Part shown: piece after piece, positions 1 through 64,000 of the stretch
Layout of the letters: the number at the start of each line of letters is the position of its first letter
How positions within the stretch are numbered: position 1 is the stretch's first letter
Source of the DNA: Sacculina carcini
Taxonomy: Eukaryota > Arthropoda > Thecostraca > Sacculinidae
DNA length: 64,000 nt
Assembly (NCBI GenBank): GCA_916048095.2
Contig: OU696588.1
Coordinates: forward strand, 7,246,501 to 7,310,500
Direction of reading: 5' to 3'
The notes under the pieces: generated by a model
The model's database searches: none
What the model was told of the DNA's origin: nothing
Seen by the model: only the letters and a program-made list of their open reading frames with translations
Made by a program: the position numbers and the translations under genes

Positions 1-422
1 CCCCGTCGGGGTCCGACGCGCAGGCCAAAGACGAGTGTTGCGTCATGCCACCACTATACCCCGGGCGACGTGACACTCAGCGGCCAGGATCCTGTTTGCC
101 GATCCGACGGGGGAGGGTTTCCAGATGGCCGTTGGCTGCTAGACAGCTCATCCGCCCTTTGACAGGTCTTGTTTTTCTTCCTGCTGGGTGTCTGGCCACC
201 CTCCTCACTGGCATAGGCCAGTGGGGGGCCGGATTAGTCGCCGACATTCCGACCATGCGGCTGGTTGTACCGGGTTACATGTTACCGGTAGCAGGCCGAG
301 ACCTGTCCAGACATGTCTGCCTTTAGTCGCCTTTTACGACACGCGGCAGCTACGGCGGCAGAATTCTAACCCCCTGCCGCAGGGAATGCCGCAGGGACTC
401 TCCAATCCAACGATGACCTTAC

Positions 423-543
423 GAACATAATTATACAGAGTTTCTCCTTTGAGAGTTTCTCCTTTCTCCAACGAGAACACGCTGACTCTATGTTCTGCGT
501 CGTAGTTTCCTCTGCACCCCGGAACACAGCACTTCGAATGCAT
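423..543 (-). pseudogene. THAP zinc-finger N-terminal exon fragment
   Basis: Read on the minus strand from an ATG at 543, the peptide starts MHSKCCVPGCRGNYD and continues through VSVFS. This is the usual start of a THAP domain: C-x3-C within the first ten residues, then a hydrophobic VSVF/F strand. THAP domains are DNA-binding modules found in P-element-like transposases and in host THAP proteins. The frame ends at a plausible splice donor (GTAAGG on the minus strand, 417-422). A 13-nt direct duplication near 441-470 repeats the residues GETL. The expected downstream half of the domain (C, H and AVPTIF) is not found nearby, so it is either a lone exon or a transposon remnant. Confidence 0.5.
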
Positions 544-673
544 CTCTCCTGAGAATGCATGATAACGAACATAAACAAGAAACCCAGCAAAATCAGACAA
601 CAATGGGATAGAGGCAAGTACGAAAGATTAACTATTTTTGTATCGAGGAAGATGGAGAGAAGATGGCACATGG

Positions 674-721
674 AAACAAATGGCATGTTTTCCTCTGAAG
701 ATGAAAACATGCCATTTGTTT
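674..721. repeat. Perfect 19-bp inverted repeat (hairpin)
   Basis: Bases 674-692 and 703-721 are exact reverse complements, separated by a 10-nt loop. The arms contain the word GGCATGTTTTC. No transposon open frame or terminal duplication could be tied to it. Confidence 0.85.
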
Positions 722-2211
722 GGCTGTCAAAATTATAGATTTGCTTGCTTACACATGTATATTGCTTACTAAGTTTACATTTGCTTGCTATTTATTGACA
801 CCTTGTTCGCCATTGCTATTATATTATATTATGTGGTACTTCTATTGGAGCGTGGGATAGTACAAGTGAGCGCTTTATACTCGATACTGCACAGCAAAAC
901 TTGTCAATACGCACGAGACAGGGAATATCATGTGATGCTTGCAGCGTGAGACAGTGTCATTTTCCCACGGTTGAGCTCAAGAGACGAATCAGTGCCCCCT
1001 TATACAGTCAGCAAATTATTCTCACATGTAGACGTGGACACTCACACACGTACAATGTTCACGCACACACAGACATACATATTGGCGCAAAAAAACAGGC
1101 TGAATCACGTGACACCTCGACATAGATAACTCACTGTCATATGAAATAATCAACTCACTGTCATGAAACATTTATGCAGCTCATAAATTCTATTGTCTTG
1201 TGGAATATAAATTCATGCATTAGCATTGTTTTCGCCTGTATTGGGATGCTTTCTGGTGTTTTGTTGTAGAAATGTCACCAAAACCTAAGATGAGAAATAG
1301 AGCTTTGTGGGCATCAACAAGAAGCAGCACAAGGATATTTTAGGTTACTTTTTCCTGAAAATAAGGACACTTTTTTCTATATTAAGGTTACTTTTTGATA
1401 GCCCTAGTTATTACTGAAATGATTCATGGGGATGTGAACGCCAAAATTCAATAGACTGCAGCACGCACACAGAAACAGATACACGTATACTAAATGAGGC
1501 GCGTGGGGAATCACTGTTTCACAAGACAGCACCATTCACCCACAGATCACCGGATATCCGCCACGTGATATCTACAATCCTCGTCAGTACCATGCGAACA
1601 CAACACTGTGAATTCAGCACCTTGCGAACACTGGGCACAATTCCAAGCTAGCAAATACAATACAAGACAATTAAGCCCACACATACTGAAACGAATCTCA
1701 CTACAGTGATATATCCGTACGCAAGTAGATTTCGAAGTCCTATAATATATGCATTTCAAAAACTGCATCCAAATATAATCTAGCTAGACGAAAATCGATG
1801 CTCAAATACTGTACAAACATTGGCTGTTCATACGAAAATATATGGCCTTATTGGTATAACGTATTTAACTAAGAAAAAACTACATAAATACGAATGGATG
1901 TACATATTTTACTGAACATATCCACTAAACCTAAACCTCTGACCGCATCAATATGTCCAGGATAATGATATCCAGAATCATCCGTGTGAGGAACACAAAG
2001 TGGCTGCACAAATCACACTTAACACGAAATTTGACAAATTCGCACTTCACTCTAAACCGCACTGAAGTGAAACTCACTAAGTACGTCAATTATCGCCAAG
2101 AATAGCACGCGAAAAAACATTAAACACACGAGAGCACTAACCACGTGCGCTCGCTAACGTGCAACTGCATGGCTGACAGTTGAAACAATAGACTTGTCAC
2201 TACCACGTGGC
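722..2211. other. No gene recognised
   Basis: AT-rich sequence with short open frames of no recognisable family. It contains a diverged copy (about 1240-1410) of a repeat that also interrupts LINE-D at 52.87-53.34 kb. Confidence 0.6.
1240..1410 (+). repeat. Dispersed repeat copy (shared with 52.9-53.3 kb)
   Basis: The stretch from GGTGTTTTGTTGTAGAAATG to GATAGCCCTAGTTAT matches, in the same order, a stretch at about 52970-53345. Shared words are TTAGGTTACTTTTT, an ACTTTTTTCT block and the terminal AGCCCTAGT. The terminal block read in reverse (ACTAGGGCTGTCAAA in the second copy) resembles some hAT ends. No matching second terminus was found, so the class is open. Confidence 0.5.
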
Positions 2212-2303
2212 GATGACGTCATACTTTCGTGGAAGGGCCTGTATCTAGGTGTATTGCCAACGCCACCTAGATACAAGGCCGTTTCACGATTTTGTGACGT
2301 GAC
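2212..2303. repeat. Palindromic MITE-like repeat
   Basis: The two ~45-bp halves are imperfect inverted repeats around TGTATCTAGGTG ... CACCTAGATACA, with outer arms GATGACGTCA and TGACGTGAC. A related, more complex copy lies at 15961-16081. This fits a short foldback or MITE family. No target-site duplication was assigned. Confidence 0.65.
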
Positions 2304-3140
2304 AGCGTTCGGCCAACGTCGGTGCAGTCTGTATGTGCTGCGGTGCATTGTTAGTTGATATTATGCGTACGCCGGTGCATTATTCTCACAAATACTCCCA
2401 GTTTTAGATGAAACCTTGCATTTAGAAGCTGTATAACGACCTAATACAAACAAAATTTAGGCGGTTTACGATCATGTATTGTACCAAGCGTGATAATTAA
2501 CAACAATAAAGCGGTCAAATATAGACGCCAATATGACATGTTTCATAAATTGCTTGCCACAGTGAATTCAGACACGGGCACGCTATTAAATTCATCATTC
2601 ACAACATGCTGCAGCTCATCAACATGTCGACAAAAACGTGTTTACACACTTCACGAATACAACATTGCGAAATACAAAGCCAATAACTGAGCATAAATTC
2701 CAGCATTGACAAACGCACAACAATAAATGTGATGGTTAATGATGCTCAAATATCACATAGAACAGCGGTCCGAAAAATGCGCTTATTATCCGCTGATAGA
2801 TATTGTAAGTCTGTTTGTAAGTATTGATTTGTCAATTGTAAGTGTCGCTAAGTGGGGAACTAAAGGTCGGATAGAAGGACAAATGCGTGTTTTTATCAAT
2901 CCGAACTGTTTCATTTTCGCTTATATCGACTTCCTGCCATTAAATTTGTTCGAACCACTGGATTCATGGATTCTGGATTTTCTGATTCATAAGATTTCTC
3001 AGCGGTGCAAAGAAATCAATGAATTGACACGCTTTCACATGAGAATATTGAATAATCGATGTTGAACCAAATCCATGGGCAATATTCATTCTATATCAAC
3101 GATAATGACACACGCAGATATACACCATACCACACCATAT
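2304..3140. other. No gene recognised
   Basis: AT-rich sequence without a recognisable domain. The last ~25 bases (ACACCATACCACACCATAT) resemble the 18-bp minisatellite that continues on the other side of Gypsy-1, so this is the left target flank. Confidence 0.6.
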
Positions 3141-3329
3141 TGTGGGCCGACGGTAGTACCGCCATCTGTTGGCCGGGTTTTAATCCGGTGTAGTGTTTGA
3201 GGTCATTGACTTGTATGTATGTTCGTGCGTTGTCCTTGAGTCTTGTGTGCGTAATTATATCAATGTAAATGCAGAAATGTCTGCATTAAATCGTTGCAAT
3301 TTCTGTCTGCGTGTTTGACCGTTGCTACA
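3141..3329 (+). repeat. Gypsy-1 5' LTR
   Basis: Starts TGTGGGCCGACGG and ends GTTGCTACA. It carries ~35 extra bases near its 3' end (around 3263-3300, containing a small inverted repeat GCAGAAATGTCTGC) compared with the 3' LTR. Confidence 0.9.
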
Positions 3330-3330
3330 G

Positions 3331-3342
3331 TGGTGACCCCGA
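3331..3342 (+). promoter_or_regulatory. Gypsy-1 primer-binding site (tRNA-Trp type)
   Basis: TGGTGACCCCGA lies one base after the 5' LTR. It is complementary to the conserved 3' end of tRNA-Trp, and the match breaks down after ~12 bases. Confidence 0.7.
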
Positions 3343-3358
3343 ATACAGTCTTCCTTAA

Positions 3359-6300
3359 ATGGACGACATTTCAGACAATTTCATCACCAGCGCATCTGCA
3401 CATGCGTCGTCTGTCAGTGCTCCGTCAATGGAGAATATTCCAGAGCTTGTTGTGGCTGTACGTGTCGAACTACCAACGTTCGATCCAATGGGCGTCGATA
3501 CATGGATTGCTATATCCGACAATTTAATGGCGGATGCTGGCATCACAGTGCAAACCACCATGATGAGGAAGGTGCTGGCTAAATTACCAGCGTCGCATTT
3601 CCGCATGGTGAAGGACCTGGCCACGGCAAGTCCTCTCCGTCTGACTGCTACACGCAGCTGTGCGCTCGATTGAAGAAGCGTCTTCAGCTCACCCCAGCTG
3701 AGCGACTGAGGCAGCTGAACAGCTTGCCTGCCAAATTGGCTTCACGTCGGCCCTCAGAGTTGTTTGCTGACATCAAGATTTTGTATCCGAACGATATAGA
3801 GCACGAGATAATCGTCGAGACATTTTTGGGCCGTCTGCCCCCTGCACTTCCGCTGCTGTGCCGTGAGTGGCTTGAAAAAATGTCTTTGGTAGAAGTCACC
3901 GTTAAAGCAGACACATATCATCAGCTCACACAGACAGTTGTCTGCGACTATTCACGACTACGGACCCGATGATGATTCTGCAGTGGTCTCATCAACTCGC
4001 CAAGTTCAAGCACGTCTAGCGAAGCCAGCCGCCAGCAATCGTCAAGCGGCATCAAATCGTCGTTCAGCGTCGTCCACGTCAGACACCTTTGTCAATCGCT
4101 GGTGCAGAAACCATCGACAATGGGGACCTGCGGCTCGCAAGTGTACAGACACGCGCACATTCGCCATCGATGCAGGGAAACGCACACCGCAGCCGGCATT
4201 AGTGGCGGTGACTGGTTGCAATTCCACGTGCCACTTGCTTCACGTCACTGATCGCAGTGGCCGTCGCTACCTCGTCGACAGCGGCAGCGAGGTGTCACTG
4301 CTGCCCGCCACATGTTCACGTGACACCCCGCTGTCTCAACCAGTACTCCGCGCGGCAAACGGCTCGAAGATCCCCGTCTACCAGCGTGATTTCCGCCTTG
4401 AGGTTGACCTGTGCCTCGGCAGGATCTACCCGTTCAAGTTTTTGGTGGCGGGTGTGCCTTCACCAATTTTGTGAGCTGACTTCCTCCGCGAGTACGGCTT
4501 GGTGAAAGACCTGCGCGGCCGCCGCCTGATCAACAGCGTCACTCACTTGTCCACTGTCAACAGACACACAGGGACGCTGCCTCATCCCGACGTGGCTCAT
4601 GTCAGTGCGGCACAACATACGGCCTACGACGGCGCCGGCTTCGAAGGTGTGTGCAGAAGCGACTCATTCCGGCGTCTGTGCGCACCGCCAACAGGTTTCC
4701 CAGGTATAAATTCACCGAGTGTGGAACACCGAATCCTCACTAAAGGTGCACCTGTTCACGCGAGCTCCAGGCGGCTCATGCCTGGTAAGATGGCTGCAGC
4801 GAGGCGTGAGCCCGACGAGCTGCTCGATCGCGACATCCTCGTCCCCTCATCATCACCATAGGCGAGTCCGATACATCTGGTCAAGAAAGACGGAGGTTCG
4901 GCATATCGCATGGTTGGGTGTTATGAGAGCTTGAACGCTATAACCACACCTGACAGGTACCCCATACCACACCTGCAGAGCTTCGCTGATATGCTGGACG
5001 GTGCTCGTGTGTTCAGCAAACTTGACCTGGCGCGTGCCTTCGCGCAAATTCCCGTCGCCTAAGAAGATACACAGAAGACTGCCATCATCACACCATTCGG
5101 GCTGTTTCATTACGCGCGAATGCCGTTCGGGTTGTGTTACGCGGCCCAAACCTTTTAACGCCTGATCGAATCGGTACTCCGCGGTATGCCTCGTGTATAC
5201 ACCTACATTGACGACATCTTGGTAAACTCGCCGGACACAGAGACTCATCACAGAGACCTCCAAGAGCTGTTCAGGCGGCTGTCAAGTGTGGGTTTGGTGG
5301 TGAAACCAGAAAAATGTGTTTTTGGTCGCGAAAGTGTGCGCTTCCTCGGCTTGGAAGTGTCTCCTATGGGCATCAATCCTCTTCCGGAAAGAGTGACTGA
5401 CTTGTGCGCCATGCAATCACCACGCAACGACACCGAGTGTCGCAGATTAATCGGCATGATGAATTTCTTTCACAGATTTATACCCGATCTTGCCGCAGCC
5501 CTAGCGCCGCTGCACACAGCAGTACATTCACGCCCGTTCGAGTGGGGCAATCAGAACAAGAATCTGCTTTTCAAAAGGCGAAAACAATGCTGGTCATCGC
5601 ATCTCGTCTCGCCTACCCTCAACAAAATGCTCCCACACAGGTCATTGCGGATGCTTCAGATGTCGCCGTCGGTGCAGTCATTCAGCAATTCCAACACGGT
5701 CGATGGGTACCGCTGGCGTACCATTCGCGTGCTCTTAGCAAGGCAGAGCTGAAGTGGAGCACCGGCGACAAGGAGCTGTTCGCTCTGTTCAGCGTCATCA
5801 AGCGGTTTCGCCATCTGTTAGAGGGTCGACCTGATCTTCGTCTGCTGACAGACCACAAACCGCTCGTACAAGCTTTCACCAGTGCCAGTGAGCGATCGGC
5901 ACGGGTGCAGCGTCAGCTTGCTTTCATTAGCGAGTTTACGACCGACATCCAGCACTTGCCTGGCTCGAGGAATGCTATCGCCGACTGTTTGAGCCGTCCT
6001 TTGATGCCACCCCTCCTGCCACCATCGCAGAAGTAACGCACCTTCACAGTGAACAGAACATTGATCTGAAGCGGCTTGCACTGGCTCAAATAATCGCACC
6101 AGACGTCTCCGCGTTGGCCGATAATTGCTCTCTCAAAATCGAGCGCCGCCCGGTCACTGGAGTCCCCTCTGGTCTCCTGGTATCAAAGTTGACAGGCATC
6201 GATCGCCCACTGGTGCCACAGCACTTCAGCGCGAAATCTTCGACCGATTCCACGGCCTGCACCACCCCGGTGCCCGAGCAACTCGTCGGTTAATATCTGA

Positions 6301-7351
6301 GCGTTTCGTGTTTCAGCGGGTGCCTTCAAATGTGGCTGAGTGGACCAAGACATGCACCAGGTGTCAACTTTGCAAAGTCTCCCGCCAACAGCATACGCCA
6401 CTGAAGCGTCCACTGCTGCCGAGTAACCGGTTCGAGGCGATTCACATCGACATCGTCGGGCCGTTACCAGAGGCCGACGGTTACCGGTATCTATGTACTA
6501 TCATAGACCGATTCACGCGGTACCCTGAGGCCGTGCCCATGACACCCGCTACTGCGCAAAGCTGCGTAAAAGTCCTGCTCGACTGGGTTTCACGGTTCGG
6601 TCTGTGCCTCAATATCACCTCCGACTGAGGCCAGCAGTTCGTCTCCGACCTGTGGAAAGAGCTCTGGTCTCTGTTGGGCGTGAAACTCATCACCACCTGC
6701 GCGTACATGCCGCAACAGAACGGCATTATAGAGCGTGTTCACAGACAGCTGAAGGCGTCGCTCATGGCATCTCTGCGAGACGATGTTGCCTGGCCGTCCG
6801 CTCTTCCAGTTGTGCTGATGGGCCTCAGGGCGGCTCACAAGCGTGACCTGGGCTCATCACCTGCCGAACTAGTCTTTGGCGAACCGCTGCGACTACCCGG
6901 GCAGTTCTTCTCACCGGCAGAGACACAGCCGACGACAGAGACTGTCCGTCGTCTGAACAATGCCATGTCCCGCCTGCGTCCCGCGCCGACCGCCTGGCAT
7001 TGTCGTCACGAACAGCACCGGCCGTTAGTCTCTCCTGACCTCTCTACAGCGACGCATGTGTTTGTGAGGGTGGACGCCCACAAACCACCGCTTACACCGC
7101 CGTACCAGGGCCCGTACGCCATCATCAGCCGCGGCAGCAAAGCGTTCGTGCTGGACCGAAGAGGCCGCCAAGAGACAGTCGCTGTGGATAGACTGAAACC
7201 AGCATATCTTGAGAGGGCCACTGACATATACCCAGTGAGCACACCCGCCACTGGACGGACACCTGGCCCTACCGCGGTGCCGACACCTGCTCCACCTGTC
7301 CATGCGCCAAGTATCGTATGGTCTCGTCGTGACAGGCCTATTAGATATTAG
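3359..7351 (+). pseudogene. Gypsy-1 gag-pol, multiply broken
   Basis: Gag starts at ATG 3359 (MDDISDNF) and shifts frame near 3670. A CsRn1-type knuckle (WCRNHRQWGPAARKC) is near 4110. Protease follows with DSGSEVSLLP near 4275. The RT palm (YTYIDDILVN) is near 5200. RNase H (VIADASDVAVGAV) is near 5640 and its end (RNAIADCLSRP) near 5980. Integrase occupies about 6125-7200, with a zinc-finger HHCC region near 6270-6380, VDIVGPLP-like residues near 6450, and the D,D35E core continuing past 6674. Breaks include stops near 4472, 4858, 5060 and 5157, frame changes near 5570, and a TGA in place of the arginine codon in the conserved D-R/Q-G region at 6626. It cannot make a functional polyprotein. 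Confidence 0.85.
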
Positions 7352-7483
7352 ATTTGATATTATTAGACCACCGGCTCGTTTTGCATAATTGTTATTTTCC
7401 CCACTCAAGTGACAGCATTGCGTTGGTTTTATAATCATAGTTATTATTCCTGTTATTTTCGGTGCTCGACACCTGGGGGAAGC

Positions 7484-7640
7484 TGTGGGCCGGCGGTAGT
7501 ACCGCCATCTGTTGGCCTGGTTTTAATCCAGTGTAGTGTTTGAGGTCATTGACTTGTATGTATGTTCGTGTGTTGTCATTGAGTCTTGTGTGCGTAATTA
7601 TATCAGTTGTGTTCTGCCTGCGTGTTTGACGATTGCTACA
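7484..7640 (+). repeat. Gypsy-1 3' LTR
   Basis: Starts TGTGGGCCGGCGG and ends GATTGCTACA. It is collinear with the 5' LTR apart from the shorter 3' part. Confidence 0.9.
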
Positions 7641-7842
7641 ATATCACACATTACCACCATATCACACATTAACACCATATCACACATTACCACCATATCA
7701 CACATTAACACCATATCACACATTACCACCATATCACACATTAACACCATATCACACATTAACACCATATCACACATTAACACCATATCACAAATTACCA
7801 CCACATCACAAGTATACACCATATCACACATTAACGCACAAT
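7641..7842. repeat. 18-bp minisatellite
   Basis: About eleven tandem copies of ATATCACACATTAMCACC. In the first six units the variable base alternates C, A, C, A, C, A, suggesting growth as a 36-bp dimer. The last three units are diverged. Because 18 is a multiple of three, both strands stay open in several frames and give repetitive peptides that are not genes. Confidence 0.9.
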
Positions 7843-8085
7843 TTGCACGCATCAACATTTACATATATATTATTGGATATTGGCATGTCTTGTTTGCTGT
7901 CATACATTTCTTGTTAGCTGCTACATTTCTTGTCAGCTGTCATACATTTCTTTCGGAGCACCTCTTTCGGTGAACAGAAAACGCTCACTTTGGAGCCACT
8001 ATTGTAGTGGTCTTTGAACCCGGACACATCACTTATCTGGAAGGTTTCCTGAACAATATAATAACAAAATATGGATACACAAAAC

Positions 8086-8115
8086 TTGGGGTTCTCAACC
8101 TTTTGATGGTTCCAT
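8086..8115. mobile_element. hAT-like MITE, left piece (split by Gypsy-2)
   Basis: The stretch GGTTCTCAACCTTTTGATGG matches the terminus of the 317-bp MITE at 57096-57412 (read in reverse). The rest of this copy lies at 15020-15410, on the far side of Gypsy-2. The outermost bases have drifted from CAGTG to TTGGG. Confidence 0.75.
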
Positions 8116-8993
8116 TGTTGGTAGCCATTGCAACCAGTAACAAGTAGTCAGAAGCTGTCTTGTTATAGCACAAGCACAGAAAATGTGGCACGAGTTCACT
8201 GTGTATTTTCAGCACAGCATATAGGTTGTCAAACAAGATTCTGCGTTGACACAACACCGTGCGATTAATGCAGCGCGGGAACAGAAGCGGTGCGTGAAGA
8301 GTCTCGCTGCTGAATGACCAGTCTGCACGAGCGATATTGAATAATGTTCTGCACTCGCCTATATCGCCCGCTCATTCAGACCGATATCAAATATCGCTGA
8401 GCTTACCGAAAGTTGCCCCCGCAATAGCACGAGCTTGCACTTGTTGTGGTGGCAGAGCGTGTGTGTGTGTAGAGCGTATGTAGGTGCAGAGCGTGCTGCG
8501 CGTGGCTAAACTCAAAAGGGTATCCTGGAGCGCAACACGTACATCGAACAGAAGGATACATACTAATATATACAGTTACACACGCACAAACACATATATA
8601 TATATACATGCATATATGTATATATACATATGTATATATATATATATATATATATATTTATACACAATACATTACAGTACATACACATATAGGTTGATGT
8701 ACATAAAACGAATAAGCGCTAACCACCAATGATACAAGTGGACCATTATGCACAAAATATTAGCACTAGCACAAGACAGGACTATGTTTGCAATACTGTG
8801 TGTGTTCTCCTAACACATGATGCAATGCATTACACATGTTTATCGCAAACATTACTCGGAAAATAGATGCTACAACATTTGTCATCAATTTTAAACAATT
8901 ACATTTCGTAACGTGCACATGTGAAACAAAACGTTGCGGCAGAATCAGCAAACATTATACATTCACAATTATAGCGAATGCATGACGCCTACA
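8116..8993 (-). repeat. Gypsy-2 3' LTR (878 bp)
   Basis: In sense it starts TGTAGGCGTCATGC and ends ATGGCTACCAACA. It contains a (TA)n/(ATGT)n microsatellite at about 8595-8660. It matches the 5' LTR on both sides of that microsatellite. Confidence 0.9.
8595..8660. repeat. (TA)n-rich microsatellite in Gypsy-2 3' LTR
   Basis: Imperfect ATATATGTATATAC tract passing into pure (TA)n. The corresponding tract in the 5' LTR is longer and is where the foreign ~1 kb insertion begins. Confidence 0.85.
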
Positions 8994-9783
8994 GGGCCCT
9001 CCCCCTAGAAGTGTCGAGAAGAAATGAGACACGGCGATAACGCACAGGTAGACGCACGGCACGACCGCTCCTAGTACGCAAAATGGACGGGGGATTTGTG
9101 TATGTGTTGGTGTGTGTAGCTGTGTTCTCATGACCTGACCTGATAGGGTCCGCAGCAGTTGTCGGTGTCCGTGGCACTGTTGTTGGAGGTACGATAAGTT
9201 CAGTACTGCCACCGTCGTCTCGATCATCTGGCGGGTCAGGGGTTGAAGCTGGTGAGTTTTGCTGCACATCGTCGACGAAGGCTGGTTTGCAGCGATCGAT
9301 GGAGACAACTTCCCGCTCGCTGTTAGTCCGGATCGTGATCAGTTTGTCCGTACGATGAATGACGGGAAACGCGCCGTCATACGGACAGTAGAGCGGGTAT
9401 CTGTGTTTGTCCCGAAGGACAAACACGTGTGTTGACGTCTTCAGTGCTGCCGGAACGAACGATAGCTGGTTGACTGCTCGTGGAAGCCGTGGCCGGAGTT
9501 TGTGCCTGTGATTGCGCGGCGATGAAGCGAATGAAGCCGGATCACTGACTGTCTGCGTTGAGTCACTGATCAACTCGCCAGGAAGTCGCAGGGACGCTCC
9601 GTAGACCAGTTCGGCTGAGCACGCGCCGACATCAGTTTTGTGTGTCGACCGTATGCCCAAAAAGGTCATGGGCAAAACATCCATCCATGATGTGTGTTCA
9701 GCAGCGCGCAAGCTTGCTTTGAGCTGCCGATGGAAGCGTTCAGCCATGCCGTTGCTGCTTGGGTGATAACTGGTGGTGCGCAT
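8989..9783 (-). pseudogene. Gypsy-2 integrase C-terminal part (after a frameshift)
   Basis: A 264-codon open frame that continues integrase after a frame break near 9800. It starts in the third part of the catalytic core (TTSYHPSSNGMAERFHRQLKA, with the final catalytic glutamate). It then gives the conserved LGIRSTHKTDVGACSAELVYG segment and a DNA-binding C-terminal region rich in prolines. It ends at the 3' LTR boundary. In an intact element this would be fused to the preceding 837-codon pol frame; here a small indel separates them, so the element is probably inactive unless that indel is an assembly error. Confidence 0.85.
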
Positions 9784-9816
9784 ACGTTGGCAGCCGAGCA
9801 GTCGAGTGAGTTCGGA

Positions 9817-12330
9817 CTACAGAGACGATTCAAATTGTGCCCCGCGATCTGTTGTGATGGTCGTGGGCACTCCAAAGCGTGAGACCGACTGATGGAGAAA
9901 CGCGCGTGCAACTGTCACTGCGCGAATAACCGGCAGAGGAATGGCTTCTGGCCAGCGCGAAAATCGGTCCACGCATGTGAGGTGGTATGACTGACCTTGT
10001 GACGGTGGCAGTGGTCCGACGATGTCCACGTGCACGTGACTGAAGCGCTCTCCAGGTGGCTGAAATGGTTGCACCGCGCTTTTCGTGTGACGGGTAACTT
10101 TCGCTCGTTGACACTGCATGCATGTTCGGGTCCACTTGCGCACGTCGCGGTCCATGTTCGGCCGCACGAAGCGTGACGAGACAAGCTTCACAGTTGCATC
10201 GATGCCTGGATGTGAAAGGTTGTGCAGAGAAGACGTGTACGGCCGGCGTAATGCTGTTGGAAGCACTGGGCGAGGTCGGCCGGTAGACTCGTCGCACAAA
10301 ACGTTTGCTTCGCCGAACATGACATCGCGTAGCTTCAGCGATGACGTCGAGTTGCGAAGCGTCTCCAACGAAGTGTCTTCTCGTTGCGCCGCAGCTAGGG
10401 AGGCGTAATCGTCGACTTGGCACGACAGAACAGTCAATACAGCTGTTATTCTGGAAAGTGCATCAGCCACTGTGTTTTTGCTGCCAGGCAGGTGTCGGAT
10501 CTCAGACACAAACTGGCTGATGAAATCCAAATGTTGTAGCTCGCGAGGCGAATATTTCTCCGACATGGAAGGCAAAGCATGCACGAGAGGGCGATGATCG
10601 GTGAACACGATGACGTCACGGCCTTCGATCGTGTAGCGGAAGTGGCGAACTGCCGAGTACACTCCGAGCAGCTCTCTGCCGAATGTGCTGTATCGCCGTT
10701 CAGTAGGCGTCACAGTCTTGAAAAAGTAGCTGAGGGGCGGCCACAGACCATTGGTGTGCTGTTGTAATACTCCGCCAACACCAGTGTCCGACGCGTCGAC
10801 CAGGATGCTCAAGGGTGCACCGGGGATTTGGTGTGCCAGCATACTGCTCTCTGCCAGGGCTGCTTTGGCTGCATGGAAAGTGTCGATGCTCTGTTGCGTC
10901 CATGCTACCGGAGCTTTGGACCGTTTGGCGCGGTGTGTCAGAAGAGCGTGCAGATGTTGTAATACAGCAGCTGCGTTGGGTATAAAGCGGTGGTAATACG
11001 CCACCATACCCAAAAATCGACGAAGCTGACACTGGCTGCTCGGCTGTGGAAATTCTTTGATGGCGCGAATCTTGTCATCGAGTGGGAAAATGCCGCCGGA
11101 TGTCACGCGGTGTCCGAGAAAGGAGACAGAGTCGCGGCCAAACACGCACTTGCTCTTGTTGATGACTACTCCGTAGGACTGCAGTCTCTGGAAGACGGCG
11201 CGAAGGTGTCTTAGGAGTTCGTCTTTGCTTGCTGATGCCACCAAAATATCGTCGAGGCATGCGAAGCAGCCGTCAGCACCGCGCAGAACTTCGTCGATGA
11301 AGCGCTGGAACGTGGAACCGGCGTTGCGCAGACCGAATGGCATTCGCACCATCTCGTACAGACCAAACGGCGTGGCGATGGCTTTCTTTACGACGTCTGC
11401 GGACTCCACGGAAATTTGGTGGTATGCACGGACCAGGTCCACTGTGGAGAAGATGTTGCAGCCGCTGAGTTTCGTCGAAAAGTCTCGAATGTACGGAAGT
11501 GGGTACAGGTCCGGAAGCGTTTGTGCGTTGAGTGCCCGGTAGTCACCACACGGTCTCCATTGGCCGGGTGATTTCTTGGGCATCATGTGGAGAAACGATG
11601 ACCAAGCACTCTTGGACGGCCGAATGATACCCAAGCGCAGCATGTTGTCAAATTCGTGATTGGCGATGTTGGCTCCGTCTGGGGCTAAACGCCGAGGGCG
11701 AATGTGGATCGGCGGGCCCTTGGTCACGATGTGGTGAGTCACATTATGCTTGACTGCACCAGTTGTGAGTTCTTGCGTGATTTCGGGAAACGACGCAACT
11801 AGGCACTCGTACGGGTCGGTGGGGTCATTGACCAATCGTATGCCAATCGAGGCTATGCGTGAAGCTGAACCCTTAGCACACACGTCTACTTTATGTAGCA
11901 GCTGCTTTTTGGCGACGTCGACGACCACTTGATTGGCTGCGAGGAAATCAGTGCCGAGGATGGGCATGCTAAAGTCGGCCACGAGCACGCACCAGACCGA
12001 AGTTCTTGAGCTGAAAGCAATTCTGGTCTTGTATGTCCCGAAGACTGCAATTTTTGAACCGTTGGCAGCTTGAAGCATCTGATCTTGTCTGTGCGCTTGC
12101 AGCTTGATGTGTCTCGGCACGAAGCTCCTGGGAACCACACTGACTTGCGCGCCCGTATCAATCAAGAACTGCTGACCGGATGTTTCGTCTTCGATGAAGA
12201 GGAGAGATGCGCTTATACGTGAGCCACCAGTGCACTGCACGATGTGTTGGTGGCTTGCTAGTTTAAATGCCACGAGCAAGGAGGCGTGCAGCGACGCGCT
12301 GATGAGCCGAACCGGGCATGGTAAAAGCAC
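9817..12330 (-). CDS. pol: Gypsy-2 pol (protease, RT, RNase H, integrase start)
   Basis: An 837-codon open frame read after the gag -1 frameshift. Domains in order: aspartic protease ([12 protein letters not shown], about residue 56); reverse transcriptase with motif [13 protein letters not shown], motif [14 protein letters not shown] and motif C CLDDILVA; RNase H ([15 protein letters not shown], closing with NTVADALSR); then integrase with an HHCC zinc finger (LSHPGID ... CMQCQ) and the first two catalytic aspartates (VDIVGPLP and TTDRGAQF). It would make and insert the cDNA copy. Its start is not an ATG; it overlaps gag by about 70 bases in the -1 frame, so translation most likely depends on frameshifting at 12261-12267. 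The frame stops inside the integrase core. Confidence 0.92.
12209..12267 (-). promoter_or_regulatory. -1 ribosomal frameshift signal (gag to pol)
   Basis: On the minus strand the heptamer T TTA AAC (plus 12261-12267) lies in the gag zero frame directly before the gag stop TAG (12258-12260). After a 5-nt spacer comes AGCCACCA, perfectly complementary to TGGTGGCT 18 nt further on, an 8-bp stem-loop. Slippage by one base joins gag to the pol frame exactly. The heptamer, spacer and stem match the known layout of -1 frameshift sites; activity is inferred. Confidence 0.8.
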
Positions 12331-13130
12331 AGGCGCGATTGATTCGGACTGCGGCGCGCTGGTGAGCTGTCTCGTGAGCGAGCATCCGGTGATGGAGAAC
12401 GGCGTCGGGTTCTGTCGCGTGAGTTGCTCCTGTATCGTGTCGGAAAAGGTGCGTAATTTGACATCGTCGCGTTGTCTCGGGCTGTCATTGTCGATTCAAG
12501 GCGTTTGTGCGAATGTTCGAGCTGCTCAATTTTGGCGAGCAGGATAGCCATGTTGTCCTCTGTTGGTGGCGGCGGCGAAGAAACAGCTGTCACTGCTTGG
12601 GCCGCTTGTGTAGCCTCCAGGTAGCGGTCGTCGACGTTGGCGAACTCGTCGAGGTGAGCAGATGTTGGCAGAAGAGAGAGTGCTGCTCGTGTCCCTTGTG
12701 GCAGTCGCTGTAGAAACAGCGTGCGCAGCAAGCCGGTGTCTTCTGGCGTGTCGCCTGCCGCTGCCAGCTCGTTGCACATGGAGCGCAGTAGAGCCGATGG
12801 CCGTTGGTCGCATAGCTGTTGTCGTGAAAGCAGCGCTTCCAGGCGAGACGTCCGCGATTGTGCCAGACGAGAATGCAGGGTGGTACTCAACGCAGCGAAC
12901 GATCTTGATGTGCAAATGACATCCTTTACTTGAGCTGCCACTGTGATGGGAAGATTTGCCACAATCATCTTGAAACGGGTCTCGTCAGAGAAAATCCCAG
13001 CGATGTCAAATGCACATTCGACTTGAATGAGCCACATATCTGGCTCCTCGGCTGAGAAAGGCGGTAGGCGGGATGTAGCCATTGGACGCACTTCAGAAGT
13101 AGACACTTGCACAGCTGCGTCAGGAGACAT
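12258..13130 (-). CDS. gag: Gypsy-2 gag (CsRn1 type)
   Basis: A 290-residue capsid/nucleocapsid protein read on the minus strand. I place the start at ATG 13130 (MSPDAAVQV), because upstream in-frame codons lie in the LTR and primer-binding site. The middle ([22 protein letters not shown] through [10 protein letters not shown]) has the pattern of a Gypsy capsid core. The C-terminus is arginine/serine rich and ends with [18 protein letters not shown], the unusual CHCC knuckle typical of the CsRn1 group instead of the usual CCHC. The frame ends at TAG 12258 immediately after the slippery heptamer. It is intact. Confidence 0.88.
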
Positions 13131-13155
13131 GGTACTCTCGAAAGTGTCCGCAAGA

Positions 13156-13167
13156 CGGGAGTCACCA
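13156..13167 (-). promoter_or_regulatory. Gypsy-2 primer-binding site
   Basis: In sense TGGTGACTCCCG, one base inside the 5' LTR. It is a tRNA-Trp-type site with one change in the C run. Confidence 0.6.
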
Positions 13168-13644
13168 CTGTTGGTAGCCATTGCAACCAGTAACAAGTAG
13201 ACAGAAGCTGTCTTGTTATAGCACAAGCACAGAAAATGTGGCACGAGTTCACTGTGTTTTTTCAGCATAGTCTAGGTTGTCAAACAAGATTCAGCGTTGA
13301 CACAACACCGTGCGATTAGTGCAGCGCGGGAGCAGAAGCGGTGCGTGAAGAATCTCACTGCTGAATGACCAGTCTGCCGAGCGATATCGAATAATGTTCT
13401 GCACTCGCCTATATCGCCCGCTCATTCAGACCAATATCAAATATCGCTGAGCTTACCGAAAGTTGCCCCCGGCAATAGCACGAACTTGCACTCGTTGTGG
13501 TGGCAGAGCGTGTGTGTGTGTAGAGCTTGCGTAGGTGCAGAGCGTTCTGCGCGTGGCTAAACTCAAAGGGGTATCCTGGAGCGCAACACGTACATCGAAC
13601 AGAAGGATACATACTAATATATACAGTTACACACGCACACACAC

Positions 13645-13676
13645 ATATATGTATACATGTATATATGTATATATAC

Positions 13677-13722
<46 letters not shown>
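13645..13722. repeat. (TA)n microsatellite in Gypsy-2 5' LTR
   Basis: Mixed ATGTATAC tract passing into about 20 pure TA units at the left edge of the foreign insertion. Confidence 0.9.
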
Positions 13723-14010
13723 ATATGAAGAAAAAAAAGAGAACACAAATGACTGCCACTCTTTGTCAAACGTTTCGGTCTTGAGACCTTCGTCAGTGAC
13801 TATAAACAGATCAGTCTGTTTACTGATCTGTTTGTTGGTCTTTGTTGGTTTGTTGGTCTTGAGACCTTCGTCAGTGACAGATCAGTCTGTTTACTGATCT
13901 GTTTATAGTGTAAACAGACTGATCTGTCACTGACGAAGGTCTCAAGACCGAAACGTTTGACAAAGAGTGGCAGTCATTTGTGTTTTCTTTTCTTTCTTCA
14001 TATATGTCGA
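13723..14010. repeat. Long inverted repeat (foldback) with repeated CTGACGA...GAAACG motif
   Basis: The arms at about 13724-13800 and 13929-14006 are near-perfect reverse complements (ACACAAATGACTGCCACTC in one arm, GAGTGGCAGTCATTTGTGT in the other). The centre holds several copies of the palindromic word AACAGATCAGT/ACTGATCTGTT and a third, partial copy of the arm end (13854-13885). The arm ends encode CTGACGA, a GGTC-TCAA-GACC hairpin and GAAACG. It resembles a foldback element or the ends of a larger element. Confidence 0.75.
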
Positions 14011-14019
14011 AAACTTCAA

Positions 14020-14737
14020 ATATATCTATATATATAAAACAGATCCTCTGTGTGTCTGTCTGTGTGTTTGTCTGTCCCACCCTCCTTGGTCCATTTTCTG
14101 CAAGCTGTTTTTCAATAACTTTTTAACCTACACGCTAACAATTTATACCATCACGTTGGAAATTTTCTTGTCTACACTTTTGGCTAAATTTTACATTTGA
14201 AAATTAAAACAAAAAAAATTATAGCGGTGAAAAGACAAAATGAACCCTGAAATATGCGAAAATTTTGGTCATTGTTCCGCCATCTACTCCTCATAAACCA
14301 GCAATGGTACAGCTATACAGATTATACCACTGTGTAGAAAATATTCTGTTCTACTCGATAGGCTATTATTCATATCCGAAAATTATATATAAAATATGTA
14401 AAAATGACAAAATTACAGTCTACATTCACAAATATTTTTAAACTCGACGCGTCCGATTTTCTATACTTTTTTCTCTATTTCTCAAGGCCTGCCTATAGAT
14501 GCTACAAGGTGAAATTCAAGATCCTGTGTGTACATTTTTATGAGATTATATTTTTCTTATTTAAATATTTACAAAACTCTTGGTAAGTGGTACTAATATA
14601 TGTTTAACTATGTACTAAATAGCATGGTACAATCCTTTTTTTGATTTGTGTGTGCAAAGTGTAAAAAAACCAAATAAACCAAAAAAAACATTGGTTTTTT
14701 CTAAAAAAAACATGGCTTTTGGTTTTTTTTTTTTAAA
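14020..14737 (+). repeat. Unclassified dispersed repeat F, copy 1
   Basis: From TATATATATAAAACAGATCC through a TGTCTG-rich segment, a GTCCATTTTCTG block and CAATGGTACAGCTATA, this matches in inverted orientation the repeat at 39143-39865. No coding capacity. The last ~130 bases are A- and T-homopolymer rich (GGTTTTTT/AAAAAACC). It is part of the insertion in the Gypsy-2 5' LTR. Confidence 0.65.
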
Positions 14738-15019
14738 AACGAATAAGCGCTAACCACCAATGATACAAGTGGACCATTATGCACAAAATATTAGCACTAG
14801 CACAAGACAAGACTATGTTTGCAATGCTGTGTGTTCTCCTAACACATGATGCGATACATTACACATGTTCATCGCAAGCATTACTCGGAAAATACATGCT
14901 ACATTTGTCATCAATTTTAAACAATTACATTTCGTAACATGCACATGTGAAACAAAAAGTTGCGACAGAATCAGCAAACAATATACATTCACAATTAAAG
15001 CGAATGCATGACGCCTGCA

Positions 15020-15410
15020 CCATACCACCAATGTATTGTCCAATATGGTTCAATACCCGCGACTTACTTGACTGTTCAAATAATTATCACCAATCCTATC
15101 ATTATTTGCCAGTTTGTCTTCCAGATCCACGAATATTTCAATCGCTTGAATTTACTGTAATTTAGATACGGATTACTAGAAAATAGCCAATGATAAATTT
15201 GTTATTATATTATTATTATAATATTAATATATTATTAATATTATAATATTATTATATTATTATTTAGTTTATTTTAATAATTTTGTTATTTTCAATATAA
15301 TTATAGCTATTGCTAATTTATAGCGGTATCCAGAAATTTAATCATATACCTCCGACCTTTGATTCCCATTCCACCAAGGGGTATGGATACTCCCGGCTAA
15401 TAACTAATGG
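15020..15410. mobile_element. hAT-like MITE, right piece
   Basis: It matches the 317-bp MITE at 57096-57412 read in reverse: TTACTTGACTGTTCA, CCAGATCCACGA, ATTTCAATCGCTTGAATTTACTGTA and, at the end, AAGGGGTATGGATACTCCCGG. It has an extra AT-only palindromic block (15201-15266). With 8086-8115 it forms one copy cut by Gypsy-2. Confidence 0.8.
15201..15266. repeat. AT-only palindromic tract
   Basis: TTATTATATTATTATTATAATATT and its mirror form a self-complementary stretch, probably a slipped (TTA)n expansion within the MITE. Confidence 0.7.
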
Positions 15411-15960
15411 ACTAAACAATCACAACGCAATACCAGCATTTCCAAACAATGGGTGTAAGAATCGTAAGATGTAATAGAGAATGTCATTACTAAGATATGA
15501 AATGCAGCGCATAAAATGATCAAATATTTAAAAAAGATTGAAACATATCTTAACTAATTCAAAAAAATCAGGTTCAACGGGAAGAGATAAATGAGTGAGC
15601 ATTTATTGACTTACCTTTCACTCCGAAAGGTGAAATTCTCCGGAATACACCAAGCTAATAATACTTGAAGTAAACTTGCGGGAAACACTGCAGCACTGCT
15701 TGAAGTATGATAGAAGCAACATCGAATGTAAACGCTCAATGCCACTACAATTGTGAACGCAACACTAACAGAAACACGTCGATCCAACTACGCTGCACTG
15801 AAAATATAATGTGCACAACGCCACAAATAATTATCACAGCGAACACACGTAAAATCGCAAAACGCGCAACGCCACAAATACACACAACACCACAAACACG
15901 CACTGACAACGAACTGACAACACCACACTGACAACGAGCTGATCACGTGGTCAGCGATTC
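15411..15960. other. No gene recognised
   Basis: Mostly A-rich sequence. Around 15770-15930 it has loosely repeated ACGCCACAAATA and CTGACAAC words. No domain recognised. Confidence 0.55.
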
Positions 15961-16081
15961 ATTGGTTTGTAGCAATGCCACCTAGACTAGGTGTCACTAG
16001 TACTACTAGTATCTAGGTGGCGTTGGTTTGTAGCAACGCCACCTAGATACAGGCCCTTTCACGAAAGTATGACGACATCGA
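15961..16081. repeat. Palindromic MITE-like repeat, second copy
   Basis: Contains TTGGTTTGTAGCAAYGCCACCTAGA twice and CTAGTACTACTAGTATCTAGGTGGCG between them. Its right half (CAACGCCACCTAGATACAGG then CCCTTTCACGAAAGTATGACG) is the reverse complement of the left half of 2212-2303. Confidence 0.65.
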
Positions 16082-16306
16082 TAGCGGTCGCTTCACTCGT
16101 ACGGGCGATACGCGTTGTTATTAGAAACTGTGCTTAGTGATCAAAAACGACATTCGTGGCACGAGTATATTATCATCACGAATATTATTTACTGAAATAC
16201 AAAAACACGTAAACGGAAACGGCGTATTAGACTCACATATTGATGATAACTCTGGTCGTGACGCACGACCATACATAACTTATCCATTCATCCAATCGTG
16301 ACCTTA

Positions 16307-17160
16307 AACAGCGAGTGGGTGAATGATTCGATTACACAGCAATCAAACTATCTGCAATTGGATTAATGCCATGAGTTATACTATAATACAATTACACACT
16401 CATTACTACGTTTAAACTTCTTCACTCGCCTTCTCCCCCTTCCTACTTACTTACCCTCCTACAGTGTAACGACCGACCTTCCAGTCGTCGTCCTGTACCT
16501 CTTGTTTCTCCTCCTGCTCTTCATGAGTCAAACTGGTCAGCCAAGTCTTTCTACTTTTCTGCTCCCCGTCTTTACAATCAACTTCCTCCTCATGTCCTGA
16601 AGCAAAAATCATACTCCTCATTCTCTTCTGCTCTGCAAAAATTTTTGCTATCTTTGCCCACACCTCTAACTCCTCCATTCCGACAGCACTAAATCTTGTT
16701 CTCTCTACATTCGTTTTTCTTGGTTACCAGTGTTAATCTATGATGTGATGTGTCATGTGATGTTTGTTACTGTGTAAGATATTTCTTTTGCTGTTTTATA
16801 CTCGTTTTTCTCTTTTTTATCATGTGTGTTATTTTTGCTGGCTCATGTATTTTCCCTCTATGAGCTAATACTCCTTTATATTGTTCGCACCAGTTTATCT
16901 CTTTTACGCGCCTCTGCTCTACTTGGCGCTATATCAAATACATGTTTGTTTGTTTGTTTGTTTGTTTGTTTATATCATATGATATAATTACATACACATT
17001 ACTCACAATAAAATGCCGCACACCACCACTAGTGAAACGCACTGTGTAATGACTGTACAGCGACTGGTCAGGGTCGCTCACCTTGACCCTGGCGCTTATC
17101 ACTTGGCGCCCTCTAGCGCCCACCGTTTGGACTACGTGCTGAACGAATCGCTACTCTACA
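16307..17160 (-). repeat. Gypsy-3 3' LTR with LINE insertion
   Basis: 16307-16414 and 16971-17160 match the 5' LTR. The ~555 bases between are a LINE 3' end, flanked by GTTTA on both sides. Confidence 0.88.
16415..16970 (+). mobile_element. 5'-truncated LINE 3' end (LINE-A/B family relative)
   Basis: Read on the plus strand, the segment around 16550-16690 encodes SAPRLYNQLPPHVLK and LLSLPTPLTPPFR before a stop, matching the C-terminus of LINE-A (SAPRVYNYLPLHIL ... LLSLPSPLTPPFRRY). A ~270-bp 3' UTR follows, ending GCGCCTCTG ... GGCGCTATATCAAATACATG and a (TTTG)n tail. GTTTA flanks both ends. It is a typical truncated retro-insertion, inside the Gypsy-3 3' LTR. Confidence 0.82.
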
Positions 17161-17341
17161 TCCCCCCAGTTCACAGTTTTGGAGGACGTGAACTTCCGTA
17201 TCTCGTTGAGTACACCACGTAGTCCCGCAGATAGGCTGGTGGTCGACGTGCGCGAGCGGGGCGAGAGCGCTCTGCAGACTGCGCAGGCGGCGGAGATGGC
17301 ACAGGTGGTGGAGACTGTTCGAGCAGTTGAGATGGCGCAGG

Positions 17342-19771
17342 TTATGACTGTTCGACCGGTGGCGGTTGAGCCGGTACATCCTGGCCTGGTGACTCATCCG
17401 ATGTCGGCGCATTGGTCTCCTGGCTGATATTTCCGGGTTGAGCGAGAGCGCCGTCTGCTTGACCGTATCCACGGTGGATAGTTTCATCTGTGTAGATATC
17501 TCCGGACTTTCGCTGTGTTCTGTACTGCCGGACGGGAGCTGGAGATATCGCAATGGGAACAGGTCCTTCGCTGACCGGCTGCGCTGTCGTTTGTGACACT
17601 GTTTTAGATATCTTTGACAAAAACCGCCTATTTCTCAGAGTTATCCGGCCAGAACCGTCAATCTTCACCGCGTACTGGTCGTGAGGCTTGACCTCAACGA
17701 TAACTCCGGATCTGTCCCAGCGCTTGTGCCGGCCGTTCTGATTCTGGAGCAGCACCACGTCGCCAGTCGAGAGTGGATTCAGCTTACGAACGCCTTGTTG
17801 TAGCTGATCAACCTGCTTGGCAAACCGAACTCTTAATGCCTCTTCTTGCTTCGACCAGTTGTCGCGCCAAATGGGATGGACCATTTGGTTGACGAACACC
17901 TGTGTACCTTGAGCCACCGGAAGCAAGTCACGAACATTTCTCCCGAACACGATTTGAGACGGTGACATACCAATCTCCGGGTCCGGCGTATTTCTGTACT
18001 GTAAGAGTGCAGCCGACATCGCTTCTGTGTCTATACCGCCCTGTGCGTTGGTGTGCGACGTCATTAGTCGCTTCATGGATTTCACCGCAACTTCTGCTCG
18101 TCCATTCGACTGAGAATGATAGGCCGAAGATATTCTGTGTGCAACACCCCATCGTTGAATGAGCTCCTCCGTCTCTTTAGCGGTGAATTCTGCACCTCCG
18201 TCCGTGCTGATCTCCTCTGGTACACCGAACGTGGCAAAGTAATTGAGAAGGGCTTTGACGAATCCTCTGGCTCCCGTTGACGAGGCCACAACATGAGGCC
18301 ATCCGCTAAACCGATCCACTATCACCAAATAGCTAGTGCCTCGGACCTCGAAGAAATCCGCTGCAATAGCCTGGAACGGGCGTGTTGTTGTCACAGGGAC
18401 CACTGGAGGCATGCGAGCATGTGATGGAGACATTCTACAGCAGTCACAGCACCTGTCTCTTGTAGCTTCTATGTCCTTCGATATATGTGGCCAGAACACC
18501 GCTCCTGCTGCCCGACTTTGCATTCTGCTGGTTCCCTGATGTGCTGCGTGAAGAATTTGAAGTATTTCGTCCTGAAGATCAGATGGAATCACAACGAGGT
18601 TTCCCATCATGATAACTCCGTCGACAATTGACAATTGATTTCTAAATTGCCAATACGGTTGTACTATTTCTGGCAAGTAATCTCTTGTTGTCGGGAAACC
18701 GTGTTCGATGAGTGGCAACAGCAAACTGAGCACTTCATCTTTACTGGTCGATTTCTTTACTCTATCCCACGTGACGGCGTCTAGTGAACTTATTTTTGAT
18801 TTCGCCGATGCGACCACAGACGCCTCCATGTCGTCGTCTGTCCCATGCACACGTATAACATTCAAGTAGTTTTTGTCATAGGGCTCTGTCGCCACATCTT
18901 CGCCCGTGGTGTGTGTTCTGTCTCCCGGGTATCGTGACGTAGTGTCTGCAGCTGGATTACACCTGCCTGAAACATGCACAATTGTGTATTTCCACGGCAG
19001 AGTTCTCTGCTTGATGCGGAATAACCACGGATTTGTAATGTCTCCCAGATCCTGATCTCCCAGTATTTTTGTCAACGGCTTGTGGTCAGTCGTGATCACC
19101 AAATCATTACAACCCAATGTGAAAAAGCGGCTGTCCTCCAATGCCCACGCGACTGCCAGTGCTTCACCCTCCACTGGAGCGTAGCGGGTTTCTGCGTCGC
19201 GAAGGAATCTTGACCCTGCGATGGTGATTCGCCACCCGCTTCGACAGCACCCAGGTAAAACAGAATTACATCGGCAATGTTTTTGACGGAACCAGTATCC
19301 CACGCCGGTCTTGGAAAAGTCTGTACTCAAACATGTCTTCCTCTTGGGGTCGAATATTTCTACTCCTTGTCGTATCTCTTCGATAATGAGGTGTTTTGAT
19401 CGTTTAAAAGCTTCGTCAAGGTATGCGTTCCAGTAGAACTTCGATTTCGTAATCAGCAGATGCTTGAATGGTCTCATGATTTCTATCAGTCGACCGTAGT
19501 GAGACACCTGGTTGATAAGACCAAACCATGCTCGTATATCTGTGATATTTGTTGGTCTTGGAAACATTTCAATCGCCTTCAAGTGCTTCGTCATCGGTTT
19601 GACTTCGCTTTCAGCAATCTCGAACCCGGCGAACTCGACCTTTGAGCTTGAAAACTGAAACTTTGACGGATTCAACACCACACCGTTGCTGCCGACAAGC
19701 GACAAGTATTCTAACACACGCCACCAGTGTGTTGGATGTCGTCGTCCCACAGAAGAGTGTCGTCGACACAT
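17342..19771 (-). pseudogene. Gypsy-3 pol: RT end, RNase H, integrase
   Basis: The long frame starts just after the RT catalytic motif. In the neighbouring frame the sense reads KCVDDTLLW (near 19750), so a small indel separates the motif from the rest. It continues with the RT thumb (VEFAGFEIAE) and RNase H (LSTDFSKTGVGYW, the segment AETRYAPVEGEALAVAWALE, and TTDHKPL). Integrase follows: zinc-binding region HQGTSRM ... CCDCC, catalytic residues AADFFEV, STDGGAEF and SQSNGRAEVAVKSMK. The C-terminus is proline rich. The order is normal, but all RT motifs upstream of the catalytic DD are absent, removed by a deletion near 19830. Confidence 0.82.
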
Positions 19772-19829
19772 TTAGTTTTCCTTGTCACGTCGGCTATAAT
19801 GGCGTCATACCGCTGGGTGTATGCATCCT

Positions 19830-20637
19830 TAGACGCCAAGACGCCCATAGGCGCTCTTTTGATGGTACTGTTTAACCTCTGCAACGCCCTGACTTGTTGT
19901 CACGTCACACGCAGCTCCGATCTTCGGAAAGTTGTGATCGATGATGCACAGCTGCTCCATGGCAGTTCGACTCAAATAGATCCTTTCAGACGAATCGGTC
20001 ACATACGCGATTGCTGATGTGACATGCCTTTGTCATCCACGCCTGATAGTCTGACGAAGAGCTGACCTAGCACATTTATCTTGTTGTTGTTTGCGGCAAA
20101 GATGCATCTATGTGCTTTTGTGAGGTGGCCTTGGTGCAGTCCCATTCGCTTGAGCACTCGTATTCCCATCAGACACGTTTGCGCTCCTGAATCAGCCACC
20201 ACTTCGACACGTACAGGTTGCGTTGGCGGTGGGGTCATGCTTCTTGATCTGTACGCGTCTGCGTCGACGATGATGCTTAAATTCACAGTCGGATGTGGGC
20301 GAGAGTCCAGTGACCACGTCAACGTTTTGCTGTCCGGCTCTGACGTCGCTACATGGTGAAATGTGGCCTCCGCACTTCCGCTTCTGTTTGCTGAGCTCTT
20401 GTTCTCAGTTGCGCGAGACTTTTTCCAGCAGTCCAAGCATGTGTCAAACTGTTTGAGTTTTCCCCTTATTTTGCCGAACTTCGGAGTGAGGCGTCCACAA
20501 CGACATCGCATCTTCACCTTCAACTTCCACTGTTCATCTTCACTCTCACTGACTGCAGTGTCAGGGGCCGGTGTAGTCAGTACGCGCGCTGTTTTCTTGT
20601 AGGTACTGGCTGCCACTCCCGAGCGTACACTCTCCAT
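19830..20637 (-). pseudogene. Gypsy-3 gag C-terminus and protease remnant
   Basis: The open frame starts almost at the 5' LTR (MESVRSGVAAST, 20637). It carries a cysteine cluster CRCGRLTPKFG ... CLDC that appears to be the nucleocapsid part. A protease-like VEVVADSGAQTCLMG follows (near 20200), then the beginning of the RT-connecting region (SSERIYLSRTAMEQL) after a stop near 20000. The gag capsid is missing. The join to the later RT sequence near 19830 (from KSAYGRLGV to YTQRYDAIIADVT) marks the RT deletion. Confidence 0.7.
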
Positions 20638-20657
20638 GGCTCTGCATGCTGTCTCTA

Positions 20658-20953
20658 AACAGCGAGTGGGTGAATGATTCGATTACACAGCAATCAAACT
20701 ATCTGAAATTGGATTAATGCCATGAGTTATACTATAATACAATTACACACTCATTACTACGTTTATATCATATGATATAATTACATACACATTACTCACA
20801 ATAAAATGCCGCACACCACCACTAGTGAGACGCACTGTGTAATGACTGCACAGCGACTGGTCAGGGTCGCTCACCTTGACCCTGGCGCTTATCACTTGGC
20901 GCCCTCTAGCGCCCACCGTTTGGACTACGTGCTGAACCAATCGCTACTCTACA
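20658..20953 (-). repeat. Gypsy-3 5' LTR
   Basis: 296 bp, differing from the homologous parts of the 3' LTR at only a handful of bases, so the element moved fairly recently despite its deletions. Confidence 0.88.
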
Positions 20954-21453
20954 CTTAGTACGGGTGTTTGACTTTCATTCCGGCTCAATCAAGTTTGAAA
21001 ATCATGTTAACAACATAAGAAGCTTCAAATTGCAAATGGAAAAACCGAATATATTTAAAACAAGGCACAATAGGCACATCACAGGCATACAACAACTACA
21101 CACGAGACAACGTAGACAGTTTTCGTTTCAATTTTTTGGCACAAATACATCAATTTCAATCGGAACAACAACAACAACAACAACAAATGTATTTTCTATA
21201 GCGCACACAGTAATCAGAGGCGCGAAACATGAAAAATAAATGGACAAAAGAAAAGAAAATAGAATTAAGTAGCTCGGCGGGGGAGAGTCACAATGAGCAG
21301 TCGAAGAAAGTCAATATACATGGTAATATTGAAGTAAATATAGAGCAGATCCATGAATATGAATACATATATGTAAATATAGAGTTAGTGAACAAAATTA
21401 TCAAATAAGTGAAAGTAAGTGAGAGCACAAACAAGCAAGTGGCAATATGAGGG

Positions 21454-24320
21454 CTAGTAGCGTCGAAACGGAGGAGTAAGAGGGGACGGCAAAGATAGTA
21501 AATAGTTGTGCAGTGAGGTAGAAAAGGACATGTAAGATTTCTTCTCCAGTATGTGAAGAGGTAGATAATTATATACACGAGGAGCAGAGAAAAAGAATGA
21601 TTTAGCGGACCAGGTGGATGCATGTAGAGCAAGAGGGGAGACGAGGGGAACAGGACGACGGCTAGAAAGATTGGTGTTACAGGTTAGTAGCGAATACATA
21701 TAGGCAGGTGGAGAAGACGTGTGAATAAGTTTATATACAAGACAACATAGCTTAAAATGAATTCTAGAGACAGCGGGCAGCCAACCGAGTTTGTGAATGT
21801 GAGCGGAGGTAGGTGTTCTGGGAGGGAGACGTAACACAAATCTGCACGAGAGGTTGATGATAGACTGGAGGGAGCGAATAGACTTTTGAGGTAGATGAAA
21901 AAATAAAGAGTTACAATAGTCGATACGCGAGAATATATAAGAATTTACTAGAAGAGCGGATGCCTCGTCTATGTATGGATGTATAGGGTAAAATTGTCGT
22001 AAGGTGAAACGGCAGGAACGATTGATGTACGAGATATGTTTGCAGAAATCGAGGGAAGGATCCAAAAAAATACCTAGGTTTCGGATGTGGGACGAGAGAG
22101 GCAGATCAAATGAGCAGGTGGCAATTCTGGGGGGATGAAACAAAATAAATTCTGTTTTGTCGGGGTTCAGTAAAAGTTTTCTGGATGACGCCCATGCAGA
22201 TATGTGTGATAAGAGTTGACCGACCAGACCAAGTTTAGAAAGAGAGAAAGGAAAGTAAATTTGAATGTCGTCCGCGTAAATATGAAATGAGATAGGATAA
22301 GAGCGAAAAATAGGGCAAAGAGAAGAAACATAAAGATTGAATAGAAGGGGACCGAGAAGAGAGCCTTGGGGAACACCGGATTTGAGAGGTACATGAGTGG
22401 AAAATTCTGCAATAGAGCGTACAGCAAAGGTCCTGTCAGTCAGATAGGAAGAAAGGAGATTTAGGGCAGAAGATGAAAGGCCAACGTGAGCAAGATCTTG
22501 ACAGAGAATAGAATGGTCGACAAGGTCAAAAGCAGAAGACAAATCTAGAGAAATAAAGAGGACAGAGTCGCCGGAAGAAAAAGAAGTAGAAATATCATTA
22601 AAGAGGGAAGAAGAACAGTTTCAGTGGAGTGATTAGAAATAAAACCGGATTGACAAGAATCAAGGGCTGAATTTATACAAGGTCGCAGCTGGGGCAGAAT
22701 AGCGGCTTCCAGGAGCTTGGATGGGAGAGGAAGAAGAGATATTGGCCTATAGCTGCTAGGAAGGGAAGGGTCCAGGGAAGGGTTTTTTAGGATAGGGGAA
22801 ACAATTGCGTGTTTAGACGCCAGAAAAGTACCGTGGAGGAAAGAAGAGTTAATAAAGTGAGTGAGTAAGGGAGCGAGAAAAATGGCAGAGTCAGAAAGTG
22901 CCTTAAAGTTGATAGGGTCAGAGGGGCACCTCGAATTTTGTAGTTTCTTAAGGAATAGTGCGGTGGTAGCAGGAGAGATAGGAGAAAAGGAATCCAAGGA
23001 GATATTGGAAGACGGGAAAGTCAAGGACAGTGAAGAGGATGACAATTTTGATTTGGCTTTGGTAAGTTTTTCTTGGAAAAATAATGAAAAGTCCGACGCA
23101 GAAATTGAGCAGGGAGTTGATTTTGCAATACCGGTGAGAGATTTCAAAGTGGACCACTTGGACTGGGAGGACGTTGAGCGGGAAGTAAGTTTTGATTTAT
23201 AGAAAGACGATTTGGCGGCAGTAAGAGCAGAAATAAAAGAATTTCGGGCAGTGCAAAACTGAGACCACTTCAGGTCAGTTTTGAACCGGCGCCAGCAGCG
23301 CTCACGGGCCCGAGACTCAGCTCGCAGACGGCGTAAGTCAGGTGTTAGCCATGGTTGCTGGCTGACAGAAGGTTTGACGACACATACGCGCAAGGAGAAC
23401 AGTGTATCATTGATGCTAGACAAACACTCATTGATAAAATGGGAAAGAGCAATCGGGGGAAGGAAATGGTAATGTATCGGAGAGAGAGAATGAGAGACGA
23501 GAAGCCTGAAATGGGAAGAGTCAAAATTACGGAAGATTCGTGCGAAGTAAGTTTTAGAAGGGTTGAAGTTACGATGCACCTGAAAATCCATGGCAAATGA
23601 GATGAGGCTATGATCGGAAATAGTGGGATCTGGCGGGTAGGTGAGCAGATTAGAGGAAATTAGATTAGCTGATGGGCAAATGAGAAGGTCGAGTGTATGG
23701 CCAGAAGAGTGTGTTGCACCCGAGTTAATGATAGAAAGTTCCCAAGAATCAAGTAAGGAGATGAAATCACTGGCGTAGGGTTGAAGTGAGGGAGAATCTA
23801 CCCAGAAGTTGAAATCTCCTAGGACAATAAATTTATCACAAAATTTTTGAAAGAAAAGGGATATAAGAGTGTCAAAATCTGCAATAAAATTAGAAGAAGA
23901 GCCAGGACTGTTGTGACGATAAACGAGAAGAAAACCAATTTTAGGAGATGAGGGTAGCGAGAGAGATAGTGCAATAAATTCAAAGCAAGTAGATGTGAAT
24001 GAGATATCAAGAATTAGAGAGAAAGCGAGAGAAGACCTAAAAATGACACCCACGCCGCCACCTGCAGATTTAGACGAGTTTGAGGAGGAACGACTCACAT
24101 GCAAAAAATTAAATGGTGAGGGGAGTTGGGCTATGAAGACAGGCACGTCACATTCCTGCAGCCAAGTTTCCGTGAGAAACAGGATATGAAGATTTAGGTG
24201 CGAAAGTAGGTCTGAGATTACGGGGAGTTTGTTGCGTGCTGAGCGTATATTCAGTAGGCCGGCTGGAAAGGAGAGGGTATTAGCATTTGAGGCGTTACTT
24301 GAAGAGAGTGAGAGTGGGGG
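21454..24320 (-). pseudogene. LINE-A ORF2 (endonuclease and reverse transcriptase)
   Basis: The endonuclease begins near 24260 with LLNIRSARNK and TETWLQ, and continues with YRHNSPGSS, VLGDFNFWVD (catalytic D/N) and SGHTLDLLI...ISDHSLI (D/H pair). The linker runs through SQSKWSTLKSL. RT motifs are PSSYRPISLL, DLSSAFDLVDHSI (motif A), SGVPQGSLLGPLLF (motif B), HIYADDIQIYF (motif C) and LLNPDKTEFI. The C-terminus ends LTPPFRRY at 21454. One frameshift near 22590 separates endonuclease/early RT from the rest of RT; otherwise both frames are long and open. Confidence 0.88.
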
Positions 24321-24330
24321 GGGGGGGGAG
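24316..24330 (+). repeat. Poly-G run
   Basis: A run of about 14 G at the 5' edge of LINE-A, before the Copia flank. Confidence 0.8.
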
Positions 24331-24348
24331 AAGACAATAATTATTTGT

Positions 24349-24516
24349 TGACATCTTTATTCTAGGTAATCAACGAGAAATCCACCATCAAAACAATACC
24401 ATATATTCTCTCACGCAAGATACACCGAACAACACAAGATGCGCCGAACACAATACATACATTATACATATAGTTGCCAATTCACGGTGGATTTCGCCAA
24501 ATGTTTTCACACAACA
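24349..24516 (-). repeat. Copia 3' LTR
   Basis: In sense it starts TGTTGTGTGAAAAC after the polypurine tract and ends AAAGATGTCA. Confidence 0.75.
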
Positions 24517-24658
24517 CTCCCACTAAAACATGTTACGAAATCCACACGCACAAACGAGAACCTGTAACGCAATGAACAACAGCCGAACCAAGAAACACGA
24601 AAGAACACGTTGATACACAGCATTCCAATCAGGCTGCTCCATGTTTACCAGTGAAGTA

Positions 24659-27600
24659 TCAATTATTCATCATCTGGCTGGGTGGCTCTTCTAGTTTCAT
24701 CCTATTAACACATTTGGTAAACACATCCGCCAAATTATTACCTGATGGAACATATTGAACATTTACCAAGCCATTCTCTATTTCGGACCTGATAAAGTGG
24801 TACTTAATGTCAATGTGTTTTGACCTTTGATGAAGTACACGATTATTTGCTAAAGCTATGGCTCCCTGGTTATCGCAAAACAACGTGGTAGACTTTCCAA
24901 AATTACCGCCCATTACGACAGATAGTTGTTTCAAAAACTTGGCCTCCTTTATAGCTTCGGTCATGGCCATATATTCGGCTTAACACGATGATAAAGCTAC
25001 TGTGGGTTGTTTGCGCGACTTCCACGATATGGGGGAACTGTGTGGAGTCATTCGGAAACAGTAGCCCGATATACTTTTACGATCTGATGAGCTACCCCAA
25101 TCTGCATCACAAAATCCAACAAGCTCAATACTCGAAGATCGGCGATACACGAGATGCCTTTTCATAGTGCCGCTCAGGTAGCGCAGAACTTGTTTAGCTA
25201 TATTCATATGTATGATAGTCGGCTTGTTCATATATTGCGATAATCTGGTAATAATGTAACTTAGATCAGGTCGCGTTCCGGTCATCAGGTACAACAGACT
25301 ACCCACTATTTCTCTATATAGTTTGACTTCAGTGGGTTCAGCATCGCTGTCACATTCACTTAACAAACCAGCATCGCAAGGCGTTGATCTAGGTCTACAA
25401 TCCTGCATTCCAAACCTGGTCAATACCTGTTTTGCAAAATCTGTTTGATCTATGCTCATCATATCCTTTGTGCGATTGAACCTCATTCCAAGAAAGGATG
25501 AAATTTCACCTAAATCTTTCATTTTGAAGCGATTGCATAGTTGCTCGCGAATTTTGAGCACACTCGATTCAGAAGATGATGCAATAATCATGTCATCTAC
25601 CCATACAACAATCAAACAGGACCCTTCTTGACCAGTTCGACTGTACACACATGCATCAGTTTCCGACCTTTGAAAACCAATTTGTGTCAAGAAAGAATGT
25701 AAGACATTATTCCAATTTCGGCCACTCTGCTTGAGGCCGTAGATGGAACGCTTAAGTTTGTAAACCAACTTCTCTCCATTATTTCCGCTAACCTCGAATC
25801 CTTTCGGCTGGTCTACATATACCCCGTAATCTATTGGCGCGTTTAAATATGCAGTGCAAACATCCATCTGGTGGACGGTCCAATTTTCTTGTACTGCCAT
25901 CTGCATCATCATTCTGATGGAAGTGATCCTGGAAGTAGGTGCGTACGTTTCTTCATAATCAATTCCCTGTTTTTGTGAGAAACCTTTCGCTACATACCTG
26001 GCTTTATATTTGTTATTGTTTCCTTGTTTCAGTGTAAATACCCATCGTCCTCCCACTGAATGTTTATCTTCGGGTAAATGCACAAGGCTATACGTGTCAT
26101 TTTCCTTGAAAGCGTTCATCTCCTTTTGCATGGCATTCTCCCAGTCACGTGCATTATCTGATGACATCGCTTCTTCATATGTACGAGGTGCATTCAGTTG
26201 ATAGCAGAAGTGAACCAACGCGTTCACTCCTTCTGAATCGGAATCAGTTTCACAAATGTAGTCATCTAGGTACTTTGGTTTGCACGTAGTTCGCTTAGGA
26301 TACCGTTGGCGACTTTCCCTTAAGTCCCCTGTTGATTCATTTGTGTTCTCTCCCCCTGGACCACCGCTCATAGTATCACGTACTCTTTCCTCCACTTCTA
26401 CTAGACTTCTTTCTTTAGCGGACCCTGTCTCTGCTCCCACTGAATCTAGAGCTACACTCGGTGCAGGTGCATCACAAACATCCTCACCTACGTCTGGTTG
26501 TACATATTCTCTGCAATCCTCATTTGCGAGTGTATCATTCTCACTGAATTTTACCAATCGCACCTTTCTCACATTTCCATGTGTTTGGAAATAAACAAAA
26601 TATGCGGGATTACTCCGGTCATATCCAATAAACACACCCCTTTTGCTCCGGGAATCTAGTTTACTTTTGTCATGAACATAAGCATGACACGATACTCCAA
26701 ACGGTCTCATATTACTTACGTCAGGTTTGTTTCCTGTGAATGCTTCGTATGGTGTTCTCTTCAACCTATTTACGTAGCATCTATTACGAATTTGAGCCGA
26801 TGTCATCACGGCATACACCCACAATTCCTTCGGTAACTTAGCCTCAATAAGCAAACACCTGGCCATTTCGAAAAGTGTTCGCCATGACCTTTCCGCGGTT
26901 CCATTTTGGTGAGGTGAATGCGGGGCAGACATTTCATGTTTAATACTATGTCTGATCAGGATTTTCTGGAAATCATGAGCAGTATACTCAGTTCCTTGAT
27001 CTGTTCTCAGTCTCTTTACGCAGCCATACATGTTGACATCCGCCAAGAACCTTTCAAAAGCCTGTGTGGCATCACATTTGCGTCTCAGAAAATACACATA
27101 CGTCATACCTGAATAATCATCTACAAAGTTAATTGCATACCTGTGACCTTCTTTCGATACAGGATCAATAGCGCCGGTTAAATCGCTATGCACGAGTTCA
27201 AGAATGTTACTTGCACGAGCATCTGGTTTCTTGTTACGATATTGAGTCATTTTACCCTCAGTACAAACATCACAATCGAAACAATTTCTGTTAGTGATTG
27301 TCATTCCATTCACTACCTTTTCCAATTTAAATATATCATTCACATTACAATGACCAAAAACACTATGCCACGATTTTAGTGATCGCCGGGCATCATTATC
27401 ATGTACAACACTATACAGATAATAAAGATTACACTTTTTCTTAATATGAAACTTTGTTCCATCAGGTGTGATCAAATATCCGTGATTACCAATAAAAGAG
27501 ACTTCACTTCCTTTTTCTGCAGTAGCCTGTACAGAAAGAATTTTCTGAGAAAATGATGGCACAAGTAGAGCATTTTCTAGCAAAACATTTCTAGATTCAC

Positions 27601-28669
27601 CGCCTGAATCGTACAGTGAAACACAAGCTATTCCCTTTTGCTCGACAACACCCTTAACTCGACTACCATCCGCCAACTCAATACAATGCCGAGAACCATC
27701 AAACGTGTCATCAAAAGACACAAAATTATCACGATCTCTCACAATATGTGCTGTAGCTCCGCAATCAACAAGCAAACTATTAACCACTTCCACATGACCA
27801 AAACCACCTCTTTCAACATTCACATCATCAATATCTACGTTCATAACATTACTACTGACCTTGAATACAAAATCGTCGTTCTCGTTGCTCACAGCTTTCA
27901 CATGAATCTTCCTCCTGCAGAATTTGATATCATGAGTGTGACTGTTACACACTCCACACCATCTGCGCGGTTTCTGAGTGCCGTTTCGCAGTATATGCCC
28001 CTTTTTACCACAACCATAACATGTCACCAGAGGCCGCCGATCAGCAACAGTCGCTCCCTCGCTGATTGCCATAGTTTTTGTTTTCAGAATAGTGTCGCCC
28101 TCCAATTCCTTGATCTGGACATTTTCTTCAAAGCTTCGCAATGCCACTTTGAAATCGGAGAAAATCGTCGGTTTTTCCTTCTGCGTTATCACTGCTGTGA
28201 ACGTTTAATAGTCAGGAGGGAGACCCTTGAGAACCATCGCCGTCAAAAGACTATCACTCACCAATTCACCCGCATTTTTCAGACCAGTTGCAGCATTTTC
28301 CGCTCGGATGACGTAATCTGTCATGTCCTCATTTGCTGATTTCTTCAAAGATGTAAGTTCCGTGTACAATAATATTATTCTTGGTGTTCTGCACGACCGG
28401 TAGTGTTCTCTCAAAATCTTTAGAGCTTTTCCACCATCATCCTTGGCTTCTCTCATTATCAATGAGAGGCTTTTGTCGTCAAGATACTGTATGAGCTCCG
28501 CAAAAACTAATGCATTTTCATCAGTAGAGATTGTCCTTCCTTCTACTGGCACAACTACATGGTGGAGTTTCTGAATCCTGAGATATCCCAAAAACTTAGT
28601 CTCCCACAAATCAAAATTCTGAGCATCACCATCAAACAAAAGTCGTCTGGGCCCATAACCTTTTGACAT
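24659..28669 (-). pseudogene. Copia gag-pol polyprotein with two in-frame stops
   Basis: One reading frame of about 1,336 codons interrupted only by TAA at 28205-28207 and TAA at 24980-24982. Order: gag (MSKGYGPRRLLFDG, with TSLKKSANEDMTDYV); a zinc knuckle CYGCGKKGHILRNGT whose last cysteine is missing; protease LLVDCGATAHIV (DCGA in place of DSGA); integrase with zinc-binding H/H/C/C (SWHSVFGHCN ... CDVC) and catalytic LVHSDLTGAI, LRTDQGTEY and PHSPHQNGTAERSW; RT with QMDVCTAYLNAPID, KLKRSIYGLKQSGRNW and VVWVDDMIIAS; RNase H with CDADWGSSSDRKS and, after the second stop, LFCDNQGAIALANN. This is the copia order, with integrase before RT. Only the two stops and two diverged residues argue against activity. 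Confidence 0.9.
28647..28660 (-). promoter_or_regulatory. Copia primer-binding site (half-tRNA iMet)
   Basis: The 14 bases CTGGGCCCATAACC (plus strand) equal the anticodon-arm sequence of animal initiator tRNA-Met, so the sense RNA can pair with a cleaved tRNA half. The gag ATG overlaps this region. Confidence 0.8.
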
Positions 28670-28740
28670 CTTTATTCTAGGTAATCAACGGGGAAATCCA
28701 CCATCAAAACAATACCATATATTCTCTCACGCAAGATACA
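28664..28740 (-). repeat. Copia 5' LTR, truncated
   Basis: 77 bp identical, apart from one base and one indel, to the R/U5 side of the 3' LTR. The U3 side is gone. Confidence 0.8.
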
Positions 28741-28874
28741 CCTGGCGACTCTTGTACTGATTGGATGTGGCGCGCTCTTTGAATCTTCTATCTTACTTGC
28801 TGTTGTTTCCTAATAGTCGCTGGGTGGGTATTTTTGTGTGTTTCTGTTGATAATTTTTACTTTATTTTTCTCTC

Positions 28875-29234
28875 TGTAGTGTAGTGTAGAGTGTGTGTGT
28901 GTGTGTGTGTGTGTGCGTGTGTGAGTGACGTCACACAGGCAACCGATGTTAACTGTGAACGTAGTCACGTGAATAGTGAACTCCCTCTCTCTGTCTTCTC
29001 TTTCCTCAGTGAACAAGTGACCTGAGTGTTTCGCGGGGAGGTCAGTCGGTGGATTCACGGTGTGCGTAGTGTTGTGTGCTCGTCCTGGTTATGTGGTAAT
29101 CGCACTCTGTACAAGTGCCGATTAGTGATAATTGCTGATAGTGTTGGGTTGTGTTATAGCTGTTGTTAGTCGCACATTCATTCGAGTGTCGACTCGTTAT
29201 AGAATTGTTTTGTTGTTAATATATGTACACTACA
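28875..29234 (+). repeat. Gypsy-4 5' LTR
   Basis: Starts TGTAGTGTAGTGTAGAG and ends TGTACACTACA. It includes a (GT)n tract of about 12 units. Confidence 0.92.
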
Positions 29235-29266
29235 TATATATTTGGCGACGAGGATAAAACAACTGG

Positions 29267-30424
29267 TTGGCTTGGACAATGAGCTTGAATGGAGCGCCTC
29301 CACCAGCTTTTCTTCCGAATCCAGGCAAACCAGCAATACCATGGGTCGAATGGAAGTCCATATTCATGAACTATCTTCTGGCATGCGGCGGAGAAGAATT
29401 CTCAACAGCACGGAAACGAGCCATCTTACTGCACTGCATGGGCACAGAGGCTCATCGCGTGTTCAACTCGCTACCACCACTGGTCAAGCAAGACGGAGAG
29501 GACGATAATGCGCTCGCGTTAAGACAGCTCGACGAATTCTATATTCCTCGAGTGAACGTAATAGCCGAGCTATACACATTTCGTCAAAGGCGCCAGACGC
29601 CACATGAGACCACAGCCGAATATGTTGCCGCATTGCGAATGCTGGCTAAACATTGCGAGTATGGGCCATTGGAGAACCAGTTCATTCGAGATATGGTAGT
29701 TGAGGCTACTATATATCCAGCTCTTCGCGAAAGATTCCTTCAGGATCCGAAGTTGACCTTAGAGTCGGTGCTACAGCAGGCACAGGCCTTCGAAAATTCA
29801 AGGCAAGACTCACGTCGTATGGGGTCGGAGGCCAGTGGTTCATATGACTTGGTACAACATGTACGACCGAATCTGCCAGCTCGCCACGCCGCTCCACCAC
29901 GAAGATCAGCTTGCAGCAACTGTGGTCGGCAGCACGACCAACCGAGGAAGGACCACTGTCCGGCAAGGTCATCAAAATGTCACAAGTGTGGCAAAACAGG
30001 TCACTGGGCAAAACTTTGTCAGTCTAGGACGACTCACAGTGACAAACAAGTGAGGGGCGTCACAATTTTGTCCTGTGGCAAATCGTCTTCGCCGAAGATA
30101 TATTGTCGTGTGAATGTTGCCGCCGAGAAAAAATCAGCATCGCTGGAGCTACAGGTGGATACTGGGGCAGGTGTTTCCATCATAGCATTACCTGCCGCTC
30201 GTCGACACTTCAAGGGCTGTACCGTGTACCCAACATCAGTGAAGCTGTTCGGGGTTGGACAATCGCAGTTGGACGCCATCGGCACCCTGCCAGTGACAGT
30301 CAGTGTCAATGGAAAATCTGCTGAGACGAACGTATATATCGTCAATACCGACTCGTTCAATGGCCTCCTTGGTCTAGATCTACTGGCACGTCTCAACTTA
30401 TCAGTGCATCCAGCTTCTGGATGA
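29267..30424 (+). CDS. Gypsy-4 gag-protease
   Basis: A 385-codon open frame. The N-terminal capsid part (WVEWKSIFMNYLLACGGEEF, then LDEFYIPRVNVIAELYTFRQR) is typical Ty3/Gypsy gag. The nucleocapsid has two cysteine clusters, CSNCGRQHDQPRKDHCPA and CHKCGKTGHWAKLC; the second is a standard CCHC knuckle. The protease follows with LQVDTGAGVSIIALP and the closing GLLGLDLLARL. The first ATG in this frame is 29279; the translated stretch upstream lies in the leader. A TGA at the deletion junction (30422-30424) ends the frame where RT should begin. Confidence 0.88.
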   Translation: MAWTMSLNGAPPPAFLPNPGKPAIPWVEWKSIFMNYLLACGGEEFSTARKRAILLHCMGTEAHRVFNSLPPLVKQDGEDDNALALRQLDEFYIPRVNVIAELYTFRQRRQTPHETTAEYVAALRMLAKHCEYGPLENQFIRDMVVEATIYPALRERFLQDPKLTLESVLQQAQAFENSRQDSRRMGSEASGSYDLVQHVRPNLPARHAAPPRRSACSNCGRQHDQPRKDHCPARSSKCHKCGKTGHWAKLCQSRTTHSDKQVRGVTILSCGKSSSPKIYCRVNVAAEKKSASLELQVDTGAGVSIIALPAARRHFKGCTVYPTSVKLFGVGQSQLDAIGTLPVTVSVNGKSAETNVYIVNTDSFNGLLGLDLLARLNLSVHPASG

Positions 30425-30429
30425 AGTTC

Positions 30430-32023
30430 TCGCTGTTGAACACTCTTACACTGTTGAACATGTTGCAGGTAATAGCTTCCAGGTGCTGATGCTTTGTCTC
30501 GCCTGCCGGTGTCACATTGCTTCAAAGATGACAATGACGACGGTGATGCGGAAATCATATGCCTGCTGGACGCACGCGACACCGCGTTGTCACAGGACGA
30601 ACTGGATGTGGCTTCAGGCAACGATCCGCAGCTATCTCTCCTACGGGAAGCGCTTCGTCAAGGTTTTCCCGGATCGGTATCTAAGTGCAACGCTGAAGTG
30701 CGACCATTCTTTGCAATTCGTCATGAACTTTCTATGATTGGACACATTGTCACCAGATCCGCTAATCGTGTTGTTGTTCCACAGAGCTTACGTACTAGAT
30801 ACTTGAACGCTGCCCATTCATCACACGACGGTATGGTCCGAACTAAGCAGTACTTACGTACACTGGCTTGGTGGCCGGGGATGGACAGAGCAGTGGAGGA
30901 GAAGGTACGCAGTTGTACTATGTGTGCCAGTAGCGACAACGTACTGTTGGGCAAGGTACATCCTGCGCCGCTTACACCAGTCCCATTTCCCGAATCTTCA
31001 TGGACGAAACTGGGTTTAGACATTGTTGGACCTATTCACTCAGCATCGTCGGAATGTCGGTATCTGATAACTCTGGTGGATTATCATTCTAAATGGGCGG
31101 AAATCGGCATGGCGGCGAGCGTGGACACCAATGAAATAATTGAGTTTTTAAGAAGTATTTGGTCTCGCGAAGGAGTGCCGGCCGAAATCGTGACGGATAA
31201 CGGACGACAATTCACGAGCACAACATTCAGCGAGTACCTCAACCGTCACAAAATTCGTCACATTCTCGCTGCACCATACTGGCCGCGTGGCAACGGAGCA
31301 GTTGAACGCTTCAATCGTACAGTTAAGGCTTGGCTGAATGAGGATATGAGGGGAATGAAGTTGGCGGATCAAATTCGTCTGCGCCTCGCGCAGTACCGAG
31401 CAACTCCCAACTGCACCACAGGAAGAACACCGTCGGAACTGTTGCACGGACGACAAATGCGTCTCATGCTACCTCTGTTCGAGCGTACCAACACGGCAAA
31501 AGAAGTGCGCCGTCGAGTACAGTCTCAACAGAAGAGGAATAGTACAGACTATAATAGACGACTGTCCACTAGACAACCCGCGTTCAAAGTCGGGGACATC
31601 GTGCATGCTCGTATCCCGGGTGTGCTGTCCAAGACTTCTCGGCGGTTTGGTCCGAAGCTGAAGATTGTGCGAATCCGCGGCAAAGCATCGTATGTTCTCT
31701 CAGACGGTAGTATTCGTAACGCTGCCCATCTGGCCCACTCGTCGGGCTCGTCTGAATCAATCTATCAAGATCCGAGGGATTCCGTTCTTCCATTTACTAT
31801 ACCAACCCAAACGACTGCTGAACAGGAAGCCGCTACGGGTTCTTCAAATGTCTCGCCTGAGAATCAGGAAGACGAAGTCGATGAGGCCGCCGCACGAGCG
31901 ACTGGCTCCGAGGCGACTGCAGCGGACGCTATCGGGACTTCGGGCAGTATATCGGTCGACAGAGCACTGCCTTGTAGTTCAAGTGGTCGTCGTCGCTGGA
32001 AGCCGGCAAAATTGTGTGATTGA
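30430..32023 (+). CDS. Gypsy-4 integrase region (RNase H end plus integrase)
   Basis: From about 30450 the sequence encodes the last strand of RNase H (YTVEHVAG, then ADALSRLPVSH after a one-base shift). A 509-codon frame follows. It has the integrase zinc-binding HHCC region (AHSSHDGMVRTKQYL ... CTMCASS), catalytic residues GLDIVGPIH, VTDNGRQF and PRGNGAVERFNRTVKAW, and a C-terminal domain with KVGDIVHARIPG. It ends in an acidic, low-complexity tail. With no RT in front and no ATG linked to gag, it is unclear whether this is translated. Confidence 0.85.
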
Positions 32024-32044
32024 AAATTTGTGTTAGTCGGGGAG

Positions 32045-32398
32045 TGTAGTGTAGTGTAGAGTGTGTGTGTGTGTGTGTGCGTGTGTGAGTGACGTCACAC
32101 AGGCAACCGATGTTAACTGTGAACGTAGTCACGTGAATAGTGAACTCCCTCTCTCTGTCTTCTCTTTCCTCAGTGAACAAGTGACCTGAGTGTTTCGCGG
32201 GGAGGTCAGTCGGTGGATTCACGGTGTGCGTAGTGTTGTGTGCTGGTCCTGGTTATGTGGTAATCGCACTCTGTACAAGTGCCGATTAGTGATAATTGCT
32301 GATAGTGTTGGGTTGTGTTATAGCTGTTGTTAGTCGCACATTCATTCGAGTGTCGACTCGTTATAGAATTGTTTTGTTGTTAATATATGTACACTACA
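32045..32398 (+). repeat. Gypsy-4 3' LTR
   Basis: As the 5' LTR, with three fewer GT units and one C-to-G change (GCTCGTCC to GCTGGTCC). Confidence 0.92.
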
Positions 32399-32420
32399 CT
32401 CTCTCTTTTATTGGTGTTTC

Positions 32421-33512
32421 ATGGCTTCCAACGAAACTTGCTATGTCTGTAACACTTCGTCGGGAGACTCTACCAAATGGATCGGGTGCTCCATATGTGA
32501 CAGTTGGGCCCATATTAAATGTGCGTCGCTCTCGGGAGTCAAGGCCGACCTAATTAAGCATGTTAATTGGGTCTGCTGCCCCTGCCTGGCCAAGGCAAAG
32601 CTTACACTGTACATGCACCGTGATGTCACGTGCATTCGTGAGCGCCTGGACGTGATGGAGTCGTCGCTGCGCTCCATTGAATCGCACCAAGTGCAACCGG
32701 CCCCTGATGATGCGATCGAAGCAAGAAAACCCACGCATACGGTCGTCCTGAAATCGCGGGATAAGTCGCCAGTGTGCCCCAGGAAGGTGGCTTCTCTTCT
32801 GCGTGATGTCCCTGTCGATTCGTCTCGCCAGACTGCCAGCGGTGGACTTGTCGTCCGCTGCTGCTCGTCCCTCGACGCTGACCGTGCACTGAGCTGTGTC
32901 CGTGCGGCTATCCCCCAAGTTGAGGCGCACCGACCAAAATCGGCCCCACTCCGTCCTAAAGTCACACTGACTAACGTTCCGCTAGATCTCGAGCCCGACT
33001 CTTTTGTCTCTCATCTGCGCCGGAAAAACCGTGTCCTAGACTCTTTCTCTGATGGCGACATCAAGCTGTTATTTTTTACGCGGGCCCGAGGTGGTATTCG
33101 CCATGCTGTACTGAGGCTGTTACCTTCCGTCCGTGCTGCGATAAGATCGGCCGGCGATCGACTCTATGTCGAACTGAGGTCCTGTCTGGTGTATGACCGG
33201 TTTTGGGTAACCCGTTGTGCTCGTTGCGCGGGCCTCGGCCACAGCGAGGCGAGGTGCACCCGCAATGAAACGTGTGGCTTCTGTGCCGGACCCCATCGCT
33301 CCTCTGCTTGTAATCATACTGCTCCTAACAAATGCTGCCACTGCGCGTCTTCTTCTCGCCCTCACACTCACTCATCATTTCACTCGTCGTGTCCCTCTTT
33401 CATTTCAGTCCGCCACTCCATCCGTCTCCGCACTGCGACATCTGACGACCACTTGCCTCTGTCTTCTCTTCCATCTATCTCTGCTCCTCCATCCTCCTCT
33501 CATCTCGCCTGA
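32421..33512 (+). CDS. LINE-B ORF1: PHD finger, RRM-like and CCHC RNA-binding protein
   Basis: The 363-residue frame starts at ATG 32421 (MASNETCYVC). Residues 7-55 form a PHD-type C4HC3 finger: CYVC, CSIC, AHIKC and WVCCPC. A short coiled region follows (ERLDVMESSLRSIESH). Residues ~175-265 look like an RRM/ferredoxin fold (VTLTNVPLDLEPDSFVSHL). Two or three cysteine knuckles follow (CARCAGLGHSEARC, CGFCAGPHRSSAC, CCHCASS). The C-terminus is serine/histidine/proline rich. ORF1 proteins of CR1-group LINEs bind the LINE RNA; a PHD finger is known in some of them. The frame is intact and ends just before ORF2. Confidence 0.85.
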   Translation: MASNETCYVCNTSSGDSTKWIGCSICDSWAHIKCASLSGVKADLIKHVNWVCCPCLAKAKLTLYMHRDVTCIRERLDVMESSLRSIESHQVQPAPDDAIEARKPTHTVVLKSRDKSPVCPRKVASLLRDVPVDSSRQTASGGLVVRCCSSLDADRALSCVRAAIPQVEAHRPKSAPLRPKVTLTNVPLDLEPDSFVSHLRRKNRVLDSFSDGDIKLLFFTRARGGIRHAVLRLLPSVRAAIRSAGDRLYVELRSCLVYDRFWVTRCARCAGLGHSEARCTRNETCGFCAGPHRSSACNHTAPNKCCHCASSSRPHTHSSFHSSCPSFISVRHSIRLRTATSDDHLPLSSLPSISAPPSSSHLA

Positions 33513-33560
33513 CTACCTAGTCCCTCTTCCTCATCCACTTCAGATTCAGCTTGTGATTCC

Positions 33561-35231
33561 TTGCCACCGTCGAATCATATTTCTTTTAATCCTTCACCTG
33601 TTTCCCAACATTCACTCATCCATCATTCTTCTTTTCTGGTCGGTTTCCTGAACATTAGATCCTGTCGACACAAATTCACTCTTCTCTCTCACCTTGTTTC
33701 TTCTCATCATCTCTCAATTTTTTGTTTGGTTGAAACATGGCTGCTTGATACTGATTTACCCTCCTTTCTTGCTAATATCCCTTCCGATTTTTGTTTCATT
33801 CATAAAGCCCGGTCTAACTCAAAATCCTCTGGAGTGCATCTGAAGTCTCTTCCCCTGTCTCTTTTACCTGATCCCATTTCTCCTCCTTCCTCTTTCGAGT
33901 TCCTCACCCTCTGTCTGCCGTCTAATGATCCACCTAATAAATTCTGCATTCTTATCATCTATCGCCATAACCATCCTCGTACTACGTCTTCCTTTCTCTC
34001 TGAATTTTCCTCTCTCCTTGACGCTATTGAAGCTTCTTTCTCCAGTAGGTACGTTGTTCTTGGAGACTTTAATCTTTGGGTTGATTGTCCTTCTGTGTCT
34101 CCTTATGCCTCGAATTTCATCCATCTGCTTAGTTCTCATGGTCTCATCTCTCCAGTCTCCTCTCCCACTCATAATTCTGGTCATACTCTTGATTTAGTTC
34201 TCTTCCCTTCTCCTGTTCTCTCATCTGATCTTCCTCCCTCTGAAGTAGTTGTTCTTCCTCCTGATACTTCCATCTCTGATCATTCTCTAATCATTACGTC
34301 ATTGGTCATTCATAGACCTAATCACACTCCAGCTCCCCTGTATTTCAGGAAATATGAAAAATTTAATCCCTTCACCTTCCACACCCTTCTAGCAAACCTT
34401 CTCCCATTGCAATTGCTTCGCTCGGTTCCTCCCTCTGCAATATATCCTCTTCTATATTCGGCTTTGTCTTCTATTAACAATACTATTTTTCCCCTGACTT
34501 TTCACTCGCCTCGTCCTCGTCCTTCCCCTTGGTTCAACACTCGCCTCAACCGTCTCAAACGTCATCAGCGGGCATTCGAGCGAACATGGAGACGCTCTCG
34601 GCTTTCCACTGACTGGTCTGCCTTCTGCTTTGCTCGCACCACATACCTTTCTTCTCTAACATCTGCTAGGCAAGCTTATTACTCTTCTCGTCTTACGTCT
34701 CTCTCACGTTCTCCCAAAGCTCTCTGGAACACTCTGAACTCTCTCTCTGGACTCCGATCTCCTTCCTCTACTTCCTCTCTCACTGCTGACGAACTATATT
34801 CCTACTTTACTAACAAAGTTGAATCCGCTCGCTCTCTTATTCCTCCTACACACATTTCTGTCATCCATACCACCTCATCTAGTCAATTTCCATCTTTTTC
34901 TCAGCTTGACCTCCCTGATATTTGTGTCTCCTCTCCACACGTAAACCCTTGTCATCTCCTGCTGATCCAATTAATTTTGGTGTTATTGCTGCGTCTATTG
35001 AGTCCTTAGTTCCTTACTTACTTCATTTGATAAACTCCTCTTTTCTACATGGTACTTTTCTTGCTGACAAACACGCTTTCGTCCACCCTATTCTAAAAAA
35101 ACCTACTCTTGATCCTTCCTTGTGCTGCAACTTTCGTCCTATTTCCCTCCTTAGTTTCTCCTCCAAGCTCCTTGAGTCTGCAATATCCTCTCAACTATCT
35201 CCTTTCATTTATAATTCCCTTGATTCTAACC
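33561..35231 (+). pseudogene. LINE-B ORF2, truncated
   Basis: The endonuclease starts with FLNIRSCRHKFTLL and CLVETWLLD, and has YRHNHPRTTS, VLGDFNLWVD and SGHTLDLVL ... SDHSLII. The linker contains WNTLNSLSGL. A frame change near 34960 leads to the beginning of RT (FRPISLLSFSSKLLESAI), and the element stops at 35231 where hAT-1 begins. The RT catalytic motif is absent. It is closely similar in layout to LINE-A ORF2. Confidence 0.85.
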
Positions 35232-35829
35232 CAGTGGTCGGGGAACAGGGGTAAATTACCCCAATTGGGGTAAATTACACATTTTTGGGGGTAATGAACG
35301 TGCTACGGATGTGGATGTGCTAAATGAGGGAAACTGATATGAAAGTTGGAGAAAAGAATACATCGTGGATCCCACGATCTTTAAAACTATGGAAACAGAG
35401 AAATACCAGTATTGAAACTGCTTCATCCGCCAGTGTGTATGTAGTGTGAGCACGCCTATGACGTTTGCACGTGCGCGATTCATGAGTGTACGCAAGCCCT
35501 GCGTGGCGTTAGCATCGTGTGAGTGTGTCTGTATGTTGGTGTGTGCGAGTGAACGTACATGGCTGCGGGCAGTGAAGCTCGTGCAACATGATCGTTGTAT
35601 GAATGTGTGTATGTTTGTGTGCTTGATTGGCGATATGATCGTTTGTACAATTTCTGGCAGTTAGCCTCGTGTTGCGTCTTGGAGTGCATTGGAGCTCGGT
35701 CAACGTGTTCATTACTGTCGATCAGTATTGAAACTGTTGTTAACCCTCAGTGAGACCGCTTTTGCGTTGTTGTCCTGGCGTGTGTTGACTTTTCCTGACG
35801 TGTTACTGGAGGAACGACCACGCTCATAG

Positions 35830-36025
35830 GTAAGGAAGGCCTGGATAAGGGGAAGAAGAAAAGGAGTGAAAGGTGGTGGCAGCTTGGATTGTGTGGTTTA
35901 TCATTTTATGTGGCGTTAATATTTTGGTTAATTCCTGATTATCTGTGTTTATAGAATAGTTGCTGTTATGTGATGATGTGATAGATTCATACATAAATAA
36001 GTTATTGATTTTTTTCAATTTTCAG
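35830..36025 (+). other. Probable 5' UTR intron of hAT-1
   Basis: Donor CATAG|GTAAGG and acceptor CAATTTTCAG|ATGG with a T-rich tract. The start codon sits in the first codon of the downstream exon. Confidence 0.6.
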
Positions 36026-37827
36026 ATGGCATCAGCAAGGAAAAGGACATATCAGGCAGAGTTCCTTAATTATGGCTTCACAGAAATAGAGGACACAGGA
36101 CAAATGAAGCCTCAATGTGTCGTTTGTATGAAAGTACTGACTACCGAGTCTTTCAAAAAGAATCAACTGAAGAAACACTTGGACCAGGTTCATTCACATC
36201 TGTCTTCCAAACCACGGGAATACTTTGAGAATCTGGAAAAAATAGTCAAAAGACAGAGACTGGAAAGTAACAAGAGTGCAACGTTTGACCAACGTTCAGC
36301 TGCAATGGCTAGTTTTGAAGTGGCATGGTTGGTTGCTCGAAACAAGAAACCACATACTATTGGTGAAGACTTAATCAAGCCTGCGGCTGTAAAAATGGCA
36401 GAAATAATGTGTGAGCAGAAAGTCGCTAATCAAATGAATACAGTACCTTTGTCTGCTAGAGTTATTAAAGAAAGAATTTCCATCTTGGCAGAAAATGTGA
36501 GAGAACAAGTGATTTCTTCAGTAAAAAAAGTAAAGAGTTTGCCATTCAACTTGATGAGACTACAGATGTAAGTAGCAACTCCCAATTGATGGTATATATT
36601 CGATACAGGGGCTTTGATGAATTCGAAGAAGAAATGTTGTTGTGTTCTCCTCTTGAGTTGAGAACTCGTGGTATTGATGTGTTCAATATGGTTGATGCAT
36701 GTTTCAAAAAACCAAGTGTTGGTTTGAAGTGGGAAGATTGTATTGCAGTATCAGTTGATGGAGCTCCGGCCATGCTTGGTCACGTCAATGGTTTTGTGGC
36801 TTTGGCCAAACAACAGAATCCAGATATTCTAGCCATCCATTGCATGATACATCGCCAAGCATTGGTTGTGAAGAATTTGGAACCAGAAGTGGCAGCTGTG
36901 CTAAATGATGTGGTTAAGATAGTCAATGTTGTAAAAGGGCATGCACTAAACACGAGGATGTTTCGTGATTTATGTGAGGATGGAGACGCTGAATATTCAA
37001 CCCTTCTTTACCATACGGAAGTGAGGTGGCTTTCACGTGGAAATGTGCTGAATAGAGTGTGGGCTCTTAAAACAGAACTCGAAATGTTTTTGACTGATCA
37101 AAAACACACACTTGCAGAAAAGTTCAGAAAAAAAACCTGGCTAGCTCTTTTTGCATATTTAGCTGACATTTTTGGGCATGTAAATGAATTGAACAAGGAA
37201 CTGCAAGGAAAGAAAGTAAATCTCCTGTTAGCAAAGGAAAAATTTTCAGTATTTGTATCAAAGCTTCAGTATTGGAACCAAAAAGTAAATGTCAATAAGA
37301 CTGCTGCCTTTCCAAGACTGGGAGAGTTTTTGGAAGACTGTCAAGACTGCAGTTTTAGTGACATAAAGGAGACAGTCACAAGGCACCTGACAAAACTTAG
37401 AAATAGGTTCTGTGATTATTTTCCAGAACTTGATTCACATGCTGTCAGCTGGGTTGTAAATCCCTTCAAAAGTGAGCTGTCTGATTTGCCTGAACAGCCT
37501 GAAGGATTGGCAGAAGAGATTATTGAACTTCGTTCCAGCAATGAAACAAAAGTGGAATTTGAGAACAAGGATGATCTCTCAAGTTTTTGGATGTCAAAAA
37601 CTGCAAAGGCTTATAAAATTGCGCATATGGAAGCAACTAAAATGCTACTACCTTTCGCAACAACCTACCTTTGCGAACAAGGTTTTTCTACCCTGGTCAA
37701 TTTAAAAAACAAATACAGAAACCGGTTGAATCCTGAAGACAGCATCCTAGTAGCAGTAACATCAAAAAACCCTGATATCGACTTTGTTGTATCCAAGATG
37801 AAACAGTATCATTTTTCCAAAGCCTGA
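36026..37827 (+). pseudogene. hAT-1 transposase (ZBED5/SCAND3-like), one frameshift
   Basis: ATG 36026 follows a clear splice acceptor (TTTTCAATTTTCAG); a donor GTAAGG at 35830 defines a likely 5' UTR intron of 196 bp. The N-terminus has a BED-type zinc finger (CVVCMKV ... KKHLDQVH). The transposase core follows with NKKPHTIGEDLIKPA. A one-base frame change at the A7 run 36523-36529 precedes the first catalytic region (QLDETTD). The second frame (to 37827) carries VSVDGAPAMLGH, IHCMIHRQALV, TEVRWLSRGNVLNRV and the C-terminal hAT dimerisation region LCEQGFSTLVNLKNKYRNRL. Apart from that single indel it is complete. Related genes in vertebrates are domesticated, but the TIRs here show a transposon. 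Confidence 0.88.
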
Positions 37828-38421
37828 GATAGCTTATATGAGTATATTTAAAACCTCAATCTGGTGTCAAAATATTAATGTTTTCAATATTCTCTTAATT
37901 CTTTTGTGCTGTGGCGTACACACATATTTCACTGACACACATGCTATTTCTATTAATTTCACTGTATAATGTTTTCTAATTGTTTAAATTTAATGCAGCG
38001 AATTTCACATATTGTATAGCTTTACACGACTTGCGATTGTTTTCAATGTCACAATGTACACGACCGGACGTATTTGTGCTTGCATGTGCGTGTGTATATG
38101 TGCGTGTTATTTTCTCTCGTGTTTTTGTCGTGTCATGTACAGTTTTCCGTTTATCAGTCGTGTACGCATGTCATCTTCATTGTTACCTGCCTATTAGTCG
38201 TGCTTGACTGTTGCGGGTACCGTATCATTTATTTATACACCTGCATTCGTGTTTTCCGCTGCGCGTATTTTTGTTTTTCCGCTGTGCGTATTGTACATTT
38301 TTATGTGTTTACCTGTATATAACGTGTGGTGTGTTGTGTGTAGTGTGTGCGTGCATGGTAATATATGCCATATTAGTGGATTAAAAAAAAAATGATTTTG
38401 TTATTGTATGAATTTAAAATA
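37828..38421 (+). other. hAT-1 3' untranslated and subterminal sequence
   Basis: TG-rich, without a recognisable gene. It belongs to the transposon interior, as both TIRs lie outside it. Confidence 0.6.
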
Positions 38422-38844
38422 CAGTCGACCCTCCAAATAACGGACCTCTAAATAGCGGAATCCTCCAAATAGCGGAATATTTCTTCGGTCCGATTAAAAG
38501 CCTATCAAATACGTGTTAATTGCACCTCCAAATAGCGAAATTTCTACCTCCGAATAGCGGAAAACTCCAAATAACGGACTGCTTTATTGGTACCCACTCA
38601 TATAGTACACCTCCAAATAGCGGAAACGGGGGTAATGTGCGTTGTGAATTAATAAAAAATGGTTAATTATTATAGAAAAATTCAAACTGACAATCAATAA
38701 AGGAAGTTTATGTGAAAAATGGTCGATTCATAGTAAGAAAGGTTGATTAGCAATGTTACATTGCACACCTCCAAATAGCGGAAACCTCTAAATAGCGGAA
38801 CTTTTTCTCGGTCCCTTCGATTCCGCTATTTGGAGGGCCGACTG
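38422..38844. mobile_element. pogo/Tigger-like MITE
   Basis: The ends CAGTCGACCCTCCAAATAACGG and, reversed, CAGTCGGCCCTCCAAATAGCGG are inverted repeats. The left flank is TA and the right flank TG, consistent with a mutated TA duplication. The element is ~423 bp with no coding capacity. The word CTCCAAATAGCGG recurs about nine times directly and once inverted, clustered in the two ends, like transposase-binding sites. Confidence 0.8.
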
Positions 38845-39142
38845 TGCATGGTTTTGCTTGTGTGCCATGTAACGCTAAGAGTGTTTTATTTCTGTTTATA
38901 AATGTGATTCCTACATTTGTCTTGTGTTTTGTTTCCATGCCAAAAGCAGACTTTAATTTCCCTATGATAGATGAAATTCACCATTAAACTTTTTCCAATC
39001 TACATTTTTTGTTTATTTATTACTATTCATGAATTATATAAGTAAACTGGTTTGTCCACCAGAGTACTTCCAAGCGTGGGGGTAAATTGATATTACTACA
39101 AACTCCATTGGGGTAACACCCAAAAAAGTTACCCGACCCCTG

Positions 39143-39865
39143 ATCTACACAATAGTATAATTTTTATAGCTGTACCATTGCTAGTGTATGAGGAATAGAT
39201 AGAGGAATATTGACCAAAATATTCACGTTTTTGTGTGCTAATTTTGCCTTTTTGACTTTGTCATTTACACTTCACACCGCCGTAACTTTTTTTTAATACA
39301 CTTTGGAAAATTAAAAATTATACCGTGTTGTAGCAAACAAAATTCCCAGCATGATGGTATTATTTATTTAGATGAGTGATAATTAGTTTTTGAGAAATAG
39401 AGAAAAAAGTATAGAAAATCGGACGCGCGGAGTTTAAATAAAATTTTGAATGTAGATTGAATTTTTTCCCATTTTACATGTTTTATATTTAATTTTTGGG
39501 TATAAATTATAGTTCGTTGAGTAGAACAGAAAATTTTCTACACAGTGGTATAATTTTTATAGTTGTACCATTGCTGGTTTAGGAAGAGTAGTCTTCAGAA
39601 AATTGACCAAAAATTTCGCATTTTTCAGGGTTAATTTTGTCTTTTCACCGCTATAACTTTTTTTAGTTTTATTTTTAAGATTTAAAATTTAGTGTTAAGT
39701 GTAGACAAGACAATTTCCAACGTGATGGTATAAATTGTTAGCGAGTATGTTTAGTGGTGGCCGAGTAAAAGCTGATAGAAAATGGACCAACAAGGGTGGG
39801 ACACACAGACAGACACACACACATACACATAGAGGATCTCTTTTATATATATTGATATTCGCATG
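39143..39865 (-). repeat. Unclassified dispersed repeat F, copy 2
   Basis: It matches 14020-14600 in reverse (ACCATTGCTGGTTTA, CACCGCTATAACTTTTTT, GACAAGACAATTTCCAACGTGATGGTATAAATTGTTAGCG, GGACCAACAAGGGTGGGACA, GAGGATCTCTTTTATATATA). Its first half (39155-39390) repeats the second half (39545-39750), so the unit is tandemly duplicated with divergence. Confidence 0.7.
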
Positions 39866-41097
39866 AAATGATTGTGATGTGAAAAATGTGGCAATAAACT
39901 GAACAAACAAACAAACAAACACTTTGCACCTCAACCCTGGGCAACTAAAGGTGACCTTGTTCAACTGCAACGTTGCACGCTGAACAAACTCTCCTGTGCA
40001 GCACCGGAAGGGCGAACACGACACCAGTCTTCACAACAACCCTTTCCTCACCACGCCAGCACGCGCTCGTGCGTTTACAAAGGCCTCACACTCACTCAAC
40101 ACCAACACAGCGCGAACACAAGTCTTCACACACACTCTTTCCGTAACTCTGCAGCACGCGCTCGTGCTTAGTGACGCCACTCTCTCTTCACTACCGCAAA
40201 CACACCACAAATACTCGGGAGCACAACGTCACACAACCTCACACGATGAAGTCACAATCACAAGTTTGTGCGTGTGTGCGTGTACGTGCGGTGTCAACAA
40301 ACCTCTAGTCAGGCGTGTGTTTGAGCGGATGTGAGTATGTTTGTGTTTGTGTCAGGAGCTGTGTTTGTGAATTGTAACAAGGAATGGGCTTCAAGTGGCA
40401 GTGTACATAGAGAGTTGAATAGAGATCATCAGTTATTCAGTGTGTTTGATTTCATCTATAGTGGATACATAACAATATGTATTTCGCAAGTGTCCTCATA
40501 TTAGATATTCGAAACTTGGTCTCCCTATGTTTTGCCAATCCCCTTGTCATTTTTCTTACCCTCCTGAGCCATCCACCGGAAAAATCCTAGCGCCGCCTTT
40601 GACCTGCACCATTAAAGATACGCAAACGTCATGATTCAGATACGACCCTCATGCTTAGCAGCACAACAGTGGATTACCAACAGCCACATTGCATTGGCCG
40701 GTTGTTAATGCGAGCGTTTTGGCGCCAGAAAACGTAGTCTGTCAACTCCAATATAAAGCGTAGTGCTACTCGAGAACTAGAGAAGATAGCGTATCACAAT
40801 ATACGCTATGTGCGTGGGAATTAGTGCACGTATCATGTTTTAGAAGCTTGGTGAATGAAATACTCAACAGCCAATCAACCTTAAACATGCTGTCTAACAA
40901 TTTGGCTATGAATCGCACGGTTGAGCTTCACGAGTGAATTATGAAATATAGTTGCGCACTAGACGCTGATAAACGAGAAAGACCACCAATAACGCCTAGT
41001 AGAACTTTGACAAGCCGGCATTTAACTTCTGTATGATTCTCAAAAACAAATCACAAGCTGAACAGTAGAACATAACAAAAATATTCCCAACATAACC
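39866..41097. other. No gene recognised
   Basis: Contains an (AAAC)n tract at about 39902-39922. A CACAACAC-rich interval around 40020-40300 is open on the plus strand for 113 codons but has no recognisable domain. AT-rich sequence follows. Confidence 0.5.
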
Positions 41098-41176
41098 AAG
41101 GACCTGTGGAACAACCTGGTCGGTGCCGTGTCTTTCCTCAGGAGCTCGAGGTTGTTCGGCCAGACAACCTGAGGAA
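41098..41176 (+). mobile_element. 79-bp LINE-D 3' end fragment
   Basis: From GGACCTGTGGAACAACC to CCAGACAACCTGAGGAA it equals the last codons and stop of LINE-D ORF2 (55720-55793 and 56533-56606) with few changes. It lies antisense in the 3' flank of the BCD1-like gene. Confidence 0.85.
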
Positions 41177-41275
41177 TGTCAATACAACATTTAACAGTAA
41201 CATCACACAAACATACACAGAAAATACAACACCAAAATAGCAATAACTCATGACCAATTAAAACGATTCATCAAA

Positions 41276-41736
41276 TTACGCCTCGTCCGGATCTGATGAA
41301 AGATCTGCTCCAAAAAGACCAAATCCCATGGAAGAACATTGAGAAGTGTTCTTGTCTTGACACGATTGTTCTCGGTGGCATGACTTGTGTTTGAGCTCGT
41401 CTTCATTGAGTTGTGCAGACTCACACACGACTCTAGTGGTGTTCACGTCACCATCTCTGATGACATCACCCTTTTCACACAAAATACCATCCACAGACGA
41501 GCTTGCAATTGAGCAGCACAAAACATGGTCTAGTTGAGGTCGGGGCAGACGATCGGTGTTGACACGGTCGATGTCACAACCTGATAACCTCTGCTCATTA
41601 TGCTCACTTATTGGCGGCTCATTTTGAGCAGGACAAACAGCCTGATATCCGGTGGATCCAGTGTTCGATTTGCCGCCGGTGATATAACTTGGACAACGTG
41701 TGTGTTGCATAGCACGACCACCCTCCACCACACCAC
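41276..41736 (-). CDS. znhit6: BCD1-like exon 5 (C-terminal tail)
   Basis: Open for 153 codons after an acceptor GTGTGTGCCAG, in the phase required by exon 4. It is hydrophilic (ISEHNEQRLSGCDIDR, QLNEDELKHKSC) and ends at TAA-like stop 41276. No domain recognised; assignment rests on phase, splice site and position. Confidence 0.6.
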
Positions 41737-42989
41737 CTGGCACACACACACACACACACACATTCGCTTGATTCAGTCACCAAAACAGTTGAGGCAAACA
41801 TTATCGTTGAGACACCAACATACCATCAACTTACAACAAAGGCCGTGTAAGAGAGATGAGACAACTCAATGTTTCTAAATAATTCACGACTGAAGTAGAG
41901 AAGTTATTTTGCTCACTAACATGCATGATATACTGGCAAATAATTGAGCCGGCAATAACTCAAAATCAGATTGATCAATGCATTGTCATATAGAAGTAGC
42001 AGGTAATATGTTGGTCATCAACCTCACTGACAGAATGTCGAGCGCAGCACGCGAGATCAAAATAAAATAGCACCCACACACAAGTGAGACTGTTCAAGTG
42101 AGAGAGCCTCACGTGATGTCACACGACCAGTCAGTCGTAGCTGGGTGAACATGGTGGTGTTGGGCGCTGTCACTACGAACAACGAGGGAAACTCGACAAT
42201 GCAAGTGCCTCGCAGTGCCGCACGCAATGTCCATGATAGTCCCACCTGCTTGAAATTGCTTGAACCGCGCGTGCCACAACACAAACACACACAAATAGAT
42301 GTGACAAATGCCACACCACCCAGCATAAATCACTGGTATTGTGAGTCATTGTGAAAAATTCACTAAACACAGCGTGTATTTCAGTGGACGCGTGTCACGT
42401 TATCTGATATAATACCGCTACACACATACACTCATCTCGCAATCACAAATTCCAGGCGGGATTTGTGGCCGCATTAGTCGCACAAAACACGTGAAACAAG
42501 CAGAAAACACACACAACACATTGAACAGCTGGTTACAAATACGTGCATGAGCTACATAACTGCACGACACGTTTTGACCTCAGTGCAAAAACACCATGCA
42601 GGAGATTGCACGAAGTGTGAATAATGACAACACAGCAAAACAACACCGAGAGAAAGAGAAAGCGAGAAAGAGAGCTGACAGCAAACATATTGACCGACAT
42701 ATATTCGATTGACACAAACAACAAGTGATCGCCACACATCAACACACGTAGAAAATGTCATTGAACAAACCTCCCGGGAGATGAACTCCTTGATGAGTGT
42801 TTGATGAACGCGCAAAGTGAACGAGTTTCTGCGGCTGCCAGATACAACATGACAGGGTTGTCAGTCAAGTCCGGTCCATCACACTGCGTCGTGTCCGTCG
42901 CACGCGCTTCATTTCGCAACATGTCTACAATAACATGACGCAAACGACCGTCTTCCCGCACGCTGCCAACACACATACACACAGAGATC

Positions 42990-43040
<51 letters not shown>

Positions 43041-43051
43041 AGAGATCAACA

Positions 43052-43085
<34 letters not shown>

Positions 43086-46000
43086 TCAATACAGAGAGAG
43101 GTCAATATATACACACAGAGAAAGATAGATCAACACACACAGAGAAAGATAGATCAACACACACACACAGAGAGATGGTGCGGGAGTGTTGTTTCGTATG
43201 TGACAGCGAGTGGACGCTTATTTTAGTGCTCCTAAATATTTGAAGTTTTCAGGGTAATTTTGATAGATTTGAATTTTTTTTTGCTTAGGATGGAAGTATT
43301 GAGTGTGCTCGTCATTGGATGATTGACTGCTGCAATCATGATGCAACCACTGAAGCTGTAGGGGCGTGTAAAATGTGCTATTTTCCGTTGGGTTTGCTGA
43401 TTTTCTGACGATTTTGATTTACCATTGTTATACAATTGCAAATCAGACGAGGATGCAGTAGATGAAATTCAGGAAGTGTTCAGGCTTGGAAGGTACGAGA
43501 AGGGAGGAAAGAGGCCTCTGAAAGTAAATGTAACAGAGTTAGCTGTTGGTTAGTGTGTTGTTGGTCGTGATGTCGTGGAGCAGGCCTCTTGACGTTGTGT
43601 GCCGCGATAACGCTTATTGCCGATTCCAAACACAGTTGATTGTTGAAAATAAACGTATTGCGTCGTGATATTATATATAATGTTGCAGTTCCTAGCTCTG
43701 TTGTTCCTAAACCTATCTTCCCCGTTCTTCTCCGCACTCACTCCCTACATGGTGGCCTAGTCTGTATTCTCCAATGATCTAATCCATATTCACCTATTGT
43801 CCTATGTTCTATCCTCTGGTGTTGCTATATTCTGTTTCCGTCCTCCCTCTGAGCCTCTCCACTTCTCTAGTGAACCTCTCTACTGAACTTCTCCACTGAA
43901 CCTCTCTACTGAACTTGCCCAAGAATGGTGAAATGTCTGTGCTTTTATACTGCTAACTAGCGCCGCCTACTTCATTCTCCAGCTCCAAGCTGTACACGGC
44001 CTCATTAATTACGCACAGCTAGGTCATCACAATGCACTGCAACACGTACGTAGCCTAACATACTGGTGACAGTGATATATGTGTGTGTGCGTGTGCACGT
44101 GCTGCTCTGGTTTTCTTTTCCCACCATATTGTGGTTGCAGTAATGTGCGTGTGTGTATACGTGTGTGCAACCTATGCAGTTTTGTATTATAACCTACTAT
44201 GGTACTGATGTATAAGATTGTGTGTGTAAGCGTGCGACCACTGCTATGCTTCTCGTTGCCTAACGGTTAGGCACCTTTTTCACATAAGTAGGTTGTGGCG
44301 AATGGCAGAATGTATCTCAGCCAGAGCATGATATTCTGTTCTTGAGTAAATCCAGAACTCTGGCAATGGGAGGGCAGATAACTTTATTTTCATACCCCCA
44401 CCATTTGATATTTAAATGAGTACCTCTTGCGACTTCATATCAAGATGTGCACCTACCCCGTGTGCGAAAGGGTTTCTAATCCAGTTCAGGTGATAATTTT
44501 CAAGTTCAGGGTAATACTCCCTGAAGTAGCCTTGCAGATGAGATAGATGGGAGACAATGATGGCGGTGATTGTTTCACTTGATGTCATACATTCCTGGTG
44601 ATAAAATGGGATCATTTCAGTGACTCCTTCCTGGCATTTCGCTTCCCACAATGAAAGCTTGTGCATGAATGCACGTACTTTGTCCTGCACATTCAAAATG
44701 CATAATTCAAGGTCTTGCATGCTCTTGTTTAGTACATTTAGATGTTGGAATATGTCTGATAGGTATGCTAGCTTTAGCATCTATGATTGTCCTCAAAATA
44801 GATGCAAAGATCTTATTTATGTGATGAGAGAAAAACAGCTAACTCTCTCCGCAGTGCAAACACGATTGAAAACTGCCCCACGCGATAACCATCGCACTTC
44901 AGAGTGGAGCAATGAGCCATGAAAATCAGCCTCCATTTCGTGACAAAGGGCTTCAAAAAGTCTATCTTTCATAGGATGTGCTTTGACATAATTCACTGTT
45001 TTCACAACAACCTTCAGAACCTGATACAGTTCATCATCAATGCGTTTTGCAACAAGTGCCAGGCGGTGGAGCATGCAGTGTGTGCTGACGACGTTTGGGG
45101 CCTTTTCTTTTATGAAAGCAATGACTACATTGCGTTTGCCTGTCATGGCAGCGGCTCCGTCAGTACATACACCCACACAGCGTGACCAGTCAATGGAATT
45201 CTGTTCCATGTAGTCATCCAAAATCCGAAAAAATCCTTTCCAGTAGTTCTACCCGTCATGGCTTTGCAGAATAGTACGTCCTCAACAATTTTTTCCTCAC
45301 TGATAAATCCTATATACACAAGCAGCTGTGCTTTGTTTGCGACATCTGTGCTCTCGTCCAGTTGCAGTGCAAAGTATTCACTATTTTTAACTTGCTCCAA
45401 AAGTTGTACAGTGACGTCCTCGGCCATATAATCTATTCTTCTGCTCACAGTATTGTTTGATAGAGGTACCACATCAACCTGGTTGCCAGCACCCCTTCCA
45501 AATAACTCCTGAACAATGTCTCTGACTGCTGGTAACAAGAAGTTTTCTCCGATTGTGTGTGGTTTTTTGCCACGGGCAATACGAAGAGAAGCTAAGAATG
45601 ATGCTTTCAGTGCTCTGTCTGGAAGTGTGAATTTATGTCTGAATGTATTTGCTAGGCTAGTTACTGATGACTCTTGTCGTTTGAAGAAATCAATGTATTC
45701 AATCAATGTCATGTATATCAATGTATGTAATGTATCAATGTATGTATATCAATCAATATATGTAATATCAATGTATGTATATCAATCAATATATGTAATA
45801 TCAATGTATTCAAATGTAATCAATGTTGTGGCCTCAGTTGGATGTTTTTGTTGTAAATGTCTTTGTAGTTTCGATGGTTCCATCCCTTCATTGGAGAGTA
45901 TCTCTTGACAGATAACACACTTCGGGTACTCCACTCTATCGTTTTTTACCACAAAGGTAAACCCATATGCAATATATGAGGAGTTATACTTTCTGAGCTT

Positions 46001-49000
46001 CGGTTTTCTCTCCTTTGTACTCGAACCACTTCCTCCACTTGGTCTTGATGAAGGAGCAGTGGAAAGCTCATCAGTCGATTTTCGTTTTAAAAACTTTTCT
46101 ATCTTCAGTTTATCAAAGAAAGAGAACAGCTAAGAGTTACAGGATATTTAGGCAAATATCCCAAATACAGTTTTGTTAATTATCAATAATTCACTGCCGA
46201 TATACTGGCATTTTTATATTATAGCAGCATATAGCGAATTACATCTACGTACTCGTACAATGCGAATGTACAGCAGCCAGGCGGATGAGATAGCCAGAGG
46301 CTATTGTAATTGGGGCCAGACTGTTCAAACTGCCAGTCACAAGACACACGTTAATGACAGTTGGGGTGGCGAAGGATCGGAGTTGCTACGTCGTTATAAA
46401 TTCAAATTAACCCTTTAACCTCGGGGACTTTAAGACTTTTTACTCGCGCTAACTCGGGAGGTTTGGCGAGAAACACACAAAATAGCTTGTATTCACATAC
46501 TGATTATACTAGTGTGGTTTGAGCAGCAAATATGTCCAGGTTGTACAGTGTAAGGCATTGTCACCGATGGTACAGTGTAAGATATTGTTCTTCGTGTGGC
46601 TCAGGGAGATGCTTGCGCGTGTGTGCAGTGGTGCTGTACTGTATTGTGTTTGACGGGATTATGGGGGTTGGGGAGTGCTGCTTTGGATGTTAGAACGATT
46701 GTGTGGTGTGTATGCACGGATGTGAGTAATGTACGGAGTCAGTGGTGATTTGGCGCTCGGGCGGTGTGATCGATCATAGCGTTGTCGTGGCGTTTTTTGT
46801 TCGTCTGGTAATTGTTACGTGTATATATCTACTTTTCTTCAATATTTTCTATTTTTTTATTTATTTTCTATCATTACTCGATACTGCTTCTTCCATTACA
46901 ACTAGGAAATTCAATAAAGAGTGAGTACAAATGATATTATGTCCACAACCGACTCTTCCTCTTTGCATTGCAAAAAACCAGAAGCATCTAGATGCTATGG
47001 TTACCAAAACATCACAGGTTGAATGATGTACTATCATCGGTGTGCGTGGCGATCGGCTGCACCGGCACCTGGTTAAAGTGAAAGAAAACGGGTACCTTCT
47101 ATCCTCTCTCCTAAGGTTGGCGGGAGAAGTAGCGGACCCCCTAGGACCTTCTCAGGGACCTCCAGGGATCCGGGGACCCCAGTTTGGGAACCTCTGGCCT
47201 AACCTACTGTGGTGACAGTGATGTGTTTACGCTCCACTTTCTATCCTAACTTCTATCATATCCTATGTCACTTTCAATGCACAACATACAATATACAATG
47301 CACAAAACAATAAATGATTACTAAATAAAGATATAATAAGTTATATACAACACCGCATGAAATATATACATTGTTACAGTAAAATTCAGAAGCCAAATAT
47401 CAGCTGGTAATGTTCTGGAGAAAACAGGGAAGTTGGCAGAAATAGGGAAGTTCAAGAATGTTTGGGTCAGGGCGGATATGAATGAGGAGGAAAGGAAGAA
47501 ACTAAAGGAATTGTACCAGGAGACACAGGAAAAGAACAGTCGGCGTTCTGAGAGTGATAAGGAGACATTTTACTGGAGAGTGTTGGACGGAAAATTGAGA
47601 AAGTGGTACAAACCGACGCTGAGATAAGTAGATATACAGACATCGTCGTAAGTTTAGAAAGAGACTTGGGATTGAAGATTATGTACACGAACATCGATGG
47701 GCTTTTGTCATCAAAAATTGAGCTTGAAGATTACTTGAATGCAGCAAAGCCACATATAGTATGCATTACAGAAACCAAATTATCCCATGATATTGACGTA
47801 ATCTTGAGTGTTGGACGTTATGTTATGTTCAGGCGAGATAGAAGGGGTAAATTTGGGGGTGGTGTAGCAATGCTGGTTAGAAGGGATATGGATGTCGAAA
47901 GTATACATTACGAAAGAGGGAAAGCAGAATTATTGAGTGCAAGAATAGCAATTGAGACTCGTTGTAAGTTCGTATCAGTGCTTTATGTTCATCCAAAGAC
48001 TGGTTCCTGGACTCGAGATGAGTATGACGAGATGTTGATAGACGTGAAAGAAGATCTGGCAGATATCCTGAAACAGCATGGTGAGGTTATACTGATGGGA
48101 GACTTCAACTGCAAGGAGGTTGATTGGTAGAATATGGAGACTGCAGGCAGTGATCAATCATGGGGGAATATCCTGCTCAATTTGATGACCGACAATCTGA
48201 TGACCCAATGGGTTGACAAAACGAATAGGTATAGAGGCGACGACGAGCCATCTAGGTCACACTTAATGTTCACAAAACACCCTAAGGAAATATTGGAAAT
48301 TGAGTATAGAAGCACACTGGGGAAAAAGTGATCATATATTGCTAGAAATTAGAACAAATGACAATGTGCAAATAAAACCTGGAGATGCAGCACAACCAAA
48401 ATTTAATTACGGGAAATCGAATTTGCGCAGCATGAGAGCATAATTTGCTGAAGTTGATTGGAAGCAGTTACTGGAAGCAGATCATGTGCAGGAAAAGTAC
48501 AATATGTTTCTCGAGATATACTCACAATGTGTTGCAAAATATGTGCCATTGTATAAAGCTAGATACTCTGGCAAGAAGGATTGGTACAATAAGAAGTGTG
48601 AGACTGCCAGAGTGATCAAATAGAAGGCATGGAATAGAATGAGGAGAAGAAATACACAAAAAACCAAGAGAATAATTTAGAAGTGCACGTAATCATTATG
48701 TAAATGCGAGAAGGAGCGAGGAAAGGGAATATGAGAGGAGAATTGTGAGTAAGAGCAAGGAAGAGCCAAACATGTTTTAGAGCTTTTTGAATAAGAAAAT
48801 GAAGAATAGAGCAGTTATTGATAGGTTGAGAGTGGAGGTGATGTATCCGAGAAACCACAAGATATTTGTGAGGTAATGAATCAACAGTTCCAGTGTTTTC
48901 AACAAGAAAGATGATGCGTTCAAGTATACTGGAGCAGCCTCTCGATTGGGTCTGTCAGATATTAAGGCGGAACCTTCAGAAATTTGGAATCGATTGGGAA

Positions 49001-51558
49001 AATTAGAACCAAGAAAGGCCGCCGGTCCGGATGGTATTGCTTCTGTGGTGCTGAAGGAATGTAGGGAGCAACTGCTGGTACCCGTGTTTAATATCGTGCA
49101 CAGCAGTTTGAGTAGTGGAACCGTTCCGGATGAGTGGAAGTGTGCCCATATCCTTCCAATACATAAAGGAGGCAACAGGGAAGAGCCACTAAATTATAGA
49201 CCTGTGTCGTTAACGAGCGTGCTGTGTAAGATTGTAGAAGCTATAATCAAATACAAATGGATGCGTTATGTGGAAAAGAATGGGATTCTGAATGAAGCTC
49301 AGTTTGGTTTCAGGATCGGAAGAACGTGTTCAGCAAATCTGGTGAGCTTTTACTCCAGAGTTATAGATATAGTCCAAGAGAGAGACGGATGGGCAGACTG
49401 TGTCTATCTTGACTTGAGAAAGGCGTTTGATGAGGTCCCACATGGTAAGCTGATATGGACGATACAGCACGAAGGAGGGATTCATGGAAAGTTGCTTGAA
49501 TGGATGAGAAGATATTTACGTGGGCGTACAATGAGGACAATTGTGAAGGGATGCAAATCAACATGGAGAGAGGTTACAAGTGGGGTTCCCCAAGGCTCAG
49601 TGCTTGGACCGGTGATGTTCATACTGTATATTAACAGGATCACGGAAGGAGTTCAGTGTTATATGAACAAGTTTGCGGACGATGTAAAAATGTTGAAAAT
49701 AATTGTAGATGAGCACAGTGGTGAAGAGCTTCAAAAGAGACAGACAGAGTCTATAAATGGAGTGTGGACTGGGGTATGAGTTTTAATGATCAAAAATGTC
49801 GGGTAATGGAGGTAGCAAAAAGTAGGAATAGACCATCTGCAGCATATAAATTAGGAGGGCATATATTGAAAAAGGTTAATGTGGAAAATGATTTAGGAGT
49901 CACCGTGAACGAAGACCTATCGCCGGATAAACATGTAGGAAAAATAGTCAAGGCAATTATGAGGACAGTGAAAGAAATAAGGATCTCATTTAACTACTTA
50001 GATCTGGAGATGCTGAAAAATTTGAGAACAAGTATGGTGAGACCTAGGCTAGAATATGCTGTAGTAGTATGGACATCGCATAGGAAAAAACATGTTGATA
50101 AAAAAGAAAAAATTCAAAGATTATCAACGAAATGACTACAGGAGTTAAGAAATTTGGATTATGAAGAGAGGTTAGAGAAAATTGGGCTACCGACGCTGGA
50201 AAATAGAAGACGCAGAGGGGATCATATAGCTGCTTTTAGGTATAATATAGGCATGGAAGTAATAGATAGAGATGATTGGATAGTATGGAGTGAAATAAAC
50301 AGCAGGAAACACGCTAAACCCCTTAGGAAAACCAGAGCAGCTAGGGATATCAAGAAGTATAGTTTCCCGAATAGGACTGTATATGCATGGAATAACCTAG
50401 ATAGGGAAATTGTTCAATGTAGCTCATCTCCTGTATTATACAACTCGGTGAGTACACACACACACACCGAGATCAATATACACAGAGAGAGAGAGATCAA
50501 CACACACACAAACACACACATACAGAGATCAGCACACAGATCAACACACGCCACTAATGTAGATACAAGATTGCAGTTGTTGAGAAGCCGGCGAGAGAGT
50601 GTGTTCAATTTCAGCACGTGGACATAAAACAGTGTGAATGCAACCACTACACAAACACTGTCGCAGAATTTCTATAATATGAACAAACTGATAGCCAGTA
50701 GTTCCACATTGCCAAAATGGTTCAATGTGCTCGATTTGAGCGGTCTATTAATAAGCTCATCATATCATATTTAATAAGGCCCAGCATAATTGAGTAATTA
50801 GTACATCAGCAGGTGGCATTAAACACACACTGATCAAAGAACACGCACGGCCACATGTGATGCAGTAAAGAAACGGCTTCAGCTCACTTTTCGCAGCAGA
50901 GACTGATATCGTGGCACGGCAGAACAATATCCAGTTTCCAGTGGATCAGTTTACTGGCAGGGTCCACATGCGACGTGTTGAGACGATGTCGCACGAAGCA
51001 CGACGGAGCAAATTGCAGGCGACAGTCGTGTTTGAAGGCGGCGCGTCGAAGTCGGTGCATTTGGCACGCCGGAGCTCGTGAACTTGTGCTGATTCTATTC
51101 TCGCGCACGCTCGCCACCTCTCTAGCTATACGTTCCAAGTGTCTGTAGTCTGAAACACGAACGGTCATTATTATTAACAATGTCTTCTCATTGAACATTG
51201 TCCGGCGAGTCCGTACTGGACGGAAGTGTTGATCGTCCAACAATGACTCGAATATTATAATAAAGACGCAAATGGAACACTACCATACAATATTGACTAT
51301 CTTCTCACCACTGAGAATATCTTGGTCTGTGAAATTGCCGAGTGATTTGAAGGAGACAGTGCGCGCGAGGCCGCTGCATGAAAATTGCAGCCTGTGCTTG
51401 TGACAGCACTGAACACTGCATGTTCTTCTTGTACACGCAGGACACTTGTACTTGGCAGCAGCATCACAAACAACACAGCACGAACGCATTTCCGCCACTT
51501 GTTTCTGTTTCATATGACAATCCATCTGTGAGCAAACCACACGAGCCGACATTGCCAT
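41276..51558 (-). CDS. znhit6: BCD1/ZNHIT6-like box C/D snoRNP assembly protein, five exons
   Basis: Spliced minus-strand gene: exons 51558-51309, 51149-50888, 42962-42771, 42258-42113 and 41736-41276, 1,311 coding bases, 436 residues. Every intron is GT-AG and every junction keeps phase. Residues ~28-64 form a HIT-type zinc finger (CVVC, CPAC, TCSVQC, CHKHRLQFSC). The BCD1 signature follows: SFKSLGNF, then ILSDYRHLER restored across intron 1. Later come a QFAPSCFVRHRLNTSHVDPAS segment with LIHWKLDIVLP, a CAFIKHSSRSS strand, and RGTCIVEFPSLFVV. BCD1 proteins are nuclear factors that stabilise box C/D snoRNAs during snoRNP assembly. Exon 5 is a hydrophilic, poorly recognisable tail ending FGADLSSDPDEA. 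The first ATG is uncertain: four in-frame ATGs lie between 51558 and 51489, and CAG|ATGG at 51526 could be an acceptor. Intron 2 is packed with transposons. Confidence 0.85.
42113..42258 (-). CDS. znhit6: BCD1-like exon 4
   Basis: Codons NFKQVGLSWTLRAALRG and CIVEFPSLFVV are the hallmark C-terminal BCD1 block. The acceptor GTTCAAG is weak and lies downstream of a TG-rich stretch; the donor is GTGAGG. Confidence 0.75.
42771..42962 (-). CDS. znhit6: BCD1-like exon 3
   Basis: The acceptor TTGGCAG follows a long (TG)n tract. Codons VREDGRLRHVIVDML and LCAFIKHSSRSSSPG match the BCD1 region before the conserved EFP motif. The donor is the weaker GTTTGT. Confidence 0.75.
42965..43175. repeat. CA / GAGAGATCAA minisatellite (intron 2, left)
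   Basis: (CA)n blocks separated by GAGAGAGATCAA and GAGAAAGATAGATCAA. On the minus strand this is the TG-rich tract leading into the exon 3 acceptor. Confidence 0.9.
43176..44411. other. Intronic sequence, no gene recognised
   Basis: Short TG-rich near-repeats (CCTACTRTGGTRACAGTRATGTGTGTG) at 44055-44230. A related word occurs at 47203-47225, just outside the hAT terminus. Confidence 0.5.
44412..46130 (-). pseudogene. hAT-2 transposase (ZBED5-like), decayed
   Basis: Minus-strand remnant inside intron 2 of the BCD1-like gene. From the right: a BED-type finger (YPKCVICQEILSN ... LQRHLQQKHP, near 45870-45930); a short-period repeat that expanded within the gene (45705-45825); RGKKPHTIGENFLLPA; FALQLDESTDVANKAQLLVYIG; VCTDGAAAMTGKRN; THCMLHRLALV; HSEVRWLSRGAVFNRV; and LAYLSDIFQHLNVLNKSMQ, ending in WIRNPF. 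Frames break near 45240, 44840 and 44780. The hAT dimerisation C-terminus is missing. It is related to, but clearly different from, hAT-1. Confidence 0.85.
45705..45825. repeat. ATATCAATGTATGT minisatellite within hAT-2
   Basis: Irregular tandem repeats of TATATCAATCAATATATGTAA and TATCAATGTATG. Flanking coding sequence resumes on both sides. Confidence 0.8.
46131..47379. other. hAT-2 5' side and intronic sequence
   Basis: No gene recognised. It contains a hAT terminus ending at 47196. Confidence 0.5.
47160..47196 (-). mobile_element. hAT terminal sequence (probably hAT-2 5' end)
   Basis: On the minus strand the block starts CAGAGGTTCCCAAACTGGGG, a classic hAT terminal repeat. It sits upstream of the hAT-2 gene in the right orientation. 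The partner terminus was not found. Confidence 0.6.
47380..50451 (+). mobile_element. LINE-C, CR1/Rex-like non-LTR retrotransposon
   Basis: Plus-strand LINE remnant in intron 2, starting inside ORF1 and ending where ORF2 runs into a CA/GAGAGATCAA minisatellite at 50452. RT uses FADD rather than YADD, as in CR1/Rex1-type elements. The family differs from LINE-A/B, being purine- and A-rich in sense. Confidence 0.82.
47433..50451 (+). pseudogene. LINE-C ORF1 end and ORF2, broken
   Basis: The ORF1 C-terminus reads NVWVRADMNEEERKKLKEL and FYWRVLDGKLRKWY. The ORF2 endonuclease begins LKIMYTNIDGLLSSK with CITETKLS, FRRDRRGKFGGGVAMLV and LMGDFNCKEVDW, then a TAG at 48128. The linker is broken by several stops. 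RT from 48946 has KAAGPDGI, NYRPVSLTSVLCKIVE, YLDLRKAFDEVPH, SGVPQGSVLGPVMF and KFADDVKML. A frame change near 49770 leads to DWGMSFNDQKCRVMEV and the C-terminal KKYSFPNRTVYAWNNL typical of CR1/Rex elements. It is not functional. Confidence 0.85.
50452..50560. repeat. CA / GAGAGATCAA minisatellite (intron 2, right)
   Basis: Same composite unit as 42965-43175 (CACACACACCGAGATCAATATACACAGAGAGAGAGATCAAC). Confidence 0.85.
50561..50887. other. Intron 2 sequence next to exon 2
   Basis: Nothing recognisable apart from the splice donor at 50882-50887. Confidence 0.5.
50888..51149 (-). CDS. znhit6: BCD1-like exon 2
   Basis: Acceptor TGTTTCAG, first codons DYRHLERIAREVAS, last codons SLCCE plus two bases, donor GTGAGC. 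It carries the conserved PSCFVRHRLNTSHVD and IHWKLDIVLP segments. Confidence 0.85.
51309..51558 (-). CDS. znhit6: BCD1-like exon 1 (HIT zinc finger)
   Basis: Encodes MAMSARVVCSQ ... DQDILS plus one base, then donor G|GTGAGA. It holds the whole zinc finger. About 40 bases upstream lie a (TG)n tract and TATATAAATAAATG. Confidence 0.85.
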
Positions 51559-51825
51559 CAGCAAATTATCAACAAAACATTTATTTATATAGCACACACA
51601 CTCACACACACACATATACACGCGGTATGACAGATATAGACAAGTGGGAGAAAATTTAAATACAGACGACAATACACGGTAAAATGAGAGCGAAGATGAG
51701 AGCATTAACGAGTACATTAACGAAAAGGAAAGTGAAACTTTCAACTGAAAAACTACCATATAGTACGTAAACTGTAGCATGTAAACTAGTAAGCGTTACC
51801 GTCAACTTAGGTCATACACGTGACT
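51559..51825 (-). promoter_or_regulatory. Possible upstream region of the BCD1-like gene
   Basis: Contains a (CA)n tract (51591-51616) and TATATAAATAAATG on the minus strand, which could be a TATA-like element or a LINE 3' tail remnant (compare GTATTTCATACAGCGCAC tails elsewhere). It lies between the gene and LINE-D, which runs away from it. Confidence 0.3.
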
Positions 51826-52101
51826 AAACAACAACAACAAGGTCCTGGAGGTACTGGAGCTGCAACGTCTACGTCGTGGGACCACAATCCAATCTGGAGG
51901 CCAAACCGCAGCAACAACCCTTCCAGCCTCGTCAGAACGACGGGGCTGTCGAGCTCCTGGGATCAGCTTCGGTCACCCGGGTTCCAAAGCTATTTGTTCA
52001 GCTCCGTGCAACTGGCTCAAATCGTGACGCCACGCTACACATACACAAACAACAGACACAGTACCAACACCGCTCGCCTCACACTTTCATTTCCACGCAT
52101 G

Positions 52102-52893
52102 TAACCGTCTCCTGCGGGGGCGTCGAGATGTGACCCGCTCACGATCATTTCACGTATGCTCATACTCGCAGGAGACGTAGAACCACATCCAGGCCCGAGA
52201 CACACATACACCTGCCACATATGTACACAGCCACTCACAAAACGCCGACACACGAAAGGCTCAGTTCAGTGCAACTCCTGCATGAACTGGTGCCACACCA
52301 CATGCACTTCACTACACAACATCACACAATACACGAGCTCATTCATCTGCTCATCATGCACACCAAACTCAACAACACCTGCACGTACACCGACACTGGC
52401 ACATTCACCAACATCAGTCACCTCTGTTTCATCACCATCAACATCATCGCGGTCATCAACACCACCGACATCAACATCATTCCCAACTTCACATACAACT
52501 CGTTCATCCTCACACTCACCAACAACTTCGTCCTCCTCACAAGCATCACTATCACCATCAGCACCATCCTCACTATCATCACCATCAGTTCTGCCATCAT
52601 CACCACACTCACCACCACCACCACCTCCATCAACAACTCAACACCTCAACAACACTCTCACTCGCACAAACACCAACTTACACCGCACACACAACATCAA
52701 CATTCTCCAGCTCAACATCGACGGCATCAACACAAAAAAACACGAACTAACACACTTCCTCACACGACACTCCATTCACATAGCACTCATACAAGAAACA
52801 AAGTTACAACAGCACCACAAAACACCCACCTTTCACAATTACACCACCATCCGCCAAGACCGCACTAGCGGTCTTTCGCACTTTCGCATTTAG
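52102..52893 (+). pseudogene. LINE-D ORF: 2A-like motif, PHD finger, endonuclease start
   Basis: In-frame from 52105; first ATG 52156 (MLILAGDVEPHPGPR). LAGDVEPHPGP matches the D-V/I-E-x-N-P-G-P form of 2A peptides except for His in place of Asn. A PHD-type C4HC3 finger follows (CHICTQPL, CNSC, WCHTTC, FICSSC; residues ~18-70). Next is a Ser/Thr/Pro-rich linker of ~100 residues and the first part of an APE endonuclease (INILQLNIDGINTKKHEL, IALIQETKL). The frame then runs into the foreign insertion and stops at 52893. Confidence 0.8.
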
Positions 52894-53345
52894 CTTTCCA
52901 CTTTTAATTACATTTTGATGGTTATGCTCCGTTTTGCGAGCTTAGCCAAATCATATTAAGTCACGTTTGGTGGTTTGTTGTAAAAATGGTACCAGATCGT
53001 AGAGAGGGTGGAAAAATAGTACCAACTCGGAAAGAGGATAGAAAAGAAGGACTGGTGTATTTTCTTCCTTCAAAACTGCAAACAGAATTTGACCTTTTTT
53101 GAAGGAGGATATTTTTAGGTTACTTTATTGGTTATTAGGTTACTTTTTATGTTCAAGAACAAACATCAAACAAACCGTGTATTTCATACAGCGCACTAAT
53201 TAGCAAAGGCGTGATAAACATGTGATAAAGCGATACAAAAGTGATAATAACATTAAAACTCAAGTTTTTTAGGTTAGTTTTTCTAGAAAATAAAGTAACT
53301 TTTTTCTGATTTTTAGGTGACCTTTTTGACAGCCCTAGTCATCAC
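52868..53345. repeat. Foreign insertion in LINE-D endonuclease
   Basis: Unrelated sequence with lower A/C bias. Its right part matches 1240-1410 (TTTTTAGGTTA, ACTTTTTTCTGATTTTTAGGTGACC, TTTTTGACAGCCCTAGT). The interval 53160-53215 contains a LINE-type tail (AAACAAACCGTGTATTTCATACAGCGCAC) in reverse. The endonuclease residues that should flank it are missing, so a deletion accompanied it. Confidence 0.7.
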
Positions 53346-55787
53346 CACCAAAATCAGAACAGCACCAAACACACCCAGACGCACTTACACAAATTACACA
53401 AAAGCCAATTGGTCACAATTCACACACGACACGGAACTAGCATTTACACAACTCAACACAACATACATCACAGACATAAACAAAACAGTCTAAACATTTA
53501 ATGACATCATACACAAGGCAGACAAACAACACATCCCAAAAGGTAACAGAAAACAGCACAACCCAAACTTTACACAAGAAATACACACACTCATCAAACA
53601 ACGCGACACACTGAAACACTCTCCGACACCACACTCACACAATACATCCGAACAAATACACGCACTCAACACAACAATCAACAGCAAAATACACGAACAA
53701 CAATCACACAACTGGCACAACTACATAAAAACACTTGATCACAGATCAAACGCCTCAAAATTATACAACACACTGAAAAGCATCACACTCTCAAACAGCA
53801 ATATAACACGCACACACGCAGCCATCACGACCGACACAACATCTGTACCATCAAATAAACCACAGGCAAACACACTCATTAATCATTACTCACACATCAG
53901 CCACATCACTCCTTCACATGAAGACAGAAAAATCATCAGACGAAAACACACAGTCAGCACAGATCAACTATACATACCATTCACACATGCGCAGACACGA
54001 CACATCATACTCAACATCAAACAATCATCAGCCTGTGGTCCAGATGGAATAAGTAACATCCATCTGAAACATCTTGGACCACAAGGCATACAGACACTCA
54101 TCAACATATCTAACTACAGCTACTCACACAACACAATAACACACATCTGGAAAACGGGCATCATCATCACCCTTCACAAACAAGGCAGAGACCCTACGCT
54201 ACCTTCTTCACATCGTCCAATCACACTGCTCTGCACACCATCAAAAATCACAGAACGCCTCATACTCAAACTCATCACACCACAAATCCCACTATCACAA
54301 TCACAACACGGCTTCAGATCACTGCACTCTACAACCACACTGCTCACAAAACTCACACAGACCATGATGGGTAACATAAACACAACAAAACAACCACACA
54401 GAACACTACTCATAACCCTCGACATCAGCAAAGCCTTCGACAGAGTTCCACGACAAAATCTGACAAACAAAATACTAAAAGCCACACTTCACAATAACAC
54501 AAAGAGATGGTTGGCCAACTATCTCGCTGGCAGATGCGCCCATGTGAGGTACAATGGACAATCGTCTCACACATGCAACATGACAAACAGAGTCCCTCAG
54601 GGCTTCGATTTAGCACCAAAATTATTCAACCTATACCTACACGACATGCCAGCACCCAACACTCCATCCATACAGATATCATCATATGCAGATGACATTA
54701 CAATCACAAGCACACACAGACACGCCGACACAGCAGTGCACACACAACAACCTTATATCAACCCACTTCAACAATGGTTCTCCACAAACCAACTGAACAT
54801 TGCACCTGCCAAATACACTGCCACACTCATCACCAACTGGACATCCGAACACAACTACTCACCACAAATCACCATCAACAACACGATCATCCCACACAAG
54901 CACACACCAAAAATACTAGGCGTCACATATGACACACACCTCTCATTCAAACAACACATCACCAACATCAAAACCAAAGTCACCCCACGCCTCAACACAC
55001 TGGAAGCACTCTCACACACAACTATAGGACACAACAAAGACACCACAACTACCATATACAAACAATACATCAGACCCGCGATAGAATATGCTAGCCCCGC
55101 ATGGGCTAGCAATCTCGCAGCACGCCACACAAACACCCTTCAAAACACCGCACTCAGAACCATCACAGGATGCACAGCCACCACACCAGTAGACCACCTT
55201 CATCACGAAACAAAAATTATGAAACTGAACCACCACCTAGACATGAGAAGCACACAAACACTCGCAGCAGCAGTCACCAACACATCACACCCACTACATC
55301 ACCTCACAACACAAGAAAATACAAACAGAAGCATGAAAACAACACCAATCACACTTTACCACAGACAAATTTTCAAATCACTTCCACCAGCTCCCCCACG
55401 CACATCAATCAAGAAACACATGCACACAGAGATCGCATGAAAAACTATACACTCACTACAACACAATACACTCCCACAAAGACACCCACCGGACACACAC
55501 AAATCAGAAAACACACACGCGAATACAAGGTGCATCTAGCCAGGTTGAGATGCGGTCATCATCCTGCCCTTCTGTCATATCAGAAAAGGTTGAATGACTC
55601 AATCGACGACACCTGTCCAGATTGCAATTCAGCACCACACACCATCACACACATCATGCAACACTGCACAGCACACACACAACTCAGACGCCAACACAAA
55701 ATTACATCTATCAGAGACCTGTGGAACAACCCGGTCGGTGCCGTGTCTTTCCTCAGGAGCTCGAGGTTGCTCGGCCAGACAACCTGA
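53346..55787 (+). pseudogene. LINE-D RT and C-terminal zinc region
   Basis: The linker region has a TAA at about 53491. RT motifs: SSACGPDGISNIHL, SHRPITLLCTPSKITERLI, TLDISKAFDRVPR (motif A), NRVPQGFDLAPKLFNLYL (motif B, with Asp in place of the usual Ser), SSYADDITI (motif C) and QWFSTNQLNIAPAKYTATLI. The thumb continues with TYDTHLSFKQHI and IEYASPAWASN. The frame ends at a TGA (55438-55440) where the second copy has CGG, then resumes in another frame with the C-terminal zinc ribbon-like CPDC ... HIMQHC and LWNNPVGAVSFL. It is nearly, but not fully, open. Confidence 0.85.
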
Positions 55788-55792
55788 GGAAG

Positions 55793-55823
<31 letters not shown>
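55793..55823 (+). repeat. (AAC)n tract between LINE-D copies
   Basis: About ten AAC units directly after CTGAGGAAG of copy 1 and before the start of the truncated copy 2. Confidence 0.9.
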
Positions 55824-56630
55824 TGTATTGGACACAACAAAGACACCACAACCACCATATACAAACAGTACATCCGACCCGTCATAGAATATGCTAGCCC
55901 CGCATGGGCTAGCAATCTCGCAACACGCCACACAAACACACTTCAAACACTTCAAAACACCGCACTCAGAACAATAACAGGATGCACAGCTACCACACCA
56001 GCAGACCACCTTCATCACGAAACCAAAATACTCAAACTGACACACCACCTAGACATGAGAGGCACACAAACACTCGCAGCAGCAGTCACCAACACAGCAC
56101 ATCCACTACATCACCTCACAACACAAGACAACACAGACAGAAACATAAAAACAACACCAAGCACACTTAACCACAGACAAATTTTCACATCACTTCCACC
56201 AGCTCCCCCACGCACATCAATCAAGAAACACATACACACAGAGATCGCACGGAAAGCCATACACTCACTACAACACAATACACTCCTACAAAAACACCCA
56301 CCTGACATACACAAATCAGAAAACACACTCACACGCGAAAACAAGGTACATCTGGCCAGGTTGAGATGCGGTCATCATCCTGCCCTTCTGTCATATCAGA
56401 AAAGGTTGAATGACTCAATCGATGACACCTGTCCAGATTTCAATTCAGCACCACACACCATCACACACATCATGGAACACTGCACAGCACACACACAACT
56501 CAGACGCCAACACAAAATGACATCTCTCAGTGACCTGTGGAACAACCCGGTCGGTGCCGTGTCTTTCCTCAGGAGCTCGAGGTTGCTCGGCCAGACAACC
56601 TGAGGAACAACAACAACAACAACAACAACA
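55824..56630 (+). mobile_element. LINE-D second copy, 5'-truncated
   Basis: From 55830 it equals LINE-D copy 1 starting at 55027 (RT thumb), with ~10% differences, and ends CTGAGGAACAACAAC. The frame from 56055 to 56603 is open through CPDF ... HIMEHC and LWNNPVGAVSFLRSSRLL; one zinc cysteine (CPDC) is changed to CPDF. Its (AAC)n tail (56606-56630) merges with the reverse-oriented tail of LINE-E. Confidence 0.88.
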
Positions 56631-59132
56631 TGTATTTGATAAAGCGCACATAACAACAATGGCGCGAATAAAAAGAACAAAAATAGCACAGAAAAACAGC
56701 TACATGTCGACACAATATGAGACAAACACATAGCGCAATAAATAATCATAAAAATACACACACAGTAAAAATAAGAAATCAAGACAAATTTTCAGTAAAG
56801 ACAATCAGGTAGAGATAGGAGATAGAAAATTTATTACATGGCACAAATACACGTGGAGGCAAAAACAAAAACAAGCAAAAGATGAGTGTGCACTTTGAGC
56901 GGCTAAATTTTGGCATAGTGTATAAGGCAATGAGATGAGGGATCAAAAGATTTAGAGAACAAATACGTGCGCAGAGCTGAAGTGAAAGAAGAGAAAGGGA
57001 GATAGAAGGATATGAGATGGAAGTGAGTTATAGAAACGAGGGGCAGAAAGGTGAATGACTTTGCTGACCAGGAAGATTCACACAACGTTCTAGAACAGGG
57101 GTTCTTAACCGGGAGTTTCCATACCCCTTGGGGGTATGAGAACAAAAGACCGGGGGTATGGGAATAGATTTATGGGTACTGATACAAATTATCAACGGTT
57201 TATTAATAATACAATTATCAATGATTGTTATTTCCTAGTAATGCGTATCTAGTACAGTAAATTCAAGTGATTGAAATACTCGTGGATCTGGAAAGAATAC
57301 TGACAAGTGATAGGATTAGTGATAATTAACTGAACAGTCAAGTAAAGGGGGTATGGGACCATATTCGACAATCCATCGGGGGTAGGAACCATCAAAAGGT
57401 TAAGAACCACTGGTCTAGGACATTGTAGAGGACGTGAAATACGGGCGGATGAATTTGAGACTCGAGATAACAAACGTACAAGATATTCAGGCTGATCGAC
57501 GCCGTTCAACAGTTTGAAAATAATACAGGAGAGACGGAAATGAATTCGCGGAATAATAGGTAGCCAACGAAGATTGTACAAATGCTGAGATGTATGAACA
57601 CAAACAACGGGAGAGAGGAAAAATCTGCAACATTGATTGATCACCGTCTGAAATAGCTTCAAATAGCATCGCGGAGTGTTGAAATATAAAACAATACAAT
57701 AATCTATGCGAGGAAATATCAGTGTTTTAATGAGCTTGATGGCAGACACTTGGTAGAGGAATGGACGTATGGGATACATCGTACGCAGAATAAGACGGCA
57801 CTAAGACGGTACGTGTGACAGAACTAATATTATTGCAAAAGGTGAGAGATGAATCCATAATTACACCCAAGTTTCGCACTGACGAACGTAAAGGAAATGG
57901 AAGAATAGGTGGAGTTAGACGAGGATTGTGAAACCCCATGAATTCAGTTTTTAGAAGAATCTATAAGAAGACGACGAGAATCAGCCCATGATGAAATATC
58001 AGATAGAATTTCAGACATATAGGATGAGTAGGGAAACGGAAGTGTACATAGCAGTTGAATGTCGTCGGCATAGATATGAAAAGCCACAGAATAACGTTTT
58101 AGTATAGGACACACTGAGGACATATACAGGTTGAAAAGAGTGGGACCGAGAATTGACCCTTGAGGAACCCCTGTATTTAAAGGAACACGATCGCAAACTG
58201 AATTAAATTCAAGGGAGAAGATCCACCTGAAAGGTAGGAGGGCGTGAGCGAAAATGCCGTCGAAGAGAGACCAAGATGCGATAAATCATCAAGCAAAATG
58301 TTGTGGTCTACTAAATCAAACGCTGATGACATACCAACATAACAATTAGGACAGAATGGCGAAAGGAGAACTGAGAAAACACGTCAACAACAGATGTGAG
58401 AACAGACTCAGTTGAATGGAATGGTCGGAAGCCAGACTGGTAAGGATCTAAAACATCGTTAATAAGAGGAAAAAGTTGGGAGAAAACAACCGATTCAAAT
58501 AACTTGGAGGCGAGATTAATAATTGAAACAGGACCATAATCTTTGGTGATGGAAGAACCAAGTGTTGGTTTTTACAAAATTTGGTAGATAATATCATGTT
58601 TTACCGGTATAAAAGAACCATGGAGTCATAAGAGATTTACTATATACAAGAAATAGGGAGCCAACAGACCAATCGAGTGCCAGATGGCCTTAAAATTAAT
58701 AGGATCGGCGGGAAAGGCAGATATTTTTATTTATGAAAGTGAGGCTAGTATATCAAAGGACATGATTAAAGAGAGAGTAGTTGATGAAGTGGAGGGTGTG
58801 ATATTGTGATGTGAAGCTGGAATGCCTTCATTTGCATATTTCACTATTTCCAGAACGTTGCGAATTCAGAGGCAGTGATTGAACAGGTTGTAGATGTGGA
58901 ACGACGGCCGAAAATGGTGTTTAGAATCGACCAGAGCAGTTTCTGAGACAGAAAGTGAGGCCAGTTTAGATTTGTAGTAAGAGCACTTTACATCAGAGAG
59001 CAGCCAGATAAGCTGCACGAGACGAGCAGTAGGCGGACTAAACACAGAAAACCAGGGATATTTGAAACACTTTTTCAAATACCCAACTATTTCATTACCT
59101 AAAACTTCGTAACCCTCCGACTTCAAGCACAT
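56608..59132 (-). mobile_element. LINE-E, decayed relative of LINE-A (split by MITE)
   Basis: Minus-strand LINE with the 3' tail (GTT)n, preceded by the GCGC...ATACATG motif shared with LINE-A. RT fragments include FHIYADDIQLL-like codons near 58070, the thumb (SAIKLIKTLIFPRIDYCIVLY, 57727-57660) and the C-terminal SSWSAKSFTF near 57070. A 317-bp MITE separates the last parts. Stops and frame changes are frequent, and the endonuclease is missing. Confidence 0.75.
57096..57412. mobile_element. 317-bp hAT-like MITE
   Basis: Terminal inverted repeats CAGGGGTTCTTAACC and CAGTGGTTCTTAACC (14 of 15). The 8-bp flanks TTCTAGAA (57088-57095) and GTCTAGGA (57413-57420) agree at 6 of 8, a hAT-type duplication around CTAG. 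It has no coding capacity. A second copy, split by Gypsy-2, is at 8086-8115 plus 15020-15410. It is inserted in LINE-E. Confidence 0.88.
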
Positions 59133-59810
59133 TTAACTCAACAATCCACAGACAACCAATGAAAACACCAGAAAAACAACAGATTTCACGTAACAGGCGA
59201 ATTCACGTGGAAGTGTCTATAATGAATAAAGTGCGCACTATTTGCCGCAATCGCACAATAAATATACTAATCTTCCAAATTGCATACAAAAATACAACAA
59301 TAAAGAATTAACTAAATATATTATTATTATTATATTATTTATTTTATCTTTTGTATTTTTCTAGTCTTACTGTTTTATTCTTTATCCTGCGTGTCTGATC
59401 GTCTGATTCTGATTCTGATCGTCAATTTTCTCATTCTCACTTATGGTGCCCCATGTGTATGTGTATGTTTTTGCTTATTGTAATGTTCTTGTGTCGCCTC
59501 TGATTGGCGAGAAAACACACAGAACACCCGAGTGGTTGTATTGAAGCACACCCAAGCGAGGCTAGCATCAGACTGACTGTAACAAGGGTCACAGTTGTGA
59601 CATACACACATACACGCATACACAATACATACACTGAACACTGGGTGACACGATGAACACTTCCAAATATGGTGATGAACGATAACTGTGTGTGTAGGCT
59701 TGTTGTGTGCCTATTGGCAACACTACACTTATGTATGTTTTTTTGTTTTTTTTGGGGATGAAACAAATATATTTACAAACGTGTACACATATTAACAACA
59801 CTATAATACA
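59133..59810. other. No gene recognised
   Basis: AT-rich, with a (TAT)n stretch at 59320-59345 and ACACATACACGC-type short repeats around 59600. The last part (from about 59750) is the 3' UTR of the truncated R2-like copy. Confidence 0.5.
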
Positions 59811-59911
59811 ATGGAGGCGGCGTTGCCACGAATGACGGCCAGGATTATTCGCTGCCGAAGCCAGGCACGAAGTCGTACCGCTGGCCCAGTTCTGCGTAGC
59901 GCGCCGCCGCT
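59811..59911 (-). pseudogene. R2-like LINE, truncated second copy (C-terminal codons)
   Basis: Sense codons RYAELGQRYDFVP, then WLRQRIILAVIRGNAASI, match the C-terminus of the neighbouring R2-like ORF ([14 protein letters not shown] ... [18 protein letters not shown]), with ~38 internal residues deleted. It is bounded upstream by (TACA)n at 59912-59955 and ends downstream in an A-rich tail followed by CATACATA (59727-59755). Confidence 0.8.
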
Positions 59912-59955
59912 TCCTATGTATGTGTGTATGTATGTATGTATGTATGTATGTATTT
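59912..59955. repeat. (TATG)n tract 3' of the R2-like element
   Basis: About nine TATG units on the plus strand, at the junction between the long R2-like copy (3' end, after an A8 run) and the truncated copy. Confidence 0.9.
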
Positions 59956-60036
59956 TTTTTGTGTGCACAATTTATATTATACATACACAATCATACAGTC
60001 ATACAAAACACGATATAAAACTGACAAACACGCACA

Positions 60037-62718
60037 TCAGTTCTGCGACCCGGTGATAGCTGCCGCGTTTCCCCGCACGACCGCCAGACTGACCCGCTGT
60101 CTGAGCCAGGCCGTCTCGCGCGGCTCTCCCGAACGCTCTGTTATTCGACGACCGATGATCTTGATGAGGTCGTCGAATGCGGACCCCAGCACGCCGGTTG
60201 TTTCGATGGCCAGCGGCGCGAAGTCATACCGCTGGCTCAGGTCCGAGTAGCGTCGTTTCTTCGTCTCCTCGGCCGCCCGAGCCGCTGCCCCGGTAGCGAC
60301 TGCACCCTCCAACAGGTGTGCACTGCTGAAGGTGTTGGTGCACGTCACGTCCCAGACGAGCGATTTGCCGCGCCGGAAGGGAAAGACGGTGATCCCGTCC
60401 GGCCGGCGGCCGTCGCCTCGGTTCAGACCGCGAGGTTCCGGCACTGCCGCGACTCCTGCCGACGCCAAACTGCGATAGACGATGTCGTTCAGGGCAGTAT
60501 GACGCGGCAGTCGGCCGACGTTGTGGCAGCACGACAGACTGTGGTGGCCCCATCGGTCGGTCATTGAGCCGCAGCGGCACCTGTGCGGCTGCTGGATGGC
60601 GGCTCCCAGGCGCAGCGCCACGCCGACGCGAACGGCTTCGTCGGGCAGCAGCAGGCCGAGGCTGGAGATCGGAAGGGCGGACAACCAAGCACCGCTATGT
60701 GGTGCGGCCGCAGCCAGAAGGCGAGCTCGGTCCACCTGGTTGGATCTCTGGAGCAGACTGTTCAGGCGGTGCTCTGACGCGTTCGTGTCGAGGTGGCGCT
60801 GAGTGAGGGACTCGAGCACATTTTGCTGGCTGAAAGCCGGGCACATTCTGCTCACAAACTCCTCCACGGGGGGCGCCGGGAGACCAGGTCTGTCACCGCG
60901 TTGACAGTCAATTATACGACTGACCAGGTCCCCAGCGGCCTCCATTGAGGCGATATGAGCAGGCAGCGCCACGTCGATCAGCCGCCTAGCCCCGATGCCA
61001 CCCAGACGGACGGGCAGCGCCGCTTGCTCCCATTGATCGTCGTCCAGGTCGACGTTGCAGCAGTTGCCGATGGCCGATCGGAGGCTCTCGTCGATGGTGA
61101 CGAGCTGAGAGGTCGCTCTGTATACTGGGGCTGCTCTCATCAGGTACATGGCCCGCGGCACCGACGCGTATCTGCTCAGGAAGAACAACGCCGGGTGCGA
61201 GCCGATGTTGGTGGTGCGCCTGATGAGCAGCTCCAGTTGGCGGTGGATGTTGTCCAGGGCTGCCGGTATGCCTCCGGACTCGAGGGGTGCGCCCAGAAGT
61301 GTTGCCATTGCCGCTGGTGTTGAAGTGGCTCCCGGCAGGTGCCTCTGGATCAGCGTGTCGGCCGTGTCGTCATCGGAGGGTCCGAGCCCGATAGCCTCGC
61401 ACTTGGTGGTATTTAGTGTGAGGCCGATGTCATGCAGGGCTGGGACGAGACGCCTGATGTCTGATTGCACGACGTCTGAAGGCCCTCCTATTGTGGCGTC
61501 GTCGAGGTACCAGACGTTCAGCGGTGACTCGAGCTGCTGAGCCACCGGATCGACCGCGAGGGCGAACAGTGCGGGACCGAGAGGGTCTCCCTGCTGCACG
61601 CCGCGGCACGACCAGATACGTCTGGTACCGTGAAACAGAGGTGTTGGCTGACCGTATGCCTGTGCGACGAGCGGGAGTGCGACAAGGAAGCGGCGACTCA
61701 CCTCATCCAGCAGGGTGCGGCGGTTGGCGCAATTGAACGCGTTGGCCACGTCTAGTTTCACCAGAACGTGACCACGCTGCCCCTTGGTTGTTGAGATGAA
61801 GTGGCGCGTTGCGCGCACAGCCGCCTCACACCCCATTCTTGTGCATACGCCCAGCTGCACTGGTCGTAGCTCTTGCGCCAGCGCTGACACCAGTTTGCGG
61901 GCAACCAGCTTGCTGGCGATTCGCCGGAAGATGCTGCCCACTGCTATTGGGCGCAGACCCCCCGATTTTTTCCTAAGGGCGACGAGGCGTGCACTGAAAA
62001 ATGCGCCCTTGGCGAAGTCGGGAATCAGGCCCTGTGCGCAGCAGTTGATGAGGGCAGTGAGCGCCTTCAGCAGCTGGTTTCCGGCCTCCGCTGTCTGTGG
62101 GGCGAGCAGCTGGCGCACGTGCATGGGCCGGAGACCGTCCAGTCCGCCCGATGAGCTCTTGGGCAACGCGTGCACGGCGGCTTTGGCGTCTCTGTCATCG
62201 AAAGACGGCCCCGGCAACTGGTCCTGCGGCCACTGTGGCTCGTCCTCGGTTGACGGCGGGTGTTTGGCTTCCAGCGCCCGTGTGACCTCATCGCTGACGC
62301 CGGCGACAGCGTCGTCCGATGTGAGGATGCGCAGAGCCCCACGAATATCGCCGTCAGCGCACTTGGCCCTCACGCTGCGAGACACAACGGCGTCATCGTT
62401 CTGCGGACGCGGGCGCGTGTGATGACGTGCACCGGGCTGTGGTGTTGTGAACCCGGTGCTCAGAGGACCTGACGCAGCGTAGGACAGCAGCCTCCACCAA
62501 GCAGTGGGGGTGCGCTGCTGCAGAGCCGCCGTGATGCGCTCGGTGAGGTCGGCTACAACACGGTGACGGAGGGCGCGGGGCACATGCTGCCGCAGAGAAG
62601 CCAGTGCAGTGGCGAGATCGTCCGGTGTGTTGTCGCTGGTATCGATTCCCTCCGGTGGGTGAATGTCGCCGCACTCCGCCTGCAGCCGAAGACAACCGCG
62701 ACAATGCCACGCCGGCAA
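60037..62718 (-). CDS. R2-like LINE polyprotein: RT and RLE endonuclease
   Basis: An uninterrupted minus-strand frame of 893 codons, with no ATG at its start; it stays open into the upstream microsatellite, so it is probably 5'-truncated. The N-terminus has a possible zinc cluster ([15 protein letters not shown]). RT residues ~185-440: [36 protein letters not shown] (motif A, 320-329), [15 protein letters not shown] (motif B, 375), [11 protein letters not shown] (motif C, 402-412). The C-terminus has CRCG ... HH ... CC (714-731) and [19 protein letters not shown] (772-790), the CCHC plus PD...D restriction-like endonuclease of R2/R4/NeSL-group LINEs. It would cleave a specific target and prime reverse transcription there. 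GC-rich codons contrast with the neighbours. It ends SQN at 60037. Confidence 0.88.
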
Positions 62719-62739
62719 TACATCGGCTTGCGAGCGAGC

Positions 62740-62962
<223 letters not shown>

Positions 62963-64000
62963 TATGTCTGCATTGTGTTCTTACTGTTGTCACATGTTTA
63001 TCTCCATAGTTGTGTTTGCCTTTTTAATTTTGTCGCGCTTCTGTGAATATTTACACTATTCATTCATATTTACACGTTCATTAACGTTTATTCATATAGT
63101 GCACATTGAAACACACGCCCGAAAAGACACATCTTGGTGCAAAAAACAAATAGGTAAGACAGCCCGGCGGAGCAGGATTTCATTGGGCGAATTCTACAAT
63201 CCCACAGCCCCTGTCCACCCAGCAGAAAATGATGGTACCATATATCAGTCATGAGTTGTGCCATGCATTCTGGGGAGGTGGCCCTCTCTAATACGTCTTA
63301 CGTCCTTGTGTCGCCATAGCGTGGAGAGGGTCGGTTCTGCGGTGGCAGCGAGCTGCACGGGGCACGCCTGTGTGTTCATAAGCTTCGGCTTCTTCCCGTG
63401 TAGCAGCTGCCACTTAGGCATTTAACCTTTAACCTTTAACAGGCCGCTTAGGGAGAACAAACATTGCGGACAATACACACATTCGCAAGCACACACGCAC
63501 ACTCACACATACACACACACACCGCAAAATTGAAACATGGCAGTAAGAAGAAAACAGAAAGAGCAAAAAAACATCTGTTAAATACAAGCGATGTATATCA
63601 AGCGAGGCGGGCACGGTATGACGGCTCAGAGCGAAGCGTAAGGACTAAGATAGTGAGACTCATGAGTCATGACTCTCACTATTCATTAGATTCATTGAGG
63701 GCTCGTGGACAGGATAAAGGAAGTGTGTAGAGATGGCCTGCAGGGTGACGCCAGTCATGTCACTAGATGGCGCTGGGATAGCGCAATGAGTGTGTGGTGC
63801 GTCACGTGTAACTGCGTCTCGCGCCACCTGGCGGTACCTGCCAGAAGCGCAGTGTCATGTGCAGCTATTTGTATGTTTGTGTGCCGTGTTGTGTTTGTTC
63901 GTCATTGTGCGTGTTTGACCTTGTGCGTATGTTTGTCTGTACTTGTCTTGCTCGTGTCTTGTTATATGCATGAAAACAGTCGGTCCAAAGCACTCACGCT
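62963..64000. other. No gene recognised
   Basis: Includes a LINE-tail-like stretch (GTTTATTCATATAGTGCACATTGAAACACACGCCC, about 63087-63122). A GC-rich interval 63150-63420 is without a domain. TTTAACC is repeated three times (63421-63438). CA-rich and TG-rich stretches follow, in which short open frames are not convincing. Confidence 0.5.

Follow-up and report, generated by a model that had tools for sequence, protein, structure and literature searches.

The AgCR elements of Anopheles, which belong to the CsRn1 clade, combine a CHCC Gag, a 4-bp target-site duplication, a tRNA-Trp primer, and a gag/pol overlap at -1, and the same report records fused, separate-ORF, and overlapping forms within the clade (PMC2582038). 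Regarding frameshift sites in general, U_UUA_AAC, A_AAA_AAC, and G_GGA_AAC are counted among the heptamers most shifty with mammalian cytoplasmic ribosomes; equine arteritis virus naturally carries G_UU(A) in place of X_XX; and a 2003 survey of LTR retrotransposons, as relayed there, placed pol at -1 in 28 of 51 animal elements, many of them with classical heptamers (PMC5009743).

The element described here lies in a 64,000-nt stretch of the Sacculina carcini genome (hereafter, the window) and shares the CHCC motif, the 4-bp duplication, the tRNA-Trp primer, and the -1 overlap with the AgCR elements; fused members of the type were also found in S. carcini. The words slippery, heptamer, and stem-loop do not occur in the main text of the AgCR report (PMC2582038), whereas in this work the heptamer and the hairpin were compared over 17 families. 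With a probability of roughly 0.9, we read the gag-pol junction of this CsRn1-type Ty3/gypsy retrotransposon as a signal for -1 programmed ribosomal frameshifting, and other families of CsRn1-type elements in this genome carry what appear to be equivalent signals. Identical heptamers serve at retroviral and coronaviral -1 sites (PMC5009743); in contrast to those sites, the heptamer of the window family, known here from sequence, abuts the stop codon, and a hairpin alone is supported next to it.

A -1 frameshift signal at a gag-pol junction is a familiar device; it is the site that is new, not the mechanism. Since the mechanism is textbook, a single site of this kind is unsurprising; the signal is genuine and ordinary, and the comparative evidence for it is unusually good. 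The 2003 recoding survey mentioned above is reportedly that of Gao et al. Of greater interest than the lone site is the comparative set, in which several heptamers and hairpins of different sequence stand at similar spacing in one genome beside a fused lineage, allowing one to ask which parts of the signal are fixed, which are replaceable, and how elements leave frameshifting. The set also adds sequence-level support to the earlier report of overlapping and fused CsRn1-type elements (PMC2582038). In the accessible portions of the open-licence literature, including PMC2582038, PMC5009743, PMC8556966, PMC6238403, PMC2871265, and PMC8220671, no description of the heptamer and stem of CsRn1-type elements was found.

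The host element in the window

The features of the element and of its junction are collected in Table 1. The CsRn1-type assignment, already made in the preliminary description (which coined the label 'Gypsy-2'), draws its support from features of the element itself: its Gag carries the CHCC motif, its target duplication measures 4 bp, and its primer site is probably of the tRNA-Trp kind. The Pfam domains of pol follow the order protease, reverse transcriptase, RNase H, and integrase.

Table 1. Coordinates of the CsRn1-type element, its gag-pol junction, and a second element in the window
Feature	Position	Strand	Details	Source
LTR retrotransposon, Ty3/gypsy, CsRn1 type	8116-15019	-	Sacculina carcini, 64,000-nt window	
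Target-site duplication, distal end	8112..8115		4 bp, ATGG on the minus strand	
3' LTR	8116..8993	-	TG...CA	
Remaining pol	8989..9816	-	same frame, beyond the in-frame stop; no Pfam match of its own	
pol	9817..12495	-	-1 frame; protease, reverse transcriptase, RNase H, integrase, down to the in-frame stop	
Stem, 3' arm	12222..12229	-	UGGUGGCU (also written TGGTGGCT)	
Loop	12230..12247	-	18 nt; in RNA folding, a 3-bp CAC/GUG helix forms inside it	
Stem, 5' arm	12248..12255	-	AGCCACCA	
Spacer, heptamer to stem	12256..12260	-	UAGCA, 5 nt	
gag stop	12258..12260	-	UAG, abuts the heptamer; UAA in the second subfamily	
Slippery heptamer	12261..12267	-	U_UUA_AAC (TTTAAAC), gag frame	sequence; kept in 32/33 nearest copies
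CHCC zinc-finger motif of Gag	12276..12329	-	CX2HX9CX3C, near the Gag end	
gag	12258..13181	-	307 codons + stop if the first ATG is the start; DUF7041 inside	Pfam
Primer-binding site region	13153..13167	-	TGGTGAC..., one base past the LTR, within the gag frame	
5' LTR	13169..15019	-	TG...CA, split at about 13712-14735 by another sequence of ~1 kb	
Target-site duplication, proximal end	15020..15023		4 bp, ATGG on the minus strand	
Second CsRn1-type element	pol pieces between 3893 and 7351	+	gag and pol read in a single frame	

The window copy is probably defective because of the in-frame pol stop at about 9817. That it is a decayed relic, with a signal inherited but out of use, is somewhat the likelier state of this copy, given the stop, the divergence of 5-6% between its LTRs (94.9% and 93.8% identity in the two alignable pieces), and the interruption of about 1 kb in the 5' LTR. 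Its gag and junction nevertheless remain open, relatives in the genome with pol frames of 1,120-1,169 aa carry the same signal, and the point concerns this copy, not the nature of the signal. The insert in the 5' LTR contains, by eye, an inverted repeat near 13750-13990 and is perhaps another mobile element.

Regarding the primer, the 5' LTR already contains the first ATG of gag, within its final 13 nt, and the primer-binding site thus lies inside the gag frame (13153-13181, minus strand). A diverged primer site starting TGGTGAC (TGGTGACTCCCG...) was present in 26 of the 30 copies read, the window copy among them, and no primer site was found in three of the 30. In copy L005, TGGTGACCCCGACGTGAT adjoins the LTR and is perfectly complementary, over 18 nt, to the tRNA-Trp-like 3' end present at two other loci, L141 and L142, as if freshly copied from the primer. 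Both loci contain, around position 1500, the 3' half of a tRNA-Trp-like sequence with the CCA encoded, which we take to be tRNA-Trp from the pattern of the anticodon arm; ARAGORN predicted no complete tRNA gene in either of them. These stretches are perhaps tRNA-derived repeats or by-products of retroelements.

The gag-pol junction and its nearest copies

The gag frame ends in TGG CAT TTA AAC TAG, and pol is open in the -1 frame across the junction, from 12495 to 9817. The preliminary description placed the whole cassette within 12209..12267, with U UUA AAC in the gag frame directly before the gag UAG, a 5-nt spacer, a perfect 8-bp stem, an 18-nt loop, and pol in the -1 frame; each of these parts matched the sequence exactly, on the minus strand, with the heptamer at 12267-12261 and the stop at 12260-12258. 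The junction shows the make-up of a -1 frameshift site, namely an in-frame X_XXY_YYZ before the stop, an open reading frame at -1, and a downstream hairpin at a spacer of 5. The arrangement goes beyond chance: this heptamer is the only canonical in-frame one in the 308 codons of gag, the pol frame between 12495 and 9817 has not one among its 893 codons, and a canonical heptamer came to lie against the stop in 114 of 5000 synonymous-codon permutations of gag. The window hairpin was matched in stability by 7 of 300 dinucleotide shuffles when spacers of 3 to 10 nt were allowed, and the wider 104-nt fold alone was unexceptional (z -1.66; 16 of 200 shuffles as good). What gives the case for a signal its weight is how other copies and other families compare, not this wider fold alone.

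In the mechanism that we propose, the majority of ribosomes would read CAU UUA AAC and halt at the next codon, yielding Gag. The hairpin 5 nt downstream would slow ribosomes whose P site holds UUA and whose A site holds AAC, and both tRNAs could sometimes slip back one base together onto UUU AAA. Ribosomes that had slipped would bypass the gag stop and enter pol, producing a minority Gag-Pol fusion; Pol made from the window copy would terminate at the stop in the integrase. The slip, its rate, and the role of the hairpin as stimulator are what we infer from the arrangement of the junction, while the heptamer, the frames, the spacing, and the stem, together with their preservation or equivalent replacement across copies and families, were observed directly.

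The heptamer and stem might instead be coding by-products of a Leu-Asn end of Gag and a conserved start of Pol, with pol made through separate initiation or splicing, an explanation that we consider very improbable. The region does code in one or two frames, the Gag and Pol residues are conserved within families, and 114 of 5000 synonymous-codon permutations of gag also placed a heptamer against the stop. The evidence against it comes from the nearest copies, from the other families, and from the fused lineage.

A 301-base query of the 264-Mb assembly (43 contigs) returned at least 41 matches, one of them short and partial; 40 of 99 candidates were scored, and the copy count is therefore a lower bound. 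Among the 30 loci that were read, the window copy included, 29 kept the heptamer and all 30 had identical stem arms. Adding L061, L065, and L075 gave a set of 33 copies that covers the two closest subfamilies, A and B, again with the window copy included; here U_UUA_AAC was present in 32 and all eight stem pairs were present in 32. The sole heptamer exception, L013, had lost its gag stop as well. The comparison of other copies had been set beforehand as a check on whether heptamer, spacer, and stem persist and co-vary; it bore out the persistence of heptamer and stem (32 of 33 each), and the covariation did not materialize, the stem of the window family being conserved and not covarying.

When one member of each subfamily was compared (L003 for A, L024 for B), no synonymous change was found in the first 15 pol codons counted from the heptamer (first 60 nt: 0 of 20), whereas 117 of 485 codons were changed synonymously beyond the first 15 and each of the next six 60-nt windows held 6-10 synonymous changes out of 20. 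Unchanged synonymous sites over the first 60 nt in two subfamilies argue against mere coding by-products. Nevertheless, the interval 600-659 likewise lacked synonymous changes, and the synonymous-site evidence is by itself modest for this reason. The conservation of the junction can reflect coding constraint and young age, too.

Heptamers and hairpins across families

Five protein searches for CsRn1-type junctions returned 1434, 1556, 433, 334, and 578 first-look candidates, with 150 scored in each, and 80 further junctions, picked for diversity and not at random, were read. Of 142 entries, 138 were mapped; the two elements of the window (W_A and W_plus) stand in the list a second time as L001 and L031 and were counted once. 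Four entries were dropped from the counts: L132, which looks fused yet is a degenerate single copy; L070, whose upstream side has been replaced by a tandem repeat; L064, which missed the junction; and L057, which was unmappable. The remaining material yielded 17 overlapping-frame families (the two nearest subfamilies counted), each built around a representative chosen for its intact junction.

In all 17 representatives, gag and pol overlapped at -1, AAAC occupied the A-site position, and a hairpin began 3-7 nt past the heptamer. Their heptamers were UUUAAAC in four families, GUUAAAC, AAAAAAC, and GGAAAAC in one each, and GGGAAAC in ten. Over the 102 copies of these families, AAAC was found in 95, the family heptamer in 91 (lost in 11), and a strictly canonical heptamer in 79. 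With regard to the persistence of a canonical heptamer wherever the overlap is kept, 15 of the 17 families followed the strict X_XXY_YYZ rule, and GUUAAAC (L071) and GGAAAAC (L103) broke it. The GGAAAAC family, comprising L102-L109 and L131, carried this non-canonical heptamer at the junction in 9 of the 10 copies read, with pol frames of up to 1,156 aa. L071 resembles the site of equine arteritis virus in an unrelated element, a likeness that we take to be convergent. AAAAAAC rests on one of three copies, all of which have short pol frames.

The family heptamer was present in all 46 copies with a pol frame of at least 1,075 aa and in 45 of the 56 others (Fisher p 0.0009), a hand tally for which the 1,075-aa threshold was set after viewing the tables. 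The younger age of the long-pol copies may be part or the whole of the cause of this excess.

The end of Gag varied by family (HLN, SLN, ALN, QKNS, SEN, and GN followed by a longer tail). What persisted was a run that ends in AAAC and is able to slip, together with a similarly spaced hairpin. This, again, is not what coding by-products would lead one to expect, and it favors the frameshift signal.

Regarding the hairpins, which were searched for at spacers of 3 to 10, that of each of the 17 representatives was more stable than the mean of its shuffles; between 1 and 39 of the 300 shuffles did as well, the related families not being independent of one another. Single-family tests were modest in six of the 17 families (25-39 of 300 shuffles as good). 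The ten GGGAAAC families had a constant architecture, with a spacer of 7, a stem of 8, and a loop of 15 that contains the gag stop. Upon alignment of their representatives, 93.8% of cells paired, a value reached by 32 of 500 shuffles, and a slid partner gave at most 56.0%; three pairs were changed on both sides (reached by 26 of 500 shuffles), and the covariation score was reached by 9 of 500. Within this set, two of the eight pairs deviated in L079. In the branch of the window element, the hairpin was kept in L066, L068, and L071 with a shifted register and a bulge, so that column-by-column covariation is not available for the window stem; as there is no simple column count in this branch, per-family hairpin tests were used.

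Pseudoknot stimulators are common, though not universal, at -1 frameshift sites. A more elaborate stimulator, for instance an H-type pseudoknot in which the loop pairs with downstream sequence, seems unlikely here, even though the loops measure 15-18 nt, which is long for a simple hairpin, and a loop-to-downstream complementarity of 5-6 nt is suggestive by eye in several families. In a mixing test of 11 loop/downstream sets, consisting of the ten overlapping GGGAAAC-branch families and the fused window element (the window frameshift family lies outside this set), own pairs averaged -10.59 kcal/mol against -10.54 kcal/mol for mixed pairs, and 9423 of 20,000 permutations were as good. Own loop and downstream sequences therefore paired no better than mixed ones in the GGGAAAC branch, and a pseudoknot is not claimed.

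The fused-frame lineage

The second CsRn1-type element of the window is broken into several frames, and its relatives have open frames of up to 1,335 aa. GGGAAAC is still present in 22 of the 27 copies of the fused lineage, which needs no shift; the reading frame there divides it as GGG AAA C, and action as a slip site is not expected in this phase. The seven outer stem pairs were intact in 12 of these 27 copies versus 35 of 42 copies in the ten overlapping GGGAAAC families (Fisher p 0.001, a value that is too small because the copies are related). In the fused family L076, the heptamer was lost, and no hairpin was found at the junction position (226 of 300 shuffles as good). Such a looser heptamer and stem pattern where gag and pol share one frame argues further against coding by-products, and the GGGAAAC and looser stem of the fused lineage are apparent relics of a frameshift signal. 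Two separate fusion events were considered and not retained, as the plus-strand element of the window and L076 could trace to one; a single fused lineage is claimed.

The CsRn1-type elements of this one genome are somewhat more likely than not to form an evolutionary series of a frameshift signal. AAC and the hairpin position would have stayed fixed while the P-site triplet was switched at least four times among UUU, GUU, AAA, GGA, and GGG, with the stem rebuilt alongside, and one lineage would have abandoned frameshifting through fusion of its frames, the old heptamer and its decaying stem surviving there as a fossil. If true, the series would constitute a natural experiment on the tuning, swapping, and loss of a frameshift signal.

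Downstream of the pol frame of the second element, a tandem array of 18-nt units extends from 7650 to 7811.
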